Shown: positions 1 to 39,457 of the stretch, in pieces
Numbering within the stretch: position 1 is the first letter of the stretch
Layout of the letters: each line of letters begins with the position of its first letter
Virus record (IMG/VR): IMGVR_UViG_3300030331_004188
Location: 1 to 39,457 of that record
DNA length: 39,457 bases
Source of the DNA: a virus
Reading direction: 5' to 3' (one strand)
Program-made: the position numbers and the translations under genes
Notes under the pieces: generated by a model
The model's database searches: none
Seen by the model: the letters and a program-made list of their open reading frames with translations, nothing else
What the model was told of the DNA's origin: nothing

Positions 1-2
1 TC

Positions 3-440
3 AAAAAATTCAATATCAATGTTAATTCAGGTCGCTATGACTCAATCTTATTAGCTATTACTAACGCCTATGACTATGTTAAAGAGTCAAGGGTAGGGGA
101 TACTCTCAAGCCTTATGACTACACAAAGAGAATTGATAGGGACTTTATAAAGGCTCAAAATATGGGCTATCACTTAACACTTAGTTGGGGCTCTAAATTC
201 GATACCTTACAGACTGCTTTAAACAATCAATTAAACCTAGCAGCCGCGTTTGATATTGGCCGTAACAAGCCGTTACCTGAGACTATCACTATCAAGGGCC
301 GCACTTATAAAGTGTTGGACGGTGATAAGACAGATTGGAGAGTAGGCGACCTTAACGATGATACCTACATTGTAGGGCTACGTTTCAAGCGAGTCCCTAA
401 CATGACCGATGCTCTAAAAAAATCATTCTGCATCGCTTAA
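3..440 (+). CDS. Hypothetical protein, 5' end cut by window edge
   Basis: The frame is open from the first bases of the window, so this gene begins upstream; 145 codons are present before the TAA. The ATG at 162 is probably internal, because 53 sense codons precede it without a stop. The visible part is mixed alpha/beta with several Tyr/Asp-rich stretches (YDYVKESR, DDTYIVGLRFKR). I do not recognise a family. It opens a run of small same-strand genes. Confidence 0.7.
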   Translation, partial: KKFNINVNSGRYDSILLAITNAYDYVKESRVGDTLKPYDYTKRIDRDFIKAQNMGYHLTLSWGSKFDTLQTALNNQLNLAAAFDIGRNKPLPETITIKGRTYKVLDGDKTDWRVGDLNDDTYIVGLRFKRVPNMTDALKKSFCIA

Positions 441-472
441 CCACTATCCAAACTCAATTCTATTTAATTGCT

Positions 473-625
473 ATGAACTACTTCAGACTAATTTCATCTA
501 ACGATGATCCTATCTACATTGACCAACCTTTTAAACGTAGTGATAGGTACTACATACAGCTAAACAATGGCCGTAAGGTAGGGTACTACGATGTTGAAAA
601 GGAGTATCAAGGGTGGTCAGCATGA
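473..625 (+). CDS. Small hypothetical protein, 50 aa
   Basis: Starts ATG (MNYFRLISS...) and ends in a TGA that overlaps the next ATG as ATGA, the usual sign of translational coupling. Rich in Tyr, Asp and Asn, with no signal peptide or membrane segment. No family recognised. Support is its position in the run and the overlap. Confidence 0.6.
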   Translation: MNYFRLISSNDDPIYIDQPFKRSDRYYIQLNNGRKVGYYDVEKEYQGWSA

Positions 626-846
626 CTTTAAAGGATCAATTAGACCAACTTAATCAAAAGGATAAAGACCTTTTAAAAAGCTTTGGTAAAGTCATCAACT
701 ATTGCCAAACTTTAAATGACTCTCAAATCATTCTTGACTTAGAGAATGAATTAAACACCTTAGAGTCCTCACTATTTAAAACAAGTACTCTAGGTGACCG
801 TAAAGAGTTAACCAAACTAATCAATTCATTCATAGGTATTGACTAA
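622..846 (+). CDS. Small helical hypothetical protein, 74 aa
   Basis: The ATG at 622 is preferred over an in-frame GTG at 613 because it forms an ATGA overlap with the previous stop. The product (MTLKDQLDQLNQKDKDLLKS...) is Leu/Lys/Asp-rich with heptad-like spacing, so probably alpha-helical or coiled coil. The last base of its TAA is the A of the next gene's ATG. Function unknown. Confidence 0.6.
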   Translation: MTLKDQLDQLNQKDKDLLKSFGKVINYCQTLNDSQIILDLENELNTLESSLFKTSTLGDRKELTKLINSFIGID

Positions 847-989
847 TGAGAAAAATTTCTTTTGAAGAATCCTTAGAACTGACTGAGGATCAACAAACAC
901 CTAACCCAAATAAATACTTTTATATGGGTGGTCACCTATGTGAAAACATCTACGAAACTGATTACCTAGAGGACTTAGACAATGATTAA
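846..989 (+). CDS. Small acidic hypothetical protein, 47 aa
   Basis: The ATG overlaps the preceding TAA by one base (TAATG) and the gene overlaps the next by 8 nt. The product (MRKISFEESLELTEDQQ...) is strongly acidic, with a C-terminus rich in Asp, Glu and Tyr. Acidic mini-proteins are common in phage early regions, but nothing here shows a specific role. Confidence 0.55.
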   Translation: MRKISFEESLELTEDQQTPNPNKYFYMGGHLCENIYETDYLEDLDND

Positions 990-1164
990 TGAAATTCGTT
1001 TTAGTATCTCGGCTAGTGCTAGTGATCTAACTAAGACACTAACCCTAGTAAAGAGACTCTCCAAGACCTTAGGCTATCGCTTTAAATATGGTCCGAGGAT
1101 ACAGCCAAGATCCACTAGGGGAGAGTCCAAAGTCTATGACCTTAAGTTTGGGTTAATCAAATGA
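982..1164 (+). CDS. Small basic hypothetical protein, 60 aa
   Basis: Starts ATG inside the end of the previous gene and ends with an ATGA overlap to the next. The product is basic, with a Ser/Ala/Thr-rich first half and a basic centre (GYRFKYGPRIQPRSTRGESK). The composition would suit nucleic-acid contact, but no fold is recognised. Confidence 0.55.
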   Translation: MINEIRFSISASASDLTKTLTLVKRLSKTLGYRFKYGPRIQPRSTRGESKVYDLKFGLIK

Positions 1165-1433
1165 CTAACACTATTCCTACACCACTACCAAAGCAAGTTA
1201 ACACTATGGAAAATTATCCTAAAAAAGTCTATCAATCAAAGGGCTATGCCGATAGAGAAGACTACCTCAACAGTCTGAGAGATACATATGGCACGGATGC
1301 AGTGAACGCTTTTATATCTTTCATGCCTCCATCTGAGGATTTCGATGGCTTGATAAGCGATTTAGAAGACTACACATCAGGAGACAATTTCTACGATATG
1401 ATCGCGGCTGAACTAAATGGAGGGGAGGCGTGA
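1161..1433 (+). CDS. Hypothetical acidic protein, 90 aa
   Basis: Coupled to its neighbours on both sides: ATGA at the start and TGATG at the end. The N-terminus is Pro/Thr-rich (TIPTPLPKQ) and the C-terminus acidic (EDFDGLISDLEDYTSGDN). The purine-rich GGAGGGGAGG just before its stop would serve as Shine-Dalgarno for the following gene. No family recognised. Confidence 0.6.
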   Translation: MTNTIPTPLPKQVNTMENYPKKVYQSKGYADREDYLNSLRDTYGTDAVNAFISFMPPSEDFDGLISDLEDYTSGDNFYDMIAAELNGGEA

Positions 1434-1627
1434 TGAGTACCCACAATCAAGAAGAAACATACTCAGAGATTTATGAAAGGGAGTACGCCGCAGTTCTTGA
1501 GGAGTGCCCCGAATACTCTGACCCTTACAGCTATCAGTATGATCTCTCATGGTGTCATACCCTAGCGGCTGAGAGGGCTGACAGAATCTATGAGAGGGGT
1601 GACTACCCACAGGGAGGGGAGGACTGA
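1433..1627 (+). CDS. Small acidic, Tyr-rich hypothetical protein, 64 aa
   Basis: The ATG at 1433 shares its A with the previous TGA and has a GGAGGGGAGG Shine-Dalgarno just upstream; a GTG at 1430 is the alternative. The protein is very rich in Glu and Tyr (YSEIYEREYAAVLEECPEYSDPYSYQYD). Its TGA overlaps the methyltransferase ATG by one base, so the two are probably translated together. Role unknown. Confidence 0.6.
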   Translation: MSTHNQEETYSEIYEREYAAVLEECPEYSDPYSYQYDLSWCHTLAAERADRIYERGDYPQGGED

Positions 1628-2733
1628 TGACACTAAAAGTTCTTGACCTCTTCTCAGGTATCGGTGGATTCTCTTACGCTGCTGAACGCCTTGTAGGAGG
1701 CTTCAAGACAACACAATTTGTAGAGATTGATCCCTACTGTCAGTCAGTTCTACGCAAAAACTTTCCTAACGTACCTATTCACGATGACATCAAAACATTC
1801 AACGCCAAAGAAGGTCAATTCCAAGTCATCACAGCAGGTTTTCCCTGTCAGGACTTGTCAGTCGCAGGACAACAAGCAGGGATTGGAGAGGGCACAAGAA
1901 GTGGGTTATTCTTTGAAGTCCTCAGACTCGCTAGGCAAATACGACCTAAATTCATCCTCTTTGAAAATGTTAGAAATTTACTCTCTCACAAAGAAGGGGA
2001 AACTTTCCAGCAAATCCTCCAAGAAATTGCCAAAGCAGGGTTTAATGCTGAGTGGGCGGCTGTTTCGGCAGCAGATATGGCAAACACCTGCCACAAAAGA
2101 GAACGAATCTGGATTATTACCTACCCCTCTAGCCTCCTCGAAAGTAGAGCAGAGAGTACCGTTCAAGCAGGGAGGGAAGCCACTACTAGCAGCACTGTTA
2201 CCAACTCCAAGAGCATCAGCAGCTATGACAGAGAAGTTGGAGACAATCAAGGAGAGAGGCAAGAACAACTGTCGTTTGGAGGAGACAATAGCAGAGACTT
2301 TACCTACTCCAACAGCGATGGATCATCTACCTCAGAGAGGCTTCGAGTCGATGGTCAAACAGACAACACAACACAGAAAGGGGAGGAAGAAGCTTGCCAA
2401 CTTAAGGGAGGCAGTCAACCCAGACACAGTAAAGCTATTCAACGAGCTACAGAAACTGAACCTACCAACACCGACCGCGAGGGATTACAAGGACAGTGGA
2501 GAGAATATGAATTATCAGAAGGCAGCAGAGAAGAAACGCCTTGCTGGAGTCCTCAACCACACACACTCGACCCTGACTGGAGAGGGTATGTATCTCAACC
2601 CACACTTCGTAGAGGAGATGATGGGCTATCCAATAGGGTACTGCGTTTAAAGGCGTTAGGTAACTCCATAGTGCCTCAGGCTGCTGCTGTACCTCTTGCA
2701 CGTATCAAACAACTTCACACACTTCTTTATTAA
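1627..2733 (+). CDS. DNA (cytosine-5-)-methyltransferase, phage type
   Basis: Transfers methyl from S-adenosylmethionine to C5 of cytosine in a specific DNA site. Motifs in order: motif I DLFSGIGGF (7-15, SAM binding), IDPYC (35-39), motif IV GFPCQDLS (71-78, catalytic Cys74), motif VI ENVRN (113-117), motif VIII-like KRERIWII (about 157-164), and RLKALGNSIVPQ (about 340-351, motifs IX/X). The stretch 168-335, where the target-recognition domain belongs, is low-complexity Ser/Thr/Glu/Arg/Gln with repeated YPSS, TNSKS, YSNSDGS and TNTDRE elements. No restriction enzyme is adjacent, so it looks like an orphan enzyme, perhaps shielding phage DNA from host restriction. The same DNA carries a second long open frame (separate entry). 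Confidence 0.92.
   Translation: MTLKVLDLFSGIGGFSYAAERLVGGFKTTQFVEIDPYCQSVLRKNFPNVPIHDDIKTFNAKEGQFQVITAGFPCQDLSVAGQQAGIGEGTRSGLFFEVLRLARQIRPKFILFENVRNLLSHKEGETFQQILQEIAKAGFNAEWAAVSAADMANTCHKRERIWIITYPSSLLESRAESTVQAGREATTSSTVTNSKSISSYDREVGDNQGERQEQLSFGGDNSRDFTYSNSDGSSTSERLRVDGQTDNTTQKGEEEACQLKGGSQPRHSKAIQRATETEPTNTDREGLQGQWREYELSEGSREETPCWSPQPHTLDPDWRGYVSQPTLRRGDDGLSNRVLRLKALGNSIVPQAAAVPLARIKQLHTLLY
1784..2650 (+). CDS. Overlapping open frame inside the methyltransferase gene (LPTP-repeat type protein)
   Basis: Lies wholly inside the C5 methyltransferase gene, in the +1 frame: 288 codons from ATG 1784, or from TTG 1727. It reads like a real protein family. It has FPVRTCQSQ at the bases coding FPCQDLS, a SLGKYDLNSSSLKM segment, then LLPTPLAS, LLPTPRAS, LPTPTAMDH and LPTPTARDYKDSG, and ends LNPHFVEEMMGYPIGY. 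The LPTPTA-type repeats plus NP-F-EWLMGFP-like ending are familiar from phage proteins annotated next to methylases. Each LPTP repeat coincides with a YSNS or TNTD repeat in the main frame. Whether it is translated is unknown; no clear Shine-Dalgarno precedes ATG 1784. Confidence 0.45.
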   Translation: MTSKHSTPKKVNSKSSQQVFPVRTCQSQDNKQGLERAQEVGYSLKSSDSLGKYDLNSSSLKMLEIYSLTKKGKLSSKSSKKLPKQGLMLSGRLFRQQIWQTPATKENESGLLPTPLASSKVEQRVPFKQGGKPLLAALLPTPRASAAMTEKLETIKERGKNNCRLEETIAETLPTPTAMDHLPQRGFESMVKQTTQHRKGRKKLANLREAVNPDTVKLFNELQKLNLPTPTARDYKDSGENMNYQKAAEKKRLAGVLNHTHSTLTGEGMYLNPHFVEEMMGYPIGYCV

Positions 2734-2735
2734 TC

Positions 2736-2957
2736 ATGCTTAAAGTAGATGACCTAAATTTTGCAGAATTAAAAATTGATTATGCAGAATTAATTGTTGA
2801 CACTATGGACACAGAAGCGTTAACACAATTTGCCATAGAAAAGATAACTGAGGGTCTTGATAATCTCTCAATTGATGAGATTAAAAAAGATATTAAAGAA
2901 TATCTTGGAGAAGAAACCCTTGAAGAACTAATCACCAACAACACCAACGCTAACTAA
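2736..2957 (+). CDS. Acidic hypothetical protein, 73 aa
   Basis: Starts 2 nt after the methyltransferase stop. Very acidic and mostly predicted helix (LTQFAIEKITEGLDNLSIDEIKKDIKEYLGEETLEELI), ending in an Asn/Thr tail. An acidic DNA mimic is one possible reading, but nothing specific supports it. No family recognised. Confidence 0.6.
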   Translation: MLKVDDLNFAELKIDYAELIVDTMDTEALTQFAIEKITEGLDNLSIDEIKKDIKEYLGEETLEELITNNTNAN

Positions 2958-2959
2958 TC

Positions 2960-3340
2960 ATGCCTACTAAAAGATCATCCAAGAAGACTACAAAGAAAGA
3001 TGCTAACGAGGCATCAACTGAGCCATTGTCTAACTCAGAAGTAGCTAACTTCCTTGAAAAACAGAAGAAGTTTCAAAACTCACTCAGACAGCAGTGGAAG
3101 AACCGCCTATCCCCTGAGATATTAGGTCAACGCATTGTCAGAGTACGCTACATGACCAAGACAGAGGCTGAAGACTGGGGCTGGTATAGCTGCCCTCTCA
3201 TGATGATGCTAGAAAATGGTACTTGGCTAATTCCTAGCAAAGATGATGAAAACAATGATGGAGGTGCTTTGTCTCTTGTTAATCCAAACATGGAACTTAA
3301 AGAAACTCTTGCCCCTGTAATCACTATTGCTGATGACTAA
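2960..3340 (+). CDS. Hypothetical protein, 126 aa, basic N-terminal tail
   Basis: Begins with a Lys/Thr/Ser-rich disordered tail (PTKRSSKKTTKKD), then a helical part and a compact beta-rich domain with many aromatics (EDWGWYSCPLMMMLENGTWLIPS). The MTKTEAEDWGW segment suggests a small domain of the kind seen in conserved phage proteins, but I cannot name it. The end overlaps the next gene by 8 nt. Confidence 0.65.
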   Translation: MPTKRSSKKTTKKDANEASTEPLSNSEVANFLEKQKKFQNSLRQQWKNRLSPEILGQRIVRVRYMTKTEAEDWGWYSCPLMMMLENGTWLIPSKDDENNDGGALSLVNPNMELKETLAPVITIADD

Positions 3341-3563
3341 CCTCGACACACTTCATGTAATCCATCAACTCATGTCTATCACTAACCCAACTGACACAAC
3401 AATTGAATATCTAACGAGCCTCCATAAGGACTACTGTGCGAGGCAGGGGCTAGAACCTCTATCTGCTGATGACCTACTAGCTACCGCAGAGTTAAACGAA
3501 GCTCAGAGACAATGGCTAAAAGAGTTTAGCCGTATTTGGGAAATAGTCTCCCTCAACTATTAA
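3333..3563 (+). CDS. Hypothetical helical protein, 76 aa
   Basis: The ATG at 3333 is preferred to a TTG at 3327; either start overlaps the previous gene. The product is soluble and largely helical (LDTLHVIHQLMSI..., then DDLLATAELNEAQRQWLKEFSRIWEIV). No recognisable domain. Confidence 0.6.
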   Translation: MTNLDTLHVIHQLMSITNPTDTTIEYLTSLHKDYCARQGLEPLSADDLLATAELNEAQRQWLKEFSRIWEIVSLNY

Positions 3564-3581
3564 ACCTATCGGAGCAACACC

Positions 3582-3803
3582 ATGACTAGCACATCCTTCT
3601 ACGCCCTAATGGGAGAGTTTAGTAAGAAACTTACAGACTTACAGAAACAAGAGCAAACCATGCACGAAATGGACAAATCAGTTGAACCTGAAATTTTAGA
3701 GAATGTTTTGGAGATAGTGAACTACCATTATTACTTTGATCCAACTCCTGACAACACTGGAGAGGATTATTACAGACCACAACTATGGGTTTTAGACGAC
3801 TAA
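3582..3803 (+). CDS. Hypothetical protein, 73 aa
   Basis: The ATG follows a short leader ending in GGAGCAACACC. The helical N-terminal half has the look of a short coiled coil (MGEFSKKLTDLQKQEQTMHEMDK); the C-terminus is rich in Tyr, Asp and Pro (YHYYFDPTPDNTGEDYYRPQ). It is followed by the first copy of a duplicated CA-rich leader. Function unknown. Confidence 0.6.
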   Translation: MTSTSFYALMGEFSKKLTDLQKQEQTMHEMDKSVEPEILENVLEIVNYHYYFDPTPDNTGEDYYRPQLWVLDD

Positions 3804-3810
3804 GACCCTA

Positions 3811-3845
3811 ACTTCTCACCACCAACACACACATTTATCTAATCA
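3811..3845 (+). repeat. CA-rich leader, copy 1 of a duplicated pre-start segment
   Basis: The 23 bases from 3811 are identical to those from 4041. Both copies lie directly before a gene start and share the order CTTCTCACCACCAA, CACACACA, TTATCTAA, ATG. Neither contains a Shine-Dalgarno. Other starts in the window carry looser versions of the CACACA part. Confidence 0.7.
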
Positions 3846-4031
3846 ATGACTAGAAAAGAAATGGAATTTATTATAGAAAAAATCAAATTCCATAAATATT
3901 ATTTAAAGGAATATTGTCAATTAACTGACAAAGAAATTAGAGAAGATAAATATCTTCGAGAAGAACGTCAAATGGGTAACGACATTATTAAAAAATTAAA
4001 CGACCAAATTAAAAAACAAAGGAGAAAATAA
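3846..4031 (+). CDS. Small basic helical protein, 61 aa
   Basis: Starts right after the first duplicated CA-rich leader. The protein is Lys/Glu-rich, charged and almost certainly helical (RKEMEFIIEKIKFHKYYLKE...KKLNDQIKKQRRK), with a basic C-terminus that could touch nucleic acid. No family recognised. Confidence 0.6.
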   Translation: MTRKEMEFIIEKIKFHKYYLKEYCQLTDKEIREDKYLREERQMGNDIIKKLNDQIKKQRRK

Positions 4032-4040
4032 TTAATCCTT

Positions 4041-4074
4041 ACTTCTCACCACCAACACACACAGTTATCTAACA
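4041..4074 (+). repeat. CA-rich leader, copy 2
   Basis: Second copy of the segment at 3811-3845, identical for 23 bases and then similar (GTTATCTAACA before ATG). Having two near-identical untranslated leaders before two unrelated genes about 230 nt apart suggests a functional translation-start or regulatory element rather than gene duplication. Confidence 0.7.
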
Positions 4075-4467
4075 ATGAGTACAAGATCAGCAATAGGCTA
4101 CATGATGCCTTCAGGGAGAATCAAAGCTGTTTACTGCCACTGGGACGGCCACCCTGACACTAAAGAGAGGGAGTTAAAGAAATACAAAGATAAGAAATCA
4201 GTTGTAGCACTGATAAAGAAAGGAAGTATGTCCTCACTTGAAACAAGATCAACATGGTTATCAGGAGAACATGGTTACTTCGCAGAGGCGAGGGAACCAC
4301 AGCCCTTGTATCACTCAGAGAGGGGTGACAAATGGGCTACATGTAAGCCCAGAGTAAGCATCTCAAAGAGAGAAGCTATGAGGTTTTGGAGTGGTTGGGA
4401 CTGTGAGTATCTCTATGTCTTTACTCCAGATGGATGGAAAACTTTCCCACTAAGAGGAGAAAACTAA
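4075..4467 (+). CDS. Conserved phage protein with STRSAIGY / YCHWDGHP motif, 130 aa
   Basis: The N-terminus STRSAIGYMMPSGRIKAVYCHWDGHPD fits a recurrent phage and plasmid family with a conserved opening of this kind and the 'HWDG-P' signature; its role is not established to my knowledge. The rest is rich in Trp and Tyr with several charged turns. Full length looks intact. The TAA overlaps the next ATG by one base, so the following genes are coupled to it. Confidence 0.7.
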   Translation: MSTRSAIGYMMPSGRIKAVYCHWDGHPDTKERELKKYKDKKSVVALIKKGSMSSLETRSTWLSGEHGYFAEAREPQPLYHSERGDKWATCKPRVSISKREAMRFWSGWDCEYLYVFTPDGWKTFPLRGEN

Positions 4468-4853
4468 TGAACACATCTGTAACTCCAAATCCAATAGGAA
4501 TTAGAGGAATTACTACTCACCGCTCCCGTCATAAAATACAAGTAAGACTAAGAAGAACTACTTTCGATAAAGCCTTAACTATATATGATTCATGTTGGGA
4601 CAATCCAGAAGATCACAAAAAAGTTCAACGACTAATTCATGAAGGAATAATTAACACAGGATGGTTACCTAATTGCGTAAAATCTCAGGAAAAATTATAT
4701 GACTATATCAAAGAGAAAGGAGGTGCATTTAAAAATGCTTATAAACTTTACCCACATTTAAAATCACATGAATCAACAGAAGATCCTGTTCTTACTGAAT
4801 TACGTTTAATCAGACATTACTTACAAAAACTAACTCTTGGAGGAGAAAACTAA
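4467..4853 (+). CDS. Hypothetical basic protein, 128 aa
   Basis: The ATG at 4467 (MNTSVTPNPIG) is chosen because it overlaps the preceding TAA by one base and follows an AGAGGAGAAAAC Shine-Dalgarno; an upstream ATG at 4434 would lie inside the previous gene. The first part is basic (RGITTHRSRHKIQVRLRRTTFDKAL), suggestive of a small DNA-binding module reminiscent of AP2/integrase-type N-terminal folds. That resemblance is weak. The C-terminal half is helical. Confidence 0.6.
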   Translation: MNTSVTPNPIGIRGITTHRSRHKIQVRLRRTTFDKALTIYDSCWDNPEDHKKVQRLIHEGIINTGWLPNCVKSQEKLYDYIKEKGGAFKNAYKLYPHLKSHESTEDPVLTELRLIRHYLQKLTLGGEN

Positions 4854-5029
4854 TGACTGTTTATGAAATCACAATGCAATGTAATCAATTCTTCTATTAC
4901 AAAGTAGAAGCAGATTCAAAAGAAGAAGCTTTAAAAGCTATCAAAGATGGTTCAATAGATCACTGTGATGCGTTCACAGATTACGACACACAAACTATTC
5001 ACACAATCGAGGAGAAAACTAATGCCTAA
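4853..5029 (+). CDS. Small conserved-type protein, 58 aa
   Basis: Coupled by TAATG to the previous gene, with a strong GGAGGAGAAAAC Shine-Dalgarno. MTVYEITMQCNQFFYYKVEADSKEEALKAIKDG has the shape of a small beta-beta-alpha domain often seen in phage and plasmid hypotheticals ('-V-A-S-EEA--A---G'). Its end overlaps the next start by 8 nt. No biochemical role known. Confidence 0.6.
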   Translation: MTVYEITMQCNQFFYYKVEADSKEEALKAIKDGSIDHCDAFTDYDTQTIHTIEEKTNA

Positions 5030-5537
5030 CTGGTGCAGCAACTCAGTCATGGTCACTCATGACAACCCACATAAGCTTAAAGAACTAGCAGACATCTTTA
5101 AGTCTGATAGTCCCTTCAACACTCTTATACCTCAACCTGACTGGCAAAACACACCTGCTTCAGAGGATTTAAAAGACTGTGTAGGAGTCACTGTGGCAAA
5201 GAAAGGTGAGTTACCTGAAAAGGATGTAATGAAACTTTCTAGTGGAGAGGATTACATTACTTGGAGGTGGCCTTCAAGTAAGAGGGCTGATGAAAGATGG
5301 TATGACTGGTGTCGAAATCGTTGGGGAACCAAATGGGACATACATGATGTTGAGGTTGACTATCAACCAGCAGACAACATGCTCACTCTTGAATTTGACA
5401 CTGCTTGGTGTCCTCCAGATGAGATCTTTCATCACTTACGCAAAGAGAAAGGGTATCAGTTTCTTACTTGGGAGTGGGCTGATGAATGTGATCCTGAGGA
5501 GGTAGGAGACCTCACTGACATCGACTGGGATGACTGA
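5022..5537 (+). CDS. Api92-like / YubB ferredoxin-like domain protein, 171 aa
   Basis: The ATG at 5022 gives MPNWCSNSVMV, the hallmark start of a phage/plasmid family (Api92-like, YubB-type ferredoxin-like domain). Other family-like features are Trp-rich blocks (ITWRWPSSKR, RWYDWCRNRWGTKWD) and the segment DTAWCPPDEIFHHL. An upstream start at 4965 would overlap the preceding gene heavily and lose this conserved opening. Family function unknown. A GAGGAG Shine-Dalgarno lies just upstream. Confidence 0.75.
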   Translation: MPNWCSNSVMVTHDNPHKLKELADIFKSDSPFNTLIPQPDWQNTPASEDLKDCVGVTVAKKGELPEKDVMKLSSGEDYITWRWPSSKRADERWYDWCRNRWGTKWDIHDVEVDYQPADNMLTLEFDTAWCPPDEIFHHLRKEKGYQFLTWEWADECDPEEVGDLTDIDWDD

Positions 5538-5597
5538 TCCTGGGTATCATTTGTTACACCTAAAACTACACACACATTTCTATCAAAATACAGAGTT

Positions 5598-7028
5598 ATG
5601 AAAATGTCAGACAAATTTGCAGTTCAACCCTTGTCAAACCATGGGAAAACACGCAGACCACGTTTAACTTCTAGGGAACAACGAAGAATAAGAAGTAAGT
5701 TAAATGGTATAGAGATGAATCCAATGGTTACAATAAAACATGACTACATTGAGAACAATACTAATAAAAGGATAGGAGACTTTAGATTCCTTGATAGTCA
5801 AGGTGGCAGGGTTACTCCAGAGTTAATCAATTTCTTCAACGGACATGGGATACAAAAGAGACAAGAAGAAACAATAAGGAAAGAAGAAAAGCACATGCTT
5901 AGTTACTTAAAAGGATGGCAAAGTCCTTATGGATATGCTGCATGGCCTTGGGTCTTCCATTGGGTGACAAGACTAAGACAAGATGGATTCACACAAGAAT
6001 CAGTAGAGACAGTATCTAACAGAATATTCTCAAGAAAAAGAGAAAATTGTTTAGAAGAATCACATTTACTTGGCGATGAAATAATGGAAAATAGAGCAGA
6101 ACCTATCTACCTAACTAAAGAAATATTAGATGATTTTTATAGGACTGATATACCAAGCTTTGATGCTGTACAAAATGAAATTCTACCTAGTTTTGTAATA
6201 ATGCTTCCAAAGAATCAAATCTCAATCGTAGATTATGATCACAAGAATGGTCACTCAGTTATTAGAAACACGAGAGCAATACTGGTAGTCACAAATAATT
6301 GTTATAGAAAAAGATTGAGGAAGTATTACAACGACTTTCTAGAATTATATTCGGAAGAACAAAGAGATGCTTATGAAGGTAGAAAAGCATACAAAGGTGA
6401 AAGTCTTATAGATGATATGCGAAAGAGTTTAGATGAAAGATTAGATCCTATTAATTATATAGATGATGAAAGAGACGGTTACATGTTCGAGTCTGGATTT
6501 AAAATACTTGCTTTAGATGATAAGTGTGGTGCAGTATTTGCTGACTTTAATTGGAAAGATGGAACAAAGAACTTCAAAGTATTTGAGAGTGCGGATGATA
6601 TACAGACTCGTGAAACATTTAAAAAAGATAAGAATAGAAATCAAAACTTAGATGAAAACTGTCAAATATCAGATACATATGCTGGTCTAATAAACATAGT
6701 TGCAAACACAATATTAACCATGAGTCACCACACTGAGTATGTATCAGTAAAATCTCCAATGCTTCCAAGAGCTACAGGTTTTAGTCAAGTAGGGCAAGAG
6801 ATACCTCCTCAACCGACTACATGGATAGGAGAGGGTTACAACAGTACAAAAACTAAATATGAATACCCTGATGACCACGTACCAATGAAGGGTAAGTCAC
6901 CTAGACCGCACTGGAGGAGAGGACATCAACGCTGGGTATGTCAAGGGCCAGGCCGTAAACAAAGAGTTTTGAAATGGATAAAGCCTTGCTATGTAAACCC
7001 TGCTATAGACGAAATAGAAAATGAATAA
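5598..7028 (+). CDS. AcrVA2-like protein, 476 aa (candidate anti-CRISPR-related family)
   Basis: Large soluble protein, basic at both ends. The C-terminus (SPRPHWRRGHQRW, QGPGRKQRV, WIKPCYVNPA) matches in order and spacing the ending I remember for Moraxella AcrVA2 (RPH-RRGH, QGTG, V-W-P-FVN). The middle LPSFVIMLPKNQISIVD recalls the AcrVA2 segment LNLPDWCVYVDI. AcrVA2 is reported to lower Cas12a by acting on its mRNA through the nascent peptide; relatives occur widely in phages, including ones whose hosts lack Cas12a. Here the role is inferred only. Longer than AcrVA2 (about 320 aa) because of an extra basic N-terminus (TRRPRLTSREQRRIRSK). ATG 5598 follows a CA-rich leader; ATG 5604 is also possible. 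Confidence 0.6.
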   Translation: MKMSDKFAVQPLSNHGKTRRPRLTSREQRRIRSKLNGIEMNPMVTIKHDYIENNTNKRIGDFRFLDSQGGRVTPELINFFNGHGIQKRQEETIRKEEKHMLSYLKGWQSPYGYAAWPWVFHWVTRLRQDGFTQESVETVSNRIFSRKRENCLEESHLLGDEIMENRAEPIYLTKEILDDFYRTDIPSFDAVQNEILPSFVIMLPKNQISIVDYDHKNGHSVIRNTRAILVVTNNCYRKRLRKYYNDFLELYSEEQRDAYEGRKAYKGESLIDDMRKSLDERLDPINYIDDERDGYMFESGFKILALDDKCGAVFADFNWKDGTKNFKVFESADDIQTRETFKKDKNRNQNLDENCQISDTYAGLINIVANTILTMSHHTEYVSVKSPMLPRATGFSQVGQEIPPQPTTWIGEGYNSTKTKYEYPDDHVPMKGKSPRPHWRRGHQRWVCQGPGRKQRVLKWIKPCYVNPAIDEIENE

Positions 7029-7073
7029 TAAATTGTTTGCACCACATCCACCAAAGACAATTATCTAATCATC

Positions 7074-7304
7074 ATGCCTTTCAAACTCAATCAATTAGTC
7101 AAAGCAACAAAGCACGTAAGCGGCAGTGTCAGACAAGGCAAAGTTTATCGTGTAGTGAAAGTTGAAGATCCTAAGTTTTCACGTTACTTGCTGGCTAAGA
7201 ACCAACCATGGGAAGACAAAGATTTAGAATATGTGTATTGGCTGAAGAAAGAGGAAATGATTACATGTACTCTTCACTCAAACTTGGAGGCTTACGATGA
7301 CTAA
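7074..7304 (+). CDS. Small SH3-like/beta hypothetical protein, 76 aa
   Basis: Starts after a CA-rich leader (CACCACATCCACC...TTATCTAATCATC). The sequence (LVKATKHVSGSVRQGKVYRVVKVEDPKFSRYLLAKN...DLEYVYWLKKEEM) has the alternating pattern of a small SH3-like beta barrel with the GKVYRVVKV strand. No named family. Confidence 0.6.
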   Translation: MPFKLNQLVKATKHVSGSVRQGKVYRVVKVEDPKFSRYLLAKNQPWEDKDLEYVYWLKKEEMITCTLHSNLEAYDD

Positions 7305-7381
7305 TCTAACAATCCCGAAACAAAAACTGACTATATATAAATGCATAGCATTATTAATACAGTTGATTTTAATTTTTCTCT

Positions 7382-7594
7382 ATGTCTGATTCCGAAAATG
7401 ATTCCTTTGTTTATGATCTCGTCAAAGCTTGTGATAATGATGTCTGGTTAAAGCAAGAGGTGATAGCCAGATATGTATCAAATATCAATGACGAGGAGAG
7501 AACTAGGTATCAGAATATCATTGATGCCCAGAAAAAAGAACGAGCCAAGCTCCCTTACACACTGGACAGTTACAACGCACAATGCCAACTATGA
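7382..7594 (+). CDS. Hypothetical protein, 70 aa
   Basis: ATG at 7382 after a 77-nt AT-rich spacer. Acidic N-terminus (SDSENDSFVYDLVKACDND), then a helical charged part. The end overlaps the next gene by the ATGA arrangement. Not recognised. Confidence 0.55.
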   Translation: MSDSENDSFVYDLVKACDNDVWLKQEVIARYVSNINDEERTRYQNIIDAQKKERAKLPYTLDSYNAQCQL

Positions 7595-7764
7595 GCATCC
7601 CAAAAGAATTTACTACTGCTGAAAAGCATCTGCCACTAGAATTTCCTGTAAGTGATTGGAAAGTTATCAAAGCTTCGCTACTACAAGCGGCAGTTTATTC
7701 AGGACAAATACATCCTGCACGAATTGCAAAGATCATCCAACAAGAAATCGATGGAGCACAATGA
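7591..7764 (+). CDS. Small hypothetical protein, 57 aa
   Basis: ATG 7591 makes an ATGA overlap with the previous stop; ATG 7582 (adding Met-Pro-Thr) is the alternative. The product (MSIPKEFTTAEKHLPLEFPVSDWKVIKASLLQAAVY...) is helical in its second half. It ends with another ATGA overlap, so 7382-7952 reads as one coupled trio. No family. Confidence 0.55.
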   Translation: MSIPKEFTTAEKHLPLEFPVSDWKVIKASLLQAAVYSGQIHPARIAKIIQQEIDGAQ

Positions 7765-7952
7765 AAAAAGTTGATCTATCTGATGAGCAAATTAAATATG
7801 TGCTCAACAGCCTTGGTCAGGTAAGAACTAATTCTTCTGATACGATCAAGGTCACAGATATGATTTCGATCTTTCAAAATGCTTTGAAGCAAGAGCCTTA
7901 TGAATACTTCTCAGAAGTGCGTATGATGCCTTGGTTTAAAGAATCTAACTAA
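7761..7952 (+). CDS. Small hypothetical protein, 63 aa
   Basis: ATG 7761 (MKKVDLSDEQIKYVLNSLGQV...) is chosen for its ATGA overlap with the preceding gene; a longer in-frame extension back to 7656 would lie inside that gene. Short, helical, charged. A CA-rich leader (CACACACCACAATCTA) follows it. Unknown role. Confidence 0.55.
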   Translation: MKKVDLSDEQIKYVLNSLGQVRTNSSDTIKVTDMISIFQNALKQEPYEYFSEVRMMPWFKESN

Positions 7953-7968
7953 CACACACCACAATCTA

Positions 7969-8211
7969 ATGACTGAATTAACACCACAACTTCTTGACGC
8001 TATCAGAGTTGAAGGCGAGAAAGCATATGAGAGAGGCGATGAAGCAGAAGGAAAAGCAATGATGGATCAATGCGTAAAGCTTGGTTTAGATCATCTTGAA
8101 CAGATGTGCAGAACCTATCCAGAGCTGGTAAATTTATTCGAGATGGTGGACGATCCTGGAGCTGACATCATTCGTAAAGCTTTGAAACGAAGGCTTGAAA
8201 GAAAAGACTAA
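7969..8211 (+). CDS. Helical hypothetical protein, 80 aa
   Basis: Preceded by a short CACACACCAC leader with no Shine-Dalgarno. All-helical acidic protein (LLDAIRVEGEKAYERGDEAEGKAMMDQCVKLGLDHLEQM) resembling a single helical-hairpin repeat, then a basic end (KALKRRLERKD). No specific family. Confidence 0.6.
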   Translation: MTELTPQLLDAIRVEGEKAYERGDEAEGKAMMDQCVKLGLDHLEQMCRTYPELVNLFEMVDDPGADIIRKALKRRLERKD

Positions 8212-8252
8212 TCGTCTTACCTTTTTTACACACACATCACCACCCAAATTCA

Positions 8253-8492
8253 ATGACTAAACATGGCTTAATACAGCGAGTCTTTACGCTGTTACCACAA
8301 ATCTGTTCGATTGATAATGATACAAATTTAATTATATTTACACATCAAGGTCAAGCAGATTATGACAAATTTGTAGATGAATTAAAAAGTTCTAAGCAAG
8401 ACTTAAATATATTTCATCTCTTGTTGATGCACGTATTTAATCATACGCATAAAGAGGCAGAAATGCTTATGTCAGAAGAGGTTGAAGCATGA
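8253..8492 (+). CDS. Hypothetical protein, 79 aa
   Basis: Follows a CACACATCACCACCC leader. Mixed alpha/beta (LIQRVFTLLPQICSIDNDTNLIIFTHQGQADYDKFVDEL). Ends with ATGA overlap to the DUF2786-like gene, suggesting joint expression. Not recognised. Confidence 0.55.
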   Translation: MTKHGLIQRVFTLLPQICSIDNDTNLIIFTHQGQADYDKFVDELKSSKQDLNIFHLLLMHVFNHTHKEAEMLMSEEVEA

Positions 8493-9220
8493 ATATAAAT
8501 GAAATCAAAGCTAAGTTAGCTAAATTATTACGTCTCTCCAAAAGCTCTAACGCAAATGAAGCAGCAGTTGCAGTTCAGAAGTTTGAAACATTATGCAAAC
8601 AGCATGGTGTAGCAAAGCAAGATATCACTGCTGACTTTGATCCTGATAAAGATGAAGTAATTGAATTACCTTTTGGTAAATCATATAAGAAGAGAGACAT
8701 TGCGATCTACAGATTGATTGCAGCAGTTGCAAAATATTACAACGGAGTAGTTATGATTGATAACACTCTCAGTAATGGCAAGCAACTAAAAATAATAGCT
8801 AGTAAAGCAAATCAAATTCAGATTGAATTGTATGGTGACTATCTCATAGAAGAGATGGAAAGGATAAGTAAAGAGGCCAAGAAAGAAAATAAAGATGCTC
8901 CAAGATCATTCCGTACAAACTTTCGTAAAGGCTTTGCACAAGCAATACATAGACGTTTGATAGAACTAAAAAAAGAACAAGAGTCAAAAGAAATCATTGA
9001 AAATAATCAGCCAGCTCTTGTACTGGTTGAACATAACAAACGAGAGCAAAAAGCTGCTCTATCATTCCTCTTGGATAACTACCCTGACATCCGTAGATCA
9101 AGCAGTAAATACAGTGCTGGTCATGGTCACAGTCAAGGCCAAGAAGCTGCCCAAGGTGTGGGACTGCGTAAGCAGACCGAGGGCGTAACTTCTCCCACTC
9201 TCGCCTTAACAGGCTCTTAA
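8489..9220 (+). CDS. DUF2786-like protein, 243 aa
   Basis: The first 45 residues (NINEIKAKLAKLLRLSKSSN, then NEAAVAVQKFETLCKQHGV) match the DUF2786 pattern: a helical hairpin with 'KLLRLAKS-NPNEA--A---A--L---HGI'. The middle (YRLIAAVAKYYNGVVMI..., then LYGDYLIEEMERISKEAKKE and FRTNFRKGFAQAIHRRL) agrees with the usual downstream region in phage and bacterial DUF2786 proteins. The Ser/Gly/His/Gln-rich tail looks disordered. Biochemical function is unknown; such proteins are common in phage early regions. Coupled by ATGA to the gene before. Confidence 0.75.
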   Translation: MNINEIKAKLAKLLRLSKSSNANEAAVAVQKFETLCKQHGVAKQDITADFDPDKDEVIELPFGKSYKKRDIAIYRLIAAVAKYYNGVVMIDNTLSNGKQLKIIASKANQIQIELYGDYLIEEMERISKEAKKENKDAPRSFRTNFRKGFAQAIHRRLIELKKEQESKEIIENNQPALVLVEHNKREQKAALSFLLDNYPDIRRSSSKYSAGHGHSQGQEAAQGVGLRKQTEGVTSPTLALTGS

Positions 9221-9241
9221 TACACACACTTACTTTTTCTA

Positions 9242-9667
9242 ATGACAAGTACTAATCCAAAAAAGAAAACAAAAGAATCAATTCCTGGCTATCAAAAAAT
9301 TGATAGAAGAGAAATAAAGGGTGGTAGACAGAAACCATCTCAGGCTTCAATTCAATCAAAACTTGAGCAACACCACAAAATGAGAGAACAGATAAAAAGA
9401 TTTAATGAAGAAGTAAAGGAACCATACGAAGAACTTTCAGCAGAAATAGCTTCTTATATGGTTAGCTCAAATATGCAGGCTAAAGAAAAATTAGATTGTA
9501 TAAAAACTGGTTATGCAGTGCAGCTAAAAGCAAGAGGGAACTGGACTTACACATTAGAAACACAGAAATTAAAGTTAGATCTCAAGTCAGCACAACAATT
9601 AGAGCAAGACAATGGATTTGCTACAAATGATCCAACCTTTTACATTAGTCCGGTAGATCCAAAATGA
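9242..9667 (+). CDS. Hypothetical protein, 141 aa, coiled-coil centre
   Basis: Preceded by a CACACACTTACTTTTTCTA leader. Basic disordered N-terminus (NPKKKTKES..., GGRQKPSQASIQ), then a helical segment (EQHHKMREQIKRFNEEVKEPYEELSAEIASYMV) and a beta-like end (GYAVQLKARGNWTYTLETQK). It loosely recalls phage host-nuclease-inhibitor or Gp157-type layouts, but not enough to name. Ends in an ATGA overlap. Confidence 0.55.
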   Translation: MTSTNPKKKTKESIPGYQKIDRREIKGGRQKPSQASIQSKLEQHHKMREQIKRFNEEVKEPYEELSAEIASYMVSSNMQAKEKLDCIKTGYAVQLKARGNWTYTLETQKLKLDLKSAQQLEQDNGFATNDPTFYISPVDPK

Positions 9668-9981
9668 CAGATATAGCAAGCCTTTACTCTCCAGCCTTTG
9701 GAAGAATCGTAGCCACCGATAAAGTTGCTGCTACTGTACCTGACAACATTGTTGAAAGGTACTTAGCACGACACTTCAGAGGTGATTGGGGAGATCTCAC
9801 CGAAGAAGATAGAAAGCTAAACGATCAAGCTTTCATGAGAAGAGCTGGAGGTCGTCTTCATTCACGCTATAGCCTGGCACATGAACATAGAGATCTATGG
9901 ATCATCACCAATGGCTATGGCATGAAAACTAATGAGCCTGACCTTTGCTACACAACAATTTTATTTCCTTCTGATTATTAA
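9664..9981 (+). CDS. Conserved plasmid/phage-type protein, 105 aa
   Basis: Contains the pattern YLARHFRGDWGDLTEEDRKLND, then GRLHSRYSL, LWIITNGYG and TILFPSDY. This matches a familiar small family of plasmid and phage hypotheticals ('L-RH--GDWGD---ED---N---L--G-R--S-Y----LWIIT-----TT-L-P-DY'), of unknown function. Its last 19 codons recur, with few changes, at 10291-10350, as part of a 79-bp duplication. Confidence 0.7.
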   Translation: MTDIASLYSPAFGRIVATDKVAATVPDNIVERYLARHFRGDWGDLTEEDRKLNDQAFMRRAGGRLHSRYSLAHEHRDLWIITNGYGMKTNEPDLCYTTILFPSDY

Positions 9982-9999
9982 TCCAATGACTGAAAAACT
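9921..9999 (+). repeat. 79-bp direct repeat, copy 1 (gene tail plus next start)
   Basis: Bases 9921-9999 match 10290-10368 with about six substitutions by eye. This copy spans the last 19 codons of one gene, the short spacer ATCCA, and the first codons of the next (ATGACTGAAAAACT). Conservation across an end-spacer-start junction points to a small tandem duplication or a recombination joint. Confidence 0.85.
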
Positions 10000-10294
10000 T
10001 TCTGCTTTTGAAGCAGCAATGGATAAATGGAATGAAGCAGTAGACCAACGTGAAACTGCTATCGATACGTTATCTGCACTCATCAAATATTTAAAAACAA
10101 ACTGCGATATAGATCATGAGAATGATCCAGAATCTTTTCAAAAAATGATGGAACAAGGCGAAATCGTTGCTGGTTTCTGTCAATTTGTAGTCGAAAAGCA
10201 CAATGAAGTCATTCATAACTTTGTGATGATGAATGCAATCGAAGCTAAGAATGAAAAGTTAGAGAAATCTTTAAAGGATAAGAAGAAATCATGA
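9986..10294 (+). CDS. Helical hypothetical protein, 102 aa
   Basis: ATG 9986 (MTEKLSAFEAAMDKWNEAVD) starts 4 nt after the previous stop; an in-frame start at 9932 would lie inside that gene. Charged, helical, probable coiled coil (KWNEAVDQRETAIDTLSALI...NEKLEKSLKDKKKS). Its start region is duplicated at the start of the gene at 10355. Role unknown. Confidence 0.6.
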   Translation: MTEKLSAFEAAMDKWNEAVDQRETAIDTLSALIKYLKTNCDIDHENDPESFQKMMEQGEIVAGFCQFVVEKHNEVIHNFVMMNAIEAKNEKLEKSLKDKKKS

Positions 10295-10368
10295 AAACTA
10301 ATAAACCTGACCTCTGCTACACAACAATTTTATTCCCTTCTGATTATTAATCCAATGACAAAAAAACT
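10290..10368 (+). repeat. 79-bp direct repeat, copy 2
   Basis: Second copy of 9921-9999. It contains a complete 19-codon frame (10291-10350, MKTNKPDLCYTTILFPSDY) identical at 18 of 19 residues to the end of the gene at 9664. It begins with an ATGA overlap on the stop of the gene at 9986 and runs into the start of the gene at 10355. It could be a leftover tail or a translated minigene. Confidence 0.85.
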
Positions 10369-10885
10369 ACCTGACTACTTCTGGGACTACAGAAAAGAAA
10401 CAAAAGGCCAGTATCCTGCTTTAGATAAAGCTGATGCGGAACATAATGTTGTTAGAGATAAGCTGTCTGAAGTTAAAAATAAAGTTGAAAATCTAACTCA
10501 ATATTCAACTACACATGATGCAGCTTTAGGAATCTTGAATGAATTACGATGTGATTTTGAATGTGGATCATCACTTGGTAAGAAAGAAAAGAAATTTGCA
10601 CGTAAATATTTTGGTATGTATTGTGCAGACGAAACATTATATGAAAATATATCTGAGTCATTGGAGGTCTTACGCCAAGCAAAGAGAAATGACTTTAGAA
10701 AAGTTGTTGAATTAGAAGATCAGATTCCAAAATTAGAAAAAGAAGAAGAAAGATTACGTAAGATATGGAGAATGGAAAGTGACAAAGTTGAAGCTATCTA
10801 CGACGATCTAAAAGAAAAAGAAAAACTAGCTGAGTTAGAAGCAGATGAAACACAAGAGGAGGTAAAGGAAGATGAAACTAATTAA
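10355..10885 (+). CDS. Coiled-coil hypothetical protein, 176 aa
   Basis: Start context (ATCCAATGACAAAAAAACT) is duplicated from the gene at 9986. Mostly helical with a long charged coiled coil in the C-terminal half (KVVELEDQIPKLEKEEERLRKIWR, DDLKEKEKLAELEADE) and a strongly acidic tail. The central DFECGSSLGKKEKKFARKYFGMYC has two Cys far apart, not a zinc motif. The end overlaps the next gene by 14 nt. Confidence 0.65.
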   Translation: MTKKLPDYFWDYRKETKGQYPALDKADAEHNVVRDKLSEVKNKVENLTQYSTTHDAALGILNELRCDFECGSSLGKKEKKFARKYFGMYCADETLYENISESLEVLRQAKRNDFRKVVELEDQIPKLEKEEERLRKIWRMESDKVEAIYDDLKEKEKLAELEADETQEEVKEDETN

Positions 10886-11117
10886 CTCAAGCATTAGCGT
10901 TAACTCTCTCAAAGGAGCCATAGCTAGGAATGCACATGGAACTGAGTTTAAATGTATGGACTTGGTGCTTGACATTACATCTTCTGGAAAGATTGAACCT
11001 CTATTACAACTCGTTGAATATGACGGAGCAGGAGAGTTGATGTTTGATGAGGGCATCATTAGTCTTCCACTCTCTTCTTTAGATGATTGGACAATTTCAC
11101 TTAATCCAAATAATTAA
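10872..11117 (+). CDS. Hypothetical beta-rich protein, 81 aa
   Basis: Starts inside the previous gene's tail after an AGAGGAGG Shine-Dalgarno (about 10856-10863). The pattern (FKCMDLVLDITSSGKIEPLLQLVEYDGAGELMFDEGIISLP) looks beta-rich. The TAA overlaps the next ATG by one base. Not recognised. Confidence 0.6.
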   Translation: MKLINSSISVNSLKGAIARNAHGTEFKCMDLVLDITSSGKIEPLLQLVEYDGAGELMFDEGIISLPLSSLDDWTISLNPNN

Positions 11118-11284
11118 TGACACATTCTGATTTACAAACACGATTGAAAACTATCGCAATAAAACAAGACGCATTTCTCCAAGGAGAATACGATTGGACG
11201 ACTGAAGATTCTACAGAGTATGACCAACTACAAAGACTTATCAGACAAGCAGGACGAGAGACTTCTCAGAACACTGTTAAGTAA
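11117..11284 (+). CDS. Small hypothetical protein, 55 aa
   Basis: ATG coupled to the previous stop as TAATG. Product MTHSDLQTRLKTIAIKQDAF... is charged, with a DNA-binding-like basic end (QLQRLIRQAGRETSQ). Its last 65 nt overlap the start proposed for the next gene, so either this gene is short-lived in evolution or the next gene starts later. Confidence 0.45.
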   Translation: MTHSDLQTRLKTIAIKQDAFLQGEYDWTTEDSTEYDQLQRLIRQAGRETSQNTVK

Positions 11285-11732
11285 TGATGCCACTGCATCA
11301 CAAGCTGAACGGATCTTTAAAAGAACCTTTAGTGATCTCATCAAATGGTCTATGGAAGACATAGAGGAACAACTAATCCATGCATTTAATTTCAAACCAC
11401 TTGAGATTGAACATTTATTAAATCGTTTCTCACATCAATTACCTACACAAGAAAACTTGGAATCAACTTACAAAGTTTTTCCTAACTTCTCCGGTAATTT
11501 AGAAAAAGCAAACCAGTACGGTAACAACTGTGCAGATGCTAAAAACCTTTTAAGTAAGGTAAAACGTGCTCTGAGTAACACAAGCCTTGTCTCCAATGAT
11601 TTTGAATCTACAAATGAATGGAACATGTTTATCAAGCAAAGACTTAAATGGAATGAACTCATTATTGACTTTGCAAAATACATTGATGAACAGAAAGAAA
11701 ATGCTTTTGAGTTAGTCAAAAGTAAAGCTTAG
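11220..11732 (+). CDS. Hypothetical helical protein, 170 aa
   Basis: ATG 11220 (MTNYKDLSDKQDERLLRTLL) overlaps the previous small gene by 65 nt; no ATG near its end fits the frame, so the overlap is kept. The protein is helical throughout, with a charged C-terminus (FIKQRLKWNELIIDFAKYIDEQKENAFELVKSKA). No domain recognised. Confidence 0.6.
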   Translation: MTNYKDLSDKQDERLLRTLLSNDATASQAERIFKRTFSDLIKWSMEDIEEQLIHAFNFKPLEIEHLLNRFSHQLPTQENLESTYKVFPNFSGNLEKANQYGNNCADAKNLLSKVKRALSNTSLVSNDFESTNEWNMFIKQRLKWNELIIDFAKYIDEQKENAFELVKSKA

Positions 11733-11765
11733 TTACAAATTCTTTACATTTCCCACACACTAATC

Positions 11766-12062
11766 ATGCTAAACACTGAGAATACAGAAAACGAAATCAT
11801 GACCAACCTTGTATATGTCGTGGTCGATCCTACTGGTCCCTACGTACAAGGTGTTTATACCTCATCAGAGGCTGCTTCAATAGGAGCAAGAATGTCAATT
11901 GAAACTGAAGATATAGAACATGGTGATACAGTTTCAATCATTGCAAGTAAAATCTATGACACTGTTGGTGCTCACAACTGTTTATACATACATAAAGCTC
12001 AACAAGAAGGTAAGACCTTAGAGGATCTCCAGAAAGAAGCAAGTGAGGAGGAAGTCGAATAA
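11766..12062 (+). CDS. Hypothetical acidic protein, 98 aa
   Basis: Follows a TTTCCCACACACTAATC leader. A small alpha/beta fold is likely (LVYVVVDPTGPYVQGVYTSSEAASIGARM), with an acidic end (EDLQKEASEEEVE). An internal ATG before TNLVYV is an alternative start. TAATG overlap with the next gene. Confidence 0.6.
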   Translation: MLNTENTENEIMTNLVYVVVDPTGPYVQGVYTSSEAASIGARMSIETEDIEHGDTVSIIASKIYDTVGAHNCLYIHKAQQEGKTLEDLQKEASEEEVE

Positions 12063-12598
12063 TGGCAAGTAAAAGAGCGACAAACGCTGAGCTGGAGCAG
12101 CGATCAGAACGTGCTGCTGATTTGTTATCACGTGGTACTCCTAGCCAACTTGTAGTAAAGATGCTTGCCCAAGAATATGAAGTTACTGAAAGACAAGCTA
12201 GAGACTATGTCTCACAAGGTAAAACTTTATTAGTAAAATCTGTTGATCCAGAGGATAAGACTTTCATGATCTGTCAAACAATGGAATGTCTTAAAGAAGA
12301 TCGACTAGCGGCTAGAGAAGCAGGTAATCTATCTGCTGCTGTTGGTGCAAGCAAAGGTTTAATCAAAACTACTGAGTTACTTATTAAACATCAAAGAGAG
12401 GATGAATGGGAAAAGATGTGGGATGAAGAACTAGATCAAGATACAAAAGAAGCTTTCAAAGAATGGATCAAGGCTGGTATGCCAAAGGCCAAGACAGGAA
12501 AGATTCCTAGACAAAGTATTAGTGATTTAGATCGCATGGATAGATACGTACATCCATGGGATAAACATTGCCAGGAACAGGACGAAATTCCTTTCTAA
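12062..12598 (+). CDS. HTH protein, terminase-small-subunit-like, with SSB-type tail, 178 aa
   Basis: The N-terminal half has a helix-turn-helix pattern (SQLVVKMLAQEYEVTERQARDYVSQGK), as in phage small terminase subunits and related DNA-binding proteins. It is followed by a long helical region (NLSAAVGASKGLIKTTELLIKHQREDEWEKMW). The C-terminus QEQDEIPF resembles the acidic tip of bacterial SSB (DDDIPF), which recruits partner proteins. No large terminase is nearby, so the assignment is tentative; a transcriptional regulator is equally possible. Confidence 0.5.
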   Translation: MASKRATNAELEQRSERAADLLSRGTPSQLVVKMLAQEYEVTERQARDYVSQGKTLLVKSVDPEDKTFMICQTMECLKEDRLAAREAGNLSAAVGASKGLIKTTELLIKHQREDEWEKMWDEELDQDTKEAFKEWIKAGMPKAKTGKIPRQSISDLDRMDRYVHPWDKHCQEQDEIPF

Positions 12599-12601
12599 AT
12601 T

Positions 12602-12679
12602 ATGATTTCCTTTATCGTCTGGATTTGTATAGTTATTTTGCTATACATTTTTCTTAAAAACATTTACCGCACACCTTAA
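12602..12679 (+). CDS. Single-span membrane micro-protein, 25 aa
   Basis: ATG begins 3 nt after the previous stop. The product MISFIVWICIVILLYIFLKN is one hydrophobic helix followed by a short basic tail, so it should insert in a membrane. Such micro-proteins are frequent in phages; function unknown. Confidence 0.45.
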   Translation: MISFIVWICIVILLYIFLKNIYRTP

Positions 12680-12688
12680 TTAAACATC

Positions 12689-12880
12689 ATGAAAAAAGAA
12701 CAACGCACCTACGAAGAAAAGAAAAAGATGATGGATGATGATTCATCCGATCAATATATGGGATACACGTGGAACGAAGTGCCTCCTCAAAATAAATCTT
12801 TAGCAATCAGACTTGCTAAGGATCTTGATATTCTTCCTCAACACGCTTACATGATGCTTGTTGACAAGATAATTAAATAA
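12689..12880 (+). CDS. Small hypothetical protein, 63 aa
   Basis: Follows an ACCGCACACCTTAATTAAAC leader. The N-terminus is Lys/Glu/Asp-rich (KKEQRTYEEKKKMMDDDSSDQ) and the C-terminal half looks like a small helical domain (NKSLAIRLAKDLDILPQHAYMMLVDKIIK). No family recognised. Confidence 0.55.
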   Translation: MKKEQRTYEEKKKMMDDDSSDQYMGYTWNEVPPQNKSLAIRLAKDLDILPQHAYMMLVDKIIK

Positions 12881-12889
12881 AAGTATTAA

Positions 12890-13095
12890 ACACAGGGCGG
12901 AGTTGGTGCGTTAACACCTTCACTACACTGCCTTTATCCAAGAGACTTAACTATTCGGACCATATGGTTAAGATCCCCACTCAAAGATATGAAGTATCAG
13001 GTTCCCATCGAGGACTGTCAGTGGCTCCCGCCCCCGATTTGGGTTCATAGGCTGGCAAGTAAGTGTACACTCGTAAGTCCCTTTTTTTATTCACT
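12890..13095 (+). ncRNA. Candidate structured RNA with terminal poly-T
   Basis: The longest coding-free gap in this half of the window, and more GC-rich in places than its surroundings. By eye it holds GGTG/CACC (loop CGTTAA), CTTAAC/GTTAAG (about 12948-12971), a palindromic AGTGTACACT near 13064, and a long-range GGACT (about 13012) pairing with AGTCC directly before CTTTTTTTATT (13079-13090). The last is terminator-like. It does not fold as a tRNA. Nothing identifies a known family; it could be a phage small RNA or a long 5' leader of the next gene. Confidence 0.4.
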
Positions 13096-13102
13096 CAACA
13101 TT

Positions 13103-13411
13103 ATGGCTAACAAACTTTCTTTACCTATATATAAAATAGGTGATCGTGTTATCGAAAGAGCTAAAGCTCCTTCAATACAAAAGAATAGAGATCTTAGAAG
13201 CATTTACACACGCCGAAAGGAAGGTGCTAATCCTCGTAAAACCTTTGGTGTTTGTAAGAAAGGAACGATATTAGAAGTAAAAAAAGAACAAGACAAAATG
13301 AATAGAACAATTTGGAAATATTTAGTTAAATATGATGTTCAATCTCAAGTGGACGGATCACAGAAAGCAGAATATAAAGTGCAAGGTATGCTTAAACTTT
13401 TGGAAGAATAA
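13103..13411 (+). CDS. Hypothetical basic protein, SH3-like, 102 aa
   Basis: ATG 13103 (MANKLSLPIYKIGDRVIERAKAP) is preferred to an in-frame start at 12989, whose extra 38 residues lie in the putative RNA and look non-coding. IGDRVIERAKAP, GTILEVKKEQDKMNRTIWKYLVKYD and KVQGMLKLLEE fit a KOW/SH3-like barrel of the sort that sits on nucleic acids. Basic linker in the middle. The end overlaps the next start by one base. Confidence 0.6.
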   Translation: MANKLSLPIYKIGDRVIERAKAPSIQKNRDLRSIYTRRKEGANPRKTFGVCKKGTILEVKKEQDKMNRTIWKYLVKYDVQSQVDGSQKAEYKVQGMLKLLEE

Positions 13412-13680
13412 TGAATTGTCCTTTATGCGATGGTCTAACAAGAACCGTTTTGACACGTCCAGTGTCGGATAAATATGGCAATTCAATTAATAAACATGAA
13501 GTTGTAAGAAGAAAATCTTGCACAAAATGCACTCATCGTTTTTATACACATGGTAAAAGACAAAAAGGTAGGTTTAGTAAATATCCAGAGACATTGCTCC
13601 ATGACTCACAAGTTGCATACATCGGATATAAAAATCAAAAGGTAAACATCATAAGTAAAAATAACAAATTGAAAAGATAA
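13411..13680 (+). CDS. Zinc-ribbon protein resembling the NrdR N-terminus, 89 aa
   Basis: MNCPLCDGLTRTVLTR, then VVRRKSCTKCTHRFYTHGKR, matches the layout of the NrdR zinc ribbon (CP-C ... RRR-C--C--RF-T). Two CxxC pairs (Cys3/Cys6 and the pair in SCTKC) give four ligands. NrdR represses ribonucleotide reductase genes, but here the ATP-cone domain is absent and the rest is a basic tail (KNQKVNIISKNNKLKR). It is more likely a small DNA- or RNA-binding phage protein that borrowed this fold. Confidence 0.6.
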   Translation: MNCPLCDGLTRTVLTRPVSDKYGNSINKHEVVRRKSCTKCTHRFYTHGKRQKGRFSKYPETLLHDSQVAYIGYKNQKVNIISKNNKLKR

Positions 13681-13712
13681 AGAGAAAGTTAACGAACTCA
13701 GGAGAAGTTAAG

Positions 13713-13724
13713 ATGAAGTTCTGA
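13713..13724 (+). other. Three-codon minigene (ATG AAG TTC TGA) with Shine-Dalgarno
   Basis: AGGAG at 13700-13704 sits 8 nt before an ATG followed two codons later by TGA, upstream of the gene at 13737. A similar AAAGGAAAATG with stop after three codons occurs at 17631-17642. Translation of such minigenes is known in other phages (lambda bar) to trap tRNA or tune the next start. Here it may be chance. Confidence 0.25.
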
Positions 13725-13736
13725 AACCCTGACATT

Positions 13737-13925
13737 ATGACTCACGAATATGGAACCCTTGAATGCAGAGTCTTGTGTGACTGCAAGCATCAGGTAGAGA
13801 CAATGCTAATTGCAATTGGCTCACTGAATCACACCAAGCATATAAAGAAACAATTGATGGACATTTACGAAGACTTAGAAACAATGCATGTCATCGTAAA
13901 CACCGGCGTTCAACTACGGAAGTAA
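13737..13925 (+). CDS. Small hypothetical protein, 62 aa
   Basis: MTHEYGTLECRVLCDCKHQVETMLIAIGSL... has a small alpha/beta look and a CxxxCxC cluster too tight to call a zinc finger. The start lacks its own Shine-Dalgarno; the good one upstream serves the minigene at 13713. Followed by a 90-nt spacer with a repeated TTTAGTTCCG. Function unknown. Confidence 0.5.
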   Translation: MTHEYGTLECRVLCDCKHQVETMLIAIGSLNHTKHIKKQLMDIYEDLETMHVIVNTGVQLRK

Positions 13926-14015
13926 ATTTAGTTCCGATTATGCCCTTTTAGTTCCGTTTTTGACCCCCTTAAGCAAAGACATTTTATTCTGAATATGTAG
14001 TGTTCGGTTTCCCTC
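13926..14015 (+). promoter_or_regulatory. Spacer with repeated TTTAGTTCCG and a possible promoter
   Basis: TTTAGTTCCG occurs twice (about 13927-13936 and 13948-13957), a possible operator pair. TTGACC at about 13961 lies 17 nt before TTTATT, a weak sigma70-like arrangement reading toward the gene at 14016. Support is by pattern only. Confidence 0.3.
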
Positions 14016-14276
14016 ATGAAGCTTGAAGACGGTTGTTATTCGTTAAAGCTTGAGTGTGCTTTACGAAGTCTTGGCTTCGTTGATGTTGGTTGGAGATGTG
14101 TAGCACATGCAGGAATATTTTTTATCATGCCTTTTGGATTACCTGATGACCCTGGAGGAGATCTCTTTGGTTTCTCCATATCAATCCCAGCTACAAAAGA
14201 TAAAAAGGTTGTGAAGTTATATCCAACAGCAAGAAAAGCTTTAGATTATGCAACTGGAGAGACTAGACAAGACTAA
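14016..14276 (+). CDS. Hypothetical protein, 86 aa
   Basis: MKLEDGCYSLKLECALRSLGFVDVGWRCVAHAGIFFIMPFGLPDDPGGDLFGF... Mixed, with aromatic and hydrophobic patches but no clean membrane helix. It looks intact and begins after the possible promoter described at 13926-14015. No family recognised. Confidence 0.55.
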   Translation: MKLEDGCYSLKLECALRSLGFVDVGWRCVAHAGIFFIMPFGLPDDPGGDLFGFSISIPATKDKKVVKLYPTARKALDYATGETRQD

Positions 14277-14317
14277 TAAAAGGTGCATAATGAAGATAGA
14301 CACTGTTCTAAACACAC

Positions 14318-14557
14318 ATGGCTAAACAAACCAAAGTCCGTTATGTAATCAGCCCAGACGGTAAGACAATTACTGAACACGTAGAAGGTATTAAAGGTAA
14401 TCAATGCCAAGTAATAACAAATCCTATTGAAGCTGCTTTAGGTGAATTAATTAACAAAGCTTATACAAGTGATTTTTATGACACTGAAGATCGTATGCAA
14501 CAATTAGAAGAAGAGGATTGGGTAGGAACTTGCACCTCTTGGAGATGTGCTTTATAA
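14318..14557 (+). CDS. DUF2997-like protein, 79 aa
   Basis: KVRYVISPDGKTITEHVEGIKGNQCQVITNPIEAALGEL, followed by YTSDFYDTED, fits the DUF2997 pattern ('I-PDG---I-V-G--G--C---T--LE-ALG'), a small family found across cyanobacteria. The conserved GxxGxxC segment is present (Gly24 to Cys29). Biochemical role unknown. The start follows a short AAACACAC leader without Shine-Dalgarno. Host-like ancestry is likely. Confidence 0.65.
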   Translation: MAKQTKVRYVISPDGKTITEHVEGIKGNQCQVITNPIEAALGELINKAYTSDFYDTEDRMQQLEEEDWVGTCTSWRCAL

Positions 14558-14564
14558 AAAGTAT

Positions 14565-14696
14565 ATGAAAAAACCAAAGAAGGAGTGGACTCCGAAAGAT
14601 TGGCTACAAGAGGCTCAAATTATGGTCCACTCTCCTTGGATTACAGATATAGAAAGAAAGTACTGGGAGAATAAAATTAAACAATTAAGAAAATAA
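14565..14696 (+). CDS. Small basic hypothetical protein, 43 aa
   Basis: Begins 7 nt after the previous stop: MKKPKKEWTPKDWLQEAQIM..., Trp-rich and basic, ending KIKQLRK. Followed 2 nt later by another micro-gene. No family. Confidence 0.45.
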   Translation: MKKPKKEWTPKDWLQEAQIMVHSPWITDIERKYWENKIKQLRK

Positions 14697-14698
14697 AA

Positions 14699-14788
14699 AT
14701 GTTACCTACACCAGTATTTGAATTACTTATATTAGTCTTAGGACTTGCTTGGTTATGGACATTCATACTGACCGCTGACGATAAATAG
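14699..14788 (+). CDS. Single-span membrane micro-protein, 29 aa
   Basis: MLPTPVFELLILVLGLAWLW, then TFILTADDK: one hydrophobic helix with a short acidic tail. Immediately follows the previous micro-gene. Probable membrane peptide; function unknown. Confidence 0.45.
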   Translation: MLPTPVFELLILVLGLAWLWTFILTADDK

Positions 14789-14838
14789 GATCTATATATA
14801 ACAGTAGATAGAATAGTCATAACTATATTGTGAGTTTA

Positions 14839-16053
14839 ATGGCTACTAAGCGGTACGGATATAACCAGTACAAGCCTGATGGTCCTGCTGGAATGGATAT
14901 TGTTGATGCTGAATTAAATAGATACTCCCCAGCTTTTGACTATCTTTCTGGTTTTGTAACTCGATCAAAGCTAAAACAAGTAGATGATGATAGAACAGGC
15001 ACCTCAACTAGTGGTGGTACAACTGGTGGAACTTCAACTGGTGGAGTAAGTTCAACTATTTCCAATCAATTCAATCCTGTTGTTAACGTCACTGGTGGAA
15101 CTCAAACACAGCAAACTCAAGCTGCTGGTGGTGACATCGTAGAAAGTGGTCAGACAAATACAGCATCTACTACTAGTACCCCTACTGGATCAACAAATAC
15201 TATAGATACCACTACTGGTGGAACAACTCCTCCTCCTAGTGGTGGTGGAACAACTCCTCCTCCTAGTCCAACTCCCACACCTACTCCTACTCCTACTCCT
15301 ACTCCTACTCCTACTCCTACTCCTAGTCCAACTCCCACACCTACTCCTGATCCTAAACCTGAAGACCCTAATTATAATTTTTTAAATAAACAATACAATA
15401 AATATTTCAATCGAAATATTGATCCAAAAGGAGAAGAATATTTTTTAGGTGATACGGGTACTATGACAACTGGAGCAGATACAAAAGAAGACATACCGAA
15501 TATACTTCAGGCAAGTAAAGAATTTATTAACCGACAAGCAGTTAAGGATGAATATTTAAAAACTGCAGGTAGAGCAGCAACAGAAAAAGAAATAGATGCT
15601 ATCGTCGCCTTAGGTGGGGAGTTTACTGATACAGAAACAACTCCTGGAACAGAGTTCTTAACAGATTATGCAAATAAATTACAATCCGAAACAAGAGATG
15701 ATAATGAAATCATAAGCAGTGCTGTTACTGCAGACACAGTTAAAGATGATCTTACAGTCGGTGGTTCATTAGATAAAACAAAATTTGATGCCTTAAAAGC
15801 ACCTGTACAAGGTATTTTAGGCATGAATTTAACTCTAGGTGATTTAGATAAATCTATGAATCAAATAACATCAGCTTACCAAAATGTGTTTGGAAGAAAG
15901 CCAGACCAAGAAGGTTTTAATTACTGGGCAAAACAATTAAAAGAGAATCCCAATTTTGATTTGGAAGCAAGCTTTAAAGAACAACCTGAATATAAACTAA
16001 GGAACCCTGGCTTTCCCCAAATGAGTCTAGATGAAATTAAAGCCATGTTGTAA
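14839..16053 (+). CDS. Virion-type protein with Thr-Pro linker and DUF4214-like repeats, 404 aa
   Basis: ATG 14839 (MATKRYGYNQYKPDGPAGMD) is preferred to a GTG at 14830. Order: globular N-terminus (about 1-50), Thr/Gly/Ser-rich linker, a long TP/PTP linker (about 130-170), then two segments of DUF4214 type. One is NKYFNRNIDPKGEEYFLGD; the other, near the end, is YQNVFGRKPDQEGFNYWAKQ, followed by SFKEQPEYK. DUF4214 is a small helical domain often found in secreted, adhesin-like and phage structural proteins, so a virion appendage is likely. The next gene is a single stand-alone copy of the same domain. Confidence 0.65.
   Translation: MATKRYGYNQYKPDGPAGMDIVDAELNRYSPAFDYLSGFVTRSKLKQVDDDRTGTSTSGGTTGGTSTGGVSSTISNQFNPVVNVTGGTQTQQTQAAGGDIVESGQTNTASTTSTPTGSTNTIDTTTGGTTPPPSGGGTTPPPSPTPTPTPTPTPTPTPTPTPSPTPTPTPDPKPEDPNYNFLNKQYNKYFNRNIDPKGEEYFLGDTGTMTTGADTKEDIPNILQASKEFINRQAVKDEYLKTAGRAATEKEIDAIVALGGEFTDTETTPGTEFLTDYANKLQSETRDDNEIISSAVTADTVKDDLTVGGSLDKTKFDALKAPVQGILGMNLTLGDLDKSMNQITSAYQNVFGRKPDQEGFNYWAKQLKENPNFDLEASFKEQPEYKLRNPGFPQMSLDEIKAML
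15216..15350 (+). repeat. Low-complexity tandem repeats coding Thr-Pro and Gly-Gly linkers
   Basis: Contains two near-perfect copies of GGTGGAACAACTCCTCCTCC followed by TAGT (about 15217 and 15244), a tandem run of ACTCCT hexamers (about 15280-15324), and two copies of AGTCCAACTCCCACACC 60 nt apart (15265, 15325). The repeats keep the reading frame, so length variation would change linker length only. Confidence 0.85.
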
Positions 16054-16096
16054 AACAATAAAAAGTAGTCATAATAAAGATAACTACTAATCTGTT

Positions 16097-16300
16097 ATGC
16101 CTAACGAGTGCGAATTGCAACCAGTAGAAACTGATGAGCAATTTTTAAATAGAGTGTATCAAGAAGAATTAGGTAGAGAACCTGATGGAGAAGGCTTTAA
16201 ATATTGGTTAGATGATATGAATATCAGAGGTGAAACTCGTGATCAAGTTTTAGCAAATATAAGAAGATCAGAAGAATATAAGCAAAAACACAGTTTATAA
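16097..16300 (+). CDS. Stand-alone DUF4214-like domain protein, 67 aa
   Basis: FLNRVYQEELGREPDGEGFKYWLDDM, followed by IRRSEEYKQKHS, is the DUF4214 signature ('--Y---LGR-PD--G--YW---') and aligns with the end of the 404-aa protein upstream (FGRKPDQEGFNYWAKQ, QPEYK). Probably a paralogue that acts with it, for instance as a partner in the virion. Intact, with no signal peptide. Confidence 0.65.
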   Translation: MPNECELQPVETDEQFLNRVYQEELGREPDGEGFKYWLDDMNIRGETRDQVLANIRRSEEYKQKHSL

Positions 16301-16327
16301 GAAAAAGTTAATTAATAGTAAAGTGCA

Positions 16328-16600
16328 ATGAACTTGCATACGCACATGGTAAAAACTTTAAAAAAGAAATCTAAAACTGAGCAGTACGCCACAATTGTTA
16401 CAAAAGTTGATGGCATTCTTAAAACTATAGAAGACCTAATGGAAGATTCACTCTTCATAGATGGTATTCATGGTGAACAAGAACTTAGTTTAGATCTTGC
16501 GGTTGAATTGTTTACAGGTATAAGATCATCTTTTATACCACTAAATGCAATACCTAAGGTCACACCTGCCCACGAAGCTGGTACAATAGATGTGTCCTAA
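16328..16600 (+). CDS. Hypothetical helical protein, 90 aa
   Basis: MNLHTHMVKTLKKKSKTEQYATIVTKVDGILKTIEDLMEDSLF...: basic start, then amphipathic helices. A second Met (MVKTLKKK) could be the start. The stop is followed by an ACACACACACACT leader for the next gene. Function unknown. Confidence 0.55.
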   Translation: MNLHTHMVKTLKKKSKTEQYATIVTKVDGILKTIEDLMEDSLFIDGIHGEQELSLDLAVELFTGIRSSFIPLNAIPKVTPAHEAGTIDVS

Positions 16601-16613
16601 ACACACACACACT

Positions 16614-16790
16614 ATGTCCAGTTTTAGATCTCGTTACATTAAGAGAGAAATCATCAGTCGTTCTATTGCCGCGAGAGGAGGTAGTAAGAAAGCAAAAGAA
16701 GATTTACTTCCTTTGTATGGTCTAAGTCAAGGTCGTCCCTATGAAAACATTGGTGATGATTTAGACGATGATGACTTTTCTATTTTTTAA
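16614..16790 (+). CDS. Small protein with basic head and acidic tail, 58 aa
   Basis: ATG 16614 follows AAACACACACACACT; an in-frame ATG at 16590 would overlap the previous gene. MSSFRSRYIKREIISRSIAARGGSKKAKEDL is basic and helical; the end DDLDDDDFSIF is very acidic. The tail ends in hydrophobic residues after acids, as SSB-type interaction tails do. No family recognised. Confidence 0.5.
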   Translation: MSSFRSRYIKREIISRSIAARGGSKKAKEDLLPLYGLSQGRPYENIGDDLDDDDFSIF

Positions 16791-16825
16791 TTAAATATTC
16801 ATCTTAATTTAATTTAAAAAAACTT

Positions 16826-16876
16826 ATCCATTGCTACGCTAGGTATCCAAAAGCCAGTAACAGCAATGGATTTTTC
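16826..16876 (+). terminator. Rho-independent terminator
   Basis: ATCCATTGCT (16826-16835) pairs with AGCAATGGAT (16862-16871) and is followed by TTTTCTTTG. The loop is long (26 nt) but the 10-bp stem is perfect. It closes the long plus-strand run; a separate promoter-like region follows. Confidence 0.7.
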
Positions 16877-16881
16877 TTTGT

Positions 16882-16919
16882 CTTGCATTTGTACAGTGCA
16901 AGTGAATACCCCTCATAAT
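16882..16919 (+). promoter_or_regulatory. Inverted repeat beside a -10-like box
   Basis: CTTGCA (16882-16887) and TGCAAG (16897-16902) form a perfect inverted repeat around TTTGTACAG, followed by CATAAT (16914-16919) as a possible -10. This is the layout of an operator overlapping a promoter. A ribbon-helix-helix protein is encoded 450 nt downstream, a possible binder. Confidence 0.4.
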
Positions 16920-16943
16920 TAAATACGCGATAAAAAAATAACT

Positions 16944-17120
16944 ATGTCGATCTCTTCAGAATCAGGACGTTTGCACAACTTGGCTTGGGCTGTGTTAGCA
17001 AAGAATGAAACCACAGGAAGAGCTGAAGTAGTAAAAATTACAGATCAATATGATGCAGATGCAACAGTTGAAAATGCACCTAACCTGTACTATAAATCTG
17101 GTCCCTTTGTTCTTACCTAA
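16944..17120 (+). CDS. Small hypothetical protein, 58 aa
   Basis: First gene after the terminator and possible operator. MSISSESGRLHNLAWAVLAKNETTGRAEVVKITDQYDADATVENAPNLYY... looks like a compact beta-rich domain. The stop TAA is followed directly by the next ATG. Not recognised. Confidence 0.55.
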   Translation: MSISSESGRLHNLAWAVLAKNETTGRAEVVKITDQYDADATVENAPNLYYKSGPFVLT

Positions 17121-17315
17121 ATGTCTTTACCTATAACAAGCTATGTAGTCTTTGTTTATTTCAAAGATGTAAATAGAAGTCATGCTCCACATTTTCCTGA
17201 CATTGACAGTGCAGAATCTTTTGCAAACGATTTAAGAGCCATGTCAAACTGTGAGGTATCTGAACCTATAGCAGTAACCCCTACGTCAGTTGAAAAGAGT
17301 TATTTAAAAAGCTGA
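17121..17315 (+). CDS. Small hypothetical protein, 64 aa
   Basis: Starts directly after the previous TAA. MSLPITSYVVFVYFKDVNRSHAPHFPDIDSAESFANDLRAM fits a small ferredoxin-like beta-alpha-beta pattern. It is followed by TATAAT at about 17319, a possible -10 for the ribbon-helix-helix gene. Function unknown. Confidence 0.55.
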   Translation: MSLPITSYVVFVYFKDVNRSHAPHFPDIDSAESFANDLRAMSNCEVSEPIAVTPTSVEKSYLKS

Positions 17316-17361
17316 CTTATATAATTCGTGTGCTATCTTTAATGAAGATATTTTTTCTTCA

Positions 17362-17613
17362 ATGGCTGTTGTTGTAAGCGTTTCTGTTCCTGAAGACCTT
17401 CACAACAGGTGGAAAGAATCAGGCTTGGATATAAGCCCATCACAATTATTTCAGACAGCTTTAGTAGCAGAACTAGATAAGAAAAATCAAGCTCTTGTTT
17501 ATTGGAGTGCTAGGGCTTTAGAAGCTGAGAAAAAATTAAAAGTAATTCATAATTTATTAGCCGCAGATAAAAAGTCTGTAAAGAAATTTTTATTATTTGA
17601 AAACGAAAGTTAA
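17362..17613 (+). CDS. Ribbon-helix-helix (CopG/CcdA-like) DNA-binding protein, 83 aa
   Basis: VVVSVSVPEDLHNRWKESGLDISPSQLFQTALVAELDKKN has the ribbon-helix-helix layout: a beta strand with alternating residues, then two helices, as in CopG/Arc repressors and CcdA-type antitoxins. The remaining 40 residues are helical (ALVYWSARALEAEKKLKVIHNLL), probably for dimerisation. No toxin of CcdB type is seen next to it, so a phage transcriptional regulator is the likelier role. A TATAAT box lies upstream. Confidence 0.65.
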   Translation: MAVVVSVSVPEDLHNRWKESGLDISPSQLFQTALVAELDKKNQALVYWSARALEAEKKLKVIHNLLAADKKSVKKFLLFENES

Positions 17614-17643
17614 GGGTAGAATAAAGGAAAATGGCTACTTGAA

Positions 17644-17835
17644 ATGGAAGTAATCATTACACCAGAATCTAAGATGCCTGATAATCCACCATCAATAAAA
17701 GAAATTGGGGATGTGTTAGATAAACTAAAAGAAGTTGGACTTTGTAAAAACATAGAAGATACTACACATTTCATGCGTACCTGTTTTTATAGAGGCTTCA
17801 ACGACTACCAAAAAGACATGATTACTTACGATTAG
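17644..17835 (+). CDS. Small hypothetical protein, 63 aa
   Basis: MEVIITPESKMPDNPPSIKEIGDVLDKLKEVGLCKNIEDTTHFMRTC..., helical and charged. The start lies 1 nt after a three-codon minigene (ATG GCT ACT TGA, 17631-17642). Not recognised. Confidence 0.55.
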   Translation: MEVIITPESKMPDNPPSIKEIGDVLDKLKEVGLCKNIEDTTHFMRTCFYRGFNDYQKDMITYD

Positions 17836-17837
17836 CT

Positions 17838-17981
17838 ATGCCACACAAAATATCTAAAGTGATGTCCGAATACAAAAAGGGATCACTAAAATCCAGCTCT
17901 GGAAAAAAGGTTACAAAGAAAGGTCAAGCTCAAGCCATTGGTATAGCAATGGATAAAAAAGCACATAAAAAAAAGAAATAA
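17838..17981 (+). CDS. Small very basic protein, DUF6496-like, 47 aa
   Basis: MPHKISKVMSEYKKGSLKSS, then SGKKVTKKGQAQAIGIAMD and a Lys-rich end, match a widespread phage family with 'K--K-VM-E-K-G-LKSGSGKKV----QAIAIA'. About a third of the residues are Lys. Such proteins may bind or pack DNA, but no role is proven. Starts 2 nt after the previous stop. Last plus-strand gene before the Cys-rich pair. Confidence 0.65.
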   Translation: MPHKISKVMSEYKKGSLKSSSGKKVTKKGQAQAIGIAMDKKAHKKKK

Positions 17982-18029
17982 AAAGCTAATAAATCACTGG
18001 TAGACTTAAGATGTCTAACCAATTAAATA

Positions 18030-18449
18030 GTGGAACCAAAGATTACAATACTGTTAGGAAAAACAGTATCAAGAGAAAGTAAAGCCTGTCCAAAGGCAAC
18101 CTTGGATGTAGATGAGAATATAAAAAATAGAAACTGGACTATAAAAAATCATGGTTATGGACCTCTTAATCCTGATTGTCCAGATAGAGGCTTTTGGGAA
18201 AAGAAAGCAGAACTATGGGATAGTGATGTAGATGTCGTGAAGACAGCATTATGTGGTAATTGTTCAGCGTTTGATCAGACTGACAAAATAATTAGTTGCA
18301 TCATTAAAGGTATTAATGAAACCAAAGCTGCCGATCCTTATGATGTCCAAGAACATGCCAACCTTGGTTATTGCCAACTCTTCAAATTCAAATGTGCAGC
18401 CACAAGAACCTGCGATGCATGGCTTCACGGAGGACCTATCACTGATTGA
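18030..18449 (+). CDS. Cys-rich conserved cyanophage-type protein, 139 aa
   Basis: Starts GTG 18030; no in-frame ATG is nearby. The core NHGYGPLNPDCPDRGFWEKKAELW, ALCGNCSAFDQT, YCQLFKFKC and RTCDAWLHGGPI is a pattern I recognise from marine phage hypotheticals, with fixed cysteines (CGNC, C...C, TCDAW). The Cys pairs could bind a metal or an Fe-S cluster. Function is unknown to me. A different small frame starts at ATG 18011 and overlaps its beginning. Confidence 0.65.
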   Translation: MEPKITILLGKTVSRESKACPKATLDVDENIKNRNWTIKNHGYGPLNPDCPDRGFWEKKAELWDSDVDVVKTALCGNCSAFDQTDKIISCIIKGINETKAADPYDVQEHANLGYCQLFKFKCAATRTCDAWLHGGPITD

Positions 18450-18531
18450 GTGTAATTGCAGTCACTGTCAAGAGTTACGTAAGCAACAGAGACGTGCTGA
18501 AGCCTATCAACAAGAGAAAATATTAGCGTGA
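18415..18531 (+). CDS. Small Cys-rich protein, 38 aa
   Basis: MHGFTEDLSLIECNCSHCQELRKQQRRAEAYQQEKILA, overlapping the previous gene by 35 nt in another frame. ECNCSHC (CxCxxC) plus His would fit a zinc knuckle; the remainder is a charged helix. A longer in-frame start at 18316 would lie mostly within the previous gene. Its end overlaps the opposing minus-strand gene by 9 nt. Confidence 0.45.
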   Translation: MHGFTEDLSLIECNCSHCQELRKQQRRAEAYQQEKILA

Positions 18532-18678
18532 TTTTTTATATTTAGTTGCCTTATTTACTGCTTCAGAATATTTATCTTGAGCAGTTAATGTACCCTTAGA
18601 TATATCTACATAACGTGGTATACCTTGCTCCACATTTTCAGTTAATAATTCAGTATTAGGTCTTATTTGATTTAACAT
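18523..18678 (-). CDS. Small hypothetical protein, 51 aa
   Basis: ATG at 18678 overlaps the stop of the gene before it on this strand (TAATG). MLNQIRPNTELLTENVEQGIPRYVDISKGT, then a basic end TKYKKSR. It is the 3'-most gene of the minus block and converges on the plus gene ending at 18531, with a 9-nt overlap. No family. Confidence 0.55.
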   Translation of the reverse strand: MLNQIRPNTELLTENVEQGIPRYVDISKGTLTAQDKYSEAVNKATKYKKSR

Positions 18679-18893
18679 TATTTACTCATCTTTCTTTTTG
18701 CAGCCATACTTGCTGCTTTACGTGCTTTTTTTGCTTTATCTGTATTCTTTACAAACTGTTTACCCTTGCGACTCTCACGTTTCTTTTTATCATCAGTTTT
18801 TTTACGTTCAGCTTTAGACATAGCAGCCCAAGCTGCCTTTGGTAAATACCTTTCGGTGCTTTTCTTACCAGGTTCGATTGCTTTATCTGCCAT
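18678..18893 (-). CDS. Small highly basic protein, 71 aa
   Basis: MADKAIEPGKKSTERYLPKAAWAAMSKAERKKTDDKKKRE..., with about 40% Lys/Arg and Ala-rich helices. Resembles the 'YLPK--W--LS--E--ATD-KKR--S-KGKQ-V-NT-KAK-AR' type seen in cyanophages and giant viruses. Probably nucleic-acid binding or packaged with DNA; not proven. Coupled to the genes on both sides by one-base stop-start overlaps. Confidence 0.6.
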   Translation of the reverse strand: MADKAIEPGKKSTERYLPKAAWAAMSKAERKKTDDKKKRESRKGKQFVKNTDKAKKARKAASMAAKRKMSK

Positions 18894-19141
18894 TACTTTT
18901 TCTTCTTCTCATACTCTTTACGAGTCATCCATTTCTCTTTACCCCATCTCTTAAGATCCTTTTGTTTCTTAGACTTTCCTCCCTTATATCCGCCTCCTTT
19001 TCTTTTATATTCTGCAGCTAACATTTGAGCCTTTCGAGCACTCCACTGACCAGCCTTACCTCCCTTAGTACCAGCCATTATGCGGTTCTTTATTCTTTCT
19101 CTAAGACTCGGCTTAGTGTATTTTTTATCGTCTTGTGCCAT
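18893..19141 (-). CDS. DUF5872-like basic protein, 82 aa
   Basis: KPSLRERIKNRIMAGTKGGK, then AGQWSARKAQMLAAEYKRKGGGYKG, is the DUF5872 pattern ('KP-LRE-IK--I--G-KGGK-GQWSARKAQ--A-EYK--GGGY'). Very basic, found in many marine phages, algal viruses and bacteria, and possibly involved in DNA contact. The C-terminal KRWGKEKWMTRKEYEKKKK agrees with this. Function unknown. Confidence 0.75.
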   Translation of the reverse strand: MAQDDKKYTKPSLRERIKNRIMAGTKGGKAGQWSARKAQMLAAEYKRKGGGYKGGKSKKQKDLKRWGKEKWMTRKEYEKKKK

Positions 19142-19149
19142 GTAATTAA

Positions 19150-19437
19150 TTACCTCACGAAAACGTTTTGAATTGGTTTCTTATTTAAGATTACCTCAGG
19201 GATATTGTCAGCATGTGATCTAGTCACTTCACGCATGTAGGCTGGATTATTCATCTCAAATCGTGGATCTTTCTTGCCCATATAAGACACTACAAAATTA
19301 CATGGACTATGTTTCTCTTTCTTCTTTGAATTAAATGGATCACTAAAACTAGAAGTCTCCATGCTGTAGTCGTTGTACATGTTCCCATATTTAACTGGGA
19401 AGCTTTGACTATAGCCAGGGACTTGAGCGTATCTCAT
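19150..19437 (-). CDS. Hypothetical protein, 95 aa (possible virion component)
   Basis: MRYAQVPGYSQSFPVKYGNMYNDYSMETSSFSDPFNSKKKEKHSP..., Tyr/Ser/Pro/Asn-rich and probably extended, as small virion proteins often are. Its start overlaps the stop of the gene before it on this strand by 4 nt (ATGA). Role inferred from composition and company only. Confidence 0.5.
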   Translation of the reverse strand: MRYAQVPGYSQSFPVKYGNMYNDYSMETSSFSDPFNSKKKEKHSPCNFVVSYMGKKDPRFEMNNPAYMREVTRSHADNIPEVILNKKPIQNVFVR

Positions 19438-19796
19438 CGAGCCATTGGTCCAGTCACATTATTTCTAATAATATCTCTCTGCTGCTGTTCCGTCATAGTC
19501 GGAGCCATTATCCCTCTTGGAAAAAGAAACTGTCCTGCTTTTCTAATTCCTGTTCCAACTGCATCTTTTAAATTAAAACCAGTAAGAGCATCATAAATAT
19601 CAGAACCTATTCCTGTAAAGCCTTGACCTGTAGTCATTTGTTGATGGGTATCTACGAATTGGTTATATACATCATCATCTGTAATTGCTTCTCTAGCAGT
19701 AGGATACTCAGGCATCTGTATGAGATTTCTTGGATCAAAAAAATCTCCTAATTTCTGTAGAAAAGTTTCAGCTTTCTGTGTTGTATGACTAGGCAT
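19434..19796 (-). CDS. Hypothetical protein, 120 aa (possible virion component)
   Basis: MPSHTTQKAETFLQKLGDFFDPRNLIQMPEYPTAREAITDDDV..., then a Gly-rich hydrophobic segment (GFTGIGSDIYDALTGFNLKDAVGTGIRKAGQFLF) that could be amphipathic. The start lies 1 nt after the previous stop. Likely in the virion-associated set 19150-20385; no family recognised. Confidence 0.5.
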   Translation of the reverse strand: MPSHTTQKAETFLQKLGDFFDPRNLIQMPEYPTAREAITDDDVYNQFVDTHQQMTTGQGFTGIGSDIYDALTGFNLKDAVGTGIRKAGQFLFPRGIMAPTMTEQQQRDIIRNNVTGPMAR

Positions 19797-19797
19797 A

Positions 19798-19971
19798 TCA
19801 GCCTCTCATGCGATTCAGAAAATCTTCTGCTCTTTTAGTAGCACTTGTTTTCTCGTTCTGCATTACTTCTTGAGCCAACTGCTGGTTACCTACACTGGGC
19901 ATACCATTGCTGTCCATAGTTCCATTAAGATTTTGCAAAGCCTTTGCAGACTGCATGTATGTACCAGGCAT
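19798..19971 (-). CDS. Small hypothetical protein, 57 aa
   Basis: MPGTYMQSAKALQNLNGTMD... with NGMPSVGNQQLAQEVMQNEKTSATKRAEDFLNRMRG, a Gln/Asn-rich helical protein. It fills the gap between its two minus-strand neighbours with tight spacing, which supports it as a real gene. Unknown role, perhaps virion-associated. Confidence 0.5.
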   Translation of the reverse strand: MPGTYMQSAKALQNLNGTMDSNGMPSVGNQQLAQEVMQNEKTSATKRAEDFLNRMRG

Positions 19972-20004
19972 TGTTTTTAGGGATTTTTTACTATTTTAAA
20001 TTAA

Positions 20005-20385
20005 CTATGCACTAAACAAATCACCTGCAAATGGCATTGATTCAGCTTTCATACCAAATGGTGTAATTCGTATGTTTGTCAGAGGGTCTTTAGCTGGGTG
20101 TAAATAATCTAATTTATCCGGTGGAAGCCCTGGCCATCGATCAGAACCACCTGCTGCAGGATATCTAGAAAAAGGTTTATCATGACTAGCCATCAAAGCA
20201 CCTAAATATCCTCCAAGTGGACTTAATGGTACAACTTTACTATCATCATCATCAGGAATATAAGGACCTATAGTTTCCATCTTTCCTCCTCCAAAATATG
20301 GCATTGTTGAAACGAATGGAGGTTTTATTTCTCCTCCCTTACCAAACATTATTGATTCAAAAGGATTTATCTGTGGAGCAAACAT
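20005..20385 (-). CDS. Hypothetical Gly/Pro-rich protein, 126 aa
   Basis: MFAPQINPFESIMFGKGGEIKPPFVSTMPYFGGGKMETIGPYIPDD... Rich in Gly, Pro, Asp and aromatics, with little predicted helix, typical of small structural or assembly proteins in cyanophages. First gene of the cluster 18523-20385 on this strand; a strong terminator for the preceding transcript lies upstream at 20428-20459. Not recognised. Confidence 0.5.
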   Translation of the reverse strand: MFAPQINPFESIMFGKGGEIKPPFVSTMPYFGGGKMETIGPYIPDDDDSKVVPLSPLGGYLGALMASHDKPFSRYPAAGGSDRWPGLPPDKLDYLHPAKDPLTNIRITPFGMKAESMPFAGDLFSA

Positions 20386-20427
20386 CTATCAAATACTTTT
20401 TATTCATTTTACTTTTAACAATTACAC

Positions 20428-20459
20428 AAAAAAAAGCCCGAGGCACCACCCTCAGGCTA
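20428..20459 (-). terminator. Rho-independent terminator (minus strand)
   Basis: On the minus strand AGCCTGAGG and CCTCGGGCT form a stem around GTGGTG, followed by TTTTTTTTG. It lies 52 nt after the stop of the beta-barrel-like gene and closes that transcript. Confidence 0.85.
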
Positions 20460-20511
20460 TTACACACACATGAAGATATCTAATCTTCAAATGTAATCTA
20501 GCAGATGACGA

Positions 20512-20877
20512 TCAGAAAGAATACTTAAGACCAAGCTTATTTCCGTAAATGTTGTCATTATCACCATCAGTAAGAGCAGATACCTCTGCATAAATACCAA
20601 GGTTTTCTTTGACGTTGTAGGTACCGCCTATTTTACCTGAGAGTTCTGTCTCTGTTCCATCAACATCATCGATAGCTGTGACAGCAGGACCGCCTTGAAT
20701 GTAATAGTCAAGCTTATCTGTAGAACCTTCGTATCCAACATGAATATCGATTACTCTTCCTTTGTAGTCAGAGCCGACATAACTGTTATTTACTTCTGTA
20801 TTAAGATAAGGACCAGCGAATGCAGCAGGAGCAGCAATAGAACCAGCAGCTGCAGCAATTAAAAGTGGTTTAAACAT
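20512..20877 (-). CDS. Secreted beta-barrel-like protein with signal peptide, 121 aa
   Basis: ATG 20877 gives MFKPLLIAAAAGSIAAPAAFAG, a clean signal peptide with AFA-G cleavage near residue 21. The mature part alternates strands (YLNTEVNNSYVGSDYKGRVIDIHVGYEG, DYYIQGGPAVTAI, TELSGKIGGTYNVKENLGIYAEVSAL) and ends NKLGLKYSF with a terminal Phe, the usual outer-membrane barrel signal. At about 100 mature residues it would give 6-8 strands. Similar small exported proteins occur in cyanophages, role unknown. Export to the host outer membrane during infection is inferred. It has its own terminator, and an inverted repeat lies upstream at 20914-20932. Confidence 0.7.
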   Translation of the reverse strand: MFKPLLIAAAAGSIAAPAAFAGPYLNTEVNNSYVGSDYKGRVIDIHVGYEGSTDKLDYYIQGGPAVTAIDDVDGTETELSGKIGGTYNVKENLGIYAEVSALTDGDNDNIYGNKLGLKYSF

Positions 20878-20913
20878 TAAGAAAATTAATACCAAGCTTG
20901 AATCTAACACTCA

Positions 20914-20932
20914 ATAAGTAACAAATACTTAT
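20914..20932 (-). promoter_or_regulatory. Perfect inverted repeat upstream of the beta-barrel-like gene
   Basis: ATAAGTA (20914-20920) and TACTTAT (20926-20932) around ACAAA, 37 nt upstream of the start at 20877. It could be an operator or an AT-rich hairpin at the transcript start. No T-run follows, so a terminator is unlikely. Confidence 0.4.
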
Positions 20933-20947
20933 AAGACAGACAGTTTC

Positions 20948-21046
20948 TTAATCATCCCCCATCTCTGATTTAACTGCCATCAGTACTAAAGCTATTAGAA
21001 AGCACATTAAATATGTCCACGCAAAGACATATGCAAAATCATTCAT
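20948..21046 (-). CDS. Single-span membrane micro-protein, 32 aa
   Basis: MNDFAYVFAWTYLMCFLIAL, then VLMAVKSEMGDD: a short N-terminus, one hydrophobic helix and an acidic tail. The size and layout are like small photosystem or cytochrome subunits, but the sequence does not match one I know. It sits just downstream of psbA, beyond the psbA terminator, so it may be expressed separately. Confidence 0.45.
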   Translation of the reverse strand: MNDFAYVFAWTYLMCFLIALVLMAVKSEMGDD

Positions 21047-21065
21047 TTTCTTTTTATTTTAACGC

Positions 21066-21098
21066 AATAAAAAACCCCACTGTTACAGCAGCAGGGTT
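21066..21098 (-). terminator. Rho-independent terminator after psbA
   Basis: On the minus strand AACCCTGCTG pairs with CAGTGGGGTT (10 bp with two G-U) around CTGTAA, followed by TTTTATT. It ends about 50 nt after the psbA stop, so psbA is probably a single-gene transcript. Confidence 0.8.
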
Positions 21099-21150
21099 GA
21101 TTACTTCGTTCCCTTTTATGGGTCATGCAGAACCCAAAAGAACTATATCA

Positions 21151-22236
21151 CTAACCTATTGAAGGTGCAATAAGAGCTACAGAAGTAGACTCAGCAGCTG
21201 CTAGGTCAAGTGGGAAGTTGTGAGCATTACGCTCGTGCATTACTTCCATTCCTAAGTTTGCTCTATTAAGGATATCTCCCCATGTAGGTACCACTCTTCC
21301 AGATCCATCAACAACTGACTGGTTAAAGTTAAAACCATTCAAGTTGAAGGCCATGGTGCATATACCCATTGAGGTAAGCCATACACAGATAACAGGCCAA
21401 GAAGCAAGAAAGAAGTGAAGACTACGAGAGTTGTTAAAGGAGGCGTATTGGAAGATAAGACGTCCGAAGTAGCCATGGGCTGCGACGATGTTATAAGTCT
21501 CTTCCTCTTGTCCGAATTTGTAACCATAGTTCTGAGAATCAAGTCCTGTGGTTTCACGAATAAGTGAAGATGTAACCAATGAACCATGCATAGCACTAAA
21601 CAAAGCACCGCCAAACATACCCGCCACACCTGCCATGTGGAATGGATGCATGAGGATATTATGTTCCGCTTGGAAGACAAACATAAAGTTGAACGTGCCT
21701 GAAATGCCGAGAGGCATACCGTCACTGAATGATCCTTGTCCGAAAGGATAGACGAGGAATACAGCAAACGCGGCAGATACTGGTGCAGAGTAAGCAACAC
21801 AGATCCAAGGGCGCATGCCTAATCTATAACTAAGTTCCCATTGGCGTCCCATGTAAGCTGAGATACCGATAAGGAAGTGGAAGATAACAAGCTGATATGG
21901 TCCACCATTGTAGAGCCATTCGTCGATGGTTGCTGCTTCCCAGATTGGGTAGAAGTGGAGTCCAATTGCGTTGGAGCTGGGAACAACGGCTCCTGAGATG
22001 ATGTTGTTTCCATACATGAATGAACCAGCTACTGGCTCACGGATACCGTCGATATCAACGGGTGGAGCTGCAATAAATGCAACGATGAAACAAGTTGTAG
22101 CTGCAAGAAGGCAAGGGATCATTAAGATTCCGAACCAACCTACATAGATGCGATTGTTGGTAGATGTTACCCACTCGCAAAACTCGTCCCAACCTTGCAA
22201 AGGACTGCGGCTCCTCACTAAAGATGAGGTAGTCAT
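21151..22236 (-). CDS. psbA: Photosystem II D1 protein
   Basis: Full-length, uninterrupted D1 of 361 residues, the PSII reaction-centre subunit of the thylakoid membrane. It binds P680, pheophytin, plastoquinone QB and the Mn cluster. Seen: [105 protein letters not shown], and [12 protein letters not shown] with a C-terminal extension ending LIAPSIG. Residue 132 is Gln, equal to canonical position 130, as in D1:1-type forms. The N-terminus is two residues longer than usual. In cyanophages psbA replaces fast-turning host D1 during infection. Own leader and terminator; no intron. Confidence 0.98.
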
Positions 22237-22332
22237 TTAAAAAGTAAGAGTACGATGAACTTGTATGATGAGAGACTTTACCCCATGGTCTCGGTTTGGG
22301 GGTATTTAGCCAAACGGCTTAACATAAGTATA
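22237..22332 (-). promoter_or_regulatory. psbA promoter and structured 5' leader
   Basis: On the minus strand TATACT (22327-22332) is a good -10, about 90 nt before the ATG. After it come GCC/GGC around GTTT (about 22306-22320), TACCCC/GGGGTA (22279-22304), and GAGAC/GTCTC (22272-22292). The last two overlap, so they are alternatives. RNA motifs named PhotoRC have been described upstream of psbA in marine cyanobacteria and phages; I have not matched this one to them. Confidence 0.55.
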
Positions 22333-22367
22333 CTTCGTTTTGATTTACACAAATATGTAGATTTTTC

Positions 22368-22505
22368 TTAAAATTTTTCAGGCTCAAAATATTTCATAAC
22401 TTTTATATATTTTCTCTGATTTGGTTGAATAATTGAGATCAATTGTGCTTGATGTAGACGTTCCTTTTTCTTAATCTGTTGACGGATTTCATTCAATCTG
22501 TTCAT
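22368..22505 (-). CDS. Small basic helical protein, 45 aa
   Basis: MNRLNEIRQQIKKKERLHQAQ..., a charged helix with a basic first half. The AGGAGG Shine-Dalgarno 8 nt upstream is one of the best in the window, and the start overlaps the stop of the DUF4278-like gene as ATGA. Upstream of psbA on the same strand, but the psbA promoter lies between. Unknown role. Confidence 0.6.
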   Translation of the reverse strand: MNRLNEIRQQIKKKERLHQAQLISIIQPNQRKYIKVMKYFEPEKF

Positions 22506-22648
22506 GATACTTCCTCCTTTTTTGGAATTTCGTAGTGATAGACAGCACCGCGATAAGTATGTGGAAGTCCCTGCACTCTTTTCAAAGTTTGTTTAGCAGA
22601 AGCTTCTCCTTTGTTGTATACGATGCCGCGATAAGTGAGTTGCTTCAT
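22502..22648 (-). CDS. DUF4278-like protein with two TYRG repeats, 48 aa
   Basis: MKQLTYRGIVYNKGEASAKQ, then VQGLPHTYRGAVYHYEIP: two copies of the (L/H)TYRG--Y motif that defines the small cyanobacterial DUF4278 family ('L-YRG--Y'). Cyanobacterial genomes carry many such genes and cyanophages borrow them; function is unknown. The Shine-Dalgarno AGAGGAT lies just upstream. It forms a two-gene unit with 22368-22505. Confidence 0.7.
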   Translation of the reverse strand: MKQLTYRGIVYNKGEASAKQTLKRVQGLPHTYRGAVYHYEIPKKEEVS

Positions 22649-22743
22649 AGTGATCCTCTGGGCTATTGATACTACTATACGATTTCAGTAACAATTTATA
22701 CCGTTTACAGTGATACACCCAACCTTAAGAAATTGTTAAGAAT

Positions 22744-22824
22744 TAAGGGGGAGTCCCACCGCTGTCTCTCGGCAAGACTCTCGGTTGCTAGATGTACGAA
22801 ACAGTAAAAAGTACATCCCCCTTA
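22744..22824 (+). ncRNA. Candidate three-way-junction RNA element
   Basis: Three nested helices by eye: TAAGGGG (22744-22750) with CCCCTTA (22818-22824), GAGTC (22751-22755) with GACTC (22776-22780), and GATGTAC (22791-22797) with GTACATC (22811-22817). Together they make a closed junction. The stems hold on either strand. It lies in the 239-nt gap between divergent transcripts, just upstream of a TATAAT box. The acceptor-like 7-bp outer stem resembles a tRNA, but no T-arm fits, so a tRNA is unlikely. Confidence 0.45.
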
Positions 22825-22855
22825 GGGCGTGACACTGTTCTTCTACAGCCCAGCG

Positions 22856-22861
22856 TATAAT
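22856..22861 (+). promoter_or_regulatory. Perfect -10 box (TATAAT) for the replication-side operon
   Basis: TATAAT lies 26 nt before the GTG start of the next plus-strand gene. A -35 is weak (CACTGT 17 nt upstream). The preceding GGG...CCC/CTGT...ACAG stem (about 22826-22850) sits in the spacer region and may affect recognition. Probably the main promoter feeding the plus-strand genes from 22888. Confidence 0.5.
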
Positions 22862-22887
22862 AATCAAAGTCTTCGTAAATTTCATTA

Positions 22888-23118
22888 GTGTCCACCAAGC
22901 CTCAAGCAAAACTAATAGGTAAGGTATCTACTGATTCGGGAGAGTTATCTGTCTTAGATCCATCGCATTTGGAGGCTTCCCACACTGGTGATGTAAAATT
23001 ACCTCAGTACGATTTGTTTACTTCTTTTGAAACTGAAGTAGGCGATGGTGAATTTGAAATCTATGAACTCCGAGATAGAGCAGGCAAACTCAGAAGGATT
23101 GTCATCACAATCGACTAG
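22888..23118 (+). CDS. Hypothetical protein, 76 aa
   Basis: GTG start giving MSTKPQAKLIGKVSTDSGELSVLDPSHLE...; the C-terminal GEFEIYELRDRAGKLRRIVITID looks like the edge of a small beta-rich fold. First gene after the TATAAT box. Its end overlaps the next gene by 56 nt if that gene starts at 23063. Not recognised. Confidence 0.55.
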   Translation: MSTKPQAKLIGKVSTDSGELSVLDPSHLEASHTGDVKLPQYDLFTSFETEVGDGEFEIYELRDRAGKLRRIVITID

Positions 23119-23341
23119 AATTTTAGATCCAAGACCAGAGCCGAACAATTGGTTATCCGCAACTCTTTTAGATTTATTAGAAAGAAGTAAAGATGAACCT
23201 GACACTATGGAAGCTTTGAAATGGGCAATACCACAGCTGTGTCACAGTATTGAGCCTGGTTATGTTGATCAAATTTTTGCTGATTGGATTGAACATTATG
23301 TTGAGCTTTTGGTGAATAATCAAAACAAAGTAAATAATTAG
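23063..23341 (+). CDS. Hypothetical helical protein, 92 aa
   Basis: ATG 23063 (MNSEIEQANSEGLSSQSTRI) is preferred to ATG 23045, although both overlap the previous gene. Helical C-terminus (DTMEALKWAIPQLCHSIEPGYVDQIFADWIEHYVELL). Its last 137 nt run against the 3' end of the opposing gene 23205-23840, an unusually long convergent overlap for this genome. Confidence 0.55.
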   Translation: MNSEIEQANSEGLSSQSTRILDPRPEPNNWLSATLLDLLERSKDEPDTMEALKWAIPQLCHSIEPGYVDQIFADWIEHYVELLVNNQNKVNN

Positions 23342-23840
23342 AACCCTGTGCAATTAGGAAAGGATCATCAGGAATCCTTTTAGTTACGTTGCAATATTTA
23401 TAAATATCTTCATGAGGATATGGTGGTCGGTACCACATAATCTCGTTGTCTTTTTCATTAACCATCCAATCAGAATATTGACGTTGCCATCTCAACAACG
23501 CTTTAAATTCTTTTTCTGGATTTAAGGATTGACATTTAATTACTAAAGCATCTCCAGGTTCCATGAACCATCTGAGTTTCATCATCTTTCTAAAAGCAAT
23601 ACTCAGAGGTTTTATTCCTGATCTACCTGTTAATCGGTTACGAATTTTCTCTGCTCTTTTGTTTTTCTTCTGTTTATACCAATCATTTAACTGTCGATTC
23701 GACTTGCCAATTGCAAAGCCTACATTCCAAAAATAAAAACCTGGTAAGTATTCTTCTTTCGGTTCCAAGAAAAATTTACATAACTGACCATTTACACAAA
23801 ATGTACTGCTTGTAAACTTTCGGCGTACTCTTTTATACAT
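23205..23840 (-). CDS. Orphan minus-strand hypothetical protein, 211 aa
   Basis: ATG 23840 (MYKRVRRKFTSSTFCVNGQL). Basic N-terminus, many aromatics (EEYLPGFYFWNVGFAIGK, MMKLRWFMEPGDALVI, EIMWYRPPYPHEDIYKYC), and a helical middle (WYKQKKNKRAEKIRNRL). It lies alone on the minus strand within the plus-strand replication region. Its 3' end overlaps 23063-23341 by 137 nt, and its ATG abuts the GTG of 23842. The last 45 residues are Gln/Asn-rich and may be a read-through tail. No family recognised; a late insertion is possible. Confidence 0.55.
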   Translation of the reverse strand: MYKRVRRKFTSSTFCVNGQLCKFFLEPKEEYLPGFYFWNVGFAIGKSNRQLNDWYKQKKNKRAEKIRNRLTGRSGIKPLSIAFRKMMKLRWFMEPGDALVIKCQSLNPEKEFKALLRWQRQYSDWMVNEKDNEIMWYRPPYPHEDIYKYCNVTKRIPDDPFLIAQGSNYLLCFDYSPKAQHNVQSNQQKFDQHNQAQYCDTAVVLPISKLP

Positions 23841-23841
23841 C

Positions 23842-24126
23842 GTGGAAGAATTACTCCGTCTAATCCAAACTGATCCCGAGCTATGGGAAATAGTTGAACA
23901 ACTCAAAGGCCAAGATCAAGAGCCAGAGGATTTCTTTTTAAATGTAGCAGCAATGCTGGCTGTTGAATTTGAAGAACTACGTAGAACAGATCTCAATGAC
24001 AAATTAGCTGCCCTCTTTGGTGGTCTTCCAGAACCTGCTTTTAAAATGGTTCCTCTACTTGTTCATGTAGCATTAGATATTTTCTTGTTCAAATCTATTC
24101 CTAACAAAGATTCTATTCAAGATTAA
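23842..24126 (+). CDS. Hypothetical acidic helical protein, 94 aa
   Basis: GTG start (MEELLRLIQTDPELWEIVEQLKGQDQEPEDFFLNVAAMLAVEF). Acidic, all helical, with a hydrophobic end (MVPLLVHVALDIFLFKS). Its start lies 1 nt beyond the start of the divergent gene, so its promoter must sit inside that gene unless transcription comes from far upstream. Unknown role. Confidence 0.55.
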   Translation: MEELLRLIQTDPELWEIVEQLKGQDQEPEDFFLNVAAMLAVEFEELRRTDLNDKLAALFGGLPEPAFKMVPLLVHVALDIFLFKSIPNKDSIQD

Positions 24127-24128
24127 AA

Positions 24129-24362
24129 ATGAAAGTAGGCTTCGTACTTTGTAATCTTGAGACTAATAAAGTCTTATGTATTAACAAAAGTGGAAATGGG
24201 ATTGAACTCATTCCAATCAACACGACTGAACAATTAAACAAAGCCTTGTGCTTGAAGAATTTAACCTCTTTAAAATCAATTCATGAACGTTTTAAGGAGA
24301 AGGGGTTGACAGAACCCTTAACCATAGAGAACATATCAAAGCTATACAAGCAGTGCGAATGA
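24129..24362 (+). CDS. Hypothetical protein, 77 aa
   Basis: Starts 2 nt after the previous stop and ends 3 nt before the DNA polymerase start, so probably co-transcribed with it. MKVGFVLCNLETNKVLCINKSGNGIELIPINTTEQL..., a small alpha/beta domain. Function unknown; location suggests a replication accessory. Confidence 0.55.
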   Translation: MKVGFVLCNLETNKVLCINKSGNGIELIPINTTEQLNKALCLKNLTSLKSIHERFKEKGLTEPLTIENISKLYKQCE

Positions 24363-24365
24363 TCC

Positions 24366-26210
24366 ATGGAGAAACCTCTACAGCTTGTATTTGACCTTGA
24401 AACAGATGGTCTCCTCCACGAGTTGACCAAGATACATTCAATGGTTTTACGAGATGTTGAGACGGATGATGTTTGTAGTTGTGCTGAAGCAGACGGATAT
24501 GAAGCCATAGAAAGTGGTTTATATATGTTGTCTCAAGCAGATTTAATAATTGGTCACAACATAATTAACTTCGACATTCGAGCAATCAAAAAGATATATC
24601 CAAATTTTAAATTTAAAAAGACTTGTAAAGCATATGACACTCTTTTAGTAAGCAGAGTTTTATGGCCTGAACTAGAACCAGTTGATGAACAAAAATTTTC
24701 CTACATTCCAAAAAAATATAAAGGTAGGCATTCTTTAGGGGCTTGGGGTGAAAGATTAAATACTAAGAAAATTGATTTTGGTAAAGATAAAAAAGTTGAA
24801 GAGGTATGGGATGTATGGTCAGAAGAGATGCAAGTTTATTGTGAAAATGATGTATTAGTTTCACTAGAGCTTTACAAATATTTTCTTACGCAAGAAATTG
24901 ATAAACGTTGCTTTGAACTTGAGCATAAATTTGCTTTGATAATGGCAAAGCAAGAAAGCTTTGGTTTTCCCTTCAATGAAAGATCAGCCTATGCTCTTAT
25001 TAATAAGCTCAAAAATAGACGTGAACAGATTGATGAACAACTTCAAGAGATTTTTCCGGCGGTTACAGAAGAGAGGATCTCGGAGAAAACTGGCAAGAGG
25101 CTTAAGGATAAAGTTACCGTTTTCAACCCAGCCTCACGTAAACAAACTGCGGAGAGACTTAAGGAGAAGTATCCGTCGATAAAATTTAGTTCAACAGAAA
25201 AAGGAAATGTAAAAGTTGATGATGATGTTTTAGATAAATTAGGTAAGAAATATCCTGAAGCTGCTCTTTTATCTGAATATCAATTACTTAATAAAAGACT
25301 AGGACAAATCTGTGATGGCAAAGAGGCTTGGATAAAACATAGTCAGAAATATAAAGATGGGAGAATACATGGATCAATCATTACCAACGCCTGTGTGTCA
25401 GGCCGGTGCAGTCACCGAGGTCCCAACACCTCACAGATTCCAAGTGTAGGTCAGCCTTATGGTTCAGAATGTCGTGCTCTTTTCTATGCTCCAAATGGAT
25501 GGGTGTTGGTTGGTGCAGATGCAAGTGGACTAGAACTTAGGGCATTAGGTGCGTGGTTAGCCCACTTTGATGGTGGAGAGTATGCCAAGTTAGTCAGCAC
25601 CCCAGGCTTTGATATTCATACACATAATGCAAAACTATTTGGTATCTACGATGGTCAAGGTGAGATAGCTAAAAAAACAAGAGATCTAAGCAAAAGATTA
25701 ATTTATGCACTTTTATATGGAGCTGGACAAAAAAAGGTAGGTTCAGTAATGGATATCAAATTAAGTGAACAAGAACAAATTGAATTAGGTAAAAAAACTA
25801 TTGATACTTTTTACAGAAATTTACCTGCTATTAAACAGCTAAAAGACAAAATTGATGAAAGAATAACGACAAGAGGTTACTTAACTGGCATAGACGGTAG
25901 ACACTTACAAATCCGATCTAGACACTCTGCATTGAATCAATTATTACAATCCACTGGTGCTATCTCTGTAAAAAAAGCAACTTGTATTTTATACGATGAT
26001 TTATATAAAGCTGGTCTTAGATGGGGCTGTCACTACGGTTTCGTGGCTCATGTTCATGATGAGATACAAGCTTTAGTAAAACCTCAACACGTTTCTGTTT
26101 ATAAAGATGCAGCAATAAAATGTTTTGAAAAGGCTGGTGAGTATTTTCACTTACGTTGTCCCCTGACAGGAGAAGCTAAAGAAGGAAAAAATTGGATGGA
26201 AACACATTAA
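24366..26210 (+). CDS. Family A DNA polymerase with 3'-5' exonuclease (T7-like), 614 aa
   Basis: Replicative polymerase. Exonuclease motifs: FDLETDG (9-15; Asp10, Glu12), GHNIINFD (63-70; Asp70), YCEND (158-162; Asp162). Polymerase motifs: SGRCSHRGPNTSQIPS (345-360), motif A DASGLELRALG (385-395; Asp385), motif B RDLSKRLIYALLYGAG (439-454; Lys443, Tyr447), motif C HVHDEIQ (562-568; Asp565). All catalytic residues are present, so both activities should be intact. Tyr447 is at the position of T7 Tyr526 / E. coli Phe762, a variant reported for virulent phages. Shorter than T7 gp5 (704 aa). It should act with the primase-helicase and SSB-like protein downstream. Confidence 0.95.
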   Translation: MEKPLQLVFDLETDGLLHELTKIHSMVLRDVETDDVCSCAEADGYEAIESGLYMLSQADLIIGHNIINFDIRAIKKIYPNFKFKKTCKAYDTLLVSRVLWPELEPVDEQKFSYIPKKYKGRHSLGAWGERLNTKKIDFGKDKKVEEVWDVWSEEMQVYCENDVLVSLELYKYFLTQEIDKRCFELEHKFALIMAKQESFGFPFNERSAYALINKLKNRREQIDEQLQEIFPAVTEERISEKTGKRLKDKVTVFNPASRKQTAERLKEKYPSIKFSSTEKGNVKVDDDVLDKLGKKYPEAALLSEYQLLNKRLGQICDGKEAWIKHSQKYKDGRIHGSIITNACVSGRCSHRGPNTSQIPSVGQPYGSECRALFYAPNGWVLVGADASGLELRALGAWLAHFDGGEYAKLVSTPGFDIHTHNAKLFGIYDGQGEIAKKTRDLSKRLIYALLYGAGQKKVGSVMDIKLSEQEQIELGKKTIDTFYRNLPAIKQLKDKIDERITTRGYLTGIDGRHLQIRSRHSALNQLLQSTGAISVKKATCILYDDLYKAGLRWGCHYGFVAHVHDEIQALVKPQHVSVYKDAAIKCFEKAGEYFHLRCPLTGEAKEGKNWMETH

Positions 26211-26254
26211 TTAACAAGTTATAATTGATAATTAAAATTAAAAAAATATAAAAG

Positions 26255-26482
26255 ATGGGCCTTTCTGAGGGTGAAATTCAAGATATGATTGATGAATCTA
26301 TCCGTATAGCGATTGCAAGACACAATAGAAATGCAACATTAATCAGTATGGCATTAGGTTTTACTTTCATGGCTTTATTTGTAGATGGTCTCTTGAGAGT
26401 GTTAGGTGTCATACCACCTTTCATGGATATTGACATCAATGTTATTGATAAAATCGTAAGCCAAGTACAAGCAGAAATTTAA
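26255..26482 (+). CDS. Small membrane protein, 75 aa
   Basis: MGLSEGEIQDMIDESIRIAI, then ARHNRNATLISMALGFTFMALFVDGLLRVLGV: acidic helix, a basic stop, one membrane span (about 29-50), then a short tail. Inserted between polymerase and SSB-like genes. Could anchor replication to membrane, but that is only a guess from location. Confidence 0.55.
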   Translation: MGLSEGEIQDMIDESIRIAIARHNRNATLISMALGFTFMALFVDGLLRVLGVIPPFMDIDINVIDKIVSQVQAEI

Positions 26483-26554
26483 TTATTAAAGAAGATATCT
26501 GATACTTGCCATTTTCAATGGACTGTCTACAGTAGCTTTGCTGCTGCTTGAAAC

Positions 26555-26722
26555 ATGAAAACAAAAACATTGATTGAGAATATGTCGAATGAAGAACTGA
26601 TCAGTCTTCAAGAGGGTCACATAACTCTCATACAAAATTCACAAAAAAAGCTTGATCAAATTGCCAAAGTAATGGAAGCAAGATTAAAGCAACCAGAACT
26701 TCTTAAAACTTACGACTTTTAA
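26555..26722 (+). CDS. Small helical protein, 55 aa
   Basis: MKTKTLIENMSNEELISLQEGHITLIQNSQKKLDQIAKVMEARL..., a short coiled-coil-like protein ending 2 nt before the SSB-like gene start. Likely co-translated. No family recognised. Confidence 0.5.
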   Translation: MKTKTLIENMSNEELISLQEGHITLIQNSQKKLDQIAKVMEARLKQPELLKTYDF

Positions 26723-26724
26723 AC

Positions 26725-27486
26725 ATGAATCTAATTACAGCAACAGCAATCTACGTGGGAGATACAGCCACTGAAAGTGGTACTCGCACCATGCAATTCC
26801 ATATAAAAGGCACTGGCAATAAACCTGTAGACATTCCTGTAAATTTGGTACCCAGTTTCGCAGCGGGGGATACCTGTGTGCCAGGAGCTTTTGAAACTGG
26901 GAAAACCATACTAATAAATGGAAGGCTATATCCGCAAGAAAACGGGCCAATGTATGTGGTTCCAACACAACCTCTTCAAGCTGTACCAGCTAGTACAAAA
27001 CTTAATCAAATATTAATTGCTGGTGGTTGTTGGCTTCCTAATGAGCAACGCAGAGAAGATGCACTTAATTTCTTATTACTTGTAGGTACCGCTCCTCCAC
27101 AAAAGGCTATCGGCCACACATGGCAAGATACTTTGGTCTTTCGCATGGAATCATGGAAAGATGATGCAGAACGTCTTAAGAAATTTCTATATAAAGGTAG
27201 ACAATTATGTTTAGGTGGCTCACTTAGATTTGAAAACTGGACAGGTAAAGATGGTAATCAACATGTGGGTTACAAAGTTCGTGTAAGATCTAATCAATAT
27301 TCATTCTTTGGTAAAAATAAAAAAGTTGAGGGTGAGGCTAAATCACCTCCTATCTCTGATTTCAAAGATAGAGAAGTATTTGAATCGCCTCATCAACAAG
27401 CTATAGCTAAACCGAAAACTAATGTTGTGGAATTTCCCACTACAGGAAAGGCTTCGGAAGAGCATGACGATGGCATTCCCTTCTAG
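26725..27486 (+). CDS. Tandem OB-fold single-stranded DNA-binding-like protein, 253 aa
   Basis: Two similar beta-rich halves. The first (about 1-90) runs NLITATAIYVGDTATESGTR, ILINGRLYPQENGPMYVVPTQPLQ. The second (about 95-200) runs NQILIAGGCWLPN, DTLVFRMESWKDDAERLKKFLYKGRQLCLGGSLRFENW, GYKVRVRSNQY. The second ends like a bacterial SSB core ('L-V--W---AE---KYL-KG--V-V-G-L'). The C-terminal EEHDDGIPF is an SSB-type acidic tail for partner binding. Two OB folds in one chain would bind as a dimer what SSB binds as a tetramer. Position after the DNA polymerase supports the role. Confidence 0.7.
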   Translation: MNLITATAIYVGDTATESGTRTMQFHIKGTGNKPVDIPVNLVPSFAAGDTCVPGAFETGKTILINGRLYPQENGPMYVVPTQPLQAVPASTKLNQILIAGGCWLPNEQRREDALNFLLLVGTAPPQKAIGHTWQDTLVFRMESWKDDAERLKKFLYKGRQLCLGGSLRFENWTGKDGNQHVGYKVRVRSNQYSFFGKNKKVEGEAKSPPISDFKDREVFESPHQQAIAKPKTNVVEFPTTGKASEEHDDGIPF

Positions 27487-27522
27487 CTATGGCCTTTAAC
27501 TCTCTAAACTTCTAGACCTATT

Positions 27523-28440
27523 ATGTCTGTATTAGACCGCTTTAAGGATACAACTAAGTATCCTCGGCAAATGCGTGAGCTTGGTATGCTCATAGTCCTC
27601 AACAGGAGAAAAGATCCTGGCATCTTTCTAAAAGATACTGACGCAGATAGATGCGGTTGGTTCGGAAAAGTTAATCAATTCCCTGATGCTGAAGAAACAG
27701 AAGAGGAATTCGGTGACGACAAAATTGAATCTGGAATCTTATTCCGCACTCCACGTCTGGTAATAGTTCGTGGTGGATTCAAAAATGATCCTACCTTCGT
27801 AGAAAATAGTGCTGAGAAAGGTGCAATTGAAGGCTTATATGCCGACATGAATCATCTTTGGGACACATGGAAGGATAAAAATCCTGACAAGGCACCACCT
27901 TATCGTCGTAGACGTTTGGTTCTTTGCTATTTAGTTGATGCAAAAGGCACCCCTGTACACAAAAAACCTTTGATCCTCTCCATACATGGCGGAGCGTCAA
28001 GATATTTCTGTCAGAGATACGCCCAGTTCTTAGAACAACTTGAATCAGCGTACGCAACTGCTACAAATGACAGAGCTGCACAAGGCTTTGGGGAAAAGAT
28101 GTGTTCTTCCGTCATATGGACACCTACCTTTGGTAGTGAAAAATATGGTGATAAACGTAAATCTGATATCTGTGTTCCTGAATCATGGGATATTCCAGAT
28201 GAGAAGAGCATTCTAAACTTCTGGCCTAAGAAAGAGGCTGACATCGATCATCTTGAAGATACTTGGGAAAGCTGCCCTCCAGAGGTTTATGCTGCTAAGT
28301 ACTTCAAACAGTTGGAAGCCGAAGTAGGCTACCACGCGATTAAGCCTGGAGTTGACATCGCAAACTGTTCTCTACCCGCAGCAGATTCTACTGTTGGAGC
28401 AAGGGATGAGGATGGTGCTCTTGTTGGTGGGCTTACATAA
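27523..28440 (+). CDS. Conserved phage protein, possibly DUF5895-like, 305 aa
   Basis: MSVLDRFKDTTKYPRQMRELGMLIVLNRR..., with strands and loops such as PRLVIVRGGFKNDPTFVEN, PPYRRRRLVLCYLVDAKGTPVHKKPLILSIHGGASRYFCQRYAQFL, and a C-terminal acidic tail. The opening and the centre resemble proteins labelled DUF5895 in cyanobacteria and phages, from memory only. It follows the SSB-like gene and precedes a terminator, so probably a recombination or replication accessory. Biochemical role unknown. Confidence 0.55.
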   Translation: MSVLDRFKDTTKYPRQMRELGMLIVLNRRKDPGIFLKDTDADRCGWFGKVNQFPDAEETEEEFGDDKIESGILFRTPRLVIVRGGFKNDPTFVENSAEKGAIEGLYADMNHLWDTWKDKNPDKAPPYRRRRLVLCYLVDAKGTPVHKKPLILSIHGGASRYFCQRYAQFLEQLESAYATATNDRAAQGFGEKMCSSVIWTPTFGSEKYGDKRKSDICVPESWDIPDEKSILNFWPKKEADIDHLEDTWESCPPEVYAAKYFKQLEAEVGYHAIKPGVDIANCSLPAADSTVGARDEDGALVGGLT

Positions 28441-28460
28441 ACCCTGATCAAAACTGATTA

Positions 28461-28559
28461 TTAAGCGGAGAGTTTGGCGTTTGCCTTCTCCGCTTTTTTT
28501 ATGATCTTTTGAGCTTGCTCTCTGGTCGTACAGTTTTCTGCTTTGCTCACCAATCTCAT
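28461..28559 (-). CDS. Possible 32-aa basic micro-protein overlapping a terminator
   Basis: MRLVSKAENCTTREQAQKII, then KKAEKANAKLSA. It has good helical composition, but no Shine-Dalgarno, and its 3' end is the plus-strand terminator hairpin. Same strand as the gene 28590-28847 and downstream of it. Weak support. Confidence 0.3.
   Translation of the reverse strand: MRLVSKAENCTTREQAQKIIKKAEKANAKLSA
28463..28502 (+). terminator. Rho-independent terminator
   Basis: GCGGAGA (28465-28471) pairs with TCTCCGC (28487-28493), flanked by AA/TT, followed by a run of eight T. It ends the polymerase/SSB transcript. Confidence 0.85.
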
Positions 28560-28589
28560 TAATTTTTTAAATTGCTTTGCTTTTCCCAA

Positions 28590-28847
28590 TTACCTACCTT
28601 TGTGATCAGTTGTAATAACGTTATCGCTTGACTCTTCAGACTTTGCTAAACGTTTGCATAGACCTCTGATTATAGCTTGTCTCTGTAAGTTAATCATTAG
28701 AAGATTTATAGCCGCTATCTTCAATTGTTGTGGATCATTTATCGATTCAATCTCCCTAACAATAGTTACCATTGTAAACTCATCTTCAATGGTAGGTTCT
28801 GTATCTTTGGGATCAAAGGCAATTTCTGTAATTTTAAAATTCTTCAT
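28590..28847 (-). CDS. Hypothetical helical protein on the minus strand, 85 aa
   Basis: MKNFKITEIAFDPKDTEPTI, then EDEFTMVTIVREIESINDPQQLKIAAINLLMINLQRQAII: acidic start, then long helices with the 'INDPQQLK-AAINL' pattern found in cyanophage and cyanobacterial small hypotheticals. Basic end CKRLAKSEES. It runs opposite to its neighbours between the terminator at 28463 and the promoter at 28885. Function unknown. Confidence 0.6.
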   Translation of the reverse strand: MKNFKITEIAFDPKDTEPTIEDEFTMVTIVREIESINDPQQLKIAAINLLMINLQRQAIIRGLCKRLAKSEESSDNVITTDHKGR

Positions 28848-28884
28848 CTGTTACCCCATACATTACTTAGTCTATAGCTTCTGA

Positions 28885-28912
28885 TTGACACTACCCGTAC
28901 TTTGTATAAAAT
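28885..28912 (+). promoter_or_regulatory. Sigma70-type promoter
   Basis: Perfect -35 TTGACA (28885-28890), 16-nt spacer, TAAAAT (28907-28912); TATAAA at 28905 is the alternative -10. It lies about 25 nt upstream of the Gp157-like gene and restarts plus-strand transcription after the terminator at 28463. Confidence 0.65.
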
Positions 28913-28936
28913 CAAGCCATAATGTGAAAGGTATAA

Positions 28937-29539
28937 ATGCCAGATCCCGCTTCATATATAGATTTATTAGAGCAAAGTCAACAATTAGAATATCTAATCA
29001 GTTCACCCCACGTGACAGAAGATGAAAAAGAAGAATTAGAAATGGCTTGGAAATTTATTACTTCAAGATCAGAATCAAAATTTGATTGCATCATTGGAGT
29101 AATTAAGGAATGTGACAAATGTATAGAGCAAAATGCAAAAGAAATAAAAGAACTAAAAGAAAATCAAGAACATTGGGAAAGAAAGAGAACACGCATTATT
29201 AACATAATTAAGTTTGCCTTTCAAAGAAATTTAATAAGCTCTACCCCTACTGGAAATAAATATCAAGCAACCATTAAACCAGTGAAATCTAGACTCGTGG
29301 ACAATTTTATGAAGTGGACAGAGATAGAAAAAACAAAATATGGTTTGAAAAAAGAAACCACAATAAAACGTATGGCCGATGGCGATATAGTTTACTCCAA
29401 TGAAGAGGTGATGCCTGATAAACAGCAGGTCAGAAAAACACTTGAAGACGTACCCAAGAACGCCCCTACAGATGCCAAATTAGTACGTAGAGTTTCTCTA
29501 GCCTATAGACTAAGAAAACGTCTTAAAAAGGGTATCTAG
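28937..29539 (+). CDS. Gp157-like protein, 200 aa
   Basis: Layout as in the siphovirus Gp157 family: a helical first half (ESKFDCIIGVIKECDKCIEQNAKEIKELKENQEHWERKRTRI), then a beta/loop part with TPTGNKYQATIKPVKSRLVDN and the IP-Y-like KYGLKKETTIKRMADGD segment, ending LPK-like PKNAPTDAKLVRR. Gp157 has been linked to phage resistance and possibly to SSB-type functions near recombination genes; the mechanism is not settled. First gene behind a strong promoter. Confidence 0.65.
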   Translation: MPDPASYIDLLEQSQQLEYLISSPHVTEDEKEELEMAWKFITSRSESKFDCIIGVIKECDKCIEQNAKEIKELKENQEHWERKRTRIINIIKFAFQRNLISSTPTGNKYQATIKPVKSRLVDNFMKWTEIEKTKYGLKKETTIKRMADGDIVYSNEEVMPDKQQVRKTLEDVPKNAPTDAKLVRRVSLAYRLRKRLKKGI

Positions 29540-29569
29540 TAAAATCAAAAGGCTAATTGAGGAAGAAAA

Positions 29570-29716
29570 ATGCCTACATGTGCAGTGGCAGAGGTGCCTC
29601 GTGAGAAATGCCAATTATGCGGTGCTGTTTTTAGATCAGACGGAAGCTGCGAATGTAAAGTAGTTATGGATTTCGATGATACGGATATCTACAACATAAA
29701 TCCATTTGATTTGTAA
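29570..29716 (+). CDS. Small zinc-finger-like protein, 48 aa
   Basis: CQLCGAVF...SCECK gives a CxxC...CxC arrangement that could bind one zinc; the tail is acidic (MDFDDTDIYNINPFDL). A purine-rich GAGGAAGA lies upstream as Shine-Dalgarno. No family recognised. Confidence 0.5.
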   Translation: MPTCAVAEVPREKCQLCGAVFRSDGSCECKVVMDFDDTDIYNINPFDL

Positions 29717-29763
29717 TCCTCGGATTAGGGCAGATATTGTAGATACACTGTTGCAGTAAAAAG

Positions 29764-30003
29764 GTGAAGCAAACTAAGAAAATTCGACGTCGCTGGGAAC
29801 CTTCAGAACCCTTGGAAGACATTGAATTTAACGGCTACACTATCAAATCTATTAAGCATGGCAATACTGGTCATGTACTCTACCGCTTCCCAAGTAAGGC
29901 TCATAACTGGGAAAATTGTTGGACAATGGATTTAACTACTGCTAAAAGCAATATCAGTAAATACAAACTACAAGTGAAGTCCAAGGAAAAAAAGAACACT
30001 TAA
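29764..30003 (+). CDS. Hypothetical basic protein, 79 aa
   Basis: GTG start (MKQTKKIRRRWEPSEPLEDIEFNGYTIKSIKHGNTGHVLYRFP). Very basic at both ends (KQTKKIRRR, KVQ-like KSKEKKNT), with a central beta part. Could bind nucleic acid. AAAAAGG lies just before the start. Not recognised. Confidence 0.55.
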   Translation: MKQTKKIRRRWEPSEPLEDIEFNGYTIKSIKHGNTGHVLYRFPSKAHNWENCWTMDLTTAKSNISKYKLQVKSKEKKNT

Positions 30004-30009
30004 AACTAC

Positions 30010-30261
30010 ATGGAAATAAAGATGACTAATCTCATGGATGATCTAGCGTATGACATCCACAAACATCTCATGGACGTCTCCACAGATTTCAAAGGTCAGC
30101 ACCTTGTAATGCTTCCAATTACTAAAGTTGTTGAAAAATTTAAAAGAAATCACAGGACTATACAAAGACGCATAAGTGCTCTGAAAGATGAAGGGCTTAT
30201 TTGTCCCATAATAAAAACAAACAGTTTTACTCTTTACCACATTAAAAATCTTGAGGATTAA
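30010..30261 (+). CDS. Winged-helix DNA-binding protein, 83 aa
   Basis: After a short helical start, MLPITKVVEKFKRNHRTIQRRISALKDEGLICPIIKTNSFTLYHI follows the winged-helix order: helix 2, recognition helix (RTIQRRISALKDEGLI), then a hairpin wing. The last two strands fit. It probably acts as a small transcriptional regulator of the replication/nuclease transcript. ATG 30022 is a possible later start. Confidence 0.65.
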   Translation: MEIKMTNLMDDLAYDIHKHLMDVSTDFKGQHLVMLPITKVVEKFKRNHRTIQRRISALKDEGLICPIIKTNSFTLYHIKNLED

Positions 30262-30263
30262 TT

Positions 30264-30569
30264 ATGGCTGAATATGATCGTTCACAGGCCACACTAGAAC
30301 ATATTGATTTTTTGTTGTCCTCCTTTACGGATAACGGAAAATCTTTAAGGGGTTTTGAGGTAAACCCACAAGAACTATGTATAAGCATTCTTACAGCTGG
30401 GCTTTTGGCTAATTCAAAATTAGGTATTGATCCTGAAGATGCTATAAAATCTGCCTTTAATATTCATGCAAGAATACAAGCACATGTAGGACGGTACCAA
30501 CAAATGCAATTCGCAGAGAAGATAGAGAATTGTTTCACAGAGAGACCTCCAGAGGTGGAGCACGATTAG
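30264..30569 (+). CDS. Helical hypothetical protein, 101 aa
   Basis: Starts 2 nt after the winged-helix gene. MAEYDRSQATLEHIDFLLSS, then PQELCISILTAGLLANSKLGIDPEDAIKSAFNIHARIQAHVGRYQQM: all helical, with a DPEDAIKSAFNI segment reminiscent of MazG/nucleotide-hydrolase helices but without their Glu-x-x-Glu metal motifs. So unassigned. Confidence 0.55.
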   Translation: MAEYDRSQATLEHIDFLLSSFTDNGKSLRGFEVNPQELCISILTAGLLANSKLGIDPEDAIKSAFNIHARIQAHVGRYQQMQFAEKIENCFTERPPEVEHD

Positions 30570-30594
30570 ATTATTTTGAAGCCGTATAAATTTA

Positions 30595-30777
30595 ATGAAC
30601 AAAAAGCCTGAACTGATCCTTACAACTCCTAGTGGTGGCACTGTTCATACCTATCCATTGTCCGGTGGTAAGACTACATTCGTTAGATATTTAAGTTGCT
30701 ACGTAGGTAGTTGTGTATTTTGTAATGACATGGATGAGGCTAAAAAACATCTATCTGAAGTAGAGCCAAGTAATTAG
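30595..30777 (+). CDS. Small hypothetical protein, 60 aa
   Basis: MNKKPELILTTPSGGTVHTYPLSGGKTTFVRYLSCYVGSCVFCNDM... The GGKTT looks like, but is not, a Walker A motif. Two Cys pairs (SCYVGSC, FCNDM) are not a clear zinc site. Not recognised. Confidence 0.5.
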   Translation: MNKKPELILTTPSGGTVHTYPLSGGKTTFVRYLSCYVGSCVFCNDMDEAKKHLSEVEPSN

Positions 30778-30821
30778 CAAGATTAAGTAAGGTTATTCTC
30801 CTATGAGCCGATTTCAAATTT

Positions 30822-31640
30822 TTGGATTATCGATCTCATGGTGATACAAGGCTAACTATAAATGGATCTAGACATTACAAAACTCCATATGGTTCTTTAC
30901 CTTCAGTAACGACTATCTTGTCGGCTACTTCAGGTAATAAAGCTGCACTTGAAAGATGGGCTAAAAAAAATCCAGGTGGTAGAGAAGCTGCTGCACGTCG
31001 AGGCACAAAAGTACATGCCTTGATGGAAGACTACTTATTAGGAGTAGAAAAAAACCCTGTCATCGATGATCCTGAGATTGCATCTTTCTGGGATGGGCTA
31101 CCTTCTAATCTCGATAAGTTGGAAAATATCTTGTGGGCTGAGAATCCTGTAAGTCCAGGAGATTACGCATGGACTATTGGAGGGGATGGTGTTTCAAGAG
31201 TATGGCATCCGGGGCTCAATGAATCTGGTAATGGATGGGCTGGAACTCCAGACATTGTTGGTGAATATAAAGGGAAGGTAATACTGGGTGATTTAAAGAC
31301 TAGTAATGGTCCCTATTATTCTCGTTGGCCTGATAAAAATACCCCTAAAAAATTTTATGGGATGAAACGAGCAGGGTTTATGAAATATTCAAAATGTCAA
31401 ATGCAAATGGCTGCTTACTCTTTAGCACTTGAGCATACGATTAATGTCAAACCAGAAATGTGCATAACATTGGTCACAACAAAAGAAAAAGTACAGGTAT
31501 TCGTCATACAAGAGCACACCTTAAATAAATATAAAGAAAAGTGGTTAGCTACAGTAGATAAATACTATAAGGAAATCCTTCCTGCTCAACAAGAAGAGCT
31601 AGAAATGGAAGGATTAGATGCAGATAAAAAGGCAAGTTGA
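30822..31640 (+). CDS. PD-(D/E)XK (RecB-type) nuclease, 272 aa from TTG; start disrupted
   Basis: Exonuclease-like: LPSVTTILSATSGNKAALERW (26-46), GTKVHALMEDYL (61-72; His65), GTPDIVGEY (141-149; Asp144), ILGDLKTSN (155-162; Asp157-Leu-Lys159), QMQMAAYSLALEH (193-205). These are the H, D, DxK and Q-Y residues of the PD-(D/E)XK fold, usual in phage end-processing nucleases beside primase genes. The frame begins without ATG: a TTG at 30822 is the only start codon. A better ATG at 30803 (ATGAGCCGATTT) is one base out of frame; removing a single T from the T-run at 30819-30823 would join it. So the start is either an indel, a frameshift site or a true TTG. Confidence 0.8.
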   Translation: MDYRSHGDTRLTINGSRHYKTPYGSLPSVTTILSATSGNKAALERWAKKNPGGREAAARRGTKVHALMEDYLLGVEKNPVIDDPEIASFWDGLPSNLDKLENILWAENPVSPGDYAWTIGGDGVSRVWHPGLNESGNGWAGTPDIVGEYKGKVILGDLKTSNGPYYSRWPDKNTPKKFYGMKRAGFMKYSKCQMQMAAYSLALEHTINVKPEMCITLVTTKEKVQVFVIQEHTLNKYKEKWLATVDKYYKEILPAQQEELEMEGLDADKKAS

Positions 31641-31714
31641 TGCCCTATAAATTAAAAGAACAATTTCAAGTACAAAAAACACACAAAATCTTTACAAATT
31701 TGACTGGCACTTAA
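31640..31714 (+). CDS. Possible 24-aa micro-protein
   Basis: ATG overlaps the nuclease TGA (TGATG); MPYKLKEQFQVQKTHKIFTN, then LTGT. Basic, ends before the likely promoter of the primase gene. Supported only by the stop-start overlap. Confidence 0.3.
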   Translation: MPYKLKEQFQVQKTHKIFTNLTGT

Positions 31715-31771
31715 TTTAATAAGCAGTACTCTCAGATTGGTTTTGAATTTAAAAAATTATACGAGGAATCC

Positions 31772-34342
31772 GTGTCCAAAGAGTCCAACGACAAAAAAAA
31801 TAATCAGCTCAGGTTAGAACCTGGTGAGATAAATCTTGACTATATACCGTCAGACTGGCCTCTTACTCCATTAAAAGAAAAAAGAGCTTACGTTGTTAAT
31901 TGGACAGATCAACCATACACAAAAGAAAGGATAAAATGCGAGCTTGATGAGGGAAGAGCAACAGGTGTAGGTCTTTTAACTGGACAATGGTCTAATTCTG
32001 GTGGATTAGTTTGGGTAGATATAGACGGTCCAGAGGGTCTAAAGGCTCTTGAAAATCTGGCAGGAAGTCCAATGCCAGAAAGTTTGCCACCTACCCTCAC
32101 AATCTCATCTGGTAAGGCTGGAAGGCACAGATTGCTTTACTTTATACCTGCATCAAAACTTCATACGATCCCTGATAAAGCGACAATAAAAATCGGGCTA
32201 CCAAACTTTGAAATTCTTTTTAGAAGACGTCAAGGAGCAATCATGGGATTGCATCCAGAAACAGAGGGATACTTTACAACTACACATGGTGGATTTGAAT
32301 TTGCTAAAAATCCTCCAGAATTACCTCAATTTTTATATGACGCAATAGCTAAAGCTTTTCCCACCACTCGTTTTAAAAAACAACCGAAAGCCGGAATTGT
32401 TACCCAACAAATAAATCTCTCATATGAAGAGGGCTCTGAGTTCGCAAAAACAGATGAAATAAATCAAGCAAAAATTTACCTAGATCATCTCAATCTTGAG
32501 AGAGCCGTTGAATACGACGAGTGGCTTACCATAGGAATGGCTTTACATCAAGTAGATGATTGTTTATTAAAAGAGTGGGTTGAATGGTCAGCACAAGCAG
32601 AGAATTTTCAAGAGGGAGTATGTGAACAAAAGTGGTCTACCTTTGAGAGAATTGATGGCACTTCTGCCCCTGAAGGATCTGCTGGACTCCACACCCTCAG
32701 AGCAAAAGCTAAAGAAGATGGATTTTTAGAGCTAGGTAGCTTTGTAGTTGATTCTCCCGAAGACTTAGCCGAAAAAGCCAAAAAATATTTGAAAGATAAT
32801 GATACTGATCTTACTGGCAGCACTGTGAGAAATACCTTAGCAGCATTGATGGGTGAGCCTACACAAGCAGAATCACAAAATATTCGTGAGAGAGCCTCTG
32901 GTAGAGGACGTCCGAGAACCCCACCTGCTAATGAACTAGCAGAAATGGTCTTTCAATTAGTAGTGGAATGTGGATGGAGATATGATCCCAAATTTGACAC
33001 CTTTATGTTCTATCAAAAAACCAAAGGTACTTGGCGTAGAGAGGAATATAAAGATGAGTATAGATATTTCGTTCAAGATCTATTTGTACGTGAAAATATT
33101 CCAACACCTGGCGGTTTTACTTCTCATCTAATTTCTGACGTAGTGAATCTAACTAAGGCATACATCACCCACACATATTGGGACGATGATCCTGACAGAC
33201 TAGCCTTTAATAATGGTGTACTTGAAATGAGCACTGGGGAGTTTCATGAACATAATCTAGAGCATTACTTGACATGGGGTCTTGATTTTGATTACACCCC
33301 AGATGCAAATCCAGGGCCAATTATTGATTGGATTAAACGTACTCAATACGGAGATGAGGATCGGGTACAAGTTTTAAGAGCTTGGTTGAAAGCTTGTTTA
33401 GTAGGTCAAGGTCATGAATTACAGCGATTCTTGGAAGTCATAGGACCTGGTGGTAGAGGTAAATCAACTTTTGCAAATCTCTGCTGTGCGTTGGTAGGTC
33501 ATGGTAATTATGCTAGCTCCACATTAAACCAACTTGAACAAAGTAGATTTGAAATTGCTTCCATTAAAGGTAAAAGACTTACTCTTATAAATGATTCTGA
33601 AAGATATGGTGGCTCAGCTCAGATTTTTAAAGCTCTTACTGGAGGCGACAATCTCAGATACGAGGAAAAAAATAAAAACGTAGGAGAACCTTTTGTTTAC
33701 ACAGGAATGGTTATGGTCTGTGCAAATGAACCAATTCAAACCACTGACAACACATCTGGTCTTACACGTAGAAGATTGACCATTGAATTTAATAGACCTC
33801 TTTATGACAAGAGTTCAGAAGCAAAAGAGATGATAAAACTTGATAATGGCATTGTAAGAGGGTTATGGAAGTATTATTTACCAGGCTTAGTTAACTGGGT
33901 ACTAGAGATGAGCACTGAGGAAATGAGACAATATCTTCTTGATACTTATGAAAAAGTTCCGTCACTAAAAAAAGTAAGGAATGAAATCTTACTAAATAGT
34001 AATAATTTAGTTGAGTGGTTACAGTCTGAAATTATTCAAGAAGATGAAGCTGTTTCTTCCGTAGGAAAAAAGATACCCGCACCAAAAGATGCAAAAGAAA
34101 GATACTGTAATAGCAATTACCATTTATACCCTAGTTATTGTTCCTACTGTGAAGATACTGGTTCCAAGCCAGTTGGTCAAAAAAGATTTATATCTTTACT
34201 TTTAGATTGCTGTAAAAACCAACTAGAGATGAAACAGATAAAAACATTCTCTAAAAATGGAAGACCCTTTATCAAAGGACTAGCAGTACGTGCATCAGAT
34301 CAAAAGTACATGAAAATAGCTACAATTCTGCCTGAAAGATAA
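31772..34342 (+). CDS. Primase-polymerase / SF3 (D5-like) helicase, 856 aa
   Basis: GTG start with CGAGGAAT upstream. N-terminus is a bifunctional primase-polymerase: WVDIDG (81-86; Asp83, Asp85), GRHRLLYF (about 116-123) and LHPETEGYF. Next, YDEWLTIGMALHQVDD and WVEWSAQ...EQKW match the PriCT-2 linker. The C-terminal half is a superfamily 3 helicase with a D5_N-like part: Walker A GPGGRGKS (558-565), Walker B LTLINDSE (about 600-607), and motif C MVMVCANEP (about 645-653). It should prime and unwind the genome for the family A polymerase. The C-terminal domain (about 760-856) has a YCNSNYHLYPSYCSYC segment, a possible zinc or winged-helix element for origin binding. Unlike T7 (TOPRIM-DnaB type). 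Confidence 0.93.
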   Translation: MSKESNDKKNNQLRLEPGEINLDYIPSDWPLTPLKEKRAYVVNWTDQPYTKERIKCELDEGRATGVGLLTGQWSNSGGLVWVDIDGPEGLKALENLAGSPMPESLPPTLTISSGKAGRHRLLYFIPASKLHTIPDKATIKIGLPNFEILFRRRQGAIMGLHPETEGYFTTTHGGFEFAKNPPELPQFLYDAIAKAFPTTRFKKQPKAGIVTQQINLSYEEGSEFAKTDEINQAKIYLDHLNLERAVEYDEWLTIGMALHQVDDCLLKEWVEWSAQAENFQEGVCEQKWSTFERIDGTSAPEGSAGLHTLRAKAKEDGFLELGSFVVDSPEDLAEKAKKYLKDNDTDLTGSTVRNTLAALMGEPTQAESQNIRERASGRGRPRTPPANELAEMVFQLVVECGWRYDPKFDTFMFYQKTKGTWRREEYKDEYRYFVQDLFVRENIPTPGGFTSHLISDVVNLTKAYITHTYWDDDPDRLAFNNGVLEMSTGEFHEHNLEHYLTWGLDFDYTPDANPGPIIDWIKRTQYGDEDRVQVLRAWLKACLVGQGHELQRFLEVIGPGGRGKSTFANLCCALVGHGNYASSTLNQLEQSRFEIASIKGKRLTLINDSERYGGSAQIFKALTGGDNLRYEEKNKNVGEPFVYTGMVMVCANEPIQTTDNTSGLTRRRLTIEFNRPLYDKSSEAKEMIKLDNGIVRGLWKYYLPGLVNWVLEMSTEEMRQYLLDTYEKVPSLKKVRNEILLNSNNLVEWLQSEIIQEDEAVSSVGKKIPAPKDAKERYCNSNYHLYPSYCSYCEDTGSKPVGQKRFISLLLDCCKNQLEMKQIKTFSKNGRPFIKGLAVRASDQKYMKIATILPER

Positions 34343-34442
34343 AAAATACTGATATCAAATATAAAGAATTTATTACAGTTTACCGAATGTAACGAAGTGT
34401 AACAAACGTAAAATAGGTTATAACAAAAAAATTTAGGTAATT
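34343..34442 (+). promoter_or_regulatory. Spacer upstream of hli array with GTAAC repeats
   Basis: GTAAC at 34389 and 34399 plus GTAAA at 34408 recur about every helical turn, followed by TTATAAC (about 34418), a possible -10. This looks like a regulated promoter for the hli genes. No terminator is seen after the primase gene, so read-through is possible. Confidence 0.4.
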
Positions 34443-34595
34443 ATGACTAACAAGTCACAAGCCAAAGCAATTGCACAAGAGCAAAACTTAACTGAAGAAG
34501 CTGAGTTAGCTAATGGTCGTTTTGCAATGATCGGAATTATTGCTGCTTTAGGTGCATATGTAACAACAGGCAACATAATCCCCGGTATTTTTTAA
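34443..34595 (+). CDS. hli: High-light-inducible protein 1, 50 aa
   Basis: One-helix Chl a/b-binding-like protein of the thylakoid membrane. AELANGRFAMIGIIAALGAYVTTGNIIPGIF carries the family core ('E--NGR-AM-G', Asn25-Gly-Arg-Phe-Ala-Met) and the single membrane helix. The Hli family binds chlorophyll/carotenoid and protects photosystem components under excess light. N-terminus (1-20) is soluble. TAATG overlap with hli2. Confidence 0.92.
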   Translation: MTNKSQAKAIAQEQNLTEEAELANGRFAMIGIIAALGAYVTTGNIIPGIF

Positions 34596-34795
34596 TGACA
34601 AGCTCAAGCCACGTCATTACTGAATACGGTAAGCAAAACATCTTTGGAAAAGAAACAAAACCTGTATTAGTTGAAAACTATACTAATTATCCAGAAGAAG
34701 CTGAAAAAGCTAACGGACGCTGGGCAATGATCGGTTTTGTTGCTTTATTAGGTGCGTATCTAACTACAGGTCAAGTTATCCCTGGTATCTTCTAA
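34595..34795 (+). CDS. hli: High-light-inducible protein 2, 66 aa
   Basis: EEAEKANGRWAMIGFVALLGAYLTTGQVIPGIF is the Hli core and helix; the soluble N-terminus (1-34) is longer than in hli1 and different. Starts on the last A of the hli1 TAA and ends with TAATG into the next frame. Likely function as hli1: pigment binding and photoprotection during infection. Confidence 0.92.
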   Translation: MTSSSHVITEYGKQNIFGKETKPVLVENYTNYPEEAEKANGRWAMIGFVALLGAYLTTGQVIPGIF

Positions 34796-34880
34796 TGTTT
34801 TTAAAAACATTGATATCCCTTTATTTAACAAACCTCAAGAGAAACGGTCTCTTACATCTTCTACTCCACAATCTAAGAAA

Positions 34881-34988
34881 ATGACTCCTGAAGCAGAAAA
34901 ATTTAATGGCTGGATGGCAATGCTTGGCTTTGTCGCAGCTCTTGGTGCATACGCCACAACTGGTCAAATTATCCCTGGTATTTTCTAA
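34881..34988 (+). CDS. hli: High-light-inducible protein 3, 35-aa core; N-terminus out of frame
   Basis: MTPEAEKFNGWMAMLGFVAALGAYATTGQIIPGIF is a complete Hli core, with FNGWMAM in place of the usual NGR-AM. Its frame is open back to 34791, but no start codon exists there. The coupled ATG at 34795 lies in another frame (MFLKTLIS..., 29 codons, ending ATGA on 34881). The bases ATG TTT TTA AAA ACA hold the slippery U UUA AAA, and a -1 slip enters this frame exactly (next codons AAC ATT GAT ATC). So it is expressed as a 35-aa core by coupling, as a frameshifted protein of about 64 aa, or has suffered a one-base deletion. Confidence 0.8.
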   Translation: MTPEAEKFNGWMAMLGFVAALGAYATTGQIIPGIF

Positions 34989-35092
34989 TGTCTAAAAACT
35001 TCTTAATCTGGCAAAAAGCCAACGGACGTTTTGCAATGGTAGCTTTCTGGGCTATCATGGGAGCATATACATACTCTAAATACGTCGTTTAG
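34988..35092 (+). CDS. hli: High-light-inducible protein 4, minimal form, 34 aa
   Basis: MSKNFLIWQKANGRFAMVAF, then WAIMGAYTYSKYVV: the Hli NGRFAM core with a shorter helix, lacking the common TTGQIIPGIF end of hli1-3. Starts on the A of the hli3 TAA, and its TAG shares a base with the next GTG. Probably a variant with its own partner. Confidence 0.88.
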   Translation: MSKNFLIWQKANGRFAMVAFWAIMGAYTYSKYVV

Positions 35093-35286
35093 TGATTCTC
35101 GGAATTATTAATTTTGTTGAGGCATGGAATGCTATTAGCTGGGCTGATGCCATTCCATTTTGCCTCTTTCTTTATGGAGCTTATTGGTTAAAAGTTAGGA
35201 TCGATACTAACGCTGGTCTAGGTAAAAAAAAGAAAAATGAATTAAAAAGAATTATTGTTGAAGCAATAAAAGAAGCTAATAACTAA
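35092..35286 (+). CDS. Small membrane protein, 64 aa
   Basis: GTG start overlapping the hli4 TAG by one base. MILGIINFVEAWNAISWADAIPFCLFLYGAYWLKVRI is hydrophobic and aromatic, with one or two spans, followed by a basic tail (GKKKKNELKRI). Coupled to the hli array, so probably a thylakoid or plasma-membrane partner. Its end overlaps the opposing minus gene by 4 nt. Confidence 0.55.
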   Translation: MILGIINFVEAWNAISWADAIPFCLFLYGAYWLKVRIDTNAGLGKKKKNELKRIIVEAIKEANN

Positions 35287-35465
35287 TCTTCTAAAATTTT
35301 TTCAAAAATATCAGATACTTCTATTAATGAATCTATGCGTAATAACATCTCGGCAATATGCTTACTGACGTAAGGTTTTTCTGCTCTAGCTGAGAAAGCT
35401 AAGGCACTTCTTAAATCTGCTTGAGAATCACGTAAAGCTTCCTCTACTTGTTTACTTAATGTCAT
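35283..35465 (-). CDS. Small helical protein, 60 aa
   Basis: MTLSKQVEEALRDSQADLRSALAFSARAEKPYVSKHIAEMLLRIDSL...: all helical, charged. Its ATG overlaps the stop of the gene before it on this strand as ATGA. Converges with the hli-linked membrane gene. Unknown role. Confidence 0.55.
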   Translation of the reverse strand: MTLSKQVEEALRDSQADLRSALAFSARAEKPYVSKHIAEMLLRIDSLIEVSDIFEKILED

Positions 35466-35671
35466 TTCACATACTTCTTGATGACTTCAATTCTATGATC
35501 CCAACCAGCAATTTTATCTATTTCAGATTGAATAGCCTCAGTAACATTTGAATGATCTCCTATCCCCACTGGGTTATTTAAAAATACGTCTACATTTGCT
35601 AGATGTACTTCTATTTCACCCTTTGCATGGGCGATAATTGCATTCTTCAATTTATCTCGTAGATTAATCAT
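35462..35671 (-). CDS. Hypothetical protein, 69 aa
   Basis: ATG 35671 (MINLRDKLKNAIIAHAKGEIEVHLANVDVFLNNPVGIGDHSN). A TTG at 35683 would add four residues. The NPVGIGDH segment and helical flanks suit cyanophage accessory proteins found near tail genes, but I cannot name it. Followed by an ATGA overlap. Confidence 0.55.
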   Translation of the reverse strand: MINLRDKLKNAIIAHAKGEIEVHLANVDVFLNNPVGIGDHSNVTEAIQSEIDKIAGWDHRIEVIKKYVK

Positions 35672-35703
35672 CCTTAAAGACAATCTTTATCTACAGGATA
35701 GGC

Positions 35704-35973
35704 TTATTTTAATTTTTTACCATTATGTCCATGAGCTATGCCTAATTCATGCATTTTTGCATGTTCATCTATTGCATCTTTTAAATCTTCTTTACCAGCA
35801 CCAAATGTTAAGTAGATTCCATAACCTACTAAAAACAATAATAAACCTAATATGATGGCTATTAACTGTCCTTGAGGTGGGAGTCCTTCATAAGTACCAT
35901 GAGGTATTAAAGGTTTTTCCCAAGTCTCAGGATGAAAATATAAAGAAGGAAAAGAAATAAATAAATCCATCAT
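35704..35973 (-). CDS. Membrane protein with PsbN-like segment, 89 aa
   Basis: The first 35 residues are unique (MDLFISFPSLYFHPETWEKP). Then comes a membrane helix and tail, LIAIILGLLLFLVGYGIYLTFGAGKEDLKDAIDEHAKMHE, which follows PsbN closely ('SI-----L---TGY-IYTAFGP-S--LRDPFEEHE'): GY-IY-FG, then charged LKDAIDEH. PsbN is a small thylakoid protein needed for photosystem II assembly and repair. A role with the phage D1 is therefore plausible, though the RDPFEEHE end is not conserved exactly and the gene lies at the tail-fibre end of the operon. ATG overlaps the stop of the tail gene by 4 nt. A phage membrane protein with chance similarity is the alternative. Confidence 0.55.
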   Translation of the reverse strand: MMDLFISFPSLYFHPETWEKPLIPHGTYEGLPPQGQLIAIILGLLLFLVGYGIYLTFGAGKEDLKDAIDEHAKMHELGIAHGHNGKKLK

Positions 35974-38801
35974 GCAGGTGTTATCAATAAGGAAGTACTT
36001 GTAAGTGCTTTCCCTGCTATAACGTCAAATGTATCCTTAGAAGTACCTAATGTTGCATTATCTTGAACAAAGTATTTTTCACCTGGAGTAAGACCTGACT
36101 GTGTTGTTGTATTTCCTACTACATTTATAGTAGCTGTTTGACCATTAGTATATCCTGCTGAACTAAACCCAATAAAATTATCTTGATTTAAATCAGTAGA
36201 TGCCATTTGCCTTATTCTTGTTTGGGCTTTCTGAGAAGCACTTCCATTTTGATACATTATTGCAACTTTTCCACTTTCCATTCGAGAAAAGTGTACTAAG
36301 TTAGTGATTCCAGTACTGAAGTAAGCTTCACTATCAAAAGTAAAGTCTGTTTTTGCAGCATTATACGTGGCAGTTCTATACTTACCAGCATTTGCAGCAT
36401 CTTTATAACCTATAAGCAATTGTCCAGAATCTGAGAACTCTGCAGCGTGATACAGTGTATTATTACTTGAGAATTGAATTGCACTTCCCCAACTAATAGT
36501 TGTACCAGAAATTGTACCTATTTTTAAATAGTTGCGGTAAACAGCTACAAGCTGATCATTAAGTGAATCATAAGCAATAGTGGGTTGTTCTCCGTGGGTA
36601 CCACTTACAACTGTAGATCTTGTACCAAACGATACAGAGGTTCCGCTTCTTGTCCCAATTTTGGCGTAAACAGCGTTATTAGTACCTGAAGACCAAAGAA
36701 TTACAAATTTAGTACCACTTATCTTTGCCAAGGCGAAGTTGTAAGGGTCATCAGCTTCACCTCCTCCTGAAAAGGCAGTCACTGATCCCATTGTGAAAGA
36801 AGTCGAAGTACCACTACCTCGTTGACAAATTCTACATCTTCCTTCATCGGGACTAGGGTTCTCGTCATTGTAAACAGCTGCAAAATATGCACCCTCAAGA
36901 TGAAGAACAGCAGGAACTTCACACTGAGAACTATTATCTTGAATTTGTGTTTCAGAACCCATTGTTTGAGAGGTTCCTTGAAATCTAATAATTCTTCCAT
37001 GACATTGACTATTTTTATATACCAACAACGCATAGCCGTTTCCATCAGAAGCTATAACTGGATAATATCGATTACTACCAGTACTTGATGCGCCAGAAGT
37101 TTGCCAAGAAGTATCTGTACCTGAAACAGTTCCACCATAAATATATATTGTTGTGCTATATCTTACGCCTGCAATTAAGAGATCTTGTGAAGCATCATAA
37201 CTAATAGGACTAGTACCACCATAAAAATATGCATTACTACTAGTATCAATGTCATCAACACTTCCTAAAGAAGCAGAAGTTTGAGTAATCGCTTTTACTT
37301 GACCACTGCTGTTTATTATGACAGGTGCATTTGCTGATATTGAACCTGATGCAGTAGCCGTTATGGTTGGAGCAGTAGATAAAGCTGCACCGTTAACATT
37401 AATTGCACCCGTTACGTTTATTCCACCAGACTGTATTTCTAATTTAGTTGAACCACCTGTCTGTAGCTGAAGAGTACCAGTTCCTGAATCATTAAGAATA
37501 CTATTTGAACCATCATGTACAATTTCAAGTCCATCAGTTGTTCCTGATGCACCACCAACAAATAACTTCTTACTGTCGATTAGATGTAAATGTTCAGAAG
37601 AAGTCCATGCATCTGTAGCATTAACCCAGTTAAATGTGTGGTCGGAGCTGCCTTTTAAAGTTATACCTCCTCCATCGGCAGTCGTATCACTAGGGGATGA
37701 AACCTTACCTATAACTATATTTTTGTCTTCTACGTCAAGTGTTTGAGTGTTAATCGTAGTTGTAGTGCCATTAACAGTAAGATCACCAGTAATAACTGCA
37801 TTACTAGAAACCGTTAAATTAGTTACAGCCCCAGAAGAAACATTACTGTTTGTTTGTACTGCGTTACCCATATAGCCGTGGGCACTACATTGATAGTGCA
37901 GCACCTGTGGAGTTGTGTCTGAAACGACTATCTGTGTATATGCTCCAGAAGATCCTGGTGTTCCATTAGTGGTAACACCTGTTGTATAAGCAGTAGTTTT
38001 ATCAGCTTCTAAATAAAAACGAAATGGATGTCCTGAGTTTGAGCCATCTGATTGATCAAATTTATATGTCCTACCTGGAGTCAAGGTTAAAAAAGGTGCT
38101 TCCTTGCCGTTTATTTTGTAACCAAGTCCACTACCCTGACCGTTATACCTATGTGCAGCAGTTTTACTTGCAACTATAACCGTGTATGTTTTTACACTTC
38201 CTGTATAAGTTCCATGTAAACTTGAAAATCCTACAATCGAACCGTCATTAGTTAATGTTACGTCTCCAGTAAATGATGGACTTGAATTATTACCTGCTTG
38301 TACCCAAGATAAATTTCCCGATCCGTCACTAGCAAGAACATATCCACTAACTGAAGTATCTGTTGCTGGCAAAGTCCATACGACGTTATTACTTACTGTA
38401 GAAGGAGCTTGAAAACCTAAATAATGTGAACCATCTGCATCTTTTAAACGAATGTCAGCGGGGAATGCAAAGTCACCACTGCCTGAAATTTTACTTGGAG
38501 TTACTGACGCATCTGATATAGCAGCCGAATCAATCGTGTCTCCCTGCATCATGATCCAGCAAGAAAGACCAGCAGCTGGTGCAGTAGTAAATGTTATCTG
38601 ATTACCTGCAGTCGTAAAGTCTGTATTCGGCTTCTGCATTACACCACCAAGACTCACAAAGAGTTGGAATGGCGTAGCAGTTGAAGTGGCGACTGACGAG
38701 ATTGTTAAGTTGAAAGTTGTTGTACTTCCGTTAAAGCTACCTGATATATCATCGAAGAGTCTGTTCTCTCCTCGTGCCAGCTGTCTTCCAATGTAAGCCA
38801 T
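35970..38801 (-). CDS. Large tail-fibre-like structural protein with cupredoxin-like insert, 943 aa
   Basis: N-terminus (MAYIGRQLARGENRLFDDISGSFNGSTTTFNL) is the typical opening of cyanophage tail-fibre or structural proteins. Beta-rich Gly/Ser/Thr repeats follow. Residues 200-315 form a compact insert, KTYTVIVASKT...PGRTYKFDQSDGSNSGHPFRFYLE...LHYQCSAHGYMGNAV. Its His258, Cys305, His308 and Met311 lie like the type-1 copper ligands of cupredoxins. Residues 320-490 resemble fibre shaft repeats (TVNGTTTTINTQTLDVEDKNIVIG). Residues 500-860 have a repeated 'GT-ISW-S', 'FVILWSSG', 'ISYD' pattern like a beta-propeller, and the end (PGEKYFVQDNATLGTS) is a common phage trimeric tip. Probably the receptor-contact protein. 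Confidence 0.8.
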   Translation of the reverse strand: MAYIGRQLARGENRLFDDISGSFNGSTTTFNLTISSVATSTATPFQLFVSLGGVMQKPNTDFTTAGNQITFTTAPAAGLSCWIMMQGDTIDSAAISDASVTPSKISGSGDFAFPADIRLKDADGSHYLGFQAPSTVSNNVVWTLPATDTSVSGYVLASDGSGNLSWVQAGNNSSPSFTGDVTLTNDGSIVGFSSLHGTYTGSVKTYTVIVASKTAAHRYNGQGSGLGYKINGKEAPFLTLTPGRTYKFDQSDGSNSGHPFRFYLEADKTTAYTTGVTTNGTPGSSGAYTQIVVSDTTPQVLHYQCSAHGYMGNAVQTNSNVSSGAVTNLTVSSNAVITGDLTVNGTTTTINTQTLDVEDKNIVIGKVSSPSDTTADGGGITLKGSSDHTFNWVNATDAWTSSEHLHLIDSKKLFVGGASGTTDGLEIVHDGSNSILNDSGTGTLQLQTGGSTKLEIQSGGINVTGAINVNGAALSTAPTITATASGSISANAPVIINSSGQVKAITQTSASLGSVDDIDTSSNAYFYGGTSPISYDASQDLLIAGVRYSTTIYIYGGTVSGTDTSWQTSGASSTGSNRYYPVIASDGNGYALLVYKNSQCHGRIIRFQGTSQTMGSETQIQDNSSQCEVPAVLHLEGAYFAAVYNDENPSPDEGRCRICQRGSGTSTSFTMGSVTAFSGGGEADDPYNFALAKISGTKFVILWSSGTNNAVYAKIGTRSGTSVSFGTRSTVVSGTHGEQPTIAYDSLNDQLVAVYRNYLKIGTISGTTISWGSAIQFSSNNTLYHAAEFSDSGQLLIGYKDAANAGKYRTATYNAAKTDFTFDSEAYFSTGITNLVHFSRMESGKVAIMYQNGSASQKAQTRIRQMASTDLNQDNFIGFSSAGYTNGQTATINVVGNTTTQSGLTPGEKYFVQDNATLGTSKDTFDVIAGKALTSTSLLITPA

Positions 38802-38858
38802 TTAGGTATAAGACTACTAATTATTTTTTCTATTCTAAAGTGGCTAATCTATAGAGCC

Positions 38859-39323
38859 TTAACTAGGTTTTGTTGGAAGGGTATGTGTATGAGGCCAGCC
38901 ACTTGCAGTAGGTAAATCACGAAGGCTTTGACGATAAGTTGCCCACTCTGTAACTTTGGAATCAGATAATCCACCTTTATCAGCTAATTGTGTCCAATCA
39001 CTATCTTTTAATAGTTGATTACGTTCATTTCTTTTTCCTACAGCAGCATTATTGTCTATTGCAGTTTTTCCATCAGCGTCAGCGGTTACTACTTTAAATT
39101 TTGTTTGCCATCTACCAGAAACTTGTTCTACTCCATCACGAGCAACACTTTCGTAAGGAGGTGTTACAGATGGTTGAGCACCATCATAAACCCAATCGTA
39201 ACCAAGACTATTAACTAAAGTTTCATCAAGTACTCTTGGAAAACTTGTATTAGGAAATAAATTTTTAAAAGCAGAAGGACCAACTACTATTGTTCCGTCT
39301 GATTGTTTACGATATTCAGTCAT
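38859..39323 (-). CDS. Tail-fibre assembly chaperone-like protein, 154 aa
   Basis: The C-terminal half (RNERNQLLKDSDWTQLADKGGLSDSKVTEWATYRQSLRDLPTASGWPHTH) is the Phage_tail_APC-type pattern ('RN-LL--SDWTQL-D--L-----W--YRQALRD'). It is seen in small chaperones or adaptor proteins encoded beside tail-fibre genes. N-terminus MTEYRKQSDGTIVVGPSAFK is variable. It lies directly upstream of the tail-fibre-like gene on the same strand, which fits. It may be part of the virion or only an assembly factor. Confidence 0.75.
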   Translation of the reverse strand: MTEYRKQSDGTIVVGPSAFKNLFPNTSFPRVLDETLVNSLGYDWVYDGAQPSVTPPYESVARDGVEQVSGRWQTKFKVVTADADGKTAIDNNAAVGKRNERNQLLKDSDWTQLADKGGLSDSKVTEWATYRQSLRDLPTASGWPHTHTLPTKPS

Positions 39324-39376
39324 GTTTTCAAATTAGATACATTGATTCTAAACGGTGTTTATTATTCAACAGTAAA

Positions 39377-39457
39377 TTAGGCATGAGCGTAGTAGATATA
39401 TACATCATTTGCATAGTTAGTCCAAATACCTGTTTCATCTAAAGTAAATCCAGTTGA
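39377..39457 (-). CDS. 3' end of a structural-type gene, cut by window edge
   Basis: The last 26 codons of a minus-strand gene reach the window border: STGFTLDETGIWTNYANDVYIYYAHA, stop at 39377-39379. The WTNYANDVY-Y end is of the cyanophage virion protein type. Its beginning lies beyond the window. Confidence 0.55.
   Translation of the reverse strand, partial: STGFTLDETGIWTNYANDVYIYYAHA

Follow-up and report, generated by a model that had tools for sequence, protein, structure and literature searches.

A second protein frame inside a cyanophage cytosine methyltransferase gene very probably encodes the recognition region and motif IX of a split enzyme

The window analysed here is a 39,457-nucleotide stretch of viral DNA (IMG/VR record IMGVR_UViG_3300030331_004188). 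It carries a gene for a psbA-like photosystem II D1 protein (21151-22236, minus strand; phrog_182, E 1e-195), and the window is therefore that of a cyanophage. On the plus strand, the open reading frame at 1627-2733 encodes a protein of 368 aa, alpha, that belongs to the C5-cytosine DNA methyltransferases (Dcm): residues 3-206 match PF00145 (Pfam search, E 2.9e-47), alpha matches phrog_363 (PHROG profile search, E 8.7e-70), and the catalytic domain has motifs I-VIII with the PC dipeptide in its loop. The sequence match of alpha to M.HhaI is confined to residues 3-170. Motif IV, FPCQ, with the catalytic cysteine, lies at 1840-1851; motif VIII, RERIW, lies at 2099-2113, after which the recognition region begins; and motif X, RLKALGNSIVPQAAAVPLA, was placed by hhalign at 2644-2700, with single-frame constraint resuming at about 2659 in a sliding profile. 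The original prediction had pointed to a +1 frame, open for about 300 codons, inside this gene, and such a frame is present at 1727-2650, with TTG as its first start and 307 aa. The protein read from it, beta, is taken here as 1784-2650 on the same strand (288 aa plus stop), and its length is about 78% of the alpha span. Beta reads FPVR over motif IV and then carries four LPTP modules, LLPTPLAS... (2114-2194), LLPTPRAS... (2195-2299), LPTPTAMDHLPQRG...NLREAVNP... (2300-2461), which takes other ordinal positions in relatives, and LPTPTARDYKDSG... (2462-2590), followed by motif IX, YLNPHFVEEMMGYPIGYCV (2591-2647, hhalign). All the peptides quoted in the original prediction were located, namely FPVRTCQS over FPCQDLS (FPC at 1840), SLGKYDLNSSSLKM over the ENV region, the LPTP boxes at 2114, 2195, 2300 and 2462, and NPHFVEEMMGYPIGY near 2597. 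The beta of the window matches phrog_1008 (E 3.1e-21 to 4.7e-21), a family described just as 'DNA methyltransferase'; no Pfam or NCBIfam model matched it, and a sequence search gave no credible PDB relative.

Relatives were collected as nucleotide records encoding either the +1 or the Dcm frame, from IMG/VR, GenBank phages, plasmids, and bacterial or metagenome-assembled genomes, a set of collections that is metagenome-heavy. Both frames were open and homologous in all of the phage relatives examined first. The +1 frame by itself was also used to retrieve 80 loci from bacterial or metagenome-assembled genomes, which range from Rhodobacteraceae to Actinomycetota, Bacillota, Bacteroidota, Planctomycetota and others. 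Alpha overlaps beta in the same +1 register in 79 of them, and no beta gene independent of alpha was found among the 80. In the remaining locus (L191), the two frames are joined by an apparent 1-base shift, such that the N-terminal half of alpha passes directly into that of beta and a different frame encodes what is left of alpha (3665-4402, 3985-4500); this is either a natural fusion or an assembly error. All 58 betas tested match phrog_1008. The suggestion in the original prediction that protein families with FPVRTS, LPTPTA and NPxWVEWLMGFP motifs are the alternate frame of Dcm DNA is thus borne out.

Several loci show variations on this arrangement. A Porphyromonas phage (L170, BK068099.1) was considered as a case of beta without a methyltransferase and rejected, since an intact, unannotated alpha is present beside the beta, itself annotated as 'hypothetical protein' (1917-2531 of the locus). 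One uncultured Roseovarius chromosome (OX638333.1) holds five identical-scoring alpha/beta copies in five places (L242-L246). Tandem betas occur in L188 (3706-5606), with a second beta-like frame (4872-5597) after the first alpha/beta pair. Unusually long +1 frames, running well past alpha, are found in L219 (3431-5653, 741 codons) and L247 (3098-4525, 476 codons) and are possibly fusions of beta with neighbouring sequence. The cultured E. coli phages K1G and Bas73 (L253, L254) have the same arrangement as the window, with a Shine-Dalgarno sequence before beta; Bas73 is annotated with alpha alone. The arrangement is also present in a further BASEL phage, Bas74. Elsewhere the +1 frame is annotated as 'g50 internal gene' (Redbud), 'Mte8-like protein' (K1G) or a second 'DNA-cytosine methyltransferase' (Kiel007), indicating that annotators have met this frame without interpreting it.

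We compared the stops in each alternate frame with the number expected from synonymous codon permutation, in which the shuffles preserve the main protein only. For the window gene, permutation predicts about 6.3 stops in the +1 frame between FPC and motif X; the only one present is the terminator of that frame itself, at 2648. Across 138 loci, many of them found through the Dcm frame alone, the +1 stops in this interval number mostly 0 or 1 against about 2-11 expected, the single stop usually being the terminator, and the stops of the +2 frame are at chance; the frame is thus not random, as had been claimed. The same counts in 40 conventional HhaI-type methyltransferases drawn from the same collection gave observed/expected values of 190/212 in the core, 200/182 in the recognition region and 116/103 at motifs IX-X. 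Beta is open across the tested interval in 97 of 103 genes. Among the exceptions, L122, L142 and L143 stop 15-30 codons before motif X, and L164 belongs to a sister subtype described below. Rare breaks were observed in L107 and L129, which have one internal beta stop each (TAG and TAA, respectively) with alpha intact.

The position at which stop avoidance sets in locates the start of beta translation. In 75 non-redundant genes, 41 of which were picked by the Dcm frame alone, 4 stops against 40 expected were counted in codons -10 to -1 relative to FPC, and 6 against 215 in codons 0-75 after it; stop avoidance was absent upstream of codon -21 and in the +2 frame. An ATG lies 5-27 codons ahead of FPC in 69 of these 75 genes (34 ± 4 expected), and 28 of them have an ATG before FPC with a Shine-Dalgarno sequence (6.6 ± 2.1 expected, by a crude scan). 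Plain beta starts are seen in relatives such as Escherichia phage K1G, with GGAG before the ATG, and Paenibacillus phage Kiel007, with GGGAGG. The frame of the window is open from TTG 1727, as originally described; the protein most likely starts at ATG 1784 rather than at that TTG. ATG 1784 has no Shine-Dalgarno sequence, and the alternative start GTG 1901, 20 codons after FPC and near the onset of beta constraint, is preceded by GGAGAGG (1885-1891; element 1885-1903, plus strand).

In a +1 overlap, the first codon position of alpha is the third of beta, and the third of alpha is the second of beta. On either side of the overlap, the third position of alpha has the highest divergence, as is usual for genes; within the core this divergence is approximately halved, and in the recognition region the order is reversed, with the first position (0.34) ahead of the second (0.17) and third (0.15). 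In 48 disjoint pairs, the first position exceeded the third over the recognition region in 43, with 3 opposite (p 5e-10), and comparisons of the window with its relatives gave the same pattern. In the 40 conventional controls, the third position was fastest throughout. In a sliding profile, beta becomes constrained 16-24 codons past FPC and remains so until about 5 codons short of motif X. We also estimated omegas from the same 48 pairs as OLGenie-style dNN/dNS and dNN/dSN ratios, which are pairwise values with a simple multiple-hit correction and involve no phylogenetic codon model. The recognition region gave 0.26 (0.21-0.30) for beta and 0.89 (0.78-1.03) for alpha, and the core 0.50 and 0.26, respectively; beta was at about 0.9 in the flanks and weakly constrained in its leader (0.85, 0.72-1.01). 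From the codon-position order and the omegas, both frames are therefore coding and under selection, and over the recognition region strong constraint falls on beta alone, alpha being near neutral. Two options had been left by the original prediction, selection on both frames or motifs of one frame forced by the other: the substitution pattern supports the former and refutes the latter, and shadow homologues with freely accumulating stops and substitutions fitting only the main frame were looked for and did not occur.

The C terminus of beta, LNPHFVEEMMGYPIGY plus two residues, contains LNPxFVEEMMGYPIGY, which is motif IX of C5 methyltransferases. It aligned with motif IX of conventional enzymes with an hhalign probability of 88% (E 3e-6), and 95 of 103 genes have the pattern in beta, as against one with it in alpha. 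The C terminus of alpha aligned with conventional enzymes at motif X only, so that alpha departs from the conventional monomeric form, in which motif VIII, the recognition domain and motifs IX and X lie in one chain. The AlphaFold model of alpha matches the M.HhaI fold (E 1e-15) and is folded at residues 1-187 and 315-368, except for the loop 75-87; residues 187-314 have a pLDDT of about 30, and this overlap stretch is predicted to be disordered. Motif IX is in beta and absent from alpha. Together with the model, these results indicate that alpha therefore lacks both motif IX and a predicted folded recognition domain, and that the +1 frame has motif IX and a constrained recognition region.

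The sister subtype, comprising 41 distinct genes (L205, L226, L232 and relatives among L260-L306), has motif IX in the alpha frame in 41 of 41, followed by motif X, and the LPTP modules remain in the +1 frame. By hhalign, its motif IX matches the end of beta with a probability of 99.4% and conventional motifs IX-X with 96%. Its +1 frame has 0 stops against 117 expected between motifs VIII and IX, and 238 against 228 at motifs IX-X; the omegas of beta and alpha are 0.11 and 0.82 in the recognition region and 0.99 and 0.12 at IX-X. In both subtypes, therefore, the recognition modules are part of the +1 frame, and it is motif IX that moves. In L164, the +1 frame is broken as in this subtype, and the locus lies on the same contig as L275, one of its members.

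The number of TP boxes per beta ranges from 0 to 5, with four in the window. The module MDHLPxR...NLREAV occurs as the first, second, third or fourth in arrays of differing length (positions 1/1 to 4/5), a mobility that fits an exchange of recognition modules. Each LPTP module may recognise a DNA sequence. Structure prediction was carried out on single chains: beta modelled alone was poor (pLDDT 59), and a fold search with this single-chain model against the PDB returned no match. Such an outcome would also be expected if beta were not a recognition domain.

We consider it highly likely that the locus encodes a C5 methyltransferase occurring naturally in split form, like M.EcoHK31I, with alpha as the catalytic subunit and beta, produced by internal initiation, as the target-recognition subunit carrying motif IX. 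Beta very likely constitutes what alpha lacks of this same enzyme, its recognition region and motif IX, a relationship that the original prediction had not seen. In this scheme, frame 0 would yield alpha, in which a long linker, probably disordered, takes the usual place of the target-recognition domain between the SAM-binding and catalytic domain (motifs I-VIII) and motif X; initiation at ATG 1784, or alternatively at GTG 1901, would yield beta in the +1 frame, made up of a weakly constrained leader, a conserved middle, an array of exchangeable LPTP modules, putatively for target recognition, and motif IX. The two would combine into one active enzyme, alpha forming its large domain and beta its small domain, with beta supplying motif IX and, presumably, sequence recognition. 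Several modules may confer several specificities, as in the multispecific methyltransferases of phages. Phage methyltransferases generally protect phage DNA against restriction, and the assembled enzyme would methylate DNA and presumably mask that of the phage from host restriction. With somewhat less assurance, we favour a broader proposal of a widespread class of dual-coded enzymes in which a detachable recognition subunit with several modules is encoded in the +1 frame, frame 0 has there become a near-neutral linker, motif IX has moved between frames, and phages would re-target the enzyme by swapping modules that have to remain open in both frames.

It is unlikely that beta is a selected and translated protein with a function of its own, such as anti-restriction or regulation, and no methyltransferase subunit. 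Its N-terminal part has no recognisable methyltransferase motif and searches of Pfam, NCBIfam and the PDB give no known domain, as such a protein might have it, but its C terminus is the motif IX missing from alpha, this motif changes frame in the sister subtype, beta never occurs without alpha in the 80 loci found through it, and the alpha model has no folded recognition domain. Still less probable is that programmed frameshifting joins alpha and the +1 frame into a single chain. The overlap of two frames whose motifs complement each other would suit this, and TTT CCC T at FPC could plausibly act as a slip site; however, an internal ATG with a Shine-Dalgarno sequence is conserved, the constraint on beta across the alpha core before motif VIII would be needless if the switch came after that motif, and, since motif X is again read in frame 0, the ribosome would have to shift twice. 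That the openness and motifs of the +1 frame are a by-product of main-frame composition or DNA repeats can practically be dismissed: LPTP boxes do repeat in register and both frames stay in phase when modules recombine, but synonymous permutation, the +2 frame and the conventional controls reject it, and the third positions of beta vary freely while its first and second are kept.

For the split methyltransferase, two-subunit dual coding is already known from M.EcoHK31I, whose smaller polypeptide comes from an alternate frame nested within the gene of the larger, the arrangement found at the present locus. As a two-polypeptide C5 methyltransferase, M.EcoHK31I was reportedly described by Lee, Kam and Shaw in 1995. 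By the description in PMC3404938, M.EcoHK31I (YGGCCR) has a larger polypeptide with motifs I-VIII, X and a predicted target-recognition domain and a smaller one with motif IX, a division of motifs that alpha and beta share. The placement of that domain in the larger subunit in this description counts against recognition in beta, whereas in the present family selection places recognition in beta. Compared with M.EcoHK31I as so described, beta is also large (about 78% of alpha) with several exchangeable modules, and the family is phage-borne and widespread and includes a sister subtype with motif IX in alpha. The family phrog_1008, which contains all the betas tested and is the one meant in the original prediction, is described without reference to a separate subunit, to recognition or to an overlap with alpha. 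The genes of M.AquI are consecutive rather than nested, unlike those of alpha and beta. As outlined in PMC3404938, M.AquI alpha/beta is likewise a C5 methyltransferase in two chains split around the variable region, but its smaller subunit carries both motifs IX and X. The ShiLan domain, an out-of-frame HNH endonuclease in mycobacteriophage methylases, is another second frame within a phage methylase gene (PMC11855218). It differs in being a recent mobile insertion encoding a homing endonuclease, whereas beta is the methyltransferase region itself, with motif IX; a Pfam search gave no HNH domain or other hit in beta, and an insertion of this kind was rejected. Arrays of exchangeable target-recognition modules are also found in the multispecific C5 methyltransferases of Bacillus phages (SPR, phi3T), where, unlike here, the modules share chain and frame with the catalytic domain. 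In the open-access literature searched, we found no description of the general phenomenon, nor any report on how widely it is distributed, on a recognition role for beta, on the shuffling of modules or on the motif IX frame swap.

If this reading is correct, the +1 frame of this methyltransferase family is a real protein that occurs in phages with many different hosts and, across many phyla, in bacterial or metagenome-assembled genomes, for which annotations usually give one frame and sometimes the wrong one. The family would then be a large natural case of long dual coding on a single strand, with one frame near neutral and the other selected, providing a clean system for the study of overlapping genes. 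The specificity of these enzymes is predicted to be set by a swappable second chain, which would be testable in cultured E. coli phages.
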